This document shows positions 1 through 64,000 of a stretch of DNA of 64,000 nt, piece after piece. Every line of letters starts with the position of its first letter. Positions within the stretch are counted from its first letter, which is position 1. The notes beneath the pieces were generated by a model. It saw only the letters and a program-made list of their open reading frames with translations, made no database searches and had not been told where the DNA came from. Made by a program: the position numbers and the translations under genes. Source of the DNA: Breznakibacter xylanolyticus (GTDB lineage: Bacteria > Bacteroidota > Bacteroidia > Bacteroidales > Marinilabiliaceae); contig NZ_QKZK01000005.1 in assembly GCF_003254275.1 (NCBI RefSeq), positions 79,343 through 143,342 on the forward strand. The letters are read 5' to 3'.

Positions 1-649
1 CAGTTACTTGAGGCAACTTGACAGAAGTGAGTGCTGTTACACCCATAAACGACAAACCACCCACCGTTGTCACAGTCGGAGGAGCTTCATAAGTTGTAGC
101 AGTGAGTCCTCGGCCGTAGGCTAAGATTATTTTCATTTCCTTATCGTACAAAACACCCCCCACAGATGTAAAATGAGGGTGATCATCAGCAACAGTAATG
201 GTAGTCAGTTTAAGACAACTAGAGAGGGCACCCGCCCCAAACTTCTGGAGAGATGTAGGCAACACAATTTCAACCATTTGGTTATTGGCATGAAAGGCCA
301 CATCGCCAATCTGTTCAATTTTTGGCATATCGATTGATGCCACGTTCACACAACTCCTAAAAGCCCTTTGCCCGATAATCTTCACCTCGGGCATCTCAAC
401 GGATTCAAGCGCTGAGCAGCCATCAAAAGCAAATTCACCCACTTCGGTGACTGCATTGGTGTTGACCATCTTAATGGTCTTATTTTCCTGAAATACATTG
501 GGAGCAATTCTGGTTACCTCAGCAGGAATGGTAATCGCTTCAGGCGGGTTAATCCATGAAGTGAGCACACCATCTTCTATTACATATCCTTGGCTTTTGA
601 CCAAAAAAGCGCAACACAATGCGGCTAGCAGTGTAAATGTTTTTTTCAT
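1..649 (-). CDS. Secreted leucine-rich-repeat (BspA-like) protein, 5' part only
   Basis: Read on the minus strand from an ATG at 649-647; open to the window edge, so about 216 residues are visible and the C-terminus is missing. The N-terminus is a signal peptide (MKK, then a hydrophobic stretch ending near KSQG). The rest is made of repeated units of the type 'aFdgCsaLesVemPev..IGqrAFrsC', the LRR_5/BspA pattern seen in cell-surface proteins of Bacteroidetes and other host- or particle-associated bacteria. A later unit has the 'F.SvGGVLYdKe...ILAYgrG' segment common in these proteins. The likely role is surface binding or adhesion; the ligand cannot be told. Whether it ends in a type IX secretion signal lies outside the window. 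Confidence 0.85.
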   Translation of the reverse strand, partial: MKKTFTLLAALCCAFLVKSQGYVIEDGVLTSWINPPEAITIPAEVTRIAPNVFQENKTIKMVNTNAVTEVGEFAFDGCSALESVEMPEVKIIGQRAFRSCVNVASIDMPKIEQIGDVAFHANNQMVEIVLPTSLQKFGAGALSSCLKLTTITVADDHPHFTSVGGVLYDKEMKIILAYGRGLTATTYEAPPTVTTVGGLSFMGVTALTSVKLPQVT

Positions 650-1123
650 CTTTTTATAATTTGATTTTTACACATCAGATGTCACTCGCCAATCGTCATC
701 CCCGTGATTGAGGAAAGATTACGCAAGCTCGTTTCATCTTTAAATATCTAAGTAGGGTTCTAAAAACAGGTCAAAACTGCATAAAAAACTCATTATCACC
801 AAACAGCAGCAACCCGAAAGGGTTAGAAAACACATCACAACGCCCCCCTACCTAAAGGTGTCATCAACCAACTGTACCGCCTATGTGCAATATTCAACGA
901 ACATCATCAAAAAAGATAAACACAGCTCATAAAGCGTGTGTTTACGCGCATTTGAGAAACCACAACGGAAACGTTCAATTTCGTGAGTCGGTGTGAATTA
1001 TTTAACACATCCATCAAATAGTCAAACATACAGCCCAACTTTTTTTAACAAAAAAACACCTGAAAAAATTTACACGATGAGAATGAATCGCCTATTTTTG
1101 TAAAAAACCATGAATCTGACACC
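650..1123. other. Intergenic region between divergent genes
   Basis: 474 bases, AT-rich, between the minus-strand LRR gene and the plus-strand exporter. I see no ORF with coding character, no tRNA and no strong hairpin. The only recognisable signal is the promoter next to the exporter (separate entry). Confidence 0.6.
1069..1100 (+). promoter_or_regulatory. Bacteroidetes-type promoter of the exporter pair
   Basis: TATTTTTG at 1093-1100 fits the -7 consensus TAnnTTTG. TTTA at 1069-1072, 20 bases upstream, is one base off the -33 TTTG. The ATG follows 24 bases after the -7 box. Confidence 0.5.
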
Positions 1124-1897
1124 ATGGAACACCCAGCCAAAATTGCAGACATCAAGAATGTAGGAAACCTATTACTTGAAATCGGATCTTATCTGATGAG
1201 TTCAGGCGCCAACAGCCATCGAATTCGCAACACCATCAACCGCATCTCACAGACCTTTGGCTTTCATGCTGAATTATTAATCACACACCGGGCACTAATG
1301 ATTTCGGTAAGCGATGATACGGACAGCCAGTTCTTCAGCAGTCTTAAACGCACCTCCCCGCACGGCGTTAATTTCCGCATGGTGTCTGGCATCAGCCGCA
1401 TGACTTGGCGGGTCGTGGAAGAAAATTGGACAATTGAACAAATCGAACAAGAACTTGCACGCCTGGCTGCACTCCCGCATTTTCCACGACTCATCACACT
1501 CACCTTTGTTGCATTGGCAGGAGCATCATTTTGCAGACTCTTTGGGGGAAATTGGTTTGATATGATGGTTGCATTTGGGGCTACTTTTTCGGGACTGTTT
1601 ATCCGCCAGGAAATGATTAAAAAACATTTCAACCCCTATCTGGCCATTTTTGCGGCATCACTCACGGCGTCACTCCTATCGGGCTTCTACATGAAATACG
1701 GCATCAGTCTTACCCGCGAACATGCCTTTACCACATCAGTATTATTTCTGATTCCGGGAGTTCCACTCATTAATTCCTTTTCGGACATGATTGACGGCAA
1801 CCTTATGAATGGTATTGTACGCGGCATGAACGGACTCATTATCGCATTTGCCATTTCCTTAGGGCTGCTATTGGCAAAACTGATTTACCAAATTTAA
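1124..1897 (+). CDS. Threonine/serine exporter family protein, ThrE/YjjP-like half
   Basis: 257 residues. The N-terminal ~115 residues are soluble and match the DUF1212/ThrE N-domain (GNLLLEIGSYLMSSGANSHRIR, then RMTWRVVEEN). About five hydrophobic segments follow, including the 'FLIPGVPLINSFSDMIDGN' stretch typical of the family. In Corynebacterium ThrE is one long protein; in many bacteria the two parts are separate, as YjjP and YjjB. This is the YjjP-like part, and its YjjB-like partner starts 11 bases after its stop. The pair probably forms an inner-membrane exporter of small amino acids or dicarboxylates. E. coli YjjPB has been linked to succinate export, so the substrate is not certain. 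Confidence 0.85.
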   Translation: MEHPAKIADIKNVGNLLLEIGSYLMSSGANSHRIRNTINRISQTFGFHAELLITHRALMISVSDDTDSQFFSSLKRTSPHGVNFRMVSGISRMTWRVVEENWTIEQIEQELARLAALPHFPRLITLTFVALAGASFCRLFGGNWFDMMVAFGATFSGLFIRQEMIKKHFNPYLAIFAASLTASLLSGFYMKYGISLTREHAFTTSVLFLIPGVPLINSFSDMIDGNLMNGIVRGMNGLIIAFAISLGLLLAKLIYQI

Positions 1898-1908
1898 TTC
1901 ACCTCCCC

Positions 1909-2409
1909 ATGATTGATTGGCTTCACTTTGCAGAAAAAGGTATCTGGTTGGGCTTTGCAGCTGTGGGATTCGCGATTCTCTTCAATGTTCCCGTACGAAC
2001 GTTATGGATCATCTTTATCGTAGGCGCATTGGGGGGACTCACCAAAGCGTTCATCATGTCGTTTGATCACAGCGTCATTATGGCTTCATTTGCCGGAGCA
2101 ACGGCCGTGGGCGTTTTGAGTGTATTTGCATCCCACAGCAAACATTCGCCGGCATTGGTATTTGCCATTCCATCGGTAATCCCGATGGTTCCGGGCGTAT
2201 TTTCCTACAAAACCATGCTCGGCCTTATTCGACTGGCCGGCAATACCACCACGGATGATTTTTCAACCATCATCAACGAAACAGTCAACAATGGTCTCAA
2301 AGCATTATTCATACTGCTAACGTTGGCCATAGGCGTTGCGCTCCCCTTGCTCATCACCCGCAAGGAATCAACAAAAGATTTGCTCTTCGTCAAAAAAGAA
2401 GAAACTTAA
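1909..2409 (+). CDS. Threonine/serine exporter family protein, YjjB-like half
   Basis: 166 residues, almost wholly hydrophobic, with about five membrane segments and the conserved 'AIPSVIPMVPGVFSYKTM' stretch of the DUF3815/YjjB family. It starts 11 bases after its YjjP-like partner and is surely co-transcribed; a strong hairpin terminator ends the unit. It supplies the C-terminal membrane half of a ThrE-type exporter. The short charged tail (RKESTKDLLFVKKEET) is cytoplasmic in the usual topology. Confidence 0.85.
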   Translation: MIDWLHFAEKGIWLGFAAVGFAILFNVPVRTLWIIFIVGALGGLTKAFIMSFDHSVIMASFAGATAVGVLSVFASHSKHSPALVFAIPSVIPMVPGVFSYKTMLGLIRLAGNTTTDDFSTIINETVNNGLKALFILLTLAIGVALPLLITRKESTKDLLFVKKEET

Positions 2410-2912
2410 AAGAAAAGAGGCAACATCCTAAACGTTGATTCAATAAAAATGGGTGATGAATGATGTGTCACCATCATCATTCGTCACCCATTTTTAACCC
2501 ATTCATCCACCTCAACAACTACACTTTACCCAAACTACCCTGTAAAAAAACCAATAATTTTCAATCGGGAACAAAAAAATTATCTATTTTTCGCTCCTCC
2601 AAATAGAGGGTTTTGACCTGATAAGAAAAGAAAACGTTGTCTGAAAAAATGGATGAAAAGACCCAAATATAAAGAAGGGCAATTCCGCAGTTGCATGAAA
2701 GAATCATCTGAAAACAAGCTAAACAAAAGACTTTCAGGCAACCGACAAAATGAACCAATTTAATCATTAATGGTTATTAAACGATGCCGTTATGCAAATA
2801 AAGGCATCATTTACAACGGCCGGGTAATTACTACGGCGCCATGTGATGTGCCAATAATGGAGGGAATAATTAAGCAAAAAAAAATCTCTTAACTATATCA
2901 ATTAGAATTATC
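2410..2912. other. Intergenic region, exporter to carboxylase
   Basis: 503 bases. It holds the exporter terminator at 2445-2495. After that the DNA is AT-rich, with no convincing gene. A 68-codon minus-strand frame at 2561-2767 has no recognisable features. TATTTTTC near 2583 is a weak -7-like match. The carboxylase promoter is not clear. Confidence 0.6.
2445..2495 (+). terminator. Hairpin terminator after the exporter pair
   Basis: Arms 2445-2465 and 2475-2495 pair almost perfectly over 21 bases (AAAAATGGGTGA with TCACCCATTTTT) and end in T5. The sequence can act in both directions. Confidence 0.85.
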
Positions 2913-4454
2913 ATGCAAAATGCCTACGCAAAATTTGCCGAAAGACGACAAAAACTGGAAGAACAATACAACGACGAATATTTTTTAAAACAACACAAGC
3001 GCGGAAAACTCACCGCTCTGGAACGCATTCATTTGCTGTTTGATGAGGATTCATTTGAAGAGATGGACGCCTTTTCTCCTCCGGCAAATGTCTCTTTTGG
3101 CAAATCGACCAAAGCCATGGGCGACGGTGTCATTGCAGGTTATGGAACCGTCAATGGACGCCAGGTATTTGCCTTCGCACAAGACTTTAACGTTTTAGGC
3201 GGCTCACTGGGAACAGCCCATGCCAACAAAATCATCAAGATACAGGACATGGCTCTTAAAACGGGCTCCCCCATTGTAGGGCTTATTGATTCCGGAGGAG
3301 CACGCATACAGGAAGGGGTGTCAAGTTTGGCCGGATATGCCGGCATATTCCGCCGTAACGTATTGGCATCTGGGGTCATCCCTCAAATTTCGGTCATCAT
3401 GGGACCTGCTGCCGGTGGTGCCGTTTATTCTCCCGCACTCACCGACTTTATCTTCATGACGGCCGACACCAGCTACATGTTCGTCACCGGCCCCGATGTG
3501 GTAAAACAGGTACTTAACCAGGAAGTGACTCCAGAAGAACTGGGTGGGGCGTCCGTTCATGCTTTTAAATCGGGCGTGGCCGACTTTGTATTCAACGACG
3601 ACGAACACACCATTCTGGGTGTGAAAGCGTTACTCTCATTCCTGCCCGACAATCACATCGAAAACCCTCCCACCATGGTGAGTGACGACCCGGTGGATCG
3701 CATCGACGAACAGCTCCGAAAAATGGTTCCTGACGATCCGAACCAACCCTACGATGTGCGCGACATCATCAAAACAGTGGTCGACAAAAACCGGTTCCTC
3801 GAAATTGCCGAAAACCATGCCGCCAACATCATCACCGGCTTTGCACGCATCGGCGGATATGTGACAGGCATCATCGCCAACCAACCCAAAGTTCTTGCCG
3901 GTGCATTGGACATCGACTCGAGTGTGAAGGCTGCACGATTTATTAATTTCTGTGACAGCTTTAACATTCCAATTGTCACATTTGAAGATGTACCGGGATT
4001 CCTTCCGGGAACCGATCAGGAACACAGTGGCATCATTCGACACGGTGCAAAACTGCTGTATGCATACGCACGTGCCACCGTGCCAAAAATCACGGTGGTT
4101 CTTCGTAAGTCATACGGTGGAGCATACATTGTCATGAACAGTAAAAACCTGGGTGGCGATTTCAATTTTGCATGGCCAACAGCCGAAATCGCCGTCATGG
4201 GGCCCGAAGGTGCCATTGCCATCCTCTACCGCAAAGAACTTGAAGCCGCTGAAGACCCTGAAGCGCTCAAAAAAGAACTGGCCGCCAAATACCGCGATGA
4301 AATCGCAAACCCTTACATCTCTGATGAAAAAGGGTTTATCGACGAAGTCATTGACCCAGCCTACACGCGTCTCAAGCTCTATCGCGCTCTCAAGGTACTG
4401 GAAAAGAAAACCGTCACCCTGCCAGGCCGAAAACACGGCAACACCCCTCTTTAA
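2913..4454 (+). CDS. Acyl-CoA (propionyl-CoA) carboxylase, carboxyltransferase subunit
   Basis: 513 residues, full length for the PccB/MmdA family. It transfers the carboxyl group from carboxybiotin to the acyl-CoA, most likely propionyl-CoA to methylmalonyl-CoA. Two crotonase-like halves are visible, each with an oxyanion-hole motif: 'DSGGARIQEGV' and 'GPAAGGAVYSPAL' in the N-half, 'FLPGTDQEHSGIIRHGAKLLYAYA' and 'RKSYGGAYIVMNS' in the C-half. It is followed by biotin carboxylase and biotin carrier genes, so the complex has three separate subunits. Methylmalonyl-CoA decarboxylase MmdA is a close relative. The adjacent biotin carboxylase favours the ATP-dependent carboxylase reading, linked to the succinate/propionate pathway. 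Confidence 0.9.
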   Translation: MQNAYAKFAERRQKLEEQYNDEYFLKQHKRGKLTALERIHLLFDEDSFEEMDAFSPPANVSFGKSTKAMGDGVIAGYGTVNGRQVFAFAQDFNVLGGSLGTAHANKIIKIQDMALKTGSPIVGLIDSGGARIQEGVSSLAGYAGIFRRNVLASGVIPQISVIMGPAAGGAVYSPALTDFIFMTADTSYMFVTGPDVVKQVLNQEVTPEELGGASVHAFKSGVADFVFNDDEHTILGVKALLSFLPDNHIENPPTMVSDDPVDRIDEQLRKMVPDDPNQPYDVRDIIKTVVDKNRFLEIAENHAANIITGFARIGGYVTGIIANQPKVLAGALDIDSSVKAARFINFCDSFNIPIVTFEDVPGFLPGTDQEHSGIIRHGAKLLYAYARATVPKITVVLRKSYGGAYIVMNSKNLGGDFNFAWPTAEIAVMGPEGAIAILYRKELEAAEDPEALKKELAAKYRDEIANPYISDEKGFIDEVIDPAYTRLKLYRALKVLEKKTVTLPGRKHGNTPL

Positions 4455-4523
4455 TCTAAATTTTACCAACTGAAAGAAACGCATTCATCGGAATGAAGAT
4501 CAATTCACGTTACGCTTAAAACA

Positions 4524-6008
4524 ATGATTCAATCTATATTAATCGCCAATCGCGGAGAAATTGCCATCCGCATTGCCCAAACGGCTAAGCGCATGGGCAT
4601 CACCACCTATGCCATCCGAACAGCCAAGGAGCCCGAGGCTCTCTATTTATCGGCTGCTGATCATGTGATCAATTTTCCGAATACAGATAGCACCATACCC
4701 GAATTTCTCGACATCGAAAGTATTGTTGCCATCGCCAAAGCAAACGGCATTGAAGCCATCCACCCTGGGTATGGGTATCTTTCGGAAAATGCGTTGCTAG
4801 CCGATCATTGTCAACAGACAGGCGTCATTTTCATCGGGCCACCGGCCAACGTCATTAGAGCCATGGGCGATAAAATTACGGCCAAAGAGATTGCCGGAAA
4901 AGCGGGCATTCCCATGCCGGGAGGCAGCAACGGTGCTGTGAGCAATGTAGAAGCGGCCACGCAAGCAGCTCAAAAAATCGGCTTCCCTGTCATTATTAAA
5001 GCATCGGCAGGCGGTGGTGGACGCGGCATGCGCATCGTTCATAAGGCTAAAGAACTACCACGTCTTTTCAACGAAGCCTCATCCGAAGCCCTTCGTGCGT
5101 TTAACGATCCTTCGGTTTTTGTAGAAAAATACCTGGTATCGCCCAAGCACATCGAGATGCAGGTGGTGGCCGATGCTCACGGAAACATCATTCATCTTGG
5201 TGAACGTGAATGTTCGGTACAACGCAAACACCAGAAACTGATTGAAGAAGCACCGTCACCCGCTTTAACACCGGCATTACGGGCGCAAATGGCCGAAGCG
5301 GCTGTTAACTTAGCTAAAGCCGTTAACTACCAAAGCTTAGGAACCGTTGAATTCCTACTCGATAAAGACAACAAATTTTACTTTATGGAGATGAACACCC
5401 GCATCCAGGTAGAACACCCCGTTACTGAGATGATTACCGGTGTTGACTTGGTGGAATTACAAATACGCATCGCTTCAGGTGAAAAATTACCCATCTGCCA
5501 GGCCGATGTCAAGCAAAATGGCTGGGCCATCGAATGCCGTATTAATGCAGAAGACGTACAATCCGGTTTTGCACCCGCAACAGGAACCATTAAAGGCATA
5601 CGCTTTCCACAAGGGAACCACATTCGCTTCGACACAGGAATTGCACGAGGCAGCGAAGTCACCCCTCACTTCGACTCAATGATGGCCAAACTCATCGTTC
5701 ATAAAGCCTCCCGCAAAGATGCCATCAAAGCAACCATGACAGCCTTGCAACAACTACACATCAAAGGCGTGAAAACAACCATTCCGTTTTGCAAAGCAGT
5801 AATGGACAATAAGTTATTCAAATCGGGAAACTACAATACTTCGCTCATCGAGGAACAAATGACTGATTTGGTTTATCGTGAAGAAGACGAAGAAATTTTG
5901 GCTACATTACTGGCCATCAGCCACTACACACGTGAGCACGAACAAGTATCATCCGAAATGGGATCCATTGATCCTTGGGTTCTGAAAAAACGACTAAAAT
6001 CTTTATAA
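4524..6008 (+). CDS. Biotin carboxylase subunit of acyl-CoA carboxylase
   Basis: 494 residues. ATP-dependent carboxylation of the biotin on the carrier protein encoded next. It starts 'MIQSILIANRGEIAIRI', the standard N-terminus. It carries the ATP-grasp glycine-rich loop 'KASAGGGGRGMR' and the metal/bicarbonate-site motif 'FMEMNTRIQVEHPVTE', followed by a biotin carboxylase C-terminal domain. Slightly longer than the ~450-residue AccC because of a C-terminal extension, as in PccA/PycA-type proteins. It lies 69 bases after the carboxyltransferase gene and shares its operon. AccC of fatty-acid synthesis is the alternative; the carboxyltransferase neighbour argues for the propionyl-CoA enzyme. 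Confidence 0.9.
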   Translation: MIQSILIANRGEIAIRIAQTAKRMGITTYAIRTAKEPEALYLSAADHVINFPNTDSTIPEFLDIESIVAIAKANGIEAIHPGYGYLSENALLADHCQQTGVIFIGPPANVIRAMGDKITAKEIAGKAGIPMPGGSNGAVSNVEAATQAAQKIGFPVIIKASAGGGGRGMRIVHKAKELPRLFNEASSEALRAFNDPSVFVEKYLVSPKHIEMQVVADAHGNIIHLGERECSVQRKHQKLIEEAPSPALTPALRAQMAEAAVNLAKAVNYQSLGTVEFLLDKDNKFYFMEMNTRIQVEHPVTEMITGVDLVELQIRIASGEKLPICQADVKQNGWAIECRINAEDVQSGFAPATGTIKGIRFPQGNHIRFDTGIARGSEVTPHFDSMMAKLIVHKASRKDAIKATMTALQQLHIKGVKTTIPFCKAVMDNKLFKSGNYNTSLIEEQMTDLVYREEDEEILATLLAISHYTREHEQVSSEMGSIDPWVLKKRLKSL

Positions 6009-6074
6009 CCGGATACCCCAAATCAATGACCTCAAAATCGAGTGGATGAATAACAATTGAAACATCGAAATCCA

Positions 6075-6602
6075 ATGAACATTTTTTCAAAAAATAAAGA
6101 TAAAAAACTCATTGCCAGAGTAAAATCGGGCAAAGATCTCGCTTTCAGCGTCCAAAACAAACAAGAGTTTGTTCACAAACGAAAAACATACAACACACTC
6201 CTGATTGAAGAACTGGACGGCATGACCACCCTGATGGTCAACAATGAACGTATCCCTGTAGAAATTGTATCGATAAAACAAAACGAATACGAAATCATGG
6301 TCAATGGCGTGTCATACTTCATTTCCGTTGAAACACCCTTTTCGTACGAACGCAAAAAAATGCTCGAAAAGCAGCAACAAAAATCTGGGAAAGAAGTGAT
6401 TAAAGCCCCCATCCCCGGTAAAGTACTGGAAGTGATGGTGCAAAAAGATCAAGCGGTGAACGCCGGTGATGCCTTGCTGGTACTCGAAGCCATGAAAATG
6501 CAAAATACCATTTGTGCCTCTCGGGCCGGAATTGTAAAAAACGTCACCGTAACAGCCGGCAGCGTTGTCTCAAAAGACGATGTGATGGTTGAAATCGGTT
6601 AA
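6075..6602 (+). CDS. Biotin carboxyl carrier protein of acyl-CoA carboxylase
   Basis: 175 residues from the ATG at 6075. The frame is open from a TTG at 6057, but ATG with an A-rich leader is the better start. The last ~75 residues form a biotinyl/lipoyl domain with the biotin site 'LEAMKMQN', lysine about residue 141, and the usual 'KAPIPGKVLEVMV' entry strand. The N-terminal ~100 residues form a less conserved beta-rich domain that probably docks to the partner subunits. It carries carboxybiotin between the two enzymes encoded upstream. A hairpin at 6613-6639 closes the operon. Confidence 0.9.
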   Translation: MNIFSKNKDKKLIARVKSGKDLAFSVQNKQEFVHKRKTYNTLLIEELDGMTTLMVNNERIPVEIVSIKQNEYEIMVNGVSYFISVETPFSYERKKMLEKQQQKSGKEVIKAPIPGKVLEVMVQKDQAVNAGDALLVLEAMKMQNTICASRAGIVKNVTVTAGSVVSKDDVMVEIG

Positions 6603-6612
6603 AGAAAAAGAA

Positions 6613-6639
6613 AGGCCTGCATGTAAATCATGCAGGCCT
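6613..6639. terminator. Hairpin between convergent genes
   Basis: AGGCCTGCATG (6613-6623) pairs perfectly with CATGCAGGCCT (6629-6639). The flank at 6601-6614 is A-rich, so the T-rich tail lies on the minus strand. It is a good terminator for the minus-strand STAS-like gene and may also stop the carboxylase operon. Confidence 0.75.
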
Positions 6640-6670
6640 CTACCCAAATAAATCCCCCTATCTAAAAATA

Positions 6671-7096
6671 TCATTTCATCACAATAGATGGCCTTGCCGG
6701 TGCAAACTTGTCCGGGTCTATGGCTTTGGTCAACCAATTTTCACCCATTTTTTGCCAGTTAGGTTCTGCTTTAGCATTGATATAACGCTCCCAATCATAA
6801 ATCCCGGTCTCCTGGGCAATGCGCTTAAACTGCATGGTCACAATGGCGCTGTTCAATATCACCACCGAACGAATCATTCCCTTTTCCTTAAACAAGCGCT
6901 GTCCCTTGTTCATTTCCTGTTCTGCTTCGCGAGTTAATGGCTTCAGATCACGCATATCTACAAATACTCCAAATTCGCTGGGAAAATCTTCCAAAAACTT
7001 TTCAGAATCTAACACCCACTGGCTCATTTCTTCTTTACTTATCGTTTGTGCAAACGTCAAACGGACTCCATAATGGGTCTTTTCAATTTGATACAT
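6671..7096 (-). CDS. STAS/SpoIIAA-like domain protein
   Basis: 141 residues, no signal peptide. The fold pattern is that of the SpoIIAA-like (STAS-related) small proteins: strand 'YGVRLTFAQTIS', helix, strand 'FGVFVDMRDLKPLT', helix 'EAEQEMNKGQRLFKEKG', strand 'RSVVILNSAIVTMQFKRIAQETGIYDWERYINA'. This ending is typical of small cytoplasmic proteins of that group. No enzymatic function is known for them; a regulatory or binding role is inferred. It stands alone between two hairpins. Confidence 0.6.
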   Translation of the reverse strand: MYQIEKTHYGVRLTFAQTISKEEMSQWVLDSEKFLEDFPSEFGVFVDMRDLKPLTREAEQEMNKGQRLFKEKGMIRSVVILNSAIVTMQFKRIAQETGIYDWERYINAKAEPNWQKMGENWLTKAIDPDKFAPARPSIVMK

Positions 7097-7296
7097 AACT
7101 TCTCAGATTAAAGGTTAAACTTGTTCGCTAAGTTTGTGAATGACCATCAGACAATCACATTCATAACGTTACATTCACAATAGTAGCTGAAATTATGAAA
7201 ATTTGAAAATATTATTGAGTAACAATTAAAAATATATAGACGAAATACCAATTCTGCATGATTAATGAATAAATCACAATCATTCAGAACCATGGA

Positions 7297-7326
7297 TAAA
7301 AAAAACCCCGAAAAAAATCCGGGGTT
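7297..7326 (-). terminator. Terminator of the Zn-peptidase gene
   Basis: On the minus strand AACCCCG (7326-7320) pairs with CGGGGTT (7310-7304) and is followed by a run of T. It lies 30 bases after the peptidase stop codon. Confidence 0.85.
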
Positions 7327-7355
7327 AAATCATATCTAAATCTTAAATAATCGTA

Positions 7356-8060
7356 TCAATCACGACGATTCATATACACCATCACATAGTAAAGCAGAGT
7401 CGCTAACGAGGACAAAGCAGCAATCAAATACGTGTAAGCAGCCCATTTCAACGCATCTTTAGCATATCCTTGGCTAGCCGATGATGTCACGCCATTGGTA
7501 CTCAACCAGGCTAATGCCCTGCGACTGGCATCGACTTCAACAGGTAGGGTAATGAAAGCAAAGAGTGTAAAAATAGCATAACACACAATGATAATCTCCA
7601 AAGCCAATTTCATCGGCATCACCGTTGGCAACAAAAAAGCACCAACAAACATCGCAATAAAAATAAAATTGAGAACTTTACTACTCACACTCTGTAATGG
7701 AACCAACATGGTTCGCAATCGCAACATTGAATAACTGTGGGCATCCTGAATTGCATGACCACACTCGTGAGCTGCCACCGCAGCTGCAGCAACATTACGG
7801 CCATGGTAAACGGCAGAGCTTAAATTTACAGTGCGATTTTCAGGATTATAATGATCACTCAAAGTCCCGTCAACAGAAACAACATTGACATTGTATATCC
7901 CATGACTCTCGAGCATCCGAACGGCCACTTCCCGGCCTGACATATTTCCCTGCGAAGGGATTTGCGAATAACGCTCAAATCGACGCTTCAACTGCCAGCT
8001 AGCTAAACCACTTAAAGCTGCAAAACCGATAAAAATGAACAACAAAGGGGAGAGTACCAT
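7356..8060 (-). CDS. Membrane zinc metallopeptidase (YugP-like, Zn_peptidase_2)
   Basis: 234 residues. One membrane segment at the N-terminus (about 3-22), the zinc motif HECGH at residues 98-102 within 'AAAAVAAHECGHAIQDAHSY', and three further hydrophobic segments. This is the PF04298 'neutral zinc metallopeptidase' family (B. subtilis YugP). The natural substrate is not established. It lies 65 bases downstream of the lytic transglycosylase gene on the same strand, so co-transcription is possible. Confidence 0.85.
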   Translation of the reverse strand: MVLSPLLFIFIGFAALSGLASWQLKRRFERYSQIPSQGNMSGREVAVRMLESHGIYNVNVVSVDGTLSDHYNPENRTVNLSSAVYHGRNVAAAAVAAHECGHAIQDAHSYSMLRLRTMLVPLQSVSSKVLNFIFIAMFVGAFLLPTVMPMKLALEIIIVCYAIFTLFAFITLPVEVDASRRALAWLSTNGVTSSASQGYAKDALKWAAYTYLIAALSSLATLLYYVMVYMNRRD

Positions 8061-8125
8061 AACTTGATATATTTTGAAAACAACAATCAGGTTGTGTCAA
8101 AAATCCTGCCACGACAAACGGCACA

Positions 8126-9673
8126 TCAACTCTTCGGTTTAATTTTTAAGCGTTGTCCAACTGCCAGTCGGCGGGAATCGGTAATGTTATTCAACTGCAT
8201 GATGTCGGTATTTGACACTCCGGGAAACTTTTGAGCAATGGTCCATAAATTATCCCCATTTTTCACAGTGTAATAAATATACTCCCCATCAGTAGTGGTT
8301 ACAGGTGATGATGACACATTGGCAGTTGATGACGAACTATTTGTCTCTGATTTTACATAAAGCGAGCTGCGCTCTTTGGGCACATAAATGGTCAACCGTT
8401 GTCCTGCTCGTATCAGCATTCGACTATTAAGATGATTCCACCGTCTCAAACTAGATAAACTAATTCGATATTTCTCGGCAATATGTCCCGGGGTTTCGCC
8501 AGAACGAACCTTATGCGTGATCTTTACACTATTAAATGGCGCATCTGGCGCAACATCACCCGTTACCGGGGTGGCTAACAATTTATCGGAAGCAAAATAC
8601 TTTTCCCGGTTAACATTAAAAATTGAGTCTTCTAAAGATGCAAAAGCCAAAGAATGCTCCAAAGGCAGGCACAACGGGTAACTTTTTTTGATGGCAGGAA
8701 CCACATCGGCACGGTATTGAGGATTGAGTTCGCGAATCATATCCATCGAACAATTTAAAACCATGGCAACCTGCTCAAAATGCAAGGGCTTGTCAACCAT
8801 AATAGTGTCAGCCGTTTGGGGCAATAAAGTCGGTCGTGGCATCAAATTGTGATCACGATAATAATTCATCACATAAGCGGCTGCAATAAAGGCAGGGACA
8901 TAATTACGCGTTTCGCGGGGCAAATATTGATAAATTTGCCAGAAGTTTTGTTTCCCACCACCGCTGCGCCGAATGGCCTTATTCACATTCCCGGGACCAC
9001 AATTATAAGCCGCCAAAGCTAAATGCCAATCGCCATAAATTGCATACAAATCACGCAAAAAACGCACTGCTGCATCGGTTGCCTTTTGTGGGTGCATGCG
9101 CTCATCGAGATAGGAATTAACCTCAAGACCATACATTTTTCCGGTACCATACATAAATTGCCAAAGCCCGGTAGCTCCAACACGCGAACGAGCACGGGTA
9201 TTCAAAGCCGACTCGATGATAGGCAGATACTTCAACTCCAAAGGCATATTGGAGGCATCCAAAGCCTCTTCGAACATTGGGAAATAATACTCAGAAAGAC
9301 CTAACATCCGTTCAACCAAATCGCGTCGACGAATGGTATAAAGCTCAATATATCGCTTTACGGTTTCATTATAAAGAAATGGAATGGGCGACATCAGCTC
9401 TGTCAGCCGTTTTTGGTAAACTGAATCAGGCAAAGATGTAACCATCATCAAACTGTCAACGGTCACCGAATCGGGTACCATCAACGACAAATCACCGCCA
9501 TTGGCATGCCATTGACTCACTAAACTGTCCAAACATTGCGACATTTGCAGGTTTTCATCGTCTTCTGTTTCTATGTCATTGGCTTGTTGTGCCGATAAAC
9601 AAACTGGAAACAGGAATGTGACCACAACACAAATGTTGCTGACACGTCGTAGGCGCTCAATGGCTCTTTTCAT
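8126..9673 (-). CDS. Membrane-associated lytic transglycosylase with LysM repeats (MltD-like)
   Basis: 515 residues from the ATG at 9673; a GTG six codons upstream is also in frame. A signal sequence ending near CLSAQQ sends it to the periplasm. The SLT domain carries 'PIIESALNTRARSRVGATGLWQFM', with the catalytic Glu at about residue 154, then 'ALAAYNCGPGNVNKAIRR', the other family signature. Two LysM modules follow ('KVRSGETPGHIAEKYRISLSSLRRWN' and 'YTVKNGDNLWTIAQKFP'), which bind peptidoglycan. It cleaves the glycan strand to 1,6-anhydro-muropeptides during wall remodelling. It follows the parA-parB-DUF5683 genes on the same strand, an arrangement I have the impression is common in Bacteroidetes. 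Confidence 0.9.
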   Translation of the reverse strand: MKRAIERLRRVSNICVVVTFLFPVCLSAQQANDIETEDDENLQMSQCLDSLVSQWHANGGDLSLMVPDSVTVDSLMMVTSLPDSVYQKRLTELMSPIPFLYNETVKRYIELYTIRRRDLVERMLGLSEYYFPMFEEALDASNMPLELKYLPIIESALNTRARSRVGATGLWQFMYGTGKMYGLEVNSYLDERMHPQKATDAAVRFLRDLYAIYGDWHLALAAYNCGPGNVNKAIRRSGGGKQNFWQIYQYLPRETRNYVPAFIAAAYVMNYYRDHNLMPRPTLLPQTADTIMVDKPLHFEQVAMVLNCSMDMIRELNPQYRADVVPAIKKSYPLCLPLEHSLAFASLEDSIFNVNREKYFASDKLLATPVTGDVAPDAPFNSVKITHKVRSGETPGHIAEKYRISLSSLRRWNHLNSRMLIRAGQRLTIYVPKERSSLYVKSETNSSSSTANVSSSPVTTTDGEYIYYTVKNGDNLWTIAQKFPGVSNTDIMQLNNITDSRRLAVGQRLKIKPKS

Positions 9674-9820
9674 TGCTTTATTTTTAACCACCTAAATCCT
9701 TACATCGAGGGACAATAGGATATTTAGTAATCTGTTTTTTCACGTCAACCGGATTGTACACTTATTCCGAACGATCTACTTATTGTATATCTATACTTGA
9801 TTGCACAAATAGTCCATCAT

Positions 9821-10498
9821 TTAGAAGTTTAAAGTAAGCTGAAGTCCCATTCCACCTGACGGGCCGGATGCAATAGCCGTAGAAACAGGAACCATTACCG
9901 GCTGAACGTTAAGGGAAAGATCGTCCGAGACATCATAATCGAAAAAATGGGCATCTACGCTTGCGTCGATCAAGTTCAACACATAAACGCCTATTAATAT
10001 GATGTAACTAAAATCACGGTTCCTTTTATAATACTCTTTTTTACTTTTTAATGCATTAGTAAACCACTGTTCCTTAGATGGATCACTCAACACTTCATCA
10101 ACCGTATAACGAGTTTTCTTAAGAATCACCTCTTCGTAACTGGTATTGGCCGGATCGCGAATGATGAAATCGCGATAAGCATTCTTATACAAGTTATAGT
10201 TTTCGGTATTGAAATGGATGTAATAAACTGATGCCGCAATACCACCATAAAGGATGGGGACTTTCCAATATTTCTTGTTATAAATCTGTCCCAAACCCGG
10301 TAAAATGGCCGAATAAAGGGTCGCCTTATGGGGCGAATGCTTTTTCACGATTACTTCGTTGGCAGGATCTTCGGTCAATACCGGTTGATTCAGCACCACG
10401 AGCGTATCATTCTGTGCGTATCCATCACGCGCATTTATAAGCAGCGTGATAACCAGTGCAAAAAAGCCAATTGTGTTGAGTGATTTTCGCATCATCAA
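9821..10498 (-). CDS. DUF5683 domain protein
   Basis: 225 residues. An N-terminal signal peptide (to about DGYAQN) is followed by a proline-poor linker and the family hallmark 'KATLYSAILPGLGQIYNKKYWKVPILYGG' with two hydrophobic segments. A second conserved part reads 'RDFSYIILIGVYVLNLIDASVDAHFFDYD'. The family is found almost only in Bacteroidetes, next to parB. Its function is unknown; an envelope location is inferred. It starts three bases after the parB stop, so it belongs to the par operon. Three successive Met codons make the exact start uncertain by two residues. Confidence 0.85.
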   Translation of the reverse strand: MMMRKSLNTIGFFALVITLLINARDGYAQNDTLVVLNQPVLTEDPANEVIVKKHSPHKATLYSAILPGLGQIYNKKYWKVPILYGGIAASVYYIHFNTENYNLYKNAYRDFIIRDPANTSYEEVILKKTRYTVDEVLSDPSKEQWFTNALKSKKEYYKRNRDFSYIILIGVYVLNLIDASVDAHFFDYDVSDDLSLNVQPVMVPVSTAIASGPSGGMGLQLTLNF

Positions 10499-10501
10499 AC
10501 G

Positions 10502-11398
10502 CTACAACGTGTTGGCTTTATCAAGTATCGAAATAATTTTTTCCAACTCTTCATCGGAACGAAAAGGAATCACAATTTTACCTTTTCCATCATCTGCTCT
10601 TGAGAATTGAATGTTCGTTTTAAAGAACTGCGATAATTGCTGTTTTAATTTCTTATACTCCTCAGGAATAGGCTGTTTGGACTCTTTCACAGGCTCCTCT
10701 TTGGGCAACACTTCCGACTCCTGCGTCAGCTCACGCACCACTTCCTCAACCTTACGCACCGAAAAGTCATACTCGAGCACCTGTTCATAAATCATCAACT
10801 GAGTTGCAGGATCTTCTACATTGATTAGAGCACGTGCATGTCCCATAGAGATCTGCTTCTCGCGTAACCCCAACTGTATCTCTGCCGGCAATTTCAATAA
10901 ACGCAGGTAGTTGGAGATGGTTGAACGTTTCTTACCCACACGCTCCGACATACTCTCCTGTGTCAACTGGCATTCATCAATCAGGCGCTGATAACTAATC
11001 GCGACCTCGATAGGATCGAGATCTTCACGCTGAATGTTTTCGACCAGCGCCATCTCGAGCATGGTGTCATCATCAGCCACACGAACATAGGCTGGAACTC
11101 GCTCAAGTCCTGCAAGCTTGGCAGCCCTAAAACGACGTTCACCCGCGATGATCTGATAACGACTGTCATCGAGTTTACGAAGTGTCAAAGGCTGAATGAT
11201 TCCTATTTCTCGAATCGAGGATGCCAACTCAGTAAGCCTTTCCTCATCGAACCGGGTACGGGGTTGCCATGGATTAGCCTCAATCTTACTGACCTCAATC
11301 TCATTGATAGACGATGCTGCCGGTTTCGATTTGAGTTCATCAGCATTCTCAATCAATGCCCCCAAGCCCCTTCCCAATACGTTCTTTTTTGTACTCAT
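10502..11398 (-). CDS. parB: Chromosome partitioning protein ParB
   Basis: 298 residues. It starts with the ParB N-terminus 'KKNVLGRGLGALI'. The CTP-binding ParB/Srx domain follows, with 'NPWQPRTRFDEERLTELASSIREIGIIQPLTLR' and the 'GERRFRAAKLAGLERVPAYV' motif, then a helix-turn-helix region ('LTQESMSERVGKKRSTISNYLRLLKLP') and a C-terminal dimerisation domain. It loads on parS and spreads as a clamp to organise the origin region. It lies 48 bases after parA. I found no parS palindrome in the window. Confidence 0.95.
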   Translation of the reverse strand: MSTKKNVLGRGLGALIENADELKSKPAASSINEIEVSKIEANPWQPRTRFDEERLTELASSIREIGIIQPLTLRKLDDSRYQIIAGERRFRAAKLAGLERVPAYVRVADDDTMLEMALVENIQREDLDPIEVAISYQRLIDECQLTQESMSERVGKKRSTISNYLRLLKLPAEIQLGLREKQISMGHARALINVEDPATQLMIYEQVLEYDFSVRKVEEVVRELTQESEVLPKEEPVKESKQPIPEEYKKLKQQLSQFFKTNIQFSRADDGKGKIVIPFRSDEELEKIISILDKANTL

Positions 11399-11446
11399 TA
11401 TGATATTAGAAGAAAAAATCTATTAGAATATAAACGGTCAACGCAA

Positions 11447-12214
11447 TTATTTCTTGTTGCGTTCAATCAATTCCTGAGCCAAATTCAGATAATTGGTTGC
11501 TCCTTTTGATGTGGCATCATACATTACCACGGCTTTGCCGTAACTTGGCGCCTCACTCAGTTTGATGTTTCGGGTAATGATGGTTTCAAACACCATATCC
11601 TGGAAATGCTTCTGCACCTCTTCAACCACCTGGTTTGACAAACGCAAACGTGCATCATACATGGTCAGTAAGAAACCTTCGATCTGCAATTCGGGATTCA
11701 AACGTCCCTGAATGATTTTAATGGTGTTGAGCAGTTTACCTAACCCCTCAAGAGCAAAATACTCACACTGCACAGGAATAATCACCGAGTCAGCAGCGGT
11801 AAGCGCATTAACGGTAATCAACCCCAATGAAGGAGAACAGTCAATGAGAATATAATCGAACTGATCACGAACCTTGGCCAACACGTTCTTCAACACGTTT
11901 TCGCGGTTAGGCATATTGAGCATTTCAATTTCAGCACCCACCAAATCGATGTGCGAAGGCATGATTTTTAGGGTTTCAAATTCAGTTTGCAACATGGCCG
12001 AATTAGGATCCACGCCATCAACGATGCACTCGTAAATGGTGGTCTTTATTTCCTTCAGGTCGAAGCCCAAACCGGAAGTCGCGTTGGCCTGAGGATCGGC
12101 ATCAACCACCAGAACTTTCTTCTCCAACACGGCCAGACTGGCAGCAAGGTTAATCGCGGTGGTGGTTTTCCCCACCCCTCCTTTTTGGTTAGCCAGAGCA
12201 ATAATTTTTGACAT
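11447..12214 (-). CDS. parA: Chromosome partitioning ATPase ParA (Soj)
   Basis: 255 residues from the ATG at 12214, which has GAGGG four bases upstream; a TTG four codons earlier is in frame but less likely. Deviant Walker A 'KGGVGKTTTAINLA' at the N-terminus, 'VLVVDADPQANATSG' and 'YILIDCSPSLGLITVNAL' for Walker A' and B. The ATPase forms DNA-bound dimers that pull ParB-parS complexes apart. It is first in a parA-parB-DUF5683 operon read towards lower coordinates. Confidence 0.95.
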   Translation of the reverse strand: MSKIIALANQKGGVGKTTTAINLAASLAVLEKKVLVVDADPQANATSGLGFDLKEIKTTIYECIVDGVDPNSAMLQTEFETLKIMPSHIDLVGAEIEMLNMPNRENVLKNVLAKVRDQFDYILIDCSPSLGLITVNALTAADSVIIPVQCEYFALEGLGKLLNTIKIIQGRLNPELQIEGFLLTMYDARLRLSNQVVEEVQKHFQDMVFETIITRNIKLSEAPSYGKAVVMYDATSKGATNYLNLAQELIERNKK

Positions 12215-12276
12215 ATTTTCCCTCAATTATGTGTTAGGCAAATCACTATAAATTCGACCCTTTTTTTCGGACATCC

Positions 12277-12284
12277 CAAAGATA
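12277..12284 (-). promoter_or_regulatory. -7 element upstream of parA
   Basis: The minus strand reads TATCTTTG, an exact TAnnTTTG match, 63 bases before the parA ATG. No clear TTTG was found at the -33 position. Confidence 0.4.
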
Positions 12285-12353
12285 AACTTTTATTAAAATA
12301 TCTGTGGAGAAATTTTTGAGCAAGGATCTGCAAAAGGCAATATTCACTCAGAA

Positions 12354-13361
12354 TCAATGATTTTTTAAATCAGGAATTTTCAAGAGGCACTCTTCCAATA
12401 GAAGAGACTTATCGACCGGAACCACTCCCGGTTTTTCACAAACCAAACCTCCGGACATATTCGCAATTTGAGCCACCAATTGGGGGGTTAACCCCGAGGC
12501 TAGGCACAACGCACACACACTAATAACGGTATCACCGGCACCGGACACGTCGGCGATGTTACGAATCTGAGCCGGAAAAAAGGCATGCTCATGTTGTCCG
12601 CAAATGAAAACGCCTTTTTCGGCCATGGTAACCATCAGATATTCGTTACCAGTGGCAGTCAGAAACTTACGTGCCTCTTCAAGAATCGACAGCTGATCAT
12701 TTTTTGATAAATCAACATTTTGACCTTCTTTGAACTCCTTAAAGTTCGGCTTGAAAAATGTCAACCCCCGATAATAATCGTAATTACGTTTTTTGGGATC
12801 TACAAGGGTGGGAATATTGTGTTTACGCGCCAAATCGACCACAAAACTAATCAACTCAGGGGTTATAACACCTTTGTCGTAATCTTCAAAAATAATGGCA
12901 TGAATATTATTAGTATCAATTAGTTTCCCGATTAACATTTGCAACTGTACAGTCAACTCACAACTTATAGGAGTGCTATCCTCTTCATCCACCCGAAGCA
13001 TGTGCTGGTTCTGGCTTATGATGCGTGTTTTGACAGTGGTAATGCGTTCGGGTGCCAAAATGATGCCATCACTATCCAAACGATTATCGTTTAACAACCC
13101 CATAAAAGTAGCAGCCTTGGCGTCGTTGCCAATGACAGCGCAAAGAATGGGATTGGCACCCAACGATTGCAGGTTGAGCGCCACATTACCGGCTCCCCCT
13201 AAACGATTCTCGTGGGTCGTTTTAGACAATATTGGAACAGGAGCTTCGGGAGAAATGCGAGAGACTTCGCCCCACAAATAGGCATCAATCATCACATCCC
13301 CAATCACAAGCACATTGAGGTTGCTGAATCCTTCGAATACTCGGGCAAGATTGAATGACAT
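12354..13361 (-). CDS. D-glycero-beta-D-manno-heptose-7-phosphate kinase (RfaE1/HldE N-domain type)
   Basis: 335 residues, a PfkB-family sugar kinase without the nucleotidyltransferase domain found in enterobacterial HldE. Start 'VLVIGDVMIDAYLWGEVSRISPEAPVPIL' and 'HENRLGGAGNVALNLQSLGA' are characteristic of the RfaE1 kinase. The catalytic C-terminal PfkB motif is 'ADVSGAGDTVISVCAL'. It would phosphorylate heptose-7-phosphate at C1 on the way to ADP-heptose for lipopolysaccharide. A generic PfkB kinase is the alternative. The adenylyltransferase partner is not nearby. Confidence 0.8.
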   Translation of the reverse strand: MSFNLARVFEGFSNLNVLVIGDVMIDAYLWGEVSRISPEAPVPILSKTTHENRLGGAGNVALNLQSLGANPILCAVIGNDAKAATFMGLLNDNRLDSDGIILAPERITTVKTRIISQNQHMLRVDEEDSTPISCELTVQLQMLIGKLIDTNNIHAIIFEDYDKGVITPELISFVVDLARKHNIPTLVDPKKRNYDYYRGLTFFKPNFKEFKEGQNVDLSKNDQLSILEEARKFLTATGNEYLMVTMAEKGVFICGQHEHAFFPAQIRNIADVSGAGDTVISVCALCLASGLTPQLVAQIANMSGGLVCEKPGVVPVDKSLLLEECLLKIPDLKNH

Positions 13362-13379
13362 TTATCTGAATTTTTGTGG

Positions 13380-13387
13380 CAAATTTA
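13380..13387 (-). promoter_or_regulatory. -7 element upstream of the heptose kinase gene
   Basis: The minus strand reads TAAATTTG, an exact TAnnTTTG match, 18 bases before the ATG. No good -33 partner was seen. Confidence 0.4.
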
Positions 13388-13443
13388 TAAAAAAGGTGCT
13401 ATCGGCCTAATGTGTGATGAATGTCATCAACAACAGGTGTATT

Positions 13444-14007
13444 TTAAATATCGGATGAAGCATGGTTAGACGCAACTCCCTTGAGTTCATCAGCAGCACG
13501 AATGATGTTGACATACCCTTGCACCGACAACGATCCATCATCGTCGATAATCAGATGAGCTTGATTATAAAAGGGCTCACGGTCGCACAATTTGTGAGCA
13601 ATAAAATCGAGCAATTCCCCATCTGATTTATCGGCAATCAAGGGGCGATGTTGCTTACCTCCGGCCAAGCGCCGGCACAAAGCCGCGGCAGGCAAACGCA
13701 GGTAAATGGTGAGTCCGGAAGCATTCATGTGAGCCATGTTGTCATAAAAACAAGGCATTCCGCCACCGGTAGCATATACAATCTGATGAACATCAGAGGT
13801 TTCACGAAGTAAATCGTGTTCGGCCTGCCGAAATCCAGATTCCCCATATCTCTGAAAATATTCAGAGATGGAACACTGATGTTTTTCTTCAAACAACTGA
13901 TCCATGTCGGCAAACATCCAGCCAAGGGATTTGGCAAGAGCCACCCCCAACGTCGATTTACCACAGCCCATGTAACCAATAAGAAAAATTCGACTCACCA
14001 TACTCAC
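13444..14007 (-). CDS. aroK: Shikimate kinase
   Basis: 187 residues. P-loop 'LIGYMGCGKSTLGVALAKSLG', shikimate-binding 'FADMDQLFEE' and 'GESGFRQAEHDLLRE', then 'YATGGGMPCF' and the lid region 'LRLPAAALCRRLAGGKQHRPLI'. It phosphorylates shikimate at the 3-OH for chorismate and aromatic amino acids. It starts 27 bases after the topoisomerase IV A gene ends and probably shares a transcript. Met3 is an alternative start. C-terminal tail slightly longer than usual. Confidence 0.9.
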   Translation of the reverse strand: MSMVSRIFLIGYMGCGKSTLGVALAKSLGWMFADMDQLFEEKHQCSISEYFQRYGESGFRQAEHDLLRETSDVHQIVYATGGGMPCFYDNMAHMNASGLTIYLRLPAAALCRRLAGGKQHRPLIADKSDGELLDFIAHKLCDREPFYNQAHLIIDDDGSLSVQGYVNIIRAADELKGVASNHASSDI

Positions 14008-14034
14008 TTCATCAACTTACAAAAGTTCAACACA

Positions 14035-16683
14035 TTAAAACAATTTCATTTGTGCCCCATCGTCATCTGGATCTACGGGAGGCTGTCCTGGTTCATCGGT
14101 GCTCTCTTCAATCTCTTGAGGATCGGGAATAAGAGGTTCCAACTCATTGATTTTCCGAACATCATAAGTCGACAAACGCTTTCCTTTGGCTTTAAAGCTC
14201 TTGACGCCAATAAATTCGGTCACATCTACCTCAATCGGCAAACGGTCTTTGTCGTTGCCCCCAAATCGTAATTCGAGACGCGGGTATACAGTGCGCGTGA
14301 GCAACATCAAACGCGAGTCTTTGTGATCGCCGATAAAGCTTTGCGGTTTCACCGACGACTCGGCCTGAAAACGCTTCAAATAACAGAATTTTTGCTCCCC
14401 ATCATAAAGCGCAGCGCTCCACACTCTTTCGGGGTTAAATTTCTCCATCACCAGCATATCGGGCTCATAATGATTGGCCAAATCATAGCTGGTGGTATAT
14501 AAATTACCGGACTTGGTCATGACTAATATTTGGTCGTTCTCGTGAAACTCACCCAGATAATTGCCTCGACCATCAGTATTTAAACGAAGTGTTTCAGGTT
14601 CGAACCAAATTTTTAAACCACCCAACGTTGAAACGCCCTGACGCTTTAATACCACTTTATGCACCTCATTGCGTGAGAGAATATTACCAATAGCACCACG
14701 TCCTTTAATAGCCAGTTCAGCCATGTCAAAGTCATACACAAGGTTGCGAATGCGAGGTTTGGGTTTTAGAGTCACTTTCAATACCTCAGCTTCTCCATTG
14801 GGATTGGCACTAAAATAGATGATCTCAGAACCGGGTTTGCCTTGGGTTACATCGTATTCCTTGTCACGGGTGATACCGGTTACCGCAAAACGCTTCACAT
14901 ACACCACGCCGGTTTTGCCGTCACGATAAACCACATTATAAATGGTTCGCTCGTCATTGCGTTTAAACACGGCCAAATGAATCACACCTTTCCCTACAAA
15001 CGCTTTTTCCTGTACCTTACTAATGATGTATCGACCATCTTTAAAGAACACAATAATATCGTCAATATCAGAACAGTCGGACACGTATTCGTCTTTTTTA
15101 AGTCCGTATCCGACAAAACCATCCTGGCGATTGATATAAAGTTTTTCGTTGCGAACCACCACTTTAGTGGCTTCAATATTCTCGAAACTCCTGATTTCGG
15201 TGAGACGAGTATAATTTTTTCCGTAGGTTTTTTTAATCCGCTTAAAGTGATCGATGGTGTAATCAATGATGTGCGCGAGGTTATATTTAACCTGCTCCAT
15301 CTCCTCTTCAACACCACGAATGTGCTCATCGGCCTTTTTAATATCGAACTTAGAGATTTTTCGAACCGGCTTTTCGGTCAGTTTTTGCAAATCATCTTGA
15401 GTAATCTCGCGACGCAAACGACTCCGATAAGGATCAAAACCACGATCGATGGCTTCAATGACAGCCTCCCAGGTGTCGGTATCCTTTTCGAGCAAACGAT
15501 ATATTTTTTCTTCAAAAAAGATTTTCTCCAGCGACGACAAATGCCAATCTTCTTCGAGCTCACGCATTCGGATTACCAGTTCACTACGCAACAACTCAAC
15601 CGTGTTGTCGGTATTGGAGCGCAAGATGTCACTAACCCCCACAAACACTGGCTTACTGTCGCGAATCACACAAGCATTGGGCGAAATGGAATATTCGCAA
15701 TCGGTGAATGCATATAGCGCATCAATGGTTTTATCAGGCGAAGCACCTGCCGGTAGATGTATCAAAATCTCAACATTGGCGGCCGTGTTATCGTCAATTT
15801 TTCGAATCTTGATTTTTTCCTTTTCATTGGCCTTAATGATGGTTTCAATGAGAGAAGATGTGGTTTTACCAAAAGGAATGTCGTTAATAACCAATGTTTT
15901 GGTGTCGAGTTTCGAGATTTTTGCCCTCACCTTAATGTTTCCACCGCGGATGCCATCGTTATAACGGGACACATCGACATAACCACCGGTCGGAAAATCG
16001 GGATATAACACAAATTCTTCGCCCTTGAGATAGGCAATAGAGGCATCAATAAGCTCGTTAAAGTTGTGAGGCAAAATTTTTGACGACAACCCCACTGCAA
16101 TCCCTTCAACACCTTGTGCCAACAACAAAGGGAATTTCACCGGCAAGGTCACGGGTTCCTGGTTACGACCATCGTACGACAGTTTCCATTCGGTGGTTTT
16201 AGGGTTAAAAACCACATCTTGGGCAAATTTTGTCAACCGCGCTTCAATGTAACGAGGAGCAGCAGCACTGTCGCCCGTGAGCACGTTACCCCAGTTACCC
16301 TGGCAATCAACCACAAAGCCCTTTTGACCCAACTGCACCAAGGCATCACCAATGGAAGCATCACCGTGAGGGTGAAACATCATGGTACTACCAATGATGT
16401 TGGCCACCTTATTGTATCGACCATCATCCATCCGACGCATGGCATGCAAAATTCGTCGCTGCACGGGTTTTAAACCGTCATTGATATGCGGAACGGCACG
16501 TTCCAAAATCACATAAGAGGCATAATCGAGAAACCACCCCCGGTACATCCCCGGCAACTGGGTAATGCGGGCGGGATCAACATCCCAAATGGCGCTTCCT
16601 TTATCGTGACGAGATTTCGAGGAATCGAAATCCATCAACGAAGCATCCTCTTCGCCGTCCTGATATAATTCATCGTTGCTCAT
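14035..16683 (-). CDS. parC: DNA topoisomerase IV subunit A (ParC-type)
   Basis: 882 residues. The breakage-reunion domain starts 'YRGWFLDYASYVILERAVPHINDGLKPVQRRIL'; the active-site tyrosine lies in 'GDSAAAPRYIEARLT'. A coiled-coil tower follows, and then a beta-pinwheel C-terminal domain whose GyrA-box is degenerate ('IKGRGAIGNIL'), which fits topoisomerase IV rather than gyrase. It decatenates daughter chromosomes together with the B subunit encoded 13 bases upstream. The acidic tail (IPDPQEIEESTDEPGQPPVDPDDDG) is poorly conserved. Confidence 0.9.
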   Translation of the reverse strand: MSNDELYQDGEEDASLMDFDSSKSRHDKGSAIWDVDPARITQLPGMYRGWFLDYASYVILERAVPHINDGLKPVQRRILHAMRRMDDGRYNKVANIIGSTMMFHPHGDASIGDALVQLGQKGFVVDCQGNWGNVLTGDSAAAPRYIEARLTKFAQDVVFNPKTTEWKLSYDGRNQEPVTLPVKFPLLLAQGVEGIAVGLSSKILPHNFNELIDASIAYLKGEEFVLYPDFPTGGYVDVSRYNDGIRGGNIKVRAKISKLDTKTLVINDIPFGKTTSSLIETIIKANEKEKIKIRKIDDNTAANVEILIHLPAGASPDKTIDALYAFTDCEYSISPNACVIRDSKPVFVGVSDILRSNTDNTVELLRSELVIRMRELEEDWHLSSLEKIFFEEKIYRLLEKDTDTWEAVIEAIDRGFDPYRSRLRREITQDDLQKLTEKPVRKISKFDIKKADEHIRGVEEEMEQVKYNLAHIIDYTIDHFKRIKKTYGKNYTRLTEIRSFENIEATKVVVRNEKLYINRQDGFVGYGLKKDEYVSDCSDIDDIIVFFKDGRYIISKVQEKAFVGKGVIHLAVFKRNDERTIYNVVYRDGKTGVVYVKRFAVTGITRDKEYDVTQGKPGSEIIYFSANPNGEAEVLKVTLKPKPRIRNLVYDFDMAELAIKGRGAIGNILSRNEVHKVVLKRQGVSTLGGLKIWFEPETLRLNTDGRGNYLGEFHENDQILVMTKSGNLYTTSYDLANHYEPDMLVMEKFNPERVWSAALYDGEQKFCYLKRFQAESSVKPQSFIGDHKDSRLMLLTRTVYPRLELRFGGNDKDRLPIEVDVTEFIGVKSFKAKGKRLSTYDVRKINELEPLIPDPQEIEESTDEPGQPPVDPDDDGAQMKLF

Positions 16684-16696
16684 GGTTGTCGGCTAT

Positions 16697-18559
16697 TTAA
16701 TCGAGTAATTCTATTAAGTCTTGTTCAATCACCAAATTGTCAATAATAAAATTCTGACGATCGGGTGTGTTTTTCCCCATGTAAAAATCCAATAAATCCT
16801 TCACCGCATCGGTTTTCTTAAGAGAGACAGGCTCCAAACGCATATCTTTACTGATAAAGTTCTTAAACTCATCAGGCGATATTTCACCCAATCCTTTGAA
16901 TCGGGTAATCTCGGGTTTCGGCCCCAACTCCTTAATGGCACGTTGACGCTCCTCGTCGGAATAACAATAAATGGTTTTCTTTTTATTACGAACCCGAAAC
17001 AAAGGTGTTTGAAGAATATAAAGGTGATCGCTTTTGACAAGCTCAGGGAAGAATTGTAAAAAGAAGGAAATCAACAACAAACGAATGTGCATCCCATCCA
17101 CATCGGCATCAGTTGCGATAATGACGTGGTTGTATCGAAGGTTATCGAGGTTTTCTTCAATATCGAGAGCAGCTTGCAGCAAGTTGAACTCCTCGTTTTC
17201 GTACACCACACGCCGGGTTAACCCATAGGTATTGAGCGGCTTACCACGCAAAGAAAACACCGCCTGCGTATTGACATCACGCGCCTTAGTGATAGATCCA
17301 CTGGCCGAATCCCCCTCGGTGATAAATAAGGAAGTTTCAAGTTTACGGTCGTCATTGGAATTATAATGAACCCGGCAATCGCGCAATTTGCGGTTATGCA
17401 GGCTCACCTTTTTGGCGCGTTCACGAGCCAGCTTTTGGATACCCGAGATGGCTTTTCGTTCTTTCTCTGATTCGAGAATTTTCTTAAGCATCGCCTCTGC
17501 CACATCGGGGTTCTTGTGCAGGTAATTATCAAGATTTTGCGTGATGACATCCATCACGTAATTACGCACCGACACCCCACCATCGGGCGTCATGTCCTTG
17601 GATCCCAGCTTGGTTTTAGTCTGTGACTCAAAAATTGGTTCTGAAATTTTAATAGCCACAGCGGCAATCATCCCGCTACGGATATCAGCCACATCAAAAT
17701 TCTTATTATAAAAATCACGAATGGTTTTAGCCACAGCTTCGCGAAAAGCAATCAAATGCGTTCCTCCCTGTGTGGTGTGCTGACCGTTCACGAAGGTATA
17801 ATACTCCTCACCATATTGATTACCATGGGTAAAAGCGATTTCCAAATCGGGAGCCTTTATTTGAATGATGGGATAAAGCCCGGGGGCTGTCATGTTCTCA
17901 TTCAGCAAATCGAGCAAACCATCCTTGGAATGGAACAACTTACCATTGAAATTGATTGTAAGTCCTGTATTGAGAAAAGTATAATTTTTGAGCAATCGCT
18001 CCACAAACTCAAAATTATATGTAAAATCCTCAAACACTTCCTTATCGGGGTAAAACGACACGAAAGTTCCGTTTGGTTCAGCGGATTTCACCACCGAATC
18101 ATCCTCCACGATCAATCCCCGCGAAAAGGTCACACGCTTCGCTTGTCCTTCTCGAAAAGCCTGAATGATAAATCGTTCAGACAATGCATTCACTGCTTTA
18201 ATACCCACACCATTCAGTCCTACCGACTTTTTGAAGACGTTGGAATCGTATTTGGCACCGGTATTAATTTTGGATGCCACATCAATCACTTTACCAAGTG
18301 GCACACCCCGCCCATAATCGCGGACTGATACACATCCATCTGCAATAATGATTTCAATTTTTTTTCCAAACCCCTCCATATACTCATCAATGGAGTTGTC
18401 CATCACTTCCTTAAGAAGGACGTAAATACCATCGTCAGGATAAGTTCCATCGCCCAGCTTGCCAATATACATCCCCGGACGTTTGCGAATATGCTCATGC
18501 CAATCGAGCGTACGGATGGTATCTTCAGAATAATTATGACTCATTGCCTCCATGGTCAT
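16697..18559 (-). CDS. parE: DNA topoisomerase IV subunit B (ParE-type)
   Basis: 620 residues. GHKL ATPase motifs: '[18 protein letters not shown]' (N-box), '[10 protein letters not shown]' (G1), '[15 protein letters not shown]' (G2/lid) and '[22 protein letters not shown]'. The TOPRIM domain has '[14 protein letters not shown]' and '[21 protein letters not shown]'. It hydrolyses ATP to drive strand passage. It precedes parC by 13 bases in one operon that probably also holds aroK. Length and pairing with the ParC-type subunit support topoisomerase IV over gyrase. Confidence 0.9.
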
Positions 18560-19037
18560 CAGTTTTATTTAACAAAAATAAGAGCCTTAGATTCTCACAG
18601 CCCCAAGAAAAACACACAAAGATAGAAAAAAGACGATTGGCTGCTCCCAAAACTTATCAACACCATGACAAAATTAAACAGCCAAAACATTGACAAAAGG
18701 AAACTTAACCTGTGAACAAAACAAGATGACCCGAAACTGATCAAAGGGGAAACACAACAGGATAAAAGAAGCTAAAAGATGATGCGACAGATATTTTTGA
18801 CGAACGTCGAATATGAGGCTACGAATATTGTTGAAAAAAAGTTTGCTTTCCTGTAATTTTATCGCCGAAAAGATGTCGAAATATTTTTAAGACATTTTCA
18901 TCTGTTATATTTTGGTTTTTATCGGTCAGATGAAACTCGCCATTAATCATTGGCTTCGCCGATGTTTAATTCTCATGGCTCGATTCATTTGGTTGAGAGC
19001 AAGTTTGTTGATTTAATACCAACTTAACCCTGTTGCA
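18560..19037. other. Intergenic region between divergent genes
   Basis: 478 AT-rich bases between parE and a plus-strand secreted protein gene. The -7-like element of parE is at 18617-18624. I see no further ORF, tRNA or strong hairpin. Confidence 0.6.
18617..18624 (-). promoter_or_regulatory. -7 element of the parE-parC operon
   Basis: The minus strand reads TATCTTTG (TAnnTTTG), 58 bases before the parE start. A TTTG on the minus strand (18651-18648) is 23 bases upstream, slightly too far for an ideal -33. Confidence 0.4.
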
Positions 19038-20030
19038 ATGAAAAAATGTGTCATTACTTGTGCCTTCACGTTACTAAGTGTTGTTTGTACAAAAGCTCAA
19101 AAGATCCCAGCCGACATATTAGATGCCAATGTGGCCCTTGCATTTTATGAATACAACACCAACAAAAACCTTGAAACTGATTTTAAGGAAATCCAACAGG
19201 CTCTTATCGACAATGGTTTAAATGTAGTTTCGGCTCATCAGGTCACCAATCGCTACGATGCCGCTGTTGCATTAGCCGATATGAACGGTAAAGATGTCAA
19301 GTACATTGCCAGAGTTTTATATTACACCATCCAATCGCCAATTTATTACATTAACATTTATGAGCGGGCAAACCTGACGGATGAAACGTTTGAAAAGGCG
19401 GAGAAAAAATCATTTCTCATTAAAAATGCCGATACCGCCCAAAAACTTGGGTTAAAAATCAAACAATGTTTGATGGATTATCAAAATAAACATGACTTGA
19501 GCAATGCTCAAGTTTATCACTCGTCGTTACTCGACACCACCATTATCAAACCGGAAGACCAAGCCATTCTCCAATTCCTGAACAATAAACGTAACTTTGT
19601 AATGACAGGTAACACCCCATATTTGCATCAGTTACCTGAAGACCTGTCAGCGTGCAAAGTCGCCTTTGTAAAATGCGATGCCATGGATGCACAACACGCA
19701 GCCACCACCATCAACAGCATTATTGAGACACAACTCAAAGACTATCAATTTAACTGCGAAATATTTGATTCGTATGAAGCCTATTTGCAACGAAAAGATG
19801 AATTCAAATATCGCGTGTTGTTCTCATCACAAAAAATGACCAACATAAAGAGCCGTAACCAAAACCCGGCTCCTTTTACTTACAAAAATGGATTGACGCA
19901 AACAGATAAAGAGCTGATATCCGTTATGTTGCGAGATGAAACTTCCGGAGCAGTTTATCAGTGTACCGATTGTGACTGGTTGGATGAATCGACCCGATCA
20001 TTCGTAGCCCAAGCGAATAAAAAGCGATAA
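19038..20030 (+). CDS. Exported protein of unknown function
   Basis: 330 residues. Clear signal peptide (MKKCVITCAFTLLSVVCTKAQ, cleavage after KAQ or nearby). I do not recognise a family. The mature protein has two similar-looking alpha/beta parts, each starting near a 'QQALIDNGLNVVSA / INSIIETQLKDYQFNCEIFDSYE' motif. This layout recalls the CsgG/TolB-N type of periplasmic fold, but that is only an impression. A C-terminal 'QCTDCDW' adds a CxxC pair. It stands alone between divergent and convergent neighbours. Periplasmic or outer-membrane location is inferred. Confidence 0.6.
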   Translation: MKKCVITCAFTLLSVVCTKAQKIPADILDANVALAFYEYNTNKNLETDFKEIQQALIDNGLNVVSAHQVTNRYDAAVALADMNGKDVKYIARVLYYTIQSPIYYINIYERANLTDETFEKAEKKSFLIKNADTAQKLGLKIKQCLMDYQNKHDLSNAQVYHSSLLDTTIIKPEDQAILQFLNNKRNFVMTGNTPYLHQLPEDLSACKVAFVKCDAMDAQHAATTINSIIETQLKDYQFNCEIFDSYEAYLQRKDEFKYRVLFSSQKMTNIKSRNQNPAPFTYKNGLTQTDKELISVMLRDETSGAVYQCTDCDWLDESTRSFVAQANKKR

Positions 20031-20638
20031 AGACGGTTTTCATTCGCCCCTTTGAACGATTCAATTACTCCTGAAAGTATTACTGTTGAATGCTTCAACC
20101 GAAAAGAGATTCAGAGGGAGCATCATAGGCACTCATTAAATGGGTTTAAAACTGTCTTTAAGCCCTTTATGTTTCCCTTTTGAACACTGACAACACTCCA
20201 ATACCAATAATAACACGGTCAATCTGTGCCGAATAAATAACTCACTTTAGTTATTATCTCCTTGTTTATTCACGCACAGGGTTAAGCTTAAAAACGATAT
20301 ACCCGAATGTTGTGATGACGCACATGCAATGAAATCCCTGACAATGAATGAATCCACGAATTACACGAATTGAAAAGCAATTATGATATTTCCATGACTT
20401 GCGTATGCAAGTCATGGAAATTCGTGGAATTCGTGTTAATCGACGAAGTCGCTTTACATAGCAAAGAATTCATGGAAAAATCCTTTTAACTCATCACAAC
20501 ATAAGGGAATAGCAAGAACTTAAACCATCCCTTAAAGAACTCTGAGCCTCTCACCTAAAGTTTCTGTGCTACTGACAAGGCAAAACCATGTTAAAATCCT
20601 GCGATTCAACGAACAGCACATTAATTCAAAGCACGCCA
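20031..20638. other. Intergenic region between convergent genes
   Basis: 608 bases between the unknown exported protein and the ABC transporter. It contains the palindromic element at 20352-20436 (separate entry). The remainder shows no coding character and no tRNA. Confidence 0.6.
20352..20436. repeat. Palindromic intergenic element
   Basis: A perfect 15-base stem (20388-20402 with 20407-20421; arm ATTTCCATGACTTGC, loop GTAT). It is flanked on the left by tandem CCACGAATT-ACACGAATT and on the right by the same two units in reverse complement. There is no T tract, so it is not a classic terminator. The CACGAATT units resemble short repeats I have seen widely in Bacteroidetes intergenic DNA; copy number cannot be told here. 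Confidence 0.7.
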
Positions 20639-23600
20639 TTAACCGCTGATTTTCTGTAACTGTTTTTGAATTTGTTTGAGCCTGAACTTTTCGAACACAT
20701 GCAAGAGTTTGCGTAACAAGTCGAAATAGAGCGTCACATAAAAAATGGCCGTTCCAAACCAAATCACCATCACATTGAACCAAGCCGTTGGAATGGTCAT
20801 ACCCGCCAGACGTTTTACCGGGGCATAGAAATGAGCCCGTCCCCAATTTGACAATGGCGTTTGAAAGATGGGATGTCGCTTCTGGATGTATCGTTTGCCT
20901 GTGAATTCAATTTGGCGCAATTCGTTTCGCTTTAACAATTGAGTCGCCAAAGCTTCGTTGTAATGCTTCTGTTTAAACTCCAACATCGCTTCGTTACTTC
21001 CTAACGATTGAGTGAGCGATGCAATTTTTTCGTCTTTTAACTCCCGCTGATGATTGTAGTATTCATTCAGCTCAGCCTTGCATTTTTCGAGCATTTCTTT
21101 GATCCGTGCATAGGTTTCGGGTGTATAAATCACATCCTTAAGATCAAGCATCTGATGAAACTGAATCCAATCGGCCTGTATCCTTTTCAGCTCAGTTCGG
21201 AGAACAGAGAAACCAACCTCCAAACTACCGGCATCATTGTCGTAAAAATCGCTGACACATTGCTCATTCTGCTTCATTAACTGAGGAATAAGCGTTCCTG
21301 CATAAAAATTTGAACGACTCATGCCCATCTCATAACGGAATATTTTTCGCTCAAAACGGTTATTGACAAATTGGTTTACCGCCAACGCTTCATAGGCCCA
21401 CCGCGAGGTCATTAAATCGCCCATTCGGGGCACATACTCTTCGGACGCGATGGATTTATGCAACTTATCGAAATTGACAATCACGCCACTAAAAAGCAAT
21501 TGAGGGATGAGAATGACGGGAATCAAAATATAAATGGAGACCACACTGTTCAGACCACTGCTTACATTCAACCCCACCAAATTGGCAAAACAAGCGGTCG
21601 AGAATAAGATGCCCCAATAAGCGAGGTTCATGCCTTCAATTTCGAGAATTGCGTTGCCTATCAAGACAAAGCTCAAGGTTTGAATGGCTGAAATGGTAAA
21701 AAGGATTGAAATTTTACTAATCAAATAACTAAAACGACTCAGGTTCAAAAACTTCTCGCGCTTGAGTAATTTGCGATCCTTGATAATCTCTTCGGCACTC
21801 ACATTGAGCCCCAGAAAAATAGCAACCACCACACTCATAAACAAATAAGCCGGCAAATTGGTATTCTCGCTAAACACATAAGCATTGGGATCGGTAGCTG
21901 TGCCGGCCACATATTTGGTGAAAAAACCCAATATAATGGCCAACAGAGGTGCTTCAAGAAGGTTAATCAACAGATATTGCTTGTCCTTAATCTTCTTAAG
22001 CACATCGCGCATTACAAAAATCTTGAATTGCTTGATGCGACCCGGAATATTATACAAATTGGGAGGCAAAGCATCCTTTTTCTGGGACACTTTACGATGC
22101 TTCCAGTCAAATTTGCTCTCAAAATTATCAAGATACAACTGATACCACTCTTCGGGTTTAACCTTACGCTTACGAATGGGTTTTCCCGAGGGGCTCACCA
22201 TCCTGGCTTCAATAATGCGAAGGGGCTGCTCGGTTTTCACATTCCCACACGACTGACACTCGCGCTCCTCGGCATTGACATAATTGGCCTGCTGCTTAAA
22301 ATAAACAATGGCATCCATGGGATTACCACTGTAAATAATGTGCCCTCCCCGATCGATAATTAACAATTTATCGATGAGTTTATATAAATCCGAAGAAGGT
22401 TGGTGAATGTTAATAATCACCAAACGCCCCTTAAGGGTTTGACGCTTGAGCAAGACAATCACCTTCTCTGAATCCATTGATGATAATCCCGAAGTAGGCT
22501 CATCAACAAAAAGAATAGAAGGCTCCCGAATTAATTCAAGAGCAATATTGAGACGCTTACGCTGCCCTCCGCTAAGCACTTTGCGCAAAGGATTGCCCAC
22601 AACCAAGTCGCGAGCCTCCACCAAATCGAAATCGTTGAGAGCCCGTTCAACCAGCTTGGTGATCTCTTCTTCACTCAAATGACTGAAACAAAGTCGAGCA
22701 TTATAATAAAGATTCTCGAAAACAGTAAACTCCTCAATCAACATATCATCCTGAGGAACAAAACCTATCACCCCCTCCAGATGCGCATGTTCATTGTGCA
22801 AATCATAACCATTCACAAAAATGCGACCATGGCTAAGCTTATAATTCCCATTGAGCACATTGAGCAGTGTGGACTTACCCGAGCCACTACCTCCCATCAC
22901 GGCCACCAATTGACCGGAACGACCGGCAAAACTAAACTGGTGGATGCCAATTTGATCGTTGTTGAATTTATATTCAACATCAATGGCGCGATAAACGATG
23001 CGCCCCTTGTCCTCACGCTGAAAGAATTTTTCGGCAATGGTTCCATAATAAACCGGAGGCATCATGGAGGTTTTAATCACAGAACCGGCATTTAACACAT
23101 AAGCCTTGTCCTGCTCAACCTTATTGCCGTTCATGTAAAGGTTACGCGAACCATTATACCTAAAAAAGAAAGAATTGGTGCTGCGAATGTGCAACACCCA
23201 TATCATCACCTGCTGCCGATCGTTCACAATCTGCTTCACATCTGCATATTCAGGATGGGCTTCACCGGCAATTAACAACAATACAGAACGATCATTTACC
23301 TCATAAGGCTTCCCGAGAATGAATGTTGACAAATGCTGAAAGTCATTTTCATTGATTTGCAACTCACGAGCCACTGTCCCAATGAAACTTTTTTCGTCAT
23401 CAGTAATCTCTTCTTCGCCTTGTAAAAAGTTCATCAGCAGTCCCAAAAGAATAATACGGGGCTCCTCTTCCATTTCAAGAGTGATGTGACGACAAATGTC
23501 TAACATTTTTAGGTAACGGCGTGCCTCGTCACGATCCTTATCTTCACGCGATTGGCTCCCGTGGGCCACACTGTTTTCGTGTTGCAATGACGACAAATAC

Positions 23601-23761
23601 ACATCATACCGGCTCATATACTGATGAATGTATTCACCACTGTACGAACGGCGCAAAAACGTCTCCACCCAAGTGCGTGCTTTTTCGGCTTTATCGCCCG
23701 GCTGCAAATCGGTGAGTAACGCAAAGAGTTGCATCAATGCCTCGAGTAACGACTCACTCAT
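20639..23761 (-). CDS. ABC transporter, TerB/FHA-like N-terminus fused to ABCG-type ATPase and permease
   Basis: 1040 residues. Order: helical region; acidic TerB-like segment around 90-150 ('LLMNFLQGEEEITDDEKSF'); FHA-like beta domain around 190-250; ABC ATPase with Walker A GGSGSGKS (290-297), signature LSGGQ (396-400) and Walker B ILFVDE (416-421); then a Cys-containing linker ('ERECQSCGNVKTEQ') and an ABC-2 permease of about six membrane segments. A long coiled-coil insertion follows ('KEMLEKCKAELNEYYNHQRELKDEKIASL'), before a last membrane helix. The ATPase-first order is that of ABCG half-transporters. The substrate is unknown. The regulatory-looking N-terminus and the coiled coil are the unusual parts. 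Confidence 0.8.
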   Translation of the reverse strand: MSESLLEALMQLFALLTDLQPGDKAEKARTWVETFLRRSYSGEYIHQYMSRYDVYLSSLQHENSVAHGSQSREDKDRDEARRYLKMLDICRHITLEMEEEPRIILLGLLMNFLQGEEEITDDEKSFIGTVARELQINENDFQHLSTFILGKPYEVNDRSVLLLIAGEAHPEYADVKQIVNDRQQVMIWVLHIRSTNSFFFRYNGSRNLYMNGNKVEQDKAYVLNAGSVIKTSMMPPVYYGTIAEKFFQREDKGRIVYRAIDVEYKFNNDQIGIHQFSFAGRSGQLVAVMGGSGSGKSTLLNVLNGNYKLSHGRIFVNGYDLHNEHAHLEGVIGFVPQDDMLIEEFTVFENLYYNARLCFSHLSEEEITKLVERALNDFDLVEARDLVVGNPLRKVLSGGQRKRLNIALELIREPSILFVDEPTSGLSSMDSEKVIVLLKRQTLKGRLVIINIHQPSSDLYKLIDKLLIIDRGGHIIYSGNPMDAIVYFKQQANYVNAEERECQSCGNVKTEQPLRIIEARMVSPSGKPIRKRKVKPEEWYQLYLDNFESKFDWKHRKVSQKKDALPPNLYNIPGRIKQFKIFVMRDVLKKIKDKQYLLINLLEAPLLAIILGFFTKYVAGTATDPNAYVFSENTNLPAYLFMSVVVAIFLGLNVSAEEIIKDRKLLKREKFLNLSRFSYLISKISILFTISAIQTLSFVLIGNAILEIEGMNLAYWGILFSTACFANLVGLNVSSGLNSVVSIYILIPVILIPQLLFSGVIVNFDKLHKSIASEEYVPRMGDLMTSRWAYEALAVNQFVNNRFERKIFRYEMGMSRSNFYAGTLIPQLMKQNEQCVSDFYDNDAGSLEVGFSVLRTELKRIQADWIQFHQMLDLKDVIYTPETYARIKEMLEKCKAELNEYYNHQRELKDEKIASLTQSLGSNEAMLEFKQKHYNEALATQLLKRNELRQIEFTGKRYIQKRHPIFQTPLSNWGRAHFYAPVKRLAGMTIPTAWFNVMVIWFGTAIFYVTLYFDLLRKLLHVFEKFRLKQIQKQLQKISG

Positions 23762-23788
23762 GAAATGGTTTGGATTAAAGGAAATACG

Positions 23789-23830
23789 AAAAAAAGGAGC
23801 TGCCTCGATAATTTTGAGAGCTCCTTTTTT
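23789..23830. terminator. Bidirectional terminator
   Basis: GGAGCT (23796-23801) pairs with AGCTCC (23819-23824). It is flanked by A7 on one side and T6 on the other, so it works in both directions. It separates the lipoprotein gene from the ABC transporter gene. Confidence 0.75.
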
Positions 23831-23874
23831 GTAATATCAACAACTCTCCTCAAAGGAGAGAAATTCACAAATGG

Positions 23875-24678
23875 TTAAGCAACAATCTTGCTGCGCAAAG
23901 TACGCACCAAGTCGCGAATGCTGTTGAACTGCTCTTCGGTAATGCCTCCTTCGATTGAATCGAAAACAGTACGAATGGGAGTCAAATCGGTCAACACATC
24001 CTGCACATCGGTACTGGCAGCATCTTTGGTCATGATGTCCATCAAGTCTTTAAGCGTTGCTCTTTGATCCATCACAATTTTCACCATCTCCTTATTGTTA
24101 TAAGTATCTTCAGAGATGTGTGTTGCAATGTAAAGCGCCTCAATCCAACTGCCGGCCATCACGATAGACGATACACCTGCGCGGTCATTGTTCTGCAAAT
24201 AAGCATAAGTGTTGTAAAATGAATCGGTAATCAGTTTCACCAATGCATCTTTGTTATCAGCATTTTGCTCTACTTTATCGATGATATCGGGATCGATGGC
24301 CGCAGCAATATTTAACTCCTCAATCAATCGTTTAGAGGCGGTCATATAATCAAGCGTCTCCTGTTTTTGACGATAGGTACTGGCATAACTCAAATCGGCA
24401 CCATAAACACCAAGGTTTAAAGCCTGACTCTTTTCAGTCATGTATTTGGTGGCATTAGAAGCCGGATTTGACAACGTGAGAATATAAGCTGCACCAATGC
24501 GATTAAGCATTTCGGTCACTTCATAAGAAGTGGGTAACGGATACACCACATCTTTCACCTTGTTTTCAATCACTTTTTTCTCGTCGGCCGACTTTTGACG
24601 ATTGCAATTGCATGATGTGCCCAACACCATCAAAAGTGCTGTGCCTGAAACGGTAATGCCCTTTAAATATGCTCTCAT
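23875..24678 (-). CDS. Probable lipoprotein of unknown function
   Basis: 267 residues. The N-terminus has a basic start, a hydrophobic stretch and a lipobox-like 'LGTSCNCN', so it is probably lipid-anchored at Cys23. The mature part is nearly all helical and acidic ('IENKVKDVVYPLPTSYEVTEMLNRIGAAYIL', 'SSIVMAGSWIEALYIATHI'). I do not recognise a named family with certainty. It has its own -7 element and a terminator on both sides of the message, so it is a single-gene unit. Confidence 0.65.
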   Translation of the reverse strand: MRAYLKGITVSGTALLMVLGTSCNCNRQKSADEKKVIENKVKDVVYPLPTSYEVTEMLNRIGAAYILTLSNPASNATKYMTEKSQALNLGVYGADLSYASTYRQKQETLDYMTASKRLIEELNIAAAIDPDIIDKVEQNADNKDALVKLITDSFYNTYAYLQNNDRAGVSSIVMAGSWIEALYIATHISEDTYNNKEMVKIVMDQRATLKDLMDIMTKDAASTDVQDVLTDLTPIRTVFDSIEGGITEEQFNSIRDLVRTLRSKIVA

Positions 24679-25028
24679 GATAATGAATCTCTTTTAGTTT
24701 TTACAAATATAGGTGCTAATTTGAAACATTCTAATGAATGAGGTTTTAAATTTAATGGAATTGTTACCATCTGAGATCTTTTTTTTTGCTTGCATTCTAA
24801 AAAAAATTAAGGTGTGCGTAAATTTGTGATGACTGTCCTGCCATGTTCAGAATGACTCGACAGAATATTGGTGAAATCAATGGGAGTTCTGTCAATTTGC
24901 GGTTACTTCCGAAGATTTAAAAAAAGCTCTTAGTCAAATTAAAGTTTTTCGTTAATTTGTTAAAAGCAGAACCTTTTCGGTCTTCCTTTAAAAAGCCTTA
25001 AAGCGTTACCACCTACTGAAACACCAAC
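24679..25028. other. Intergenic region between divergent genes
   Basis: 350 AT-rich bases between the lipoprotein gene and the hybrid sensor-regulator gene. It holds the lipoprotein -7 element (24704-24711). TTAATTTG near 24952 is a 7-of-8 match to TAnnTTTG and may serve the sensor gene. Nothing else stands out. Confidence 0.5.
24704..24711 (-). promoter_or_regulatory. -7 element of the lipoprotein gene
   Basis: The minus strand reads TATATTTG, an exact TAnnTTTG match, 26 bases before the ATG at 24678. The -33 region is not a clear match. Confidence 0.5.
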
Positions 25029-28000
25029 ATGGGCATCATACTGAAATACACGCTTATAACTACACTTTGGCTCACAGCCTTGATGGCCAATGCCGAACTG
25101 ACCAACAACATGTTTGACATCAGACACCTGGGATATTCGGAAGGGCTCAGCAGTCAACGGGTATTTTCCATCGTCGAAGACCAGAACAGTGCCATTTGGG
25201 TAGCCACAAAAATTGGCATAGACCGATACAATGGTCAGGTGGTGAAAAGTTATACCCTCCCTGGAAATCTTTTCCATGGTGAAATGGCGGGTCGCAAGCT
25301 ACGATTACTGTACCACCCTAACGGCGGGCTTTGGGCCTACGATCATACCGGCAGAATTTTTCAATACTCATCCAAAGACGATGCCTTTGAACAGAAGCTT
25401 TCGTTGGGTGAAGCCATTGGAGGAGAAATCATCCTCAACAAAGTATTCATGGACAGCATGGGCAGTTTATGGATGGGGTTGAGCAAGGGGCTGTATAAAA
25501 AAGAAAAAAACGGCAGCATCATTACCGTTTTGGCCAATCAGTATGTGAATGACATTGTGGCCGATTCAGAGTCAATATATGTAGGCACATCCACAGGGGT
25601 GGTGCAACTCGCTCCAAACCAGGAGCCCAAATGGCTGGTGAGGGATAAGGATGTCCAAAGCCTTTACTGCCAACATGTCAACCGGGAACTTTGGATTGGT
25701 ACCTTCAACAGCGGCCTGTGGGTATTGATGCTTAACAATGACATCTTACTGCCATTGAAAGGGCAAAGCACCGGCTTTTTGAACCCCATACGCGCCATCA
25801 CCGCATACAATGACCAAACCTTACTGGTAGGGATTGATGGTGGCGGTGTTTACACGGTCGACATGCAATCGAAGGAACCCCATTTGCTAATGAGCACGGA
25901 AGATAGCACCGACATTCACCTGAGAGGGAACGGTATTTATGCCGTCACCACCGACCGTCAGGGAAATATATGGATTGGCAGCTATTCAGGCGGCGTTTCG
26001 GTGGCCATTCGTTCCAGTTATTCCACCCGTATATTAAAACACGTAAAAGGAAGTCATCATTCGTTAGCCAACAACAACATCAACAGCATTGAAGAAAGTA
26101 GCAATGGTGAACTTTGGTTTACCACCGACAACGGCATCAGCATTTTAAATGAAAGAACCAACACCTGGCAGCATGTGCTGGAAGGAACCGTAGTGGTGAC
26201 CCTTTGCCGCGCCCCAAACGGTAATATTTGGGCAGGCACATACGGCGATGGCGTATACCTGCTGAATCAAAAAGGACAACCGCTTCAACATCTGACCCAA
26301 CAGCAAGGGGCACTCACCACCAACTACATTTTCTCCATCAGGCAGGACATCGATGGTGATATATGGGTGGGAGGTCACAACGGCTGGTTGATGCTGCTCG
26401 ACAAAGAGGGGCGACACAAGCAAACTTTCGACATCAAATGGATTCATTCCATCGAGATTGTTGCCCGCAACCAGGTAGCTGTTGCCACCGTTAATGGGTT
26501 TTATTTGGTAAACAAGTCTGCCAACACCATAAAACGTTACGCCTCTTTTCCCGAATTTCAACATCAAAATGCCAGCACCTACATTATTTCGATGTTATTT
26601 AACCAAGACCAAACCGTTTGGTTGGGAACCGAAGGCGGTGGCTTAATTCTATACAATCTCAACACCGGCGCGACCAAAACTTTTACAACCGGCGATGGCT
26701 TGCCCTCGGACGATGTTTACAGTGTGCAAAAAGATGACCAGGGGCGCTTGTGGATGAGCACCGGCAAGGGCTTGGCGCTCATGGAAAACCACGACATATC
26801 GAACCTTAATTACCTGGGCGACATAGACAAAGAATACAATAAATCGTCCTTTGCAAGGCTTTCCGACGGACGCTTCGCCTATGGCAGCACCGATGGGGCA
26901 GTGCTTGTAAAGCCAGAAGCCATTGGCCAAACCAACTATGGGGCACCCCTTCGCTTAACCGGACTGAACATCGATGATCTTGAGGCAGAAAAAGAGAAGA
27001 GCATGCTGCCAAACATTTACGACATGCTGGCGAAAGGAGTCGTCGAGTTACCCTACCGATACAACTCTTTTGCCATCCACTTCGAATCGATCAATCACCG
27101 CTTTCAGCGCGACATCAGCTACCAGCACATCCTTGAAGGCTACGACAAGACATGGAGCAATTCGTCGGCCGATGGCATCCTTCGTTACACCAATGTCGCT
27201 CCCGGTACCTACCTGTTAAAAGTCCGCAATTTGCGTCGAAGCAATGGAGCGATGATTGAAGAAAAAACGCTCTTGCTAACCGTGGCACAACCGTGGTGGA
27301 ACAGCTGGTGGGCTTGGATATTATATCTTACTTTGGCAGGCACCATTCTCTATTACACTTTTCGCTATAACAGCAATAAGCTTGAAAAGAAACACGACGA
27401 AGACAAAATCAAATTCTTCATCAATACCGCTCACGACATCCGCACACCGGTCACCCTTATTATGGCACCATTGGAAGACCTTGGTAGGGTGGCTGGGCTC
27501 AATGACAAAGCCCAATATTACCTCAACCTGGCACGCAACCACACGCAAAAGCTGCACTCGCTCATCACCCAATTGCTCGAATTTGAGAAGGTAGACACCA
27601 CCATGCAAAAAGCGAGCCTGTACCCACTGAATATCAACAGCATCCTCACGGAAGAAACGGTCAGCTTTCAGCCCTACTGCGACAGTAAGCAGGTGTATTT
27701 AAATTTAAACCTGCCCCACGAGGAAGTTGGCATCAGGGGGGATCGGCAAATGCTGGGCATGCTGCTCGACAACCTGCTGTCTAATGCCTGTAAATACACG
27801 CCATCACAGGGCGAAGTCACAATGGGATTAACCGCCACCAAACGAAAAGCCATCATAACGGTGAGAGACAACGGCATCGGCATCCCCAAAAAAGCACACA
27901 AATATCTGTTTAAGAAAGTCTATCGGGCCGAAAATGCCCAAAAGACACAAGAAGTAGGAACCGGATTCGGATTACTGCAGATATCCCGCATCGTTAAGAT

Positions 28001-28982
28001 AATGGGTGGACAAATCAAGGTTCACTCAGAGGAGAACAAGGGAAGCACTTTTACCATCATCCTGCCAAGAACTTACGATCAGCCCAGTGAAATACAGGAT
28101 ACTACAACCGTCACTCCACCCCGATCAACCGGATTTTTACCCGTCACCCAATCGGAACAGCCGGTGCTAACGAATAACATTGGTGAACAACCCAAAGAAA
28201 CCCTGCTCATTGTAGAAGACAACGAGACGCTCCGCTATTACCTTCGCCAGACTTTTGACGCTGAATTTCGGGTGATTGACGTTGCCAACGGTCAGGAAGC
28301 ACTGGACAGCCTCAGCCACGAATACCCCGATCTGATTCTTTCAGATGTGATGATGCCCGGCCTGCAAGGCGATGAGCTTTGTCGCATGATCAAGGAAAAT
28401 CCCGAAACGACAGGCATCCCCTTTGTATTGCTCACCGCCAAAGCCAATCACGATGCCACCGTAGAAGGGCTGAAGAAGGGTGCAGATGACTACATTCCCA
28501 AACCCTTTAGCACCGAAATCCTAAAGCTGAAAGTGCAAGGCCTGATTGAGAACAGAAAAAGGCAAAGGGAATTTTTCATGCGAGAAGCCCTTCGACAGGT
28601 CGGAAAAGACCTTTTGATCGGTGATAAAGAGTCACAACAAACAAGTGAAAGTGTACCAACCTTGTCTGAAAACGATCGCAATTTTGTTGAGCGCGCCACT
28701 CATTTGGTTCTCAATAACATCAGCAACACCGACTTCACCATCGACGCACTCTGCCGCGAAATGGCCATGAGTCGCACCCTGTTTTACAATCGCCTAAAAT
28801 CGCTCACCGGTAAAAGTCCCCAGGAGTTTATTCGCCTCATTCGGCTTCAAAAAGCCGCTGAGATGTTAAAAAATGGTAAAGGCGCAACCGAAACTGCGAT
28901 GGATTGTGGATTTGTAAATCCCAAGTATTTCAGTTCGCTGTTTAAGCAACATTTTGGGGTGCAGCCCAGCAAATACAAATAA
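25029..28982 (+). CDS. Hybrid two-component system sensor/regulator (HTCS)
   Basis: 1317 residues, one-protein sensor and transcription factor. Signal peptide, then a periplasmic double propeller of two-component-regulator repeats ('GNIWIGSYSGGVSVA', 'GELWFTTDNGISIL') and a Y_Y_Y domain. One membrane helix lies at about 760-780. Histidine kinase: H-box 'FFINTAHDIRTPVTLI' (His about 801), N-box 'DNLLSNACKYTP', 'VRDNGIGIP'. Receiver domain from about 1059 with phospho-acceptor Asp in 'LILSDVMMPG', and an AraC-type DNA-binding domain at about 1230-1317 ending 'FGVQPSKYK'. It lies directly upstream of GH16, SusC and SusD genes. By analogy with Bacteroides HTCS it should bind a beta-glucan oligosaccharide in the periplasm and activate this locus. 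Confidence 0.95.
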   Translation: MGIILKYTLITTLWLTALMANAELTNNMFDIRHLGYSEGLSSQRVFSIVEDQNSAIWVATKIGIDRYNGQVVKSYTLPGNLFHGEMAGRKLRLLYHPNGGLWAYDHTGRIFQYSSKDDAFEQKLSLGEAIGGEIILNKVFMDSMGSLWMGLSKGLYKKEKNGSIITVLANQYVNDIVADSESIYVGTSTGVVQLAPNQEPKWLVRDKDVQSLYCQHVNRELWIGTFNSGLWVLMLNNDILLPLKGQSTGFLNPIRAITAYNDQTLLVGIDGGGVYTVDMQSKEPHLLMSTEDSTDIHLRGNGIYAVTTDRQGNIWIGSYSGGVSVAIRSSYSTRILKHVKGSHHSLANNNINSIEESSNGELWFTTDNGISILNERTNTWQHVLEGTVVVTLCRAPNGNIWAGTYGDGVYLLNQKGQPLQHLTQQQGALTTNYIFSIRQDIDGDIWVGGHNGWLMLLDKEGRHKQTFDIKWIHSIEIVARNQVAVATVNGFYLVNKSANTIKRYASFPEFQHQNASTYIISMLFNQDQTVWLGTEGGGLILYNLNTGATKTFTTGDGLPSDDVYSVQKDDQGRLWMSTGKGLALMENHDISNLNYLGDIDKEYNKSSFARLSDGRFAYGSTDGAVLVKPEAIGQTNYGAPLRLTGLNIDDLEAEKEKSMLPNIYDMLAKGVVELPYRYNSFAIHFESINHRFQRDISYQHILEGYDKTWSNSSADGILRYTNVAPGTYLLKVRNLRRSNGAMIEEKTLLLTVAQPWWNSWWAWILYLTLAGTILYYTFRYNSNKLEKKHDEDKIKFFINTAHDIRTPVTLIMAPLEDLGRVAGLNDKAQYYLNLARNHTQKLHSLITQLLEFEKVDTTMQKASLYPLNINSILTEETVSFQPYCDSKQVYLNLNLPHEEVGIRGDRQMLGMLLDNLLSNACKYTPSQGEVTMGLTATKRKAIITVRDNGIGIPKKAHKYLFKKVYRAENAQKTQEVGTGFGLLQISRIVKIMGGQIKVHSEENKGSTFTIILPRTYDQPSEIQDTTTVTPPRSTGFLPVTQSEQPVLTNNIGEQPKETLLIVEDNETLRYYLRQTFDAEFRVIDVANGQEALDSLSHEYPDLILSDVMMPGLQGDELCRMIKENPETTGIPFVLLTAKANHDATVEGLKKGADDYIPKPFSTEILKLKVQGLIENRKRQREFFMREALRQVGKDLLIGDKESQQTSESVPTLSENDRNFVERATHLVLNNISNTDFTIDALCREMAMSRTLFYNRLKSLTGKSPQEFIRLIRLQKAAEMLKNGKGATETAMDCGFVNPKYFSSLFKQHFGVQPSKYK

Positions 28983-29168
28983 CAGAGGCCTTTCCACACC
29001 TCATGCTCTCCGTTTTTTCATTTCATAAATGATAGCTTTCAAACCTTGTTTGTCAGCTATCAAACCCTCCTTTTAACATTAGTTAGGAAATTTGTGCCAT
29101 CCTCAATTCTCATGAGGAGAATGGCTTAGCTATGCTTACAGATTTCACACACTAAAACAAATGGAAAC

Positions 29169-29996
29169 ATGAGGAGGTTATTGACATTATTAATTATCAC
29201 AAGCAGTTTCATCCAACAGGCTTGCTCCAAAGAAGAGGGAAATCCTCCACTCGAGGAGCAGCAGGAAACTCATCGGTTCATGGATGATTTCGACGTTTTC
29301 GATGAAAAAGTATGGACCAAAGAAACACACGCGCCGGGCTGGGTGAATCAGGAACTGCAGGCCTACCAACCCGCCAACGTAACCGTCGGAACCGACAATG
29401 GCAAATCGGTGCTCATTCTGACGGCCGAACGCTACGGCGACAAAATCTACTCGGGCCGTGTCAACAGTCAGGGGAAATTCAATTTTAAGTTTGGTCGCAT
29501 CGAAGCCAGCATCAAACTACCCAAAACAGCCAATGGTTTATGGCCGGCCTTTTGGATGATGGGTGACAACGACAAACAATGGCCTGCCTGCGGCGAAATT
29601 GACATTTTGGAAATGGGCGAACGCCAGGGCATTGCCAACAACACACAGGAAACCTATTACAACACGGCCATCCATTACGGCGCCGATTTGGCATCGCACC
29701 GTCAGGAGTACCACTCGGCCAATTTCATCCACAGCTTGCAGGATGGTGCTTACCATACCTATTCACTGGAGTGGACCGAGAACAACCTCATCATCAGCAT
29801 CGACGGGGTGAAATTCAAAACATTTGACATCAGCCCATTGAGTGGTCGTCACGAATATTTCCAAGGTCCCTGCTTCATTCTCTTCAATTTAGCAGTGGGT
29901 GGCGCCTTTCCATACATTCACGACCTCAGTGAACTGACTGCCTTGAAAGACGGCGAAAAAGCATATATGTACATCGATTGGGTAAAAGTCTATTAA
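29169..29996 (+). CDS. GH16 beta-glucanase lipoprotein (laminarinase-type)
   Basis: 275 residues. A lipobox (IQQAC, Cys19) suggests an outer-membrane, possibly surface, lipoprotein. The GH16 domain has 'GRIEASIKLPKTANGLWPAFWMMG' and the catalytic motif EIDILE, with nucleophile Glu143, helper Asp145 and acid/base Glu148. The unbroken E-x-D-x-x-E with Met after it is the beta-bulge form seen in laminarinases and other endo-beta-1,3-glucanases. Mixed-linkage glucanase activity is possible; agarase or carrageenase is less likely. It is the first structural gene after the HTCS and ends 14 bases before susC. Probably makes the first cut for SusCD import. Confidence 0.85.
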   Translation: MRRLLTLLIITSSFIQQACSKEEGNPPLEEQQETHRFMDDFDVFDEKVWTKETHAPGWVNQELQAYQPANVTVGTDNGKSVLILTAERYGDKIYSGRVNSQGKFNFKFGRIEASIKLPKTANGLWPAFWMMGDNDKQWPACGEIDILEMGERQGIANNTQETYYNTAIHYGADLASHRQEYHSANFIHSLQDGAYHTYSLEWTENNLIISIDGVKFKTFDISPLSGRHEYFQGPCFILFNLAVGGAFPYIHDLSELTALKDGEKAYMYIDWVKVY

Positions 29997-30010
29997 TAGC
30001 GACAAGATCT

Positions 30011-33000
30011 ATGAAAGTAAGTAAATTAAAAAACGTATTGTTCTGCGGAACAATGATGCTCACCTTGTTGGGAAGTCCCCAGCAACTGAGTGCATCTTTA
30101 AATGAGAACCTCCAACTTCAACAAAAAGAGAGAAAGGTTTCAGGAACAGTAAGCGACGCTCAGGGGCCGATACCCGGCATCACCCTGGTTGAAAAGGAAA
30201 ATCCCTCAAACGGCACCATCAGCGACATGAACGGTCGCTTTTCGCTGAACATTCCCGCCGGGTCTACACTTATTGTGAGAGCCATTGGCTATAAAAATCA
30301 GGAAATCGTGATCAGCGACACCCAAGAGATCCTCAACATCGTGCTGGAAGAAGACAACATGGTTCTCGACGACGTAGTGGTGACGGCTTTGGGGATCAAA
30401 AGAGAACGCAAAGCCCTGGGCTATGGTCTGGAGGAAGTCGCAGGGGAAGCCCTGACCAAGGCAGGAGAGTCAAACGTCATCAACTCCATGGCCGGACGCG
30501 TGGCCGGTTTGGTGGTGAGCCAGACAGCTGGCGGCCCTTCCGGTTCGACCCGTGTGATTCTGCGGGGTAGTACTGAGATGACCGGCAACAACCAACCGCT
30601 GTATGTGATTGACGGTGTGCCCTTGGACAATACCAATTACGGCAGCGCAGGAACCAACGGAGGCTACGATTTGGGGGATGGCGTTTCGAGCATCAACCCC
30701 GACGACATCGAAAATATGTCAGTGCTCAAAGGCCCTGCTGCATCGGCACTTTACGGTAGTCGTGCCAGCCATGGTGTCATCCTCATCACCACAAAAAAAG
30801 CCAGTGGCAAGGAGCAATTCAGCGTGGAGTACAATGGAACGCTGACCTTTGACACTCAGTTGGCCAAATGGGACGACATCCAGCAGACATACGGAATGGG
30901 CAGCTCAGGCACTTATAGCATTGATGCGGTATCCAACACCAACAAAAGCTGGGGGCCGAGAGCCGACGGTGGCAACATGCTTCGTTACTACGATGGTGTT
31001 GAGCGTCCCTACCTCATTGTCCCTGACAATACATCAAGTTTTTTCCGTACCGGTCATACGGCTACCAACTCAGCCATTGTCAATGCCAAAAGCGGCAACA
31101 CAGGCGTGCGATTCACCCTGACCGACATGCGCAACAACGACATTGTGCCGGAGACATTTATGAGCCGCGATGTATTTAACCTGCGTACCAACACCACTTT
31201 GGGCAAGGTCGATTTGGACTTTAGCGCCAACTACACCTTTGAAGATGTTAAAAACCGTCCGGCATTGGGCGACAGCAAATCAAACATCGGCAAAAACCTG
31301 ATGACCCTGGCCACCACTTACGACCAAAACTGGTTGAAAACCTACGAAGACGAAGCCGGCAACTATGCCAACTGGAACGGCATGGATCCCTACAACGTGA
31401 ACCCCTACTGGGACATCTACAAAAACTACAACAAGTCGCACAAAGATCTGTTCCGTCTCAACGGCAAGGTGCTCTGGAACCTCAACGACCACCTGAAACT
31501 GCAGGGCACTGTGGGGACAGAACTCAACTGGTTTGAGTTCAACGACTTTAAAGCACCCACTACCCCCGGTTATGAGGCAGGTCGCCTGCAAAACAGTAAC
31601 TACCGCAACAGCATGTACAACGTAGAAATGCTGGCACTGTACAATAACGCCTGGGGCGATTTCGACTTCAACGCAACGCTGGGTGGAAACATGTACAAGG
31701 TCGAGAATCTCACCACGGTGGTGACTGCGCAGGACATGCAAATTCGTGATGTGGTGGCACTGATGAGTTTCAACGAAAGCAGCATCAATCAATACAGCTA
31801 CCGCAAACAAATCAGTTCAGCATTCGGGTCAGTCAACTTAGGTTGGCGACGCATGCTGTACATGGATGCCACACTGCGTACCGACCAGTCGTCGACCCTC
31901 CCTGCTTCCAACAACGTGTACACCTATCCCTCGCTATCGGGAAGCTTTGTGTTTTCCGAATTGCTGCAGTTGGGTAACTCCCTGCCTTACGCAAAAGTTC
32001 GTCTTTCGTGGGCTCAGGTGGGTAGCGATACCGACCCTTACCAGTTGGGGCTGGTTTACCGAAAATCAAATCTCAGCTACCCGGGTCAAACCATCGGTTT
32101 CATCGACAATAACACCATTCCCAACAAGGAATTGAAGCCCACCATCACCAACTCCTTTGAAGCGGGTTTAGAACTGAAATTCTTAAACAACCGCATGGGG
32201 CTTGACATGACCTATTACACCCAAATCAGTGAGAATCAAATCATGGGCATGGCCACGTCATGGACCTCGGGTTACAACTACCGACTGATTAACGCCGGCG
32301 AAATTGAAAACAAAGGGATTGAAATCTCCCTCAACACCCGTCCGATTCAAACAGACGACTTCTCGTGGGATGTAAACTTGAACTTTGCCCAAAACAGCAA
32401 CGTCGTTAAAAAGCTGGTTGACGACATGGATATGATTGAGCTTGAAAAAGCAGCCTGGCTCGATGTGCAGGTCGCTGCCATGGTGGGCGAAAACTTCGGT
32501 TCCATTGTGGGGCCTGACTTCATGCGCAATGAAAGCGGCGATGTGCTAATTGACTCCAAAACCGGTTTGCCTCAATACGATAAGAGCAACCACGTGCTGG
32601 GCAACGCCTCGTGGGACTGGACCGGCGGTTTGGGAACCACCCTTACCTATAAAAATCTCAGCCTGTGGGCATTGTTTGATGTGAAGGTGGGAGGCGACCT
32701 CTACTCCATGTCGGCACGCGCTGCACACGAGTCGGGTAAAGACAAAGCCACCCTGGCCGGACGCGAAGAATGGTACAAATCGGAAGAAGCCCGTCAGGCA
32801 GCCGGTGTTGCCAAGGGCGACCAGTGGACTCCCACCGGCGGTTATGTTGCGCCCGGGGTCATCGACAATGGCGACGGCACCTATCGACCCAACGACATTT
32901 ACATCAATCCCGAAGACTACTGGATGAGCGTGAGCCGAAATGCCCCCTCTATGTTCATCTACGACAACTCCTACATCAAGTGTCGTGAGGTTTCATTGAC

Positions 33001-33205
33001 ATACAACGTGCCTACAACCCTGTTGAGAAATAAAGTCAAAGGATTGACCGTGTCGGCTGTGGCCCGAAATCCCTTCATCGTTTGGAAGAACATTCCCAAC
33101 ATCGACCCGGATTCGAACTACAACAACACCACCGGAATGGGAATGGAATATGGTTCCCTACCCTCGCGAAAAAGCTATGGTTTTAATGTCAATATTAAAT
33201 TCTAA
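30011..33205 (+). CDS. SusC-like TonB-dependent outer-membrane transporter
   Basis: 1064 residues from the ATG at 30011; the upstream in-frame TTG overlaps the GH16 gene and is rejected. Signal peptide to about LSAS, then a carboxypeptidase-D-regulatory-like beta-sandwich ('KVSGTVSDAQGPIPGITLVEK', 'DMNGRFSLNIPAG'). The plug domain follows ('VVTALGIKRERKALGYG', 'LRGSTEMTGNNQPLYVIDGVPLDN', 'LKGPAASALYGSRASHGVILITTK'), and then a 22-strand-type barrel ending 'KSYGFNVNIKF'. It imports oligosaccharides released at the surface, powered by TonB-ExbBD. Its SusD lid is encoded 194 bases downstream, with a repeat element between them. Confidence 0.95.
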   Translation: MKVSKLKNVLFCGTMMLTLLGSPQQLSASLNENLQLQQKERKVSGTVSDAQGPIPGITLVEKENPSNGTISDMNGRFSLNIPAGSTLIVRAIGYKNQEIVISDTQEILNIVLEEDNMVLDDVVVTALGIKRERKALGYGLEEVAGEALTKAGESNVINSMAGRVAGLVVSQTAGGPSGSTRVILRGSTEMTGNNQPLYVIDGVPLDNTNYGSAGTNGGYDLGDGVSSINPDDIENMSVLKGPAASALYGSRASHGVILITTKKASGKEQFSVEYNGTLTFDTQLAKWDDIQQTYGMGSSGTYSIDAVSNTNKSWGPRADGGNMLRYYDGVERPYLIVPDNTSSFFRTGHTATNSAIVNAKSGNTGVRFTLTDMRNNDIVPETFMSRDVFNLRTNTTLGKVDLDFSANYTFEDVKNRPALGDSKSNIGKNLMTLATTYDQNWLKTYEDEAGNYANWNGMDPYNVNPYWDIYKNYNKSHKDLFRLNGKVLWNLNDHLKLQGTVGTELNWFEFNDFKAPTTPGYEAGRLQNSNYRNSMYNVEMLALYNNAWGDFDFNATLGGNMYKVENLTTVVTAQDMQIRDVVALMSFNESSINQYSYRKQISSAFGSVNLGWRRMLYMDATLRTDQSSTLPASNNVYTYPSLSGSFVFSELLQLGNSLPYAKVRLSWAQVGSDTDPYQLGLVYRKSNLSYPGQTIGFIDNNTIPNKELKPTITNSFEAGLELKFLNNRMGLDMTYYTQISENQIMGMATSWTSGYNYRLINAGEIENKGIEISLNTRPIQTDDFSWDVNLNFAQNSNVVKKLVDDMDMIELEKAAWLDVQVAAMVGENFGSIVGPDFMRNESGDVLIDSKTGLPQYDKSNHVLGNASWDWTGGLGTTLTYKNLSLWALFDVKVGGDLYSMSARAAHESGKDKATLAGREEWYKSEEARQAAGVAKGDQWTPTGGYVAPGVIDNGDGTYRPNDIYINPEDYWMSVSRNAPSMFIYDNSYIKCREVSLTYNVPTTLLRNKVKGLTVSAVARNPFIVWKNIPNIDPDSNYNNTTGMGMEYGSLPSRKSYGFNVNIKF

Positions 33206-33241
33206 GCCGCGTACGGTTTTTCAATCCTGATACAATTCATC

Positions 33242-33366
33242 TCATTCAAAAAAAGACATGAAGACAATAAGACATCAGACAGATAGAAAAGACTGAAGAG
33301 AGCACATCTAAATATCTTTTTTCATCTCATCATCTGTCTAAAAATCTGATGTCTTCTTCTCTTAAC
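33242..33366. repeat. Dispersed inverted-repeat element, copy A (between susC and susD)
   Basis: About 120 bases with imperfect inverted ends (AAGACATCAGACAGAT near 33269, and its partner ATCTGTCTAAAAATCTGATGTCTT near 33332-33355, given here across a gap). The reverse complement of this stretch aligns with 44277-44395 over most of its length, e.g. CAGATGATGAGATGAAAAA and the flanking GATGTTTAGAT-like part. It looks like a small non-coding mobile or REP/MITE-type element. Confidence 0.75.
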
Positions 33367-33399
33367 CAAGTGAAATGGAATTCAAATAAAAAAACGAAC

Positions 33400-35076
33400 A
33401 TGAAATTCAGACAATATTATATCACAGTTTTATTGGTGGTTTCGGCGCTATTCATCGGCGGATGCAGCGATGAATACCTGGAGAACCTGAATACCGATCC
33501 ATCCAAGGCCTCTACCATCGACCCCAACGCGCAGTTAACCACCGCGCAATTGCAAACGTATGGCGACCTTGGCATGGTCGAGATTTATCGCAACTACCTG
33601 TTTGCCTTCAATCAGCACCTGATGGGAGCCTGGAATACCACCAATTATGGTGGGCGGCACACCGTCGATAACAATGAAATGGGCCGCATCTGGACAAGTT
33701 TCTATACCAATGCCATCAAAAACCTCACCGATGGCATGGTACGCACAGCCGATGCCCCTGATAAAGTGAACATCCATTCTGCCTTGCGCATCTATCGGGT
33801 TTACATGATGTCGCTCATCACCGACATTTACGGCGATGCTCCCTACAGCGAAGCCGGCATGGGCTACCTCGACAGCAAATTCAATCCCCGTTACGACACC
33901 CAGCAAGAAATCTACAACGATTTCTTTACGGAACTGACGGCTGCCGTTGACGCTTTCGACAGCAGCAAAGACCGCATTACCGGTGATGTGATCTTTGATG
34001 GCAATATGGACAAATGGAAAAAACTGGCCAACTCACTCCGCCTGCGTTATGCCATGCGCATCTCCGATGTGGCGCCCGAAAAAGCGCAGGAAGAGTTTCA
34101 AAACGCCCTTCAGGCCGATGGCGGCGTGATGGGTAATGCCGACGAGGATGCACTCATTCGTTACCTGTCCATCGCCTTTAGCTTTGGACAAGAAGCCTAC
34201 GCTGACTTCCGCGGTAATGCCCTCTCGCAAATCCTCTTTGGCAACGACCCGGCAAACAACCCCAGCTACCTGTGTGCCACCTTTTTCAACCAAATGCACA
34301 GCACCGGCGATCCCCGTACTTTCCGAATTGCACGTTGCTACTACGATGGCCTCATGAGTGCCACCAGTCCCGACAACCGCATCGACCTCACGCAGGAGAT
34401 GATCGACAAAGGCATCGCCTTTCAACCCCGCGATCCGGGCGCCTACTCATGGGAGCCCTGGCCTGCAGGATATGAAAGCGACATTTTGAAAAAGCTGGCC
34501 GAAAGCAACCCCGCCATCAATCCGGCTGTTGCCCGCGAAACCGAACCCAAGTTGGCCAACAACTTCCTCAAAGGTAACAACCCGGGCGTGGTCATGACAT
34601 CTGCCGAAGTGAAGTTCCTGTTGGCTGAAGCTTCGATCAAGGGCTGGAATATTGGTGGCAGCACTGCTGAAGAGCTGTACCGTCAAGGTGTTCGCGCTGC
34701 CATGGATTTCTTGTCGGACAACTACGGTTGCGAAGTGGTGACCGATGCGGAATTCAACACCTACATGGCCGCCAATGGCATCGGCTACACCGATGAAAAG
34801 AAAAAAGAAGCCATCAACACCCAGGCCTGGATGCTCCATTTTACCAATCCTACCGAAGGGTGGGCCAACCTGCGCCGCTCGGGCTACCCCCGACTGAAAT
34901 CGCCGGCCGAATATGGCTTTGAGCAATTCCTTACAGGTGGTTCTGAAATACCGGTACGTTTGGGCTATCCCGTTTTGGAATCGTCATACAACAAGAAAAA
35001 CTACGAGGAAGCACTGAGTCGTATGGGTAGTGCCAACAGTTGGAACACTCCTGTTTGGTGGGATGTCACAAAATAA
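33400..35076 (+). CDS. SusD-like outer-membrane lipoprotein
   Basis: 558 residues from the ATG at 33400, which is followed by a proper lipoprotein signal with lipobox FIGGC (Cys22). The longer frame from 33349 begins inside the repeat element and is rejected. The start of the mature chain 'SDEYLENLNTDPSKAS' and 'SLITDIYGDAPYSEAG' fit the SusD-like_2 (PF12771) branch. The C-terminal part carries 'MTSAEVKFLLAEASIKGW' (the TPR-like helix) and 'QAWMLHFTNPTEGWANLRRSGYPRL'. It binds glycans at the surface and closes over the SusC barrel as a lid. Confidence 0.9.
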   Translation: MKFRQYYITVLLVVSALFIGGCSDEYLENLNTDPSKASTIDPNAQLTTAQLQTYGDLGMVEIYRNYLFAFNQHLMGAWNTTNYGGRHTVDNNEMGRIWTSFYTNAIKNLTDGMVRTADAPDKVNIHSALRIYRVYMMSLITDIYGDAPYSEAGMGYLDSKFNPRYDTQQEIYNDFFTELTAAVDAFDSSKDRITGDVIFDGNMDKWKKLANSLRLRYAMRISDVAPEKAQEEFQNALQADGGVMGNADEDALIRYLSIAFSFGQEAYADFRGNALSQILFGNDPANNPSYLCATFFNQMHSTGDPRTFRIARCYYDGLMSATSPDNRIDLTQEMIDKGIAFQPRDPGAYSWEPWPAGYESDILKKLAESNPAINPAVARETEPKLANNFLKGNNPGVVMTSAEVKFLLAEASIKGWNIGGSTAEELYRQGVRAAMDFLSDNYGCEVVTDAEFNTYMAANGIGYTDEKKKEAINTQAWMLHFTNPTEGWANLRRSGYPRLKSPAEYGFEQFLTGGSEIPVRLGYPVLESSYNKKNYEEALSRMGSANSWNTPVWWDVTK

Positions 35077-35164
35077 TTTTCAAAAAAATAGATCGGATGA
35101 AACGAGCCATGTCTAAATCTTCGACACACAGGAGCATGATTATTGACAAGTTTCGCCTGATCAT

Positions 35165-35218
35165 TCAATAAAACAACACCCTTAAGTCCCCCTTTGGGGG
35201 ATTAGGGGCTAAATCATA
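35165..35218. repeat. Short G/C hairpin repeat between susD and the SGBP gene
   Basis: CCCCC (35188-35192) and GGGGG (35196-35200) form a hairpin, followed by GATTAGGGGCTAAATC. The reverse complement of the last part, TAGCCCCTAATC, occurs again at about 46329-46340, so it may belong to a dispersed family. It lies within the operon, between susD and the next gene. Confidence 0.5.
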
Positions 35219-35223
35219 AACAG

Positions 35224-36480
35224 ATGAAAAAACTTCAATATATGCTGATGGCCGTTCTGGCTTTGAGTTTATCCTTCACGGCCTGCACCGAGAAGGATCC
35301 CTTCGAGACCATCACAACGGAAGATGAACCCCGAATTCTTGACCCCATTTTTGCCAACGGCCAAAATGGACAACTGCCCCTGATTGCCGAAATCAACCGT
35401 GATGCCAACCTCACCATGGAGCTGGTGGTGACCCCCTCTGCTTACAGCACCGTCACCTGGCTGATTGATGGTTACGAAGTGCACAAGGGCACCGCCCTCA
35501 ACATGAACCTGAAGGCAGGCACCTACCTCTTTAAAGTGTTGGTCACCACCAATGCCGGCAAAAGCACTTATCGCGAAGGAAACGTAAAAGTCAATCCATT
35601 GGCCGGCGACCCCTGGGCAACCGTGAAAGGTTTTGAACGTTTCATCATGCCGGGAAACAAGGCGGTGCTTTATGGCGACAACCTCAATGTGGTGAAAAAC
35701 ATTGTGATGGATGGAAAAACCATCAGCGACCTCACCTACATTGAAGACGCAAAAGGCAACCATATCGAATACACCGTTCCTGCCGATTTGAGCGAAGGGG
35801 TACACCGGGTGCTCCTGGTCGATGAAGGAGGTAACGACTACGGCGCCAACACCGTGACGGTAACCCGCTCGGTACTCGTGACCGAAGGTGCCAATCGTGC
35901 CAACCCCAACTCTGAATGGCGCATTGCCGGACTCAACATGGATCAAATCGCATCGCTGACCATCGCCGGTGAAACCATCACCAACTTCACCGGACAAACA
36001 GCCACCGAATTGGTTCTTACCAGTCCCAAGCTGGAAGCCGGCACCTACACATTGACCGGAAAAACCAGTGGCAACACCGATGTGCAATTCTACACTGCCG
36101 GAAGCGTCAAAGCCGAACTCACGGTCACCATTTCGTCAGAAACCGTTTTGTTTGATGGTCACCACTACGTATCCTGGGTTTTTGCCGATGGCAACCCCAA
36201 CAAAACATTCAACCTGATTGGGAAAGATGTCTTTGCCACCATCTCGGCCGGCTCTACCCTCAGCATTCACTATTCGATAAAACCGGAAGATGCTGGTCGC
36301 GAGCTGCAAACCACCTCCGGATCGTGGACCAAACTACCGGGCACCGATGCCGTTATTTTGAATGAAGATGGCGTGGTGGATGTGGTTCTCACCCAGGAAG
36401 CCCTGGATCTGATTCAGGCTCAGGACGGGTTCCTTTACGTGGGTCACGGCTACTATGTTGACAAGGTAACGTTGAAATAA
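35224..36480 (+). CDS. Surface glycan-binding lipoprotein with IPT/TIG-like domains (SGBP)
   Basis: 418 residues. Lipobox SFTAC, Cys21. After it come beta-sandwich domains: one PKD/Ig-like ('SAYSTVTWLIDGYEVHKGTALNMNLKAGTYLFKVLVTTNAGKSTYR') and two IPT/TIG-like ('FERFIMPGNKAVLYGDNLNVVKNIVMDG', 'AGLNMDQIASLTIAGETI'). The C-terminal ~120 residues are a different beta-rich domain, probably the glycan-binding one. Position directly after susD and this build match the non-catalytic SGBPs (SusE/F-like, SGBP-B) of Bacteroidetes utilisation loci. It likely binds the same beta-glucan as GH16. There is no sequence signature for the exact ligand. A strong terminator follows. Confidence 0.75.
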   Translation: MKKLQYMLMAVLALSLSFTACTEKDPFETITTEDEPRILDPIFANGQNGQLPLIAEINRDANLTMELVVTPSAYSTVTWLIDGYEVHKGTALNMNLKAGTYLFKVLVTTNAGKSTYREGNVKVNPLAGDPWATVKGFERFIMPGNKAVLYGDNLNVVKNIVMDGKTISDLTYIEDAKGNHIEYTVPADLSEGVHRVLLVDEGGNDYGANTVTVTRSVLVTEGANRANPNSEWRIAGLNMDQIASLTIAGETITNFTGQTATELVLTSPKLEAGTYTLTGKTSGNTDVQFYTAGSVKAELTVTISSETVLFDGHHYVSWVFADGNPNKTFNLIGKDVFATISAGSTLSIHYSIKPEDAGRELQTTSGSWTKLPGTDAVILNEDGVVDVVLTQEALDLIQAQDGFLYVGHGYYVDKVTLK

Positions 36481-36510
36481 AGCTGTATTTGAATTCAAAC
36501 CTCCCTAAGT

Positions 36511-36551
36511 AAAAAAGAGGCTGCCAAGTAATGAGGCAGTCTCTTTTTTTT
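36511..36551 (+). terminator. Terminator of the beta-glucan locus
   Basis: AGAGGCTGCC (36516-36525) pairs with GGCAGTCTCT (36535-36544) with one wobble; it is preceded by A5-6 and followed by T8. Confidence 0.85.
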
Positions 36552-36680
36552 GTCTACGCTACCGCGTGATGGCATCGCGTGGTAAGAAACATCAGCATCA
36601 AACCATGTGCAGCGATGGTGCGGCCGCAAAAAGGATGTGGGTGTAGAACTGTTTACAAATCAGCGCTGGCAGAGGTGAAA

Positions 36681-36752
36681 TTTTCTGCCGTGGAAATTTA
36701 TTTTCCACGGCAGAAAAACTTCCTTTCCTGCCGTGGAAAAAATTTTTCCACG
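36681..36752. repeat. Two adjacent related hairpins
   Basis: First: TTTTCTGCCGTGGAAA (36681-36696) pairs with its complement ending at 36717, loop TTTA. Second: CGTGGAAAAA (36732-36741) pairs with TTTTTCCACG (36743-36752), and a T8 run follows at 36761-36768. Both contain TGCCGTGGAAA. They lie 3' of the minus-strand antiporter gene and may end it, or stop transcripts coming from the left. Confidence 0.6.
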
Positions 36753-36801
36753 CGTGCCGATTTTTTTTGCAGGGCAGGAAACGATTGTATGCCCAGGTTC
36801 C

Positions 36802-38289
36802 TCAACCCTCCACCGATGCATCATCCTCACAATCGCCCAAACATCCTGCAATCAAATCCAAAGCTTCCTGATTTTCGGTCAACACAAACAATTTGTCTCC
36901 TTCATTGATAACAGTAGATCCATGTGGGATAACATATCGCCCATCGCGAAACACAATGGCAATGTGAACAGTCGGAGGCAATCCCAATTCGACAATCTTT
37001 TTATCAACAGCCGGAGAAGAACGATTCACAACCACTTCCGTCAGACTGGACTTAATGGAGTCGTAAAGCAACTTATCAATAGGGGTTTGCATTTTTGACT
37101 TCATCGGGAGCGTGAGGCGCAACAGTCGGGCCACCAGCGAGAGTGACGTCCCCTGAATGAGAACCGAAGTGAGTGAGATAAAAAAAACGATGTTGAAAAT
37201 CATGTATGCTTTCTCCACTCCGGCAATCAGGGGGTAAGTGGCAAACACAATGGGCACTGCCCCCCGCAAACCCACCCACGAGATGAACCACCGGCTGCGC
37301 TGCCGCATTTTAAAAAAATATAAACATATCCACACACTCAGTGGGCGAGCCACCAAAATGAGAAACACCGAAATCACCAACCCAATGCCAAGCACTGGCA
37401 CAATCTCGCTTGGAAACACCAAAAGCCCCAACGTGAGAAACAACACAATTTGCATAAGCCAGGCAAAACTATCAAATGACTTGATGATCTTTTTCTTATG
37501 CATCAACTCCTGATTACCCAAATAAACGGCACATAAATAAATGGCCAAAAAACCGTTCCCCCCCACAAAGTCGGTAAACGAAAACGTGAAAAACATAATG
37601 GCGATCACCAGCACAATATACAATCCCTCATAATCGAGGCGGATACGATTAATCACATACTTACCCATCCTGCCAAACAGCAATCCCAGAGCCGTCCCGA
37701 CAGAGAGCTGAATGAAAAATAATGGAACAATACTCCGCAAACCGGTTTCGGGGGTTAACACCAACCCGGTGAAAACAATGGTGAGCACATAAGCCATGGG
37801 GTCATTACTGCCACTCTCCAGCTCGAGGATGGGACGCAGGTTTCGTTTCAGAGCCAAACTCTTGGATCGAAGAATGGAAAACACCGCCGCCGAGTCGGTT
37901 GACGACACAATGGATCCCAACAACAATCCCTCGTAAATGGTAAAATCGGTCACCGCCCATACAAATGTGCCCACAGCACCGGCAGTCAACAAAACCCCCA
38001 GGGTTGATAAAACCACACCTTGCCACAGCACCGGCTGCACCACCTTCCAGTTGGTATCAAAACCTCCCGAAAACAAAATAAAATTAAGCGAGATTATGCC
38101 AATGAACTGAGCAATTTTGGGATTGTTAAAATGAATGCCGCCCAAGCCTTCCGAACCTGCCAGCATGCCTATGACCAAAAAGAAAATCAACACCGGCACC
38201 CCCGACTTATACGACGTTTTTCCGGCTATCAGCGATATAAACAGCAATATAGAGCCAATTAACAAACTGTTTTCTGTTGTCAGATTCAT
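36802..38289 (-). CDS. Potassium/proton antiporter, CvrA/NhaP2-like (CPA1) with TrkA-C domain
   Basis: 495 residues. About 12 membrane segments: 'GSEGLGGIHF', 'LFSGGFDTNWK' and 'SSTDSAAVFSILRSKSLALKRNLRPILELESGSNDPMAY' are the CPA1 ion-site motifs of the NhaP2/CvrA branch. The cytoplasmic C-terminus (about 400-490) is a TrkA-C/RCK_C domain ('KKIVELGLPPTVHIAIVFRDGRYVIPHGSTVINEGDKLFVLTENQEAL'), which in this branch binds a regulatory ligand. It exchanges K+ (or Na+) for H+ across the inner membrane to control ion and pH balance. Monocistronic. Confidence 0.88.
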   Translation of the reverse strand: MNLTTENSLLIGSILLFISLIAGKTSYKSGVPVLIFFLVIGMLAGSEGLGGIHFNNPKIAQFIGIISLNFILFSGGFDTNWKVVQPVLWQGVVLSTLGVLLTAGAVGTFVWAVTDFTIYEGLLLGSIVSSTDSAAVFSILRSKSLALKRNLRPILELESGSNDPMAYVLTIVFTGLVLTPETGLRSIVPLFFIQLSVGTALGLLFGRMGKYVINRIRLDYEGLYIVLVIAIMFFTFSFTDFVGGNGFLAIYLCAVYLGNQELMHKKKIIKSFDSFAWLMQIVLFLTLGLLVFPSEIVPVLGIGLVISVFLILVARPLSVWICLYFFKMRQRSRWFISWVGLRGAVPIVFATYPLIAGVEKAYMIFNIVFFISLTSVLIQGTSLSLVARLLRLTLPMKSKMQTPIDKLLYDSIKSSLTEVVVNRSSPAVDKKIVELGLPPTVHIAIVFRDGRYVIPHGSTVINEGDKLFVLTENQEALDLIAGCLGDCEDDASVEG

Positions 38290-38332
38290 CCGTAATATCT
38301 TCAGGTTATTGTTGATCCATCATCAACCTTCA

Positions 38333-38340
38333 CAAAACTA
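38333..38340 (-). promoter_or_regulatory. -7 element of the antiporter gene
   Basis: The minus strand reads TAGTTTTG (TAnnTTTG), 43 bases before the ATG at 38289. No clear -33. Confidence 0.4.
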
Positions 38341-38405
38341 GGAAAAAAACGAACACGTGTCTCTATTTCCAGGATGAGGGTATAAATCGAACCATGAAAT
38401 TATGC

Positions 38406-38436
38406 TTTCATCACATCTGATTAATTCCTAATTTTG
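38406..38436 (+). promoter_or_regulatory. Promoter of ahcY
   Basis: TTTC (38406-38409), 19 bases, then TAATTTTG (38429-38436, exact TAnnTTTG). Transcription should begin near 38441-38445. This rules out any translation start at 38434 and supports the ATG at 38467 (38452 is less likely). Confidence 0.65.
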
Positions 38437-38466
38437 AGCCTTAAAATTTTAATGCAACCCACCAAA

Positions 38467-39882
38467 ATGGCAAACACAATGAACGATTATAAAGTCAGCG
38501 ATATGTCTCTGGCCGAGTTTGGCCGCAAAGAAATTGAACTGGCCGAAAAAGAGATGCCCGGCCTGATGGCCTTGCGCGAAAAATATGGGAAGACGCAACC
38601 CCTGAAAGGGGCACGCATCATGGGCTCCCTGCACATGACGGTTCAAACCGCCGTGCTTATCGAAACCCTGGTGGCTTTGGGCGCTCAGGTACGCTGGTGC
38701 AGCTGTAACATCTATTCCACACAAGACCATGCGGCCGCGGCCATTGCCAAAGCCGGCATTCCGGTATTTGCCTGGAAAGGTGAAACCCTCCAAGAATATT
38801 GGTGGTGTACCGAGCGAGCCCTCGATTTTGGCAACGGACAAGGCCCCGACCAAATTGTTGACGATGGCGGCGATGCCACCATGATGGTGTTATTGGGTCG
38901 TCAGGCCGAAATGGATGCATCCATCCTCAACAAAGACTATAGCAACGAAGGTGAGGACTACGCTGAACTGATGAAGTGCCTCAAAAATGAGTATGCCAAA
39001 AACAGCAACCGCTGGACCAAAGTCGCAGCCGGCATCAAAGGGGTGAGCGAAGAAACCACCACCGGCGTGCACCGTTTGTACCAGATGATGGAAAAAGGTG
39101 AATTGTTGTTCCCGGCCATCAACGTCAACGACTCGGTGACCAAATCAAAATTCGATAACCTGTACGGCTGTCGCGAAAGCCTGGCCGACGGCATCAAACG
39201 CGGTACCGATGTGATGGTAGCCGGTAAAGTGGTTTTAGTTTGTGGTTATGGCGATGTGGGCAAAGGTTGCGCCCAAAGCATGCGCGGGTTTGGTGCCCGT
39301 GTGCTGGTGACCGAAATCGACCCCATTTGCGCCCTGCAGGCGGCCATGGAAGGTTACGAGGTCACCACCGTTGAAGATGCCCTTCCCGAAGCCAACATCT
39401 ATGTCACCACCACCGGAAACAAAGATGTGATTCGCATTGAACACATGGAGAAAATGAAGGATCAGGCAATCGTTTGCAACATCGGTCATTTCGACAACGA
39501 AATACAGGTGTCGAAACTTGAGAAATACCCGGGCATTGTTGAAATGAACATCAAACCACAGGTCGATAAATTTACCTTCCCCCAAGGACACAGCATCATC
39601 TTACTGTCACGCGGTCGTTTGGTGAACCTGGGCAATGCCACCGGCCACCCCAGTTTTGTGATGAGCAACTCGTTCACCAACCAAATACTGGCACAAATTG
39701 AATTGTGGACCAAGAAATACGAAGTGGGTGTTTACACCCTCCCCAAATCGCTTGACGAAGAAGTGGCTCGACTGCACCTTTCACAATTGGGTGTCAAACT
39801 CACGCAGCTCACCGATGAACAGGCCGCTTATTTGGGTATTCCCATTAGTGGTCCCTACAAACCCGATCACTATCGGTATTAA
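38467..39882 (+). CDS. ahcY: S-adenosylhomocysteine hydrolase (adenosylhomocysteinase)
   Basis: 471 residues from the ATG at 38467. Cleaves S-adenosylhomocysteine to adenosine and homocysteine with bound NAD. Motifs: '[43 protein letters not shown]' for substrate, '[13 protein letters not shown]', NAD loop '[22 protein letters not shown]' and the C-terminal '[42 protein letters not shown]', whose Lys and Tyr reach the neighbouring subunit's NAD. Full length. No SAH riboswitch precedes it; a simple promoter does. A terminator follows. Confidence 0.97.
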
Positions 39883-39906
39883 TGACCATACATACATCCT
39901 CATGAC

Positions 39907-39942
39907 AAACGTCCATCGGCACCCGCCGGTGGACGTTTTTTT
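39907..39942 (+). terminator. Terminator of ahcY
   Basis: AACGTCCATCGGC pairs with GCCGGTGGACGTT around loop ACCC, followed by T7. Confidence 0.9.
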
Positions 39943-40017
39943 ATTGCTTTGTTAAAGGCCATTCCTTAAATTGCATGAAACGTCAGCCAATATCCATCAC
40001 CCCACACCCTCCCACAC

Positions 40018-40803
40018 ATGAAACGCCTCTTGATTTCACTGATGATAAGCTTGTTGATCAGCATCCCAACAGAGGGAGCCGATTACATCATCAAAGGTTA
40101 TTATCAGGGTGAAAGCATTTTTGTCAAAAACCCATTCGCCGCCACCGGCGTGGGCTTTTGCGTTTACGAAGTATTGGTCAACGGGCTCACCACCACCGAC
40201 GAAATCAACTCAAGTGCCTTTGAAATCAACCTCACCCGATTGGGGCTGTCGATAGGTGATGACATCACCGTGACCATTCGCTACAAATCGGATTGTAAAC
40301 CCATGGTGGTCAACCCCCAGGCACTCATTGCCCGGGCATCGTTTAACGTCAAAACCATGCGACTAAACGGCAACAGGTTGGAATGGTTCACCACCAATGA
40401 ACGAGGCAAATTGCCCTATTATATCGAACAGTTCATGTGGAACAAATGGGTTCGGATTGGCGAGGTGATGGGCATGGGAACCCCTCAAAGCCACAGTTAC
40501 GCCACTGAAGTCCGATTCCATTCGGGACTCAATCGCTTTCGTCTTCGCCAAACCGATGAGGCAGGAACCATTCGCTATTCTCAGGAACTTAGTTTTTTCT
40601 CCGATGTTAAAAAAGTCACCTTCACACCCGATCGGGTAGATGATGTCATCAACTTTTCGTCATCAACGCTTTATGAAATTTACGATGCATACGGCAACAT
40701 CGTGTTTAAGGGATACGGAACCACCGTGCGCGTAGGCGGTCTCAAAAAAGGAAACTACTACCTCAACTACGACAATCAAATGGGACAATTTGTAAAAAAA
40801 TAG
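40018..40803 (+). CDS. Secreted protein, possible type IX secretion C-terminal signal
   Basis: 261 residues. Signal peptide (MKRLLISLMISLLISIPTEGA). The body is beta-rich: an N-terminal domain with 'YIIKGYYQGESIFVKNPFAATGVGFCVYEVLVNGLTT' and an FN3-like part ('FNVKTMRLNGNRLEWFTTNERGKLPYYIEQF', 'RFRLRQTDEAGTIRYSQELSFF'). The last ~60 residues look like a type A sorting domain: 'VTFTPDRVDDVINFS', 'YEIYDAYGNIVFKGYGTTVRVGGLKKGNYYLNY', ending in basic KK. It is preceded and followed by terminators, so a single unit. Function unknown. Confidence 0.55.
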   Translation: MKRLLISLMISLLISIPTEGADYIIKGYYQGESIFVKNPFAATGVGFCVYEVLVNGLTTTDEINSSAFEINLTRLGLSIGDDITVTIRYKSDCKPMVVNPQALIARASFNVKTMRLNGNRLEWFTTNERGKLPYYIEQFMWNKWVRIGEVMGMGTPQSHSYATEVRFHSGLNRFRLRQTDEAGTIRYSQELSFFSDVKKVTFTPDRVDDVINFSSSTLYEIYDAYGNIVFKGYGTTVRVGGLKKGNYYLNYDNQMGQFVKK

Positions 40804-40868
40804 GTCTCCCGGCTTTTATAAATCAGCAAAAGCGACAATTGAGCTTACAATTTCCATCCACTCATGAC

Positions 40869-40906
40869 AAAAAAGAAGCCGAAACCAAAGCGTTACGGCT
40901 TTTTTT
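40869..40906 (+). terminator. Terminator after the secreted protein gene
   Basis: AAGCCG (40876-40881) pairs with CGGCTT (40896-40901); preceded by A-rich and followed by T-rich flanks that extend the stem. Confidence 0.8.
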
Positions 40907-41021
40907 ATGTCTGTTTTTCCCACGCATCCAAACAAATGACTATTTTTACAAGCTCAAAAAATAACAGCCTCCATGGCTGTAATCACAGAGAACCATCATC
41001 ATCACCATAAAATTTAAAAAT

Positions 41022-42461
41022 ATGCGACGGACAAAAGTGTCGGACGTGCTGAAGTCTGACGAGATAGGGAAAGAGATAGTAGTAAAAGGCTGGGTACGCA
41101 CCCGCCGTGGCAGCAAACAAGTCAATTTTATCGCGCTGAATGATGGCTCAACCATTCACAACCTTCAAATCGTGGCCGATGTTGAGAAGTTTGGCGACGA
41201 ACTGCTTAAAAGGCTCACCACCGGTTCAGCCATCTCGGTAACCGGCGAAATCATTGCCTCGCAAGGCAGTGGCCAAAAAGTTGAAGTCGTTGCCAAAGCC
41301 ATTGAGGTGATTGGCGATTGCGATGCCAACGAATATCCCCTGCAACCCAAAAAACATTCGCTGGAATTTTTACGCGAAATCGGTCACTTGCGCTTTCGCA
41401 CCAACACCTTTAGCGCCATCGCCCGCGTTCGTCACGCCATGATTTTTGCCGTTCATAACTTCTTCACTTCAAAAGGATTTGTGAACGTTCACACGCCCAT
41501 CATCACCGCATCCGACTGCGAAGGCGCCGGCGAAATGTTTCAGGTGACCACCATGAACCTCAACAACCTGCCCCGCACCGAGGAGGGCAAAATTGATTTT
41601 AGCCAGGACTTTTTCGGCAAAGCCACCAACCTCACCGTTTCGGGTCAGCTCGAAGGTGAATTGGCGGCCATGGGCATGGGCGAGATCTACACGTTTGGCC
41701 CCACCTTTAGAGCCGAAAACTCTAACACGTCGCGTCACCTGGCCGAGTTTTGGATGATTGAACCCGAAATGGCCTTTTACGAACTGGACGACAACATGGA
41801 TTTGGCCGAGGAATTCCTGAAATACCTCATCAAATACGCCCTCGACCATTGCATGGACGACCTTCAATTCCTGAGCCAACGCCTTCAGGAAGAGGAAAAA
41901 GGCAAAAAAGAAGAAGACCGCAGCATGGAACTGATTGAAAAGTTGCGTTTTGTGCTCGAGAACGACTTTATTCGTCTGACATACAGCGAAGCCGTAAATA
42001 TTTTGAAGGATTCGAAACCCAACAAAAAAGGGCAATTCAAATATCCCATCAATGGATACGGCTCAGACCTTCAAAGCGAACACGAGCGTTTTCTGGTTGA
42101 AAAACACTTTAAAAAGCCGGTGATTCTGACCGATTACCCCAAAGAAATCAAGGCTTTTTACATGAAAATGAACCCCGACAACAGTACCGTTCGTGCCATG
42201 GACGTATTGTTCCCGCAAATTGGCGAAATCATTGGGGGTTCACAGCGTGAAGAAAACTACGACAAATTAGTGAACCGCATGAAAGAGATGCACATCCCTG
42301 CCGAGGAAATGTGGTGGTATCTCGACACCCGCCGATTTGGTTCGGTTCCCCATAGTGGTTTTGGCCTGGGCTTTGAACGCCTCATGCTGTTTGTGACCGG
42401 AATGGGTAACATCCGTGATGTGATTCCCTTCCCGAGAACGCCTAAAAATGCCGAGTTTTAA
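41022..42461 (+). CDS. asnS: Asparaginyl-tRNA synthetase
   Basis: 479 residues, class IIb aminoacyl-tRNA synthetase. N-terminal OB-fold anticodon-binding domain ('[29 protein letters not shown]'), motif 2 region '[31 protein letters not shown]' and motif 3 '[31 protein letters not shown]'. The 'EFWMIEPE' and short insertion ('[23 protein letters not shown]') fit bacterial AsnRS rather than AspRS. Probably monocistronic with a terminator 26 bases after the stop. TATTTTTA near 40940 is a 7-of-8 match to the -7 box. Confidence 0.96.
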
Positions 42462-42486
42462 AACACTGCATTCATCCATCTTATTC

Positions 42487-42522
42487 AAAACACCAATTCA
42501 CTTTGTGGCTTGGTGTTTTTTT
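42487..42522 (+). terminator. Terminator of asnS
   Basis: AAAACACCAA (42487-42496) pairs with TTGGTGTTTT (42510-42519), followed by more T. It ends 37 bases before the PAP2 start and shows that the longer PAP2 reading frame from 42448 is not real. Confidence 0.85.
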
Positions 42523-42558
42523 CGTTCCCCACGTCAACTCGCTAATCGCCAAGCAACT

Positions 42559-43563
42559 ATGTTAAAACACACATTCGCCACATTCCTGATGTTGCTATCA
42601 GGCATCATCCTGCATGCACAAGATATACAATACATTGATGAGTCTTCGGTGGAAGAAAACATTTCATCAGGAGGTCAGTTGTATGTGATTAATCCCGAAG
42701 AACAATACATATATTTCAAGCCGCAGCCCTTGTCGTTTATTGGGAATTCATTTAAGGATATTTACCTGGCTGCGGGCGAAGCGGTGAAAAAGGAAAACCT
42801 GTGGGGTATGGGAGCCATCGCGGCCTCTACAGCCATCCTGATTGTGTACGACGAAGAAATTACCGCAGCAGCCAAGCAGTTTGGGCGCTTTATTAATCTG
42901 GAGGCGACCAACAATGCTAAAAACATCTCGCCCATTGAAGGGGTCTCTTTCTTTGTCCCCACCGACCTGGCATCAAGCTTATATTACATTGGTGACGGCA
43001 TCACCGAACTGAGCGTCAATCTGGGATTTTACATCTACGGCTGGTGCACCAAGGACGCCCGTGCCCTGCGAACCGCCACCCAGCTCACCGAAGGAATGAT
43101 TGCCGTAGGTACCAGCGTGCAGGTGCTCAAGCATCTTACCGGCCGAAGCACCGCGATGATGAACAACGATAAAGATTTATGGCGACCATTCCCGTCACTG
43201 CAAGCTTACCATAGTTCCGTGCCCGCCTATGATGCTTTCCCATCGGGTCATTTGGCCACTGCCATGATGACCACCACGGTGATTGCCATGAACTACCCCG
43301 AGTACAAATTCGTTAAACCGCTATGCTACACTCTCATGGGTTTGTGCGGGTATCAAATGCTTAACAACGGTGTTCACTGGGCCGGCGATTATCCTCTGGC
43401 ATTGGCCATGGGCTATACCATGGGAAAGATTGCCGTGAATCGGGGCCGTTATAAAGTACAAAGACCCATGATGATGCAAAACAGAATACAGCCCAAATTC
43501 GATTTGGTACCAACAGTTCTCGATGGCTATGCCTCAGGACTCACACTGTCGGTCGTATTTTGA
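42559..43563 (+). CDS. PAP2-family phosphatase, exported
   Basis: 334 residues from the ATG at 42559, which starts a signal peptide (MLKHTFATFLMLLSGIILHAQ); the in-frame extension to 42448 crosses the asnS terminator. Phosphatase motifs: 'KHLTGRSTAM' (site 1 region), 'AFPSGHLATAMM' (PSGH, site 2) and 'NNGVHWAGDYPLALAMG' (HxxxD, site 3; the usual SR is replaced by NN). The replaced SR is odd but the His and Asp are kept. Probably removes phosphate from a lipid in the envelope, such as undecaprenyl-PP or lipid A; the substrate is not clear. Confidence 0.8.
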   Translation: MLKHTFATFLMLLSGIILHAQDIQYIDESSVEENISSGGQLYVINPEEQYIYFKPQPLSFIGNSFKDIYLAAGEAVKKENLWGMGAIAASTAILIVYDEEITAAAKQFGRFINLEATNNAKNISPIEGVSFFVPTDLASSLYYIGDGITELSVNLGFYIYGWCTKDARALRTATQLTEGMIAVGTSVQVLKHLTGRSTAMMNNDKDLWRPFPSLQAYHSSVPAYDAFPSGHLATAMMTTTVIAMNYPEYKFVKPLCYTLMGLCGYQMLNNGVHWAGDYPLALAMGYTMGKIAVNRGRYKVQRPMMMQNRIQPKFDLVPTVLDGYASGLTLSVVF

Positions 43564-43617
43564 AATTTCAGTCGGTTCATAACATCAATCCTTGCCCCCG
43601 GTTCAAGAGAAATAGAA

Positions 43618-43648
43618 TTTGAAATTTCATCAGAATATTGTAAGTTTG
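43618..43648 (+). promoter_or_regulatory. Consensus promoter of the rnk leader
   Basis: TTTG (43618-43621), exactly 19 bases, then TAAGTTTG (43641-43648). Both boxes match the Bacteroidetes sigma-ABfr consensus fully. Transcription should start near 43653-43656. Confidence 0.8.
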
Positions 43649-43667
43649 AAAAATTGAACAGCGAACC

Positions 43668-43778
43668 ATGCAATTCACTCCCAACAAATCAACGCAATTC
43701 ACCGGCAACCATTCAGAAATGAAGTGTTGTGCTTTGCTGCGTTCGTATGTCTTGCCATGTCGCCCACCTACTTGCTAA
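43668..43778 (+). CDS. Leader ORF of 36 codons, Cys-containing
   Basis: ATG at 43668, TAA at 43776-43778. The 36-residue product begins MQFTPNKSTQF and ends LPCRPPTC, with Cys at 20, 21, 31 and 36. It lies between a full-consensus promoter and a strong terminator. It may be a leader peptide for attenuation of the next gene, a small protein in its own right, or non-coding chance inside a small RNA. GCAATTCAC occurs twice near its 5' end. I do not recognise it. Confidence 0.35.
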   Translation: MQFTPNKSTQFTGNHSEMKCCALLRSYVLPCRPPTC

Positions 43779-43810
43779 AAAAACATCCCATCAATTTTAT
43801 AAAACATTGA

Positions 43811-43838
43811 AAGACCGGGACTCCGGTCTTTTTTTTTG
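43811..43838 (+). terminator. Strong terminator/attenuator 22 bases before rnk
   Basis: AAGACCGG (43811-43818) and CCGGTCTT (43823-43830) form a perfect stem with loop GACT, followed by T8. No room for a promoter exists between it and the ATG at 43861, so the following gene must be read through it. Confidence 0.9.
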
Positions 43839-43860
43839 TACAAGATAAATACATACGATT

Positions 43861-44268
43861 ATGAAACAACTCATCATTAATCAGACAGATGCCCATCGCA
43901 TCATGGATCGCATCCGCAACGCCAAGTCACAATCGTCAGCGACAGTCAATACGGCCAAACTGATGGCCGAAATCAACAAAGGCAAGCAAGTACCGCCCGA
44001 GAAAGTACCGGCGACGGTGGTGACCATGCACAGCAAGGTACGTGTCAGATATCTCGACACAAACCAAACCGTCGACATGGAACTGGTTTACCCCGAGGAA
44101 GCCGACATCAAGAATCATCGGATATCAATATTTGCCCCCATGGCCACGGCACTGCTTGGTTTCAGCGAAGGCGACGAAATAGAATGGACGGTACCGGCCG
44201 GCACCAAGCGCATGATCATTGAAAAGATTCTTTATCAACCCGAATCGAATGGTGATTACAACTCGTAA
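43861..44268 (+). CDS. rnk: Rnk/GreA-type RNA polymerase-binding factor
   Basis: 135 residues, the length of E. coli Rnk (136). A short helical N-terminus is followed by the GreA/GreB C-terminal FKBP-like domain: 'VPATVVTMHSKVRVRYLDTNQTVDMELVYPEEADIKNHRISIFAPMATALLGFSEGDEIEWTVPAGTKRMIIEKILYQPE'. The long GreA coiled coil is absent, so it probably binds the RNA polymerase secondary channel without cleavage activity. It is annotated as regulator of nucleoside diphosphate kinase in E. coli. Its transcript has a leader with promoter, small ORF and terminator. Confidence 0.85.
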   Translation: MKQLIINQTDAHRIMDRIRNAKSQSSATVNTAKLMAEINKGKQVPPEKVPATVVTMHSKVRVRYLDTNQTVDMELVYPEEADIKNHRISIFAPMATALLGFSEGDEIEWTVPAGTKRMIIEKILYQPESNGDYNS

Positions 44269-44276
44269 TTCTATGT

Positions 44277-44395
44277 CGTTTAGTGAAGAGAAAAAGATAT
44301 CAGACAAAGACAGATGATGAGATGAAAAATAGATGTTTAGATCCGTTCTCTTCGTCTCTTTTGTCTAATCTATCTGTCTTTTTATTGTCTCTTTT
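44277..44395. repeat. Dispersed inverted-repeat element, copy B (after rnk)
   Basis: Homologous, in opposite orientation, to 33242-33366. Shared blocks include GACAGATGATGAGATG, TTTAGAT followed by a CTCTTC block, and TATCTGTCT near the far end. It stands 3' of rnk, free of genes. Confidence 0.75.
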
Positions 44396-44448
44396 GTAAA
44401 TCGCACTAACTTAACGACTTTGACTTGTAATTGTTCACGATAAGTTAA

Positions 44449-44482
44449 GCAACGGGGTTATTAGAAGTAATTACCCCGTTGC
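44449..44482 (+). terminator. Hairpin downstream of rnk
   Basis: GCAACGGGGT (44449-44458) pairs with ACCCCGTTGC (44473-44482), followed by CTATTTT. It is 180 bases after the rnk stop, beyond repeat copy B. Likely the rnk transcript end. Confidence 0.7.
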
Positions 44483-44656
44483 CTATTTTACACCATCTTG
44501 AAAGTGAAGTTAATTGGTGATTACGGCGCATCTGTTTTGAAGCATCTGCATTGATCATTAAAAACCGATGAGAATTTTACCCGGTTCACCTCATACCCCC
44601 TAAAAGCCCTGTGCCTCCGTACCTCTGTGTTTTCTGTAAACTCTTGGATGAAAATC

Positions 44657-44686
44657 TTTCTGCAAATCATCATTTTACTAAATTTG
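44657..44686 (+). promoter_or_regulatory. Promoter of pheS
   Basis: TTTC (44657-44660), 18 bases, then TAAATTTG (44679-44686, exact -7 consensus). Transcription near 44692 leaves a leader of about 15 bases before the ATG at 44707. It rules out the longer reading frame from 44611. Confidence 0.65.
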
Positions 44687-44706
44687 CAGCACAAAATCAC
44701 AGAATC

Positions 44707-45726
44707 ATGATCGACAAAATAAAAGGCCTCGTTGAGGAGATCAACCATATTTCCGCCTCATCGGCCGATGAAGCCGAACAGCTTCGCATCAAATATTTGA
44801 GTAAAAAGGGAATCATCACGGCTCTGTTCGACGACTTTAAACAGGTGGACAACAGCCAGAAACGCGAAGTGGGCAAAACACTTAACGAATTAAAAACGTT
44901 GGCAACAGATCGCATCAACGCGTTAAAAGAACAATTTGCCAACCAAAGCGCCGACACGGGTAAATACGACTTAACAGCGCCCGGGGCATCGTTCCCCATT
45001 GGTGGCCGCCACCCGCTCTCGATTGTGAAGAACGAAATTGTGGAAATTTTTGCCCGCCTGGGATTCACCGTCTCCGAAGGACCGGAAATTGAAGATGACT
45101 GGCACGTATTCACAGCGTTGAATTTTCCGCTGGAGCACCCCGCCCGCGATATGCAGGACACATTTTTTATTGCCAAAGACCCCGATATTTTATTGCGCAC
45201 GCACACCTCATCGGTACAAATCAGGGTGATGGAAAACTCACAACCACCGCTGAGAGCCATTTTCCCCGGCAGGGTATTTCGCAACGAAGCCATCTCGGCT
45301 CGTGCCCACTGCATCTTTCATCAGGTAGAAGGATTATATATTGATGAAAATGTGTCGTTTGCCGACTTGAAACAAACACTGTTGTTCTTTGCCAAAGAGA
45401 TGTTTGGCGCCGACACGCGCATCCGCCTACGCCCATCGTTTTTCCCGTTTACCGAGCCATCGGCCGAAATGGACATTTCGTGCTCACTTTGCGGGGGTAA
45501 GGGCTGTAACGTGTGTAAACACACAGGCTGGGTTGAAATTTTAGGATGCGGCATGGTTGACCCCAACGTTTTGGACAACTGCAACATCGACAGTAAAAAA
45601 TATACAGGTTTTGCCTTTGGAATGGGCATTGAGCGCATTACGATGCTTAAATATCAAATTAAAGACATCCGTCTCTTCTTTGAAAACGATGTCCGCTTTT
45701 TGGAACAGTTCAAAGCAGCTTATTAA
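44707..45726 (+). CDS. pheS: Phenylalanyl-tRNA synthetase alpha subunit
   Basis: 339 residues from the ATG at 44707. N-terminal coiled coil ('LVEEINHISASSADEAEQLRIKYLSKKGIITALFDDFK') that contacts tRNA, then the class II catalytic core: 'GGRHPLSIVKNEIVEIFARLGFTVSEGPEIEDDWHVFTALNFPLEHPARDMQDTF', 'LLRTHTSSVQIRVME', 'GRVFRNEAISARAHCIFHQVEGL' and motif 3 'FAFGMGIERITMLKY'. The Cys cluster CSLCGGKGCNVCKHTGW is typical for Bacteroidetes PheS. The beta subunit gene is not adjacent, as is common in this phylum. Confidence 0.96.
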   Translation: MIDKIKGLVEEINHISASSADEAEQLRIKYLSKKGIITALFDDFKQVDNSQKREVGKTLNELKTLATDRINALKEQFANQSADTGKYDLTAPGASFPIGGRHPLSIVKNEIVEIFARLGFTVSEGPEIEDDWHVFTALNFPLEHPARDMQDTFFIAKDPDILLRTHTSSVQIRVMENSQPPLRAIFPGRVFRNEAISARAHCIFHQVEGLYIDENVSFADLKQTLLFFAKEMFGADTRIRLRPSFFPFTEPSAEMDISCSLCGGKGCNVCKHTGWVEILGCGMVDPNVLDNCNIDSKKYTGFAFGMGIERITMLKYQIKDIRLFFENDVRFLEQFKAAY

Positions 45727-45750
45727 GCCAGGCAAACCCACCAATAATTT

Positions 45751-45776
45751 AAGAGGCGCTCATCGGGGCGCCTCTT
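45751..45776. terminator. Hairpin between convergent pheS and osmC-like genes
   Basis: AAGAGGCGC (45751-45759) pairs perfectly with GCGCCTCTT (45768-45776). There is no long T tract on either side, so its strength is uncertain. Confidence 0.65.
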
Positions 45777-45782
45777 GATGTT

Positions 45783-46196
45783 TTACACCACCCGAATTTC
45801 GTAAGTCAGAGGAATTGCCTTTTTGTACAAAGCGGCCACACCACAATATTTATCTTCGGACATGGAGACAGCTTTCTCTAATTTTTCGAGGGGTAAATCC
45901 TTACCCTTAAACTGATACACCAAATGGATGGAGCGATAGTGCCGGGGATGTTCGTCGGTAAGCTCCCCTTCGATAAACATCTGAAAGTCTTCCACTTCGA
46001 CCCTCATTTTTTTGAGCAGCGACACCACATCCATACCGGTGCATCCGCCAAGCGCCACTAATTGCAGGGGCTTGGGAGTCACTCCTTTTCCCTCTCCTCC
46101 GGCTTCAGGCGACGCATCAATGATCAGTTTATGACCGGCCACTTCGGTTTCAAAAGCCATATTACCGGTCCATTTAACGTTGACGGTTGTTTTCAT
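45783..46196 (-). CDS. OsmC-family protein
   Basis: 137 residues, full length for the small OsmC/Ohr/YhfA group. Beta-rich N-half ('VKWTGNMAFETEVAGHKLIIDASPEAGGEGKGVTPKPLQLVALGGCTGMDVVSLLKKM') with the first peroxidatic-type Cys in 'GGCTGMD'; the second conserved Cys is in 'SEDKYCGVAALYKKAIP'. The two-cysteine arrangement and 'SPxPLxLVALGGCTGMDVVSLLxKMR' fit the OsmC/YhfA type. It probably reduces organic hydroperoxides with thiol help; this has been shown for OsmC and Ohr, less so for the YhfA branch. Confidence 0.85.
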   Translation of the reverse strand: MKTTVNVKWTGNMAFETEVAGHKLIIDASPEAGGEGKGVTPKPLQLVALGGCTGMDVVSLLKKMRVEVEDFQMFIEGELTDEHPRHYRSIHLVYQFKGKDLPLEKLEKAVSMSEDKYCGVAALYKKAIPLTYEIRVV

Positions 46197-46536
46197 GTGT
46201 TTATAATAGTATTAAGACGTAAGTATCAAGACGCAAGACGATGAGGGTTTAAAATCATAGGCTACGCCGATCTTTGATTTTCATGCATGTCGCTTGGTAA
46301 TTTAGTGATTGGTTCTTGTGTTCATAAAATAGCCCCTAATCAATCAAAGAGAGGAACGCATGAGGTCGTGTCAAATATTTATAAAACAATAGAGTACATT
46401 CTCGCTTTTGTACTTTTGTACCCAATTATACAACAATAAAAGCGGGGTGATGTTCACAACAGGATAGTCCAAAGGGGTTATTGACAATGATAATCAGGAA
46501 GAATAATTTTATTCGATTCCTTCCATCATTCATATC
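46197..46536. other. Intergenic region between divergent genes
   Basis: 340 bases. It contains a tandem AAGACG-type repeat (46212-46240), a partial copy of the TAGCCCCTAATC sequence (46329-46340), and TACTTTTG (46411-46418, exact TAnnTTTG) that may serve the next plus-strand gene. No coding ORF or tRNA. Confidence 0.5.
46411..46418 (+). promoter_or_regulatory. -7-like element upstream of the PorV-like gene
   Basis: TACTTTTG matches TAnnTTTG. It would give a leader of about 110 bases. No TTTG was found at the -33 position, so this is tentative. Confidence 0.35.
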
Positions 46537-47346
46537 ATGAAGCAAATCATTATCACCACGTGGCTCATCGTAACAACTGCAAACATAGTGACGGGACAAC
46601 CAATGGTTCAGCACAATGCAGTATCACTGGGGCTGGCCGAATGCGATGCCACCCTAAGCAATGCTTTTTCCATATTCGGATCGCCGGCCGGACTGGCCGA
46701 AGTGCCACGCAGCAACGTGGCAGCCATGGGGACCAGAAGGTTTAACATCAAAGAATTGACGATGGCCTCATTGGCCGCCAATTGGCGCACCCAACATGGA
46801 ACGGTGAGCGTTGGGTTGAGCCAAACCGGGTTTGCAACCTGGCAGTCATCACTCTATGCCGCAAGCTTTGCGCGTCGGTTCGGAAGGGTTTCGGCGGGTT
46901 TCCAAATTAACTATTGGCATGAGTATCAAGCACAAGTTGGTAGCTTTTCAAACATTACCTCACAGGCTGCCATCATCTACCATCCATCCAACGACCTAAG
47001 CATTGGGGTCAACCTGATTAACCCGGAACAAAGCACGATTGACTATGGCATATATACAATGCCACTCCCATCGGTCATGACCATTGGCGCAGCGTGGAAG
47101 CCGGTGAAGGGTAGCAAAATTTTTCTGGAAGCCGACCAACCCGTGGAAGGAGATATGCAAATCGCAACCGCCATTGAGGGACAAATACATGCAAAGCTGG
47201 CATTGCGAGGCGGCTATTCACTCACACGCGACCAAATGAGTGCCGGGCTTGGCATCATGCTAAAGCCCCTGAAGGTCGATTTGGGTCTGCAAAACAACAT
47301 GACATTAGGTTGGATCACAAGCTTTGCCATCACCTATGACATTTAA
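46537..47346 (+). CDS. Outer-membrane beta-barrel protein, PorV/PorQ-like
   Basis: 269 residues. Signal peptide (MKQIIITTWLIVTTANIVTGQ). Alternating hydrophobic strands throughout, ending 'GWITSFAITYDI'. 'LGLAECDATLSNAFSIFGSPAGLAEVPRSNVAAMGTRRF' is the FadL-like entry segment ('N.a.i..NPAgLa') of PorV/PorQ-like proteins, and 'DLSIGVNLINPEQSTIDYG' a typical middle part. True PorV and PorQ are longer (about 350-390), so it is a shorter relative. It overlaps the next gene by 11 bases, so the two are translationally coupled. Function unknown; a role at the outer membrane with its partner is inferred. Confidence 0.65.
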   Translation: MKQIIITTWLIVTTANIVTGQPMVQHNAVSLGLAECDATLSNAFSIFGSPAGLAEVPRSNVAAMGTRRFNIKELTMASLAANWRTQHGTVSVGLSQTGFATWQSSLYAASFARRFGRVSAGFQINYWHEYQAQVGSFSNITSQAAIIYHPSNDLSIGVNLINPEQSTIDYGIYTMPLPSVMTIGAAWKPVKGSKIFLEADQPVEGDMQIATAIEGQIHAKLALRGGYSLTRDQMSAGLGIMLKPLKVDLGLQNNMTLGWITSFAITYDI

Positions 47347-49381
47347 CAAAGCGATTTTCAGATATTTTTGGTTCTCGGTGAGCATCATCACGAGCACCCA
47401 AATTATACATGGACAGACACCAGCTGCAGACAGTCGAGTGAGTGAGTGGCTGGAAACACTGGCAGAGCAAGGCATTGAAACGGAATCGAGCCCTGAATCA
47501 GAAACGCTGCTACAGTACCTGACGACGCCGATGAATCTCAACACGGCTTCGAAAACCGACCTTGAAGGGTTCTATTTTTTAAGTGACAAACAAATCGAAA
47601 ACCTCTTGTTTCACATTCATGAAAATGGCGCCATGCTTAGCCTGTATGAACTACAGGCAGTTGAAGGGATGGACGAGCGAACCATTCAACTATTAAAATC
47701 CTTTGTAACAGTACTCCCCCCCACCGACCAAGCCGTGCAAACAAAAGGTGAAACGTACCTGAGATGCCAATCAGTATTAGAACAACCCAAGGGTTATAGC
47801 ACAGGGGCGTACCAAGGCACACCACAAAAATGGCTGGGGAAAACAAAAATTTCACATGGTCAGTTGCAAACCGGATTGGCATTTGAAAAAGATGCCGGCG
47901 AACCGGCCTTCAACAAAGGCATTGCCATAACCGATCATGTGGCAGGATTTATCAGATATGAAGGAAAGACGATTCTCCGACAAGCCATCGTGGGCTGCTA
48001 TCGGTTGTCGATGGGGCAAGGCATTGCCATGGGCACATCGATGTCAACTGCCTTTACCTCCGATCCGTTAACAATCCGGCGACGAGGACAAGCACTAACA
48101 GGATACGCATCGGGAGATGAAATCAATTATCTGCAAGGGATGGCGGCACAACTAAATCCATGTCACCATTTGATTTTAATTCCGTTTGTGAGCCATAAAA
48201 CCATTGACGGCAACCCGGGTGAAGTCTCCAACACCATTACCGGGTTATCAAAAACGGGCTATCACCGCACGCAAACGGAACTCGACCGCCGAAAAAACAC
48301 CAATGAATGGCTGGGAGGTATGTCAATACAATATCGGCACGAACAATGGCGCTTCGAAACGGGAGGCTATCACTACCAATTGAGCCACACCATTGCGCCT
48401 TCCAACATTCTTTATCAGCAAAATCGGTTCTCGGGCGATGCCATGCAGAATTATTGGGCAGCCTATCAAGCCATCTGGGGGAAAGCCATGCTGTTTGGTG
48501 AATGGAGCTTAAACAATACCTTACAAACAGGCCAAAGCCATGGTATTACATGGGATATCGACAACAAACTGGGACTGTCTGTAAGGGCACAACACTTTGA
48601 CAACCGCTACCACTCACCCTATGGCAATGCAGGCAACCGGTATTCGGAGCCGGCGGGGGAAAGTAACGCAACAATTGGAGTACGAACCATGCCGCATCGC
48701 CACATCACTATCGAAGGCTGGCACATGCTTTATAAAAGCACCGTGCCCCGTTACCAAATCAGCACACCTTCGCATGGGTTACAAACCACACTCCGACAGA
48801 CCTGGCAATGCAACCGGGATTTTCAAATTTTACTACAGTTTAAAAACCGAAGCAACGACAAGGACAGCAACGGGACACATCCGGCAGATGCCCCCGTAAC
48901 ACGAGAAAGACAACAGAGCTATCGCATTCAGCTAAATTATCAAACAGGACAAAACTGGCGGCTCAGTACTCGCATTGAATACTGCCACTACCATCATCAA
49001 ACGACTTCCGAAGGGTTGTTATTATACCAGGAGATTCAATGGCGACACCCAAACAACTTATGCCAAGTCACCCTACGCTATGCACAATTCAACACCGACG
49101 ACTATTACAGCCGCATCTACACTTACGAACCGGATGTGTTGTATGGATTTTCCATCCCAGCATTTTCGGGGAAAGGAAGTCGCGTGGTGCTCAACACCCG
49201 ATTTAGTCCGCACAAAAACTGGGATTTATATTTTCGGGTGAGCCGCCTCACCGATGCTGACAACACCATCATTGGATCGGGTCACGATGAAATTGGTCAT
49301 CCATACAAACACGAGGTAAAATTTCAACTCCGGCATACCTTTTCACGAAAAAACAAGGCAAACAATACCCTGAAAATGTGA
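47336..49381 (+). CDS. Outer-membrane barrel protein with N-terminal ComEA-like helix-hairpin-helix
   Basis: 681 residues from the ATG at 47336, which overlaps the previous gene by 11 bases; the TTG at 47324 is less likely. Signal-like N-terminus ('AIFRYFWFSVSIITSTQIIHGQ'). Then about 60 residues of HhH type: 'MNLNTASKTDLEGFYFLSDKQIENLLFHIHENGAMLSLYELQAVEGMDERTIQLLKSF'. This is the ComEA/T2SS-K pattern. The rest (about 130-681) is a series of beta strands with alternating hydrophobic residues, ending 'VKFQLRHTFSRKNK', as in a large outer-membrane barrel. Such proteins are widespread in Bacteroidetes with no assigned function. HhH modules usually bind DNA; binding here is a guess. Confidence 0.7.
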   Translation: MTFNKAIFRYFWFSVSIITSTQIIHGQTPAADSRVSEWLETLAEQGIETESSPESETLLQYLTTPMNLNTASKTDLEGFYFLSDKQIENLLFHIHENGAMLSLYELQAVEGMDERTIQLLKSFVTVLPPTDQAVQTKGETYLRCQSVLEQPKGYSTGAYQGTPQKWLGKTKISHGQLQTGLAFEKDAGEPAFNKGIAITDHVAGFIRYEGKTILRQAIVGCYRLSMGQGIAMGTSMSTAFTSDPLTIRRRGQALTGYASGDEINYLQGMAAQLNPCHHLILIPFVSHKTIDGNPGEVSNTITGLSKTGYHRTQTELDRRKNTNEWLGGMSIQYRHEQWRFETGGYHYQLSHTIAPSNILYQQNRFSGDAMQNYWAAYQAIWGKAMLFGEWSLNNTLQTGQSHGITWDIDNKLGLSVRAQHFDNRYHSPYGNAGNRYSEPAGESNATIGVRTMPHRHITIEGWHMLYKSTVPRYQISTPSHGLQTTLRQTWQCNRDFQILLQFKNRSNDKDSNGTHPADAPVTRERQQSYRIQLNYQTGQNWRLSTRIEYCHYHHQTTSEGLLLYQEIQWRHPNNLCQVTLRYAQFNTDDYYSRIYTYEPDVLYGFSIPAFSGKGSRVVLNTRFSPHKNWDLYFRVSRLTDADNTIIGSGHDEIGHPYKHEVKFQLRHTFSRKNKANNTLKM

Positions 49382-49466
49382 CCATCCCACCTTATCAACA
49401 CACAACGGTTCATAACCTGTTGAAAACCATTTGCCCGTCCGGCCTGTTTATTGGAAACCATTTACC

Positions 49467-49474
49467 TATTTTTG
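49467..49474 (+). promoter_or_regulatory. -7 element upstream of dnaE
   Basis: TATTTTTG, an exact TAnnTTTG match. A TTTA at 49447-49450 is only 16 bases upstream, so the -33 is poor. Confidence 0.4.
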
Positions 49475-49597
49475 AAAACTCAAAAAACGGTGGAAAAGAA
49501 ACGACCGAACAAAACGCATCACCTTGTCCTGCTGGGCAATACTGATTCATTTAACGCTTCGGTTCACTATTCTCTCCGTGAATAACGTTGCAAACAC

Positions 49598-52500
49598 ATG
49601 GAACTTACCCCCTTTGTCCACCTACATGTCCATTCGCAGTACTCCATTCTCGACGGAGCCGCCAGCATCAAAGCACTGGTAAGCAAAGCCAAAGCAGAAG
49701 GCATGCCGGCCATTGCTCTCACCGACCACGGTAACATGTTCGGCATCAAAGAGTTTTGGGACACCTGCAAGAAAAATGACATCAAACCCATCTTGGGATG
49801 TGAAACCTATGTGGCCGCAAGGGGAATCAAATTTCGCGATGACAAGGAAGATCGTTCAGGCGATCACCTTATTCTGTTGGCCAAAAACTTAACAGGCTAC
49901 AAAAACCTGCTGAAAATGGTTTCGCTGGCCAATACCGAGGGCATGTATTACAAGCCCCGTGTTGACAAAGAGATTCTTGAAGCCCACCACGAAGGCATCA
50001 TTGCTTGTTCGGCTTGCCTGGGGGGCGAAGTCCCGCAACGCATCATGGAAAACAATCTGGATGCTGCCCGGGAAACCATCCAGTGGTTCAAGCGCGTGTT
50101 TGGCGATGATTATTATTTGGAGATGCAGCTGCACCCCAACAATGATCCCCGCTTACGCGCCGAGATTTACGAAAACCAGAAGATGGTGAACGAAGCCATC
50201 CTTAACCTGGCCAAAGAGCTGAAAGTAAAGGTCATTGCCACCAACGACGTTCATTTTGTGAACGCCGAAGATGCCGATGCCCACGACTTGCTGATTTGTC
50301 TCAACACCGGCAAAGACTTGGACGATCCTACACGAATGCGCTACACAAAGCAGGAATGGTTCAAAACCACCGAAGAGATGAATCAACTCTTTGATGGTCA
50401 CCCATCTGCTCTTCAAAATACCATCGAGATAGCCGAAAAGGTTGAAATGTTCAACCTCAATTCCGATCCCATCATGCCCGACTTTCCATTGCCTGAAGGA
50501 TTTGAATCGGAAGCCGACTACCTGCGCCATCTCACTTACGAAGGCGCTTACAAACGCTATGGAAATCCTCTGCCCGACGATGTCAAAGAACGTGTCGATT
50601 TTGAGCTGGACACTATCATTAAGATGGGTTTCCCGGGATACTTCCTCATTGTGCAGGACTTTATTAATGAAGCCCGAAAAATGGGCGTTCTCGTCGGACC
50701 GGGACGGGGATCGGCCGCGGGTGCGGTGGTGTCGTATTGCACCGGCATCACCAACGTGGATCCCATGAAATACCACCTGCTGTTTGAACGCTTCCTCAAC
50801 CCCGATCGTATCTCCATGCCCGATGTGGACATCGACTTTGATGATGACGGACGTCAATTGGTGCTCGATTACGTGACCGAAAAATATGGTCACGACAAAG
50901 TGGCGCACATCTGCACCTTTGGAACCATGGCAGCCAAATTGGCCATTCGCGACGTGGCACGTGTATTGAAATTACCCCTTCAGGAAGCCGATCGCCTGGC
51001 CAAAATGGTTCCCGACACGCCAAAGATTTCGCTAAAGAAAGCCTTTGCTGAAGTTCCCGAACTCGAAAAAGAAAAAAGCTCACCCGACCCTCTGGTAGCC
51101 AAAACACTCAAATTTGCCGAAACGCTGGAAGGATCTGTTCGTCAAACAGGCGTGCATGCCTGTGGCATTCTTATCGGTCGTGATCCACTGGATCACCACA
51201 TCCCCGTGATGCCCACCAAAGATGAGAACCTGCTCACCACCCAGTACGACGGACGCTTTGTTGAAGCCATCGGCCTGTTGAAGATGGACTTTTTGGGGCT
51301 CAAAACCCTGTCGATCATCAAAGAAACCCTCGAAAACATCAAACTCTCAAAAGGCATTGACGTCGACATGGATGCACTGCCCGAGAACGACCCGTTGACC
51401 TTTGAACTCTTTAGCCGGGGTGAAACCACTGCCATCTTCCAGTTTGAATCACCGGGAATGAAAAAGCACATGAAGGCGCTGCAGCCCAACCGCTTTGAGG
51501 ACTTGGTGGCCATGAACGCCCTCTACCGCCCGGGACCTATGGAATACATCCCCTCGTTTATTGCACGTAAACACGGACGCGAGGAAATCACCTACGACCA
51601 TCCCATGATGGAACCCTACCTGAACGACACATACGGGATTACCGTGTACCAAGAGCAGGTAATGTTACAGAGTCGGGCATTGGGCAACTTTACCCGCGGA
51701 GATTCCGACACCCTGCGAAAAGCCATGGGTAAAAAGCAGATTGAGGTCATGAACAAGCTTAAAGACAAGTTCATGGAAGGGTGCCTCAACAACCCAAAAT
51801 TTATGGAGGGGTGCAACGGCGACAAGAAAAAAGCCGCCACTCTGGTTGATAAAATATGGAAAGACTGGGAAGCGTTTGCCAGTTACGCTTTTAACAAATC
51901 GCACTCGGTTTGCTACGCCTACATTGCCTACCAAACAGGATTCCTGAAAGCCCATCATCCGGCCGAATTTATGGCCGGAGTATTGAGTTCGAACCTGAGT
52001 GACATCACCAAAATCACCAACTTCATGGAAGAATGCAAAGCCATGGGGATGAATGTTTTGGGACCTGATGTCAATGAGAGTTACAAAAAATTTACAGTCA
52101 ACAAAGAAGGAGCACTCCGCTTTGGAATGGCCGGCATTAAAGGAGTGGGTGAAGCGGCCGTGGAGGAAATCATCAACGAACGAAAAAAGAATGGCCCCTA
52201 CTCCGACATCTTCAACTTTGTGGAGAGAGTAAACCTCACCACAGTCAACAAGAAAAACATCGAAGCCCTGGCAGCAGCCGGAGGATTCGACAACCTGGGC
52301 AATTACCACCGGGCGCAGTTTTTCGCCGCTGCCGGCAATGATGGAGTCTCCTTTATTGAGCATCTGATTCGATACGGAAACCGTTATCAGACAGACAAAT
52401 CTTCAAACCAAAACTCATTGTTCGGAGCCTTAAGCGGTGCAACCATCGAAATCAAGAAACCGGACTTGCCCAAATGCGAGGAATTCTCGACCCTCGAGAA

Positions 52501-53137
52501 ACTCAACAAAGAAAAAGACCTCATCGGGATTTATCTCTCGGCACACCCACTGGATGACTACAGACTGGAACTCACCTATTTTTGCAACACCAGGGTGAAG
52601 GAATTGGAAGACATTACCATTCTCAATAAACGCGAAATCACCATTGGCGGGATGATCACAGCCCGTCGTCGTGGCACATCCAAAAAGGGAAACGAATATG
52701 CCATGTTCACCCTCGAAGATTATTCCGGTTCCTTCGAATTTCCATTGTTTGGAGATGATATGAATAAATTTTTCAGCACAGTTGAAAACAATCGCTTCAT
52801 CATGATTCGAGGGGTGGTGGGAACCAAAAGATTCAATCAGAACGAAAAAGAATTTCGGATCAATCAAATATGCACATTGGCCGAAGCACGGCAGAAGAAG
52901 ATTGACAGTGTCACATTATCAATCCCCTTGCCATCGCTAACCCCCGGGCTGGTCACCGAGCTGGCCGACATCACCGGCAGCGACGAAGGTGATGTGTTAT
53001 TAAAGTTTAATATTTACGATCCGACGAACAATCATCAGGTAAAGTTGTTTTCAAGGTCAAAGCGAATCACATTGACCAACGACCTGGTGAAGTATTTTGA
53101 GGAAACGCCGGACATTGCCTTTAGTATTGACAACTAA
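49598..53137 (+). CDS. dnaE: DNA polymerase III subunit alpha
   Basis: 1179 residues, full length for the DnaE1 group of Bacteroidetes. PHP domain first ('FVHLHVHSQYSILDGAASIKALVSKAKAEGMPAIALTDHGNMFG'). Palm: 'GPGRGSAAGAVVSYCTGITNVDP' and 'PDVDIDFDDDGR', with the catalytic aspartates. Thumb and fingers include 'VRQTGVHACGILIG' and 'YGITVYQEQVMLQSRALGNFTRGDSDTLRKAMGKK'. Tandem HhH ('GMAGIKGVGEAAVEEIINERKKNGPYSDIFNF') and a C-terminal OB fold ('ITIGGMITARRRGTSKKGNEYAMFTLEDYSG'). It is the replicative polymerase. TATTTTTG at 49467-49474 is an exact -7 match about 124 bases upstream. Confidence 0.97.
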   Translation: MELTPFVHLHVHSQYSILDGAASIKALVSKAKAEGMPAIALTDHGNMFGIKEFWDTCKKNDIKPILGCETYVAARGIKFRDDKEDRSGDHLILLAKNLTGYKNLLKMVSLANTEGMYYKPRVDKEILEAHHEGIIACSACLGGEVPQRIMENNLDAARETIQWFKRVFGDDYYLEMQLHPNNDPRLRAEIYENQKMVNEAILNLAKELKVKVIATNDVHFVNAEDADAHDLLICLNTGKDLDDPTRMRYTKQEWFKTTEEMNQLFDGHPSALQNTIEIAEKVEMFNLNSDPIMPDFPLPEGFESEADYLRHLTYEGAYKRYGNPLPDDVKERVDFELDTIIKMGFPGYFLIVQDFINEARKMGVLVGPGRGSAAGAVVSYCTGITNVDPMKYHLLFERFLNPDRISMPDVDIDFDDDGRQLVLDYVTEKYGHDKVAHICTFGTMAAKLAIRDVARVLKLPLQEADRLAKMVPDTPKISLKKAFAEVPELEKEKSSPDPLVAKTLKFAETLEGSVRQTGVHACGILIGRDPLDHHIPVMPTKDENLLTTQYDGRFVEAIGLLKMDFLGLKTLSIIKETLENIKLSKGIDVDMDALPENDPLTFELFSRGETTAIFQFESPGMKKHMKALQPNRFEDLVAMNALYRPGPMEYIPSFIARKHGREEITYDHPMMEPYLNDTYGITVYQEQVMLQSRALGNFTRGDSDTLRKAMGKKQIEVMNKLKDKFMEGCLNNPKFMEGCNGDKKKAATLVDKIWKDWEAFASYAFNKSHSVCYAYIAYQTGFLKAHHPAEFMAGVLSSNLSDITKITNFMEECKAMGMNVLGPDVNESYKKFTVNKEGALRFGMAGIKGVGEAAVEEIINERKKNGPYSDIFNFVERVNLTTVNKKNIEALAAAGGFDNLGNYHRAQFFAAAGNDGVSFIEHLIRYGNRYQTDKSSNQNSLFGALSGATIEIKKPDLPKCEEFSTLEKLNKEKDLIGIYLSAHPLDDYRLELTYFCNTRVKELEDITILNKREITIGGMITARRRGTSKKGNEYAMFTLEDYSGSFEFPLFGDDMNKFFSTVENNRFIMIRGVVGTKRFNQNEKEFRINQICTLAEARQKKIDSVTLSIPLPSLTPGLVTELADITGSDEGDVLLKFNIYDPTNNHQVKLFSRSKRITLTNDLVKYFEETPDIAFSIDN

Positions 53138-53167
53138 CTACTTCGCAATAAATTCAGCCATTATATG

Positions 53168-53198
53168 TTTGGCGAAGCAAAAGAAAATGATAACTTTG
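53168..53198 (+). promoter_or_regulatory. Consensus promoter of the small protein gene
   Basis: TTTG (53168-53171), exactly 19 bases, then TAACTTTG (53191-53198). Transcription should start near 53203-53206. The promoter lies inside the longer frame from 53165, so translation must start later, at the ATG at 53231. Confidence 0.75.
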
Positions 53199-53230
53199 AC
53201 ACTTATCCGTTCGACCAAAACGCCTTGACC

Positions 53231-53440
53231 ATGAATACAAGCATCACTGAACAAACCATTGAAAGCTACTTCAATCTCATTCGCAACTGGGATGCAACGT
53301 CCAAAAGGTTGCTGATGGATCGCATTTCATCTTCCATCCAGTCGGGAGGATTTTCAAAAAAAGAACAACAGACCCTGCTGAATGACCTTTCAGCCGGAAC
53401 ACAGTTGGAACTTTTGATAGATGAAACCCGAAGAAATTAA
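53231..53440 (+). CDS. Small protein of 69 residues, unknown
   Basis: 69 residues from the ATG at 53231 (MNTSITEQTIES). The consensus promoter upstream decides this start. The product is helical and charged: 'YFNLIRNWDATSKRLLMDRISSSIQ', then 'SKKEQQTLLNDLSAGTQLELLIDETRRN'. The first helix resembles the N-terminus of small antitoxin-like proteins in Bacteroidetes, but there is no toxin partner next to it. It lies 44 bases before thioredoxin and may be transcribed with it. Function unknown. Confidence 0.65.
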   Translation: MNTSITEQTIESYFNLIRNWDATSKRLLMDRISSSIQSGGFSKKEQQTLLNDLSAGTQLELLIDETRRN

Positions 53441-53484
53441 CCGGCTAATAAATATTTAAAGTATAATTATTAAAATATTAAGCT

Positions 53485-53802
53485 ATGGCTTTAGAATTTA
53501 CCGACAGCAACTTTGACGAAGTTGTATTGAAATCCGACAAACCCGTATTGGTTGATTTTTGGGCAGAATGGTGCGGTCCCTGCCGCATGGTGGCACCCAT
53601 TGTTGCCGATTTGGCCAACGAATACGAAGGACGCGCCGTGATTGGCAAAATGGACGTGGATAACAACCCGCAAACAGCCGCCAAATTTGGCATTCGCAAC
53701 ATTCCCACCATCCTGTTCTTCAAAAATGGAGAGATTGTTGACAAGCAAGTTGGGGCAGTACCCAAAACCATTTTGGCATCGAAACTGGATGCCATTATCT
53801 AA
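53485..53802 (+). CDS. trxA: Thioredoxin
   Basis: 105 residues, full-length thioredoxin fold with the active site WCGPC (Cys30, Cys33), 'VLVDFWAEWCGPCRMVAPIVADLA', cis-Pro in 'NIPTILFFKNGE', and buried Asp24 ('VDFW'). No signal peptide, so cytoplasmic. General disulfide reductant for ribonucleotide reductase, peroxiredoxins and others. Terminator 25 bases after the stop. Confidence 0.97.
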   Translation: MALEFTDSNFDEVVLKSDKPVLVDFWAEWCGPCRMVAPIVADLANEYEGRAVIGKMDVDNNPQTAAKFGIRNIPTILFFKNGEIVDKQVGAVPKTILASKLDAII

Positions 53803-53826
53803 TTTTCATCGCAAAACAATATCTTT

Positions 53827-53855
53827 AAGCCGGTTTTATACCGGCTTTTTTTTTT
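53827..53855 (+). terminator. Terminator of trxA
   Basis: AAGCCGG (53827-53833) pairs with CCGGCTT (53841-53847), followed by T8. Confidence 0.9.
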
Positions 53856-53924
53856 ACCAAAAGCCTTATAATGATAACCATCGACCCGTTAACCCGTATA
53901 AAATAATTTCACCACAGCAAACCT

Positions 53925-53949
53925 TAGTGTCAAAAAAACACTATATTTG
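53925..53949 (+). promoter_or_regulatory. Operator and -7 box of the Nudix regulator gene
   Basis: Palindrome TAGTGT-N7-ACACTA (53925-53943) overlaps the -7 box TATATTTG (53942-53949). The 16 bases AGTGTCAAAAAAACAC (53926-53941) recur with two changes, in reverse complement, before the symporter gene (54760-54775). A repressor bound here would block RNA polymerase, so autoregulation is likely. Confidence 0.65.
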
Positions 53950-53970
53950 CATCATTAATTAATTGTTTCG

Positions 53971-54699
53971 ATGGCTCAATTTAATCAAACCATCTCGGTC
54001 GACTGCGTGATTTTTGGTTTCGACGGAGAACAGCTAAATGTCTTACTGGTCGATCGGACCTTAACCAAAGAGGGACAAGAAATATTTAGCGACCTGACCC
54101 TGACAGGGAACCACATTTACGAAGATGAGGAGCTGGACAATGCTGCAGCACGCATCTTGTTTGACTTAACCGGGGTCAAAGACATTTACCTGGAACAATT
54201 TGGCGTATTTGCCAGCCCCGAACGCTTAAACCATCCCAACGACCGTCAATGGTTACTGGCCAATGGGCGTAACCCTGACAGTCGCATTGTTTCGGTAGCT
54301 TACTTTTCGCTGATAGCAACCAAAGAGATTACCCTGGAATGGAAAGGACGGAACGTAAAATGGTATCCCGTTAACAGCGTGGGCACACTAGCATTTGACC
54401 ACAACCAAATACTTAGTAAAGCCCTTGCAGCATTGCGCAACAAACTCCGTTCGGCACCCATCGGTTTTGCCCTGCTGCCCGAGAAATTTACGTTAAGCCA
54501 ACTCCAAAAGATTTACGAAATCATTTTGGGAACCGAGTTGGACAAGCGAAACTTCCGCAAGAAAATTGCACGAATGAAATACCTGATTCCGCTTAACGAG
54601 AAACAGAAAGGTGTGGCTCACAAACCCGCACAACTGTATGTGTTTGACCGGGATATTTACGAAAAGAGTAAAACCGAGATGTTTGATTTTTCAATCTAA
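53971..54699 (+). CDS. Nudix-type transcriptional regulator (NrtR-like)
   Basis: 242 residues. N-terminal Nudix fold ('ISVDCVIFGFDGEQLNVLLVDR') followed by a winged-helix domain ('EKFTLSQLQKIYEIILGTELDKRNFRKKIARM'), the NrtR-family build. The Nudix box is degenerate: the expected REUXEEXGU reads RILFDLTGV, so the catalytic glutamates are gone and it should not hydrolyse nucleotides. Relatives in Bacteroidetes control sugar catabolism (for example arabinose use in Bacteroides). Neighbours here are a GPH symporter, cellobiose phosphorylase and GH9 glucanase, so a sensor for cellobiose or glucose phosphate is likely. A palindrome is present before this gene and before the symporter. Confidence 0.8.
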   Translation: MAQFNQTISVDCVIFGFDGEQLNVLLVDRTLTKEGQEIFSDLTLTGNHIYEDEELDNAAARILFDLTGVKDIYLEQFGVFASPERLNHPNDRQWLLANGRNPDSRIVSVAYFSLIATKEITLEWKGRNVKWYPVNSVGTLAFDHNQILSKALAALRNKLRSAPIGFALLPEKFTLSQLQKIYEIILGTELDKRNFRKKIARMKYLIPLNEKQKGVAHKPAQLYVFDRDIYEKSKTEMFDFSI

Positions 54700-54710
54700 A
54701 CAGCTCCCCA

Positions 54711-54743
54711 AAAAAAATGCACGCTTCTGAGCGCATTTTTTTT
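54711..54743 (+). terminator. Terminator of the Nudix regulator gene
   Basis: ATG..CGCT pairs with AGCG-CAT around loop TCTG with a two-base bulge; flanked by A7 and T8. It covers the in-frame ATG at 54717, which is therefore not the start of the next gene. Confidence 0.75.
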
Positions 54744-54756
54744 GTCCTTTTTCCTG

Positions 54757-54775
54757 AGTGTGTTATATTGACACT
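54757..54775 (+). promoter_or_regulatory. Operator in front of the symporter gene
   Basis: AGTGT-N9-ACACT (54757-54775). GTGTTATATTGACACT (54760-54775) is the reverse complement of AGTGTCAATATAACAC, 14 of 16 identical to the site before the Nudix regulator. The -7 box of this promoter is weak (AAATTTTG near 54781-54788). Confidence 0.65.
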
Positions 54776-54812
54776 AAATAAAATTTTGCGAGTTAACCAA
54801 AATCAGAGAAAC

Positions 54813-56423
54813 GTGGAAAAAATCAAAATCAGAGAAAAAATCGGCTACGCCCTGGGTGACGGAGCTGCGAACATTGCCTGGCGGGGTGTTTCGACATTTT
54901 TATTGTTTTTTTATACCGACGTGTTTGGGATTACCGCTGCTGCTGCCGGTGTCTTGCTATTCATCGCCAGACTTAGCGATGGCGTCAGCGATGTGGCAAT
55001 GGGCATCATCGGAGACAGAACCAATTCAAAATTCGGAAAGTTTCGTCCCTGGATTTTATGGACTGCCATTCCATTGGCGGTTATATTATCACTGTTGTTT
55101 ACCACACCAGACCTGGGTATGACAGGAAAAATTGTTTATGCTTACATCACCTACATCCTGTTTACACTCATTTACACAGCAAACAACATTCCCTATGGTG
55201 CATTGATGGCGGTGATGACCGGCGACAACAAAGAACGCACCAGTATCGGTTCATACCGAATGGTAGGCGCCTTTGCAGGTGGAATGATTGTACAGGGAGC
55301 CTTGCTGTTTCTGGTTGCCCATTTTGGCAATGTCAACCCAAGCATCAACATTACAAAACTTGAAAATACAAAATACAATGTCGTTGTTTCGTCAAGCCAA
55401 GATGTACCCAATGCCAATATCAAAACCAAAGATGGCATTGCAAAAATCTATTGGGCAGAAGCAAAAGAAGGCACAACAAATACCCCGTCGCCCTATGTAA
55501 GTTTTACAATGAGTGCCAATGAAAAATACTCGTTTATTGTGGATGGCGAATCAGGTTTAACTACCGAAAAAATTTCACTGATAAATCAGAAAAAAGGCTA
55601 CAGCAATTCTATTTACGTGCTTTCGGTGTTCCTGGCAATCTTCATGATTATCACCTTCATGAGCACCAAGGAACGAGTTTACCCACCCAAAGCACAAAAA
55701 TCCAATCTAATACAAGATTTAAAAGACCTGTTTAGCAACAAACCGTGGTTGGTGTTATTGGTCGTGGGTTTGTTTTGGACCATTTACAATTCAATTAAGC
55801 AAGGGATGACATTGTATTACTTCACCTTGTATTTAAACAACCAACTACTGTCAGCTTCATACCTGGTTGCGTTGATGTTGGCATCAATAGCAGGAGCCAT
55901 GGCGACTGCCCCATTAGGCAAAAAACTGGGTAAGAAAAACCTGTTTATCTATGCCTTGCTGTTTTCTGGTGCTGTCAATGCCTTATTTGTTTTTTGTGGC
56001 CCCAAAGATATCGGTGCCATTTTTACCATTGGTATTATATCTGAATTTGGGGCGGCCATTTTCCCCACACTTTTCTTTGCCATGTTGGGCGACACAGCTG
56101 ATTATTCTGAATTCAAAAATAACCGCCGCGCAACCGGATTGGTATACTCGGCAGGTTCGTTCGTCACAAAATTTGGAGGAGGTGTGGCCGCAGCATTTAT
56201 TGGAGCTGTTTTGGCTGCCTTTCATTACAACGGCATGGATTCAACCACCATTGAAGGTGCAATCCCCGCAGTTATCATGTTAATGAGTTGGATACCGGCA
56301 GTGATTGCTTTTATTGCCGCAGGCATTATGACGCTGTATCCATTAAATCAACCCAAAATGGACAACATTACTGAAGAACTTTACCAGCGTCGATTGAAAG
56401 AAGCCACTTCAGTTAAAGATTAA
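54813..56423 (+). CDS. GPH-family cation:glycoside symporter (MelB-like)
   Basis: 536 residues from a GTG at 54813; the product then begins MEKIKIREKIGYALGDGAANIAWRGV, the usual GPH start. The ATG at 54717 lies within a terminator, and an operator follows it, so it is rejected. About 12 membrane segments. Key GPH features: 'DGVSDVAMGIIGDRTNSKFGKFRPWILW' (D and RT/SKFGK motif) and 'NIPYGALMAVMTGDNKERTSIGSYRMV'. An extra soluble segment of about 100 residues lies between TM6 and TM7 ('PNANIKTKDGIAKIYWAEAKEG'), longer than in MelB. Likely imports cellobiose with Na+ or H+. Leads the operon with GH94. Confidence 0.85.
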   Translation: MEKIKIREKIGYALGDGAANIAWRGVSTFLLFFYTDVFGITAAAAGVLLFIARLSDGVSDVAMGIIGDRTNSKFGKFRPWILWTAIPLAVILSLLFTTPDLGMTGKIVYAYITYILFTLIYTANNIPYGALMAVMTGDNKERTSIGSYRMVGAFAGGMIVQGALLFLVAHFGNVNPSINITKLENTKYNVVVSSSQDVPNANIKTKDGIAKIYWAEAKEGTTNTPSPYVSFTMSANEKYSFIVDGESGLTTEKISLINQKKGYSNSIYVLSVFLAIFMIITFMSTKERVYPPKAQKSNLIQDLKDLFSNKPWLVLLVVGLFWTIYNSIKQGMTLYYFTLYLNNQLLSASYLVALMLASIAGAMATAPLGKKLGKKNLFIYALLFSGAVNALFVFCGPKDIGAIFTIGIISEFGAAIFPTLFFAMLGDTADYSEFKNNRRATGLVYSAGSFVTKFGGGVAAAFIGAVLAAFHYNGMDSTTIEGAIPAVIMLMSWIPAVIAFIAAGIMTLYPLNQPKMDNITEELYQRRLKEATSVKD

Positions 56424-56473
56424 AAAAAGCACACAAACAATATACAACACAACACTCTTAACATTCAACGATT

Positions 56474-58909
56474 ATGAAATTCGGTTATTTCGATGACTCC
56501 AATCGCGAATATGTCATCACCAATCCACAAACACCCTGGCCCTGGATCAACTATTTGGGCAACGAAGACTTTTTCTCGTTGATATCGAACACGGCCGGTG
56601 GTTATTCTTTTTATAAAGATGCAAAGTTCCGCCGCATCACACGCTATCGCTACAACAACGTGCCGATGGACAATGGCGGTCGTTACTTCTACATTAAAGA
56701 TGAAGATACCGTGTGGTCGCCAGGATGGAAACCCTGCAAAACACCGCTCGACAGCTATGAGTGCCGTCACGGAATGAACTATACCACCATTGAAGGCAAA
56801 AAAAACGGAGTATCCGCAAAAGTGTTGTTTTTTGTTCCGCTGAAAACGTGGGCCGAGGTGCAAAAAGTTACCCTCACCAACCATACCGATGGCGTGAAGA
56901 AAATTAAATTGTTCTCGTTTCAGGAGTGGTGCTTGTGGAATGCAGCCACAGACATGGAGAACTTTCAGCGTAACTTTTCGACCGGCGAAGTAGAAATTGA
57001 AGGCTCAGTCATATACCATAAAACCGAGTACAAAGAGCGTCGCGACCACTACGCATACTATTCGGTAAATACGCCCATTCAGGGTTACGACACCGACCGC
57101 GAATCGTTCATTGGCCTGTACAATGGCTTTGAAGCGCCTCAGGTGGTGGTTGAAGGCAAGCCCCGAATGACCGAAGCCCATGGCTGGTCGCCGGTGGCAT
57201 CGCACTACATCGAAGTGGAACTGAAAGCGGGCGAGTCGAAAGATTTCGTGTTTGTGCTCGGTTACGTCGAAAACAAAGAAGAAGAGAAATGGGAGTCGAA
57301 AAACATCATCAACAAAACCAAAGCCAAAGCCGTCATTGCACGGTTTGACACGGCAACCAAGGTAGATGCGGCACTGGCCGAACTCAAAGCATACTGGAAC
57401 AACTTGTTGAGCGTTTATTCGGTAACGTCGGGCGACGAAAAGTTGGATCGGATGGTGAACATATGGAACCAATACCAGTGCATGATTACCTTCTGTTTCT
57501 CACGGTCAGCATCGTTCTTCGAGAGCGGCATTGGTCGGGGCATGGGCTTCCGCGACTCCAACCAGGATTTGATCGGCTTTGTGCATCAGATACCCGAGCG
57601 TGCCCGCGAGCGCATCATCGACATTGCTTCGACACAATTCCCCGACGGTGGCTGCTACCACCAATATCAGCCTCTGACCAAGCGAGGCAACAACGACATT
57701 GGCGGCGGCTTTAACGACGACCCCATGTGGTTGATTTTGGGAACCACCAGCTACATCAAGGAGTCGGGCGACTTCTCGATTCTCAACGAGATGGTGCCTT
57801 TTGACAACGACATGAGCGTGGCACGCACCCTGTTCGATCACTTGACGGTATCGTTTGACCATGTGGTGAACAATCTGGGTCCCCACGGATTGCCGCTCAT
57901 TGGCCGCGCCGACTGGAACGACTGCCTGAACCTGAACTGCTTCTCGAACGACCCCAACGAATCGTTCCAAACCACCGAAAACAAAACCGAAGGCACCAAA
58001 GCCGAATCGCTGATGATTGCCGGATTGTTTGTGGTGTACGGACGCGACTACGTGCAACTGTGCAACGTATTGGGTAAAACCGAAGAAGCCGCCCGCGCAC
58101 AAAAGCACGTTGACAACATGGTGGAAGCCGTGAAACAACATGGCTGGGACGGCGAATGGTTCCTGCGCGCCTACGACTATTACGGTCACAAAATTGGCAG
58201 CAACGAAAACGAAGAAGGCAAAATCTTCATTGAATCACAAGGATGGTGCACCATGGCTGAAATCGGCATCGAAAATGGCATGGTGAAAAAAGCCCTCGAC
58301 TCGGTGAAAGAACGCTTGGACTGCGAGTACGGTATTGTGCTCAACAACCCGGCCTTTAGCAAATATTACATCGAATACGGCGAAATCTCGAGCTACCCTC
58401 CCGGCTATAAAGAAAACGCCGGCATCTTCTGCCACAACAATCCCTGGGTAATTATTGGCGAAACCAAAATCGGTCGCGGGGAACAGGCTTGGGAGTATTT
58501 CCGAAAAATATGTCCTGCCTATTTAGAAGAAATCAGCGACCTGCACAAAACCGAACCATACGTGTATTCGCAAATGATTGCAGGGAAAGACGCCTTTAAA
58601 CCTGGCGAGGCCAAAAACTCGTGGCTCACGGGCACAGCATCGTGGAACTTCTACACCATTTCGCAATACATTCTGGGCATACGCCCCGATTACAATGGGC
58701 TCATTATTGACCCATGCATCCCATCAAGCTGGGAAGGGTACACGGTGACGCGTCAATTCCGCGGAGCCACCTACCATATCCGCGTTGAGAACCCCAACAA
58801 AGTGAGCAAAGGCGTAAAGACCTTGCTGGTGAATGGGAAACCGCAAGACGGGAACATCATTCCGCTTCTGCCTGTCGGAAACCACCAGATTGTGGTGCAA
58901 CTGGGATAA
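56474..58909 (+). CDS. Cellobiose phosphorylase (GH94)
   Basis: 811 residues, the usual length for cellobiose phosphorylase. No signal peptide, so cytoplasmic. Starts '[30 protein letters not shown]', the family entry motif. The catalytic (alpha/alpha)6 barrel carries '[64 protein letters not shown]' and the general-acid Asp480 in '[15 protein letters not shown]'. It uses phosphate to split cellobiose into glucose 1-phosphate and glucose, saving one ATP. Starts 50 bases after the symporter. Cellodextrin or other disaccharide phosphorylases are possible, but this length and motif set favour cellobiose. Confidence 0.9.
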
Positions 58910-58927
58910 ACGAACGACCAATTATCA

Positions 58928-58958
58928 GGGACAGGCCAACGGGCTCTGTCCCTTTTTT
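58928..58958 (+). terminator. Hairpin between GH94 and GH9 genes
   Basis: GGGACAG (58928-58934) pairs with CTGTCCC (58946-58952), followed by T6. It may attenuate rather than end the operon; GH9 starts 23 bases later. Confidence 0.75.
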
Positions 58959-58980
58959 GTCCAATTGAAAACAAAAAAAC

Positions 58981-60732
58981 ATGAAAAGACAAACACCTTT
59001 CAATCGCCTCATGCAGCGTGGCACCCTCGTGGCGTCGGCAATGATGGTGGCAATGGCGTGCAGCACCCCGCGGCAAAGCAACCTGCAGCCCTTGAAAACA
59101 GAGTACATCCTCATCAACCAACACGGTTATGTGAGCCAGGCGCCTAAAACCGCCCTGGTGAGAACCGAAGCACCGGTAACCGTGACGCTGGTCGACAGCA
59201 TTGGAAAAACCGTGTTATCGATACAAAGCACCGATCCGGCTTATTGGTCACAATCGGGCGACAAGGTAGCGGTGGTCGATTTTAGCGCACAAACCCAACC
59301 GGGACGTTATTATCTGACCATTGGAGACAGCGTTGTGTCGCACCCGGTCAACATCATCGACAACCCCTACCCGACCATTGCCCAAGCATCCATCCGTGCC
59401 TTCTACTACAATCGAACCTTCGTGGCCATCGATTCAACACATGGCGGGCAATGGGCACGTCCGGGCGGACACCCCGATACGCTGGTGTACGTGCACGAAT
59501 CAGCCGCCACCCGCATACGCCCGACAGGCACCATCCTGTCGATGCCTTACGGTTGGTATGATGCGGGCGATTACAACAAATACGTGGTAAACAGCGGCAT
59601 CAGCACCTATACGATGCTGAAGGTATTGGAAGACTATCCCGAGCATTTTGCATCGCAAAACCTTAACATTCCCGAATCGGGCAATGCCCTACCGGATGTG
59701 TTGGACGAAACACTCTTTAACCTTAGATGGTTCATCCAAATGCAGGATCCCGAAGATGGCGGCGTGTACCACAAACTGACGGAGAAAAACTTTTCAGGAT
59801 TCATCATGCCCCACGAATGCAATGCCGACCGATTTGTGGTGATGAAAGGCACTGCAGCCACGCTCAATTATGCAGCCCTGATGGCCATGAGTGCCCGTGT
59901 ACTGGCGCCATTCAAAGACCAACTACCCGGCTTGGCCGACAGTTGCCTGACCCGTGCCCAAGCCGCATGGCAATGGGCGGTGAAAAACCCGGCAGTATTG
60001 TACGAGCAACCCAAAGACATCACCACCGGCGGTTATGGCGACAACCGCATGGACGATGAATTTTACTGGGCGGCCTGCGAAATGTGGCTTACCACAGGCA
60101 ACGAACAGTTTATTCCCTATATCACAAAAAATTACAAAAACTGGGGCGTTCCCACGTGGGGCAACTCCGGAACCCTGGGCACACTATCGCTGATGAAAAG
60201 CAGCAATCCTCTGCCCGAAGCGCTTGAACAGTTGAATGTAAAAGGAAACTACCTTCAAATGGTTGACTCGCTGTTGGCCAACGAACAAAATGCACCCTAT
60301 CGCATCAGCCTCACCCACTTTGAGTGGGGCAGCAACTCTGACGTGGCCAACCACGGGATGCTCAAACTCATTGCCTATCAATTGACCAATGATGCAAAGT
60401 ACCTTCACTCGGCCATCAACGATGCCGATTACCTTTTGGGACGTAACGCCACCGGCTTCAGCTTTGTGACCGGCTTTGGCAGCAAACGGGTGATGAACAT
60501 CCATCATCGCCCTTCTGCGGCCGATGGCATTGAAGAGCCGGTACCCGGATTTTTATCGGGAGGTCCCAACACAGTGGTGCTCAACGACTGCGGCGAAGGC
60601 GTGGTCAGAGATACCTTCCCTGCAAAATCGTTTGTAGATGAAACATGCAGCTATTCGACCAACGAAATCGCCATCAACTGGAATGCGCCGTTGGCGTATT
60701 TATTAAACGGGTTGGCGGCTCAGTACCGATAA
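58981..60732 (+). CDS. GH9 endoglucanase/exoglucanase lipoprotein
   Basis: 583 residues. Lipobox VAMAC, Cys27, so a lipoprotein. Ig-like CelD_N domain of about 85 residues ('KTEYILINQHGYVSQAPKTALVRTEAPVTVTL'), then the GH9 barrel: 'YGWYDAGDYNKYVVNSGIS' with catalytic base Asp194/Asp197, 'HHRPS' with the conserved His, and 'STNEIAINWNAPLAYLLNGLA' with the acid Glu562. It inverts beta-1,4-glucan linkages and would make cello-oligosaccharides or glucose outside the cytoplasm. Mixed-linkage glucan or glucosaminyl substrates are known for GH9 too. Terminator after it. Confidence 0.9.
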   Translation: MKRQTPFNRLMQRGTLVASAMMVAMACSTPRQSNLQPLKTEYILINQHGYVSQAPKTALVRTEAPVTVTLVDSIGKTVLSIQSTDPAYWSQSGDKVAVVDFSAQTQPGRYYLTIGDSVVSHPVNIIDNPYPTIAQASIRAFYYNRTFVAIDSTHGGQWARPGGHPDTLVYVHESAATRIRPTGTILSMPYGWYDAGDYNKYVVNSGISTYTMLKVLEDYPEHFASQNLNIPESGNALPDVLDETLFNLRWFIQMQDPEDGGVYHKLTEKNFSGFIMPHECNADRFVVMKGTAATLNYAALMAMSARVLAPFKDQLPGLADSCLTRAQAAWQWAVKNPAVLYEQPKDITTGGYGDNRMDDEFYWAACEMWLTTGNEQFIPYITKNYKNWGVPTWGNSGTLGTLSLMKSSNPLPEALEQLNVKGNYLQMVDSLLANEQNAPYRISLTHFEWGSNSDVANHGMLKLIAYQLTNDAKYLHSAINDADYLLGRNATGFSFVTGFGSKRVMNIHHRPSAADGIEEPVPGFLSGGPNTVVLNDCGEGVVRDTFPAKSFVDETCSYSTNEIAINWNAPLAYLLNGLAAQYR

Positions 60733-60760
60733 CTGCATTTCGCATCAAGAACATTTTGGA

Positions 60761-60797
60761 AAGGCTCTCCGTCGTTGGTTGACGGGGAGCCTTTTTT
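60761..60797 (+). terminator. Terminator of the cellobiose module
   Basis: AAGGCTCTCCGTC (60761-60773) pairs with GACGGGGAGCCTT (60781-60793) with one wobble, followed by T6. Confidence 0.9.
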
Positions 60798-61035
60798 GTT
60801 GGGGTTCAGTCAAACATCGAAAAAACAGATGAAATAATTTGAATGACTGCTTCATCAATCGCTATAGATTATATGGGACTAAGGAGAAAAATTCAAACAA
60901 TATAGGGTGAAACGCTAACAAAGTAGAAAGGTATACCATTGAAATACAAATGAACCATACAACACGTCACAAACGAAAAGGGATGAAAACCATTGAAATC
61001 GGTATCATAGTCGGATGTTAATGTTTATCTTTTTA

Positions 61036-61043
61036 TAATTTTG
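61036..61043 (+). promoter_or_regulatory. -7 element of the porin gene
   Basis: TAATTTTG, an exact TAnnTTTG match that ends six bases before the ATG at 61050. The transcript would begin at or within a few bases of the start codon. Confidence 0.6.
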
Positions 61044-61049
61044 CGATTG

Positions 61050-63041
61050 ATGAAACTGAAAATCTCCCTCCTTATATATGTGGCCCTGACTGCCCAAGTG
61101 GCGCTGGCACAGTTCGACCCGGAAACAGGCCGACCCTCCGAATCACAACCCGGTAAAACCGAGGTGGTGAAGCACATCAAAACATGGCGACTGAGCGAAG
61201 GCTATACGCTGGCCGACACGCTGCAACCCGATACCATGCTCATTGGTTTTCAGCAGCACAACCCCATTTTGCGCCACAACCCATTCACGCTCCACCTGGG
61301 CAACATTGGTAGCCCGGCACAATCAATGTCCATTGGTGATCAGCACGACGATCAGGACTTTATCTTCAACAATGCCCTGTTGTTTTATCAACCCAAGGCC
61401 GACCAATGGCTGTTTTATAACACCACACTGCCCTATACCAATCTCTATTACCAAAACAGTGGTCCCAAGCGTCGTTCGGAGGAAAACATAGGCATCCTCT
61501 TTACACAAAACATCAACAAAGCGTGGAACGCCGGCATCAATTATAACATGCACTCCAACATTGGGCGCTACTCGGGACAAAACACCGAAAACCGGCTGTT
61601 CCGTTTCTTCACCAGTTTCAACAGCAAAGCTTATCAACTACATGCGGCCTTGAGCCTGTATAAATTCGACCAATTGGAGAATGGGGGAATCGAAGACAAC
61701 AACTACATCGTAAATGGCAACAACCCGGAATACAGCGAAATAGAGCCCGAAAACATCCCGGTGTGGCTACAAAACACCAAGCACTATTTGCGCACGCAGC
61801 GTTACCTACTCAACCAATCACTCAACATTGGAAAAATCAGCCGGGGCGATTCACTACAGATGCAAACCCTGCCCGTGGGGACACTCTTCCACACGCTGGA
61901 AGTGAACGCGACACAACGCCGGTTCAACATCGACAACCTCCCGACAGACAACCGAACCGGCAAGGCTGACCAGTATTTTACCAACATCTACGCCGATTCA
62001 TTGGTGACACGTGACACTTTGCGTTACACTGAGGTTAAAAACACGGTGCAGCTGCGCTTTAACGAAGAAGCCAACTCGTTGCTCAAATTCGGACTGCGCG
62101 CCTATCTCGAAAACGAGATTCAAACTTATCAACGCGACGAACCCGGAGTCGTGCTCATTGAAACAGGTCAGCTTACAACATCTTCAATCCCCCGCAAAAA
62201 AACCTTCATCAACACAGCCGTTGGCGGACAAATATTTAAAAATACCGGCAATAATTTTTGGTGGAACGCGGGTGCCAAAACCTACATCACCGGCAACAAA
62301 ATTGGCGACATGGAGCTGAGCGGGATGGCCAATTCATCGTTTCGTGTGGGCAAGGACACCGCTGGCATTTTTGCACTGGGAGATCTTACGCTGCGTTCGC
62401 CCGGTTACCTGTTTGAAACCTATTATTCAAATCATTTCTTTTGGAACAACGATTTCAGAAAAGAGAAAACCCTGCGCGTGAAAGGCGGTATTCGCATTCC
62501 CACGCAACGTTTCGAAATCACCGGCGAGGCAAGGCTGATTAACGATTGCTTTTATTGGAACGAACAAGCCCTGCCCGATCAGTCGTCGGAGGTGCTGCAA
62601 ATGGTCGAAATTGCCCTTTCACAACATTTCAGGTGGGGCATCCTCAACAGCGTCAACAAGGTAAGTTACCAGGTGACCAGCAACGACCGCATTCGCCCAT
62701 TGCCCATGCTTTCGGCGTACTCGGCCAACTACATTGAACATCTGGCCTTTAAAGTATTGCGATTCCAGATAGGATTTGATGTGCGATACTTCACCCAATA
62801 CTATGCACCGGCCTATATGCCGGCCACGGGGCAGTTTTACGCACAACGACTTGAAAAAATTGGTGAATACCCCTTTGCAGATGCCTTTGCCAATTTCCAC
62901 CTCAAGCGAGCACGCATCGGGGTGAAATGGGAACATGTGAACGATGGATTAATGGGAATTTACAACAGCTTTTTGTTGCCCGGTTATCCCAACAACCCGC
63001 GGGCATTCAAAATTCAGGTTTCGTGGAACTTCTATGATTGA
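61050..63041 (+). CDS. Putative outer-membrane porin (Porin_10-like)
   Basis: 663 residues from the ATG at 61050, the first codon of a clear signal peptide (MKLKISLLIYVALTAQVALAQ). The mature chain starts with a periplasmic stretch ('WRLSEGYTLADTLQPDTMLIGFQQHNPILRHNPFTLHLGNIGSPAQSM'), then many antiparallel strands ending 'AFKIQVSWNFYD'. This is the 'putative porin' family common in Bacteroidetes. No solute specificity is known. The -7 box lies so close to the start that the mRNA has almost no leader. Monocistronic as far as can be seen. Confidence 0.8.
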   Translation: MKLKISLLIYVALTAQVALAQFDPETGRPSESQPGKTEVVKHIKTWRLSEGYTLADTLQPDTMLIGFQQHNPILRHNPFTLHLGNIGSPAQSMSIGDQHDDQDFIFNNALLFYQPKADQWLFYNTTLPYTNLYYQNSGPKRRSEENIGILFTQNINKAWNAGINYNMHSNIGRYSGQNTENRLFRFFTSFNSKAYQLHAALSLYKFDQLENGGIEDNNYIVNGNNPEYSEIEPENIPVWLQNTKHYLRTQRYLLNQSLNIGKISRGDSLQMQTLPVGTLFHTLEVNATQRRFNIDNLPTDNRTGKADQYFTNIYADSLVTRDTLRYTEVKNTVQLRFNEEANSLLKFGLRAYLENEIQTYQRDEPGVVLIETGQLTTSSIPRKKTFINTAVGGQIFKNTGNNFWWNAGAKTYITGNKIGDMELSGMANSSFRVGKDTAGIFALGDLTLRSPGYLFETYYSNHFFWNNDFRKEKTLRVKGGIRIPTQRFEITGEARLINDCFYWNEQALPDQSSEVLQMVEIALSQHFRWGILNSVNKVSYQVTSNDRIRPLPMLSAYSANYIEHLAFKVLRFQIGFDVRYFTQYYAPAYMPATGQFYAQRLEKIGEYPFADAFANFHLKRARIGVKWEHVNDGLMGIYNSFLLPGYPNNPRAFKIQVSWNFYD

Positions 63042-63270
63042 TTTAAGTTGTGTAAATGCACTTTTTGAACATCAAACCGCTCAAAAATTGGAACCATGCA
63101 TCACCGGGTCGTGAATGACCCTGGAAACTCATTCAACCGTTACACCATCAGTCTGTCAGACAAACAACATTGGGCAAACATCTGCTTTCGCCCCCTCCGT
63201 TCATCAGGGAAAAAACACCATTCATCAAAATCACAACACACTGATTGACTTGTTGATAAAACAAAAAAGG

Positions 63271-63301
63271 TTGCACCGGATGTTTTTTTGACCTATTTTT
63301 G
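63271..63301 (+). promoter_or_regulatory. Promoter of the MltF-like gene
   Basis: TTG (63271-63273), 20 bases, then TATTTTTG (63294-63301, exact -7 consensus). The ATG follows 22 bases after the -7 box. Confidence 0.65.
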
Positions 63302-63322
63302 CGGCTTCACCATGACACAAAA

Positions 63323-64000
63323 ATGATGAATGCACGATTCTACGGATGGGCGGCAATATGTTTATTGACATTTTTGATACAGGCCTGCCACTCCGGTTCA
63401 ACCGGCAACGAAAACAACACATCGGGGCTGATCGACCTCCCCGAGATGAAGCTAAAAGGCACCCTGAGGGTGGTAATTGACTACAACTCTACCAATTATT
63501 TTATATACAAGGGACAACCCATGGGTTACCAGCTTGAACTGTTGCAGGAGCTGGGTAATTATTTGTCGTTAAAACTCGATGTGACAGTTTGCAACGACAT
63601 GGGTCAAAACTTCGAGAGCCTCGAACAAGGCAACGTTGACGTAATTGCCACCAACATTGCCGTCACCAAAGAGATGAAACCCGACATCAGCTTCACCGAA
63701 CCGCACAGCTATACCAGGCAGGTTTTGGTGCAGCGAAAGTACAATCGCGAAGAAGAAGCCAACCGCGTAAAGACCTTCAACGCCATCATTCGCAACCAAC
63801 TTGATTTGGCCGGGAAAACCATTTACGTGCAACGAAACTCATCGTACGCGCATCGTTTGCGAAGCCTGTCGAACGAAATTGCCGACAGCATCAACGTGGT
63901 TGAAATACCCGATTACGAGGCCGAACAGCTCATCGGACTGGTTGCTGCCGGGGAAATCGATTACACGGTGTGCGACGAGAATCTGGCTCGAGTCAACAAA
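63323..64000 (+). CDS. MltF-like lytic transglycosylase, N-terminal part (runs off the window)
   Basis: 226 residues visible, open at the right edge. Starts MMN, hydrophobic stretch and lipobox 'FLIQAC', so a lipoprotein. Then a periplasmic solute-binding-protein-3 domain: 'LKGTLRVVIDYNSTNYFIYKGQPMGYQLELLQELGNYLSLKLDVTVCND', 'FESLEQGNVDVIATNIAVTKEM', and 'TVCDENLARVNK' at the edge. In MltF this domain precedes an SLT (lytic transglycosylase) domain and regulates it. The SLT part would lie beyond 64000; if absent, this would be a plain amino-acid-binding lipoprotein. Met at 63323 or 63326. Confidence 0.75.
   Translation, partial: MMNARFYGWAAICLLTFLIQACHSGSTGNENNTSGLIDLPEMKLKGTLRVVIDYNSTNYFIYKGQPMGYQLELLQELGNYLSLKLDVTVCNDMGQNFESLEQGNVDVIATNIAVTKEMKPDISFTEPHSYTRQVLVQRKYNREEEANRVKTFNAIIRNQLDLAGKTIYVQRNSSYAHRLRSLSNEIADSINVVEIPDYEAEQLIGLVAAGEIDYTVCDENLARVNK

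Follow-up and report, generated by a model that had tools for sequence, protein, structure and literature searches.

A putative trp-type transcription attenuator in the rnk leader of Breznakibacter xylanolyticus and related Bacteroidales

The leader of rnk in Breznakibacter xylanolyticus is, with a probability that we put at about 0.6, a ribosome-mediated transcription attenuator of the trp type, and it is probably up to translating ribosomes whether transcription enters the gene. This reading is built on the promoter, ORF and terminator sequences of the leader, on a geometry conserved in related genomes and on the covariation of a predicted antiterminator in those relatives, all found by sequence comparison.

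In the proposed mechanism, RNA polymerase would start from the promoter at 43618-43648 and make a leader of about 180 nt, and a ribosome would load on the short ORF near the 5' end of this leader. The footprint of a ribosome at the stop codon (43776-43778) would mask the antiterminator 5' arm located just downstream; with the antiterminator masked, the terminator hairpin would form and transcription would end before rnk, leaving the gene off. If the ORF were untranslated, or if a ribosome were held inside it, the antiterminator would pair with the terminator 5' arm and polymerase would read through into rnk. Rnk would thereby be made when translation falters.

Architecture of the leader and rarity of its terminator

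The relevant features of the window, i.e., the whole stretch of 64,000 nucleotides that was analysed (G000:C5:79343-143342), are the following:

Upstream of the leader, ending at 43563: PAP2-family gene
43618..43648, + strand: Bacteroidota-type promoter (TTTG at 43618-43621, N19, TAAGTTTG at 43641-43648)
43668..43778, + strand: leader ORF of 36 codons (ATG at 43668, TAA at 43776-43778)
43786..43789, + strand: 5' arm (UCCC) of a candidate antiterminator of 4 bp only, 8-11 nt past the ORF stop
43809..43837, + strand: intrinsic terminator (9 Watson-Crick pairs, 10 with G-U; loop GACT; T9)
43817..43820, + strand: 3' arm (GGGA) of the candidate antiterminator, at the end of the terminator 5' arm plus loop
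43861..44268, + strand: rnk, regulator of nucleoside diphosphate kinase (GreA/GreB C-terminal family, 135 aa)

By its profile matches, the gene downstream of the leader is Rnk, as had been assigned earlier. Its product is matched by the NCBIfam equivalog NF004396 with 118.4 bits over residues 3-134 (cut-off 109); a profile match to E. coli Rnk (PDB 3bmb) spans it almost completely, and it contains the Pfam GreA_GreB C-terminal domain.

A sequence-only reading of this DNA had placed before rnk a promoter TTTG-N19-TAAGTTTG, a 36-codon ORF with four Cys, and a stem followed by T8 that ends 22 bases before the ATG. The promoter and the ORF are read directly at 43618-43648 and 43668-43778. The promoter pattern alone is unremarkable, with 3 matches in the window vs. 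1.76 expected by shuffling. The ORF starts 19 nt past the -7 box, has a second in-frame ATG at 43719 and encodes a peptide with four Cys (MQFTPNKSTQFTGNHSEMKCCALLRSYVLPCRPPTC). The terminator is real as well, with stem arms at 43810-43818 and 43823-43831, nine Watson-Crick pairs plus one G-U and an energy of about -14.2 to -14.7 kcal/mol; its T-run (43829-43837), however, consists of nine T, six of them beyond the stem, and the gap from its end to the rnk ATG at 43861 is 23 bases, not 22. The claim that no room is left for another promoter agrees with the lack of a TAnnTTTG box in this 23-base gap of the window. Since, in addition, transcripts running on from the PAP2 gene would also meet the terminator, rnk would be transcribed through it. 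As far as sequence can tell, the arrangement is that of a transcription attenuator in general, with an intrinsic terminator between promoter and gene and no second promoter.

The leader is present in a single copy, no other copy being found in the genome at E 0.001. Neither an Rfam search with window positions 43500-43900 and nine relatives' loci (no family over the cut-off) nor a Pfam search with the leader peptide (no family at E 0.001) returned a known family. The fold of the whole leader RNA is only mildly stable (z -1.69), and for this reason we claim no riboswitch-like structure. In the interval between rnk and pheS, the window contains two inverted repeats, one at 44292-44395 with 24-nt arms 56 nt apart, and one at 44441-44490 with 23-nt arms 4 nt apart, which may end the rnk transcript.

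The placement of the terminator before rnk is rare. In 463 kb of the genome (window included), a strong terminator was found close upstream of one of 330 ORFs, namely rnk. The test demanded at least 8 pairs without mismatch (G-U allowed), at least 4 G-C, 7 T in 8 and a loop of up to 8, with the end at most 70 nt upstream of an ORF of at least 90 aa in a gap of at least 90 nt; ORFs with a gap below 90 nt were counted among the 330 although they were unable to score. This strict test misses weaker hairpins, such as the one near the ATG of greA of the same genome, which lies within the sampled stretch.

Leaders of rnk in related genomes and the geometry of the leader ORF

Rnk-family matches occur in 11 of 71 family genomes and in 12 of the 19 genomes of the G041 family; of the genomes sampled more widely, 35 of 393 from the order and, with a stricter cut-off, 9 of 395 from the class have them, as do 8 of 118 relatives of G441. 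Named genomes gave 549 loci, of which the best 80 were taken, and the sets overlap one another. Contigs searched with the window Rnk protein as a single query gave nothing; with an alignment as the query they gave matches. Six loci missed by the first start finder were later added with others, and identical proteins (e.g., L153 and L154) were counted once, which left 112 distinct proteins for the tree.

The first pass covered 103 upstream regions and flagged 24 for a terminator near the ATG; 20 of these have a -7 box upstream of it and 4 lack one. Sixteen were kept and, with L159, added later, make up the set of 17 leaders. Terminator strings, -7 boxes and antiterminator arms were picked by eye; two -7 boxes needed manual assignment, namely that of L066 (G441), at a contig edge, and that of L067 (G193), which matches poorly. 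Left out were L059 and L065, which have no promoter in between and whose hairpins, like that of L137, were taken as terminators of the upstream gene; L105, which has its own promoter after the terminator; and L133 and L139, which have no fitting promoter. Also left out were L046, L049 and L079, where the hairpin lies directly past the -7 box, and these were labelled HP5 together with L069, added by eye. The four loci represent another kind of rnk leader, with a strong hairpin at the extreme 5' end of the predicted RNA. In L098 and L132, a TATCTTTA box lies more than 100 nt upstream of rnk, and no terminator was recognised in the leader.

The comparison of leaders across rnk homologues, which had been proposed as a check, thus gave 17 of 112 orthologues with promoter, leader and terminator. 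Besides the window, this arrangement precedes rnk in Carboxylicivirga, in 12 genomes of the Lentimicrobium group (named for the G041 genus; L119, a Lentimicrobium sp. locus, has the same leader as L153 of that genus) and in two other members of the order. The -7 boxes of the relatives likewise lie upstream of the terminator, and the end of the terminator stem is 18-31 nt from the rnk ATG in the 16 leaders measured. Among the remaining orthologues, 4 have the hairpin directly past the -7 box, 52 have instead, by a loose pattern, a box resembling a promoter at most 75 nt from the ATG, and 39 belong to none of these kinds. On the tree, the leader label requires 4 changes vs. 16.1 for shuffled labels, and the 12 Lentimicrobium-group rows form one clade (SH-aLRT 99); 60 of the 109 inner branches are open, so the tree speaks neither for nor against a single origin of the leader. 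The closest orthologue of the window Rnk is only 56% identical, which puts the window leader beyond the reach of close comparison. A second, divergent group of GreA/Rnk-like proteins of the same family (ITELDY type; L038-L043 and others) forms an 11-row clade (SH-aLRT 99).

The position of the leader ORF is what most of these leaders share. In 14 of the 17, an ORF with an ATG starts 16-22 nt past the -7 box and stops 20-32 nt before the terminator, which is the geometry of a leader-peptide attenuator, i.e., a short 5' ORF with its stop near the antiterminator arm. The ranges used for testing (start 14-22 nt past the -7 box, stop 15-36 nt before the terminator, at least 6 codons) were chosen once the leaders had been inspected (only the held-out test of the window is free of this), and 0.4-6% of shuffled leaders fall within them, depending on the leader. 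Ten of 12 representatives fit vs. 0.34 expected, as do four of six deep lineages vs. 0.13 expected. With ranges taken from the other leaders only, a fraction of 0.0076 of the shuffled window leaders fits, as the window ORF does. A 36-codon ORF somewhere in such a leader is unremarkable by itself (9% of shuffles). The leader of Carboxylicivirga fails this geometry unless a second box, TATGTTTG, is taken as the -7 box, that of G469 fits only with a GTG start, and that of Breznakibacter L034 has a terminator and no ATG ORF in place, its duplex being no better than shuffled (p 0.55). Alignment A2, in which the G193 row opens at an out-of-frame TGA, was kept out of all counts.

These values bear on the possibility that the hairpin is a constitutive partial terminator which fixes a low rnk level, the ORF and antiterminator being real in Lentimicrobium and accidental in the window. 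That the window antiterminator has only 4 bp and that the window ORF has, by inspection, no clear residue match to any relative's ORF would agree with it. We nevertheless consider it unlikely, as the window ORF fits the geometry predicted from the other leaders, and as the nearest relative, Carboxylicivirga, has a leader of similar size with the ORF stop 23 nt before the terminator.

The encoded peptides do not point to a single sensed amino acid, a candidate that was rejected as the ORFs have, by inspection, none in common. No codon common to all leader ORFs beyond the start, no shared enriched codon or run of the kind found in attenuators of amino-acid operons, and no common residue pattern among the ORFs of deep lineages were seen by inspection. 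The 36-codon length common to the window and Carboxylicivirga and the tripeptide LRS in three ORFs were taken as chance. In five Lentimicrobium-group loci (G370, L119, L124, L156, and L158), with Rnk proteins 77-98% identical, the first eight residues, MQIILHSY, are identical and the Ile, His and Ser codons differ (Ser being encoded by TCT vs. AGT). The retention of these residues despite the codon changes argues for translation of the ORF in that subgroup, where the peptide itself perhaps has a role.

An RNA or a small peptide made for its own sake had been offered as the other explanation of the leader. In this case, the terminator would merely end an independent small gene, and rnk would be read from elsewhere or by leak. 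As expected of such a gene, promoter, four-Cys ORF of 36 codons and terminator do make up a complete unit of about 180 nt in the window. The comparison of lineages makes it very unlikely: they differ in RNA sequence, in Cys and in the length of the ORF (8-36 codons), no Rfam or Pfam family was matched at the cut-offs given above, the terminator stem keeps its short distance to the rnk ATG, and the window has no promoter box after the terminator. Of the two possibilities first raised, conditional read-through of rnk is thus the one favoured, and in a more specific form, given that relatives have the same architecture and ORF geometry, along with a covarying antiterminator.

Pairing and covariation of the predicted antiterminator

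Between the ORF stop and the terminator, the leaders contain a segment whose sequence complements the loop and the adjoining 3' part of the 5' arm of the terminator. A mutually exclusive antiterminator is predicted, which the comparison supports in relatives and for which the window has a 4-bp candidate. Duplex tests of the 17 single leaders gave p values of 0.013-0.55, at or below 0.05 in six. In the window, the antiterminator comprises four pairs around a weak inner hairpin (p 0.24, not significant alone), and with -6.2 kcal/mol it is far weaker than the terminator (-14.7 kcal/mol).

When the terminators of 11 leaders were swapped, pairing with the leader's own terminator was stronger than with the swapped ones on row- and column-centred energies (P 5e-5; P 1e-4 without the window and Carboxylicivirga, the two Marinilabiliaceae), related rows not being independent in this test. 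Ranked by raw energy, only 5 of the 11 leaders, the window not among them, pair best with their own terminator.

In a 10-row alignment of the Lentimicrobium group (A3), the antiterminator helix is 80% paired, with a register shift of one base in the G041 and G193 rows. Its column pair 8-37 is A-U in five rows and G-C in the five others, which is a compensatory change. The covariation score is 0.254 vs. 0.162, with 5 of 500 shuffles as high; it is highest at slide 0, and no slid register reaches it. The number of pairs changed on both sides is matched by 287 of 500 shuffles, and the terminator itself exhibits little covariation. The leader of G441 would form a perfect 8-bp antiterminator (GATTCCTC:GAGGAATC). 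The predicted arm begins about 12 nt (G193) or 15 nt (L094) past the ORF stop, i.e., at or beyond the expected edge of a ribosome, and in Carboxylicivirga it overlaps the last ORF codons.

Relation to known attenuators and to greA leaders

Attenuators of the trp and his type combine a short ORF, a stop codon adjoining the antiterminator arm and mutually exclusive hairpins. The window leader resembles them in its short ORF, in the stop next to the putative antiterminator arm and in the overlap of antiterminator and terminator; it differs in preceding a gene for a transcription factor instead of a biosynthetic one and in having no run of codons for one amino acid that could be seen by inspection. 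Within Bacteroidota, leader-peptide attenuation has been suggested for amino-acid operons of Flavobacterium psychrophilum (PMC9723704), and short ORFs have been noted in long 5' UTRs of Bacteroides thetaiotaomicron (PMC7366714).

Attenuated leaders of rnk and greA have been described before, from Proteobacteria and Firmicutes (PMC2965389; Rfam RF01771). Naville and Gautheret (2010) list greA/rnk as seventh among gene families controlled by attenuation and place rnk-leaders in Enterobacteria, Pseudomonas and Yersinia; Bacteroidetes are not mentioned in the main text (PMC2965389). Like the window leader, the rnk-leader RF01771 (about 100 nt) has an antiterminator and an intrinsic terminator shortly before rnk (PMC2965389). 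In window positions 43500-43900, the 9 matches up to E 10 do not include RF01771 (criterion at least 50 bits), and no match over the cut-off was found in 21 genomes of the family, this one included; the leader of E. coli K-12, a positive control, scored 124.9 bits. Two frames were seen in that E. coli leader, one of 17 codons with an ATG, opening 10 nt ahead of the first base of the model, and one of 10 codons with a GTG, whose end adjoins the stem.

The sequence-only reading had compared the leader to GraL of E. coli greA. The likeness stands insofar as GraL, too, is terminated early and precedes the gene of a secondary-channel factor (PMC6829880), but the rnk leaders of Proteobacteria are the nearer precedent (PMC2965389; RF01771). 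GraL differs in being regulated by GreA through the leader in cis, with no leader ORF mentioned in the account of it (PMC6829880). If rnk were autoregulated in this manner, read-through would be set by the amount of a secondary-channel factor, Rnk or GreA, and translation of the ORF would have no role. The C-terminal family common to Rnk and GreA lends itself to such control, as does the E. coli precedent, where the greA leader stops about two thirds of transcripts, GreA raises GraL output and GraL falls about four-fold without GreA (PMC6829880). It predicts neither an ORF at fixed distances from promoter and terminator nor a stop codon adjoining a covarying antiterminator, and we regard it as quite unlikely.

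A further point in its favour is that greA of the same genome also has leader hairpins, two in number. The upstream one (L001 963-997; G000:C11:80344-80378) lies directly past a TATCTTTG box and is conserved in sequence (AAAGAGUYCCG...CGGGAUUCUUU and a U-run). A model of this hairpin, made from 14 loci, has a match at most 600 nt upstream of presumed greA in 41 of the 58 related genomes, including 27 that are not among the 14; of its 65 matches, 24 lie elsewhere. Rfam gave no family at the cut-off for 11 greA loci. In the alignment, 99% of cells are paired, and there is no covariation beyond shuffles because the sequence hardly varies. This conserved hairpin is a possible counterpart of GraL in Bacteroidales. 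The second hairpin, terminator-like (GCAACCCTC...GAGGGTTGT, then a T-run; L001 1175-1208), is located about 46 nt before the greA ATG.

Consistent with the earlier remark that no such leader was known in Bacteroidetes, we found no description of an attenuated rnk or greA leader from Bacteroidota in the open-licence literature. Attenuation of rnk is known from other phyla, though apparently neither from Bacteroidota nor in the ribosome-timed form proposed here. Attenuation of rnk in distant phyla whose leaders share no model match would suggest that the same control evolved repeatedly for this gene family.

The preferred reading, ribosome-mediated attenuation, has consequences for the role of Rnk. 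Rnk of E. coli, an RNA-polymerase-binding protein, is a competitor of Gre and DksA; its function is listed as unknown, and its deletion has no phenotype in normal growth (PMC4598747). A translation-responsive leader would tell when the cell wants Rnk, giving a condition that can be tested. It would also be evidence that ribosomes of Bacteroidota run close enough behind RNA polymerase for attenuation, a matter for which our literature search found no direct test. More tentatively, and at somewhat less than even odds, Rnk of Bacteroidota may be under a translation sensor, in which any slowing of ribosomes on the tiny ORF would open rnk and reset the secondary-channel factor of the polymerase. 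If true, this would amount to a direct feedback from ribosome to polymerase, and transcription and translation would be tightly coupled in Bacteroidota.
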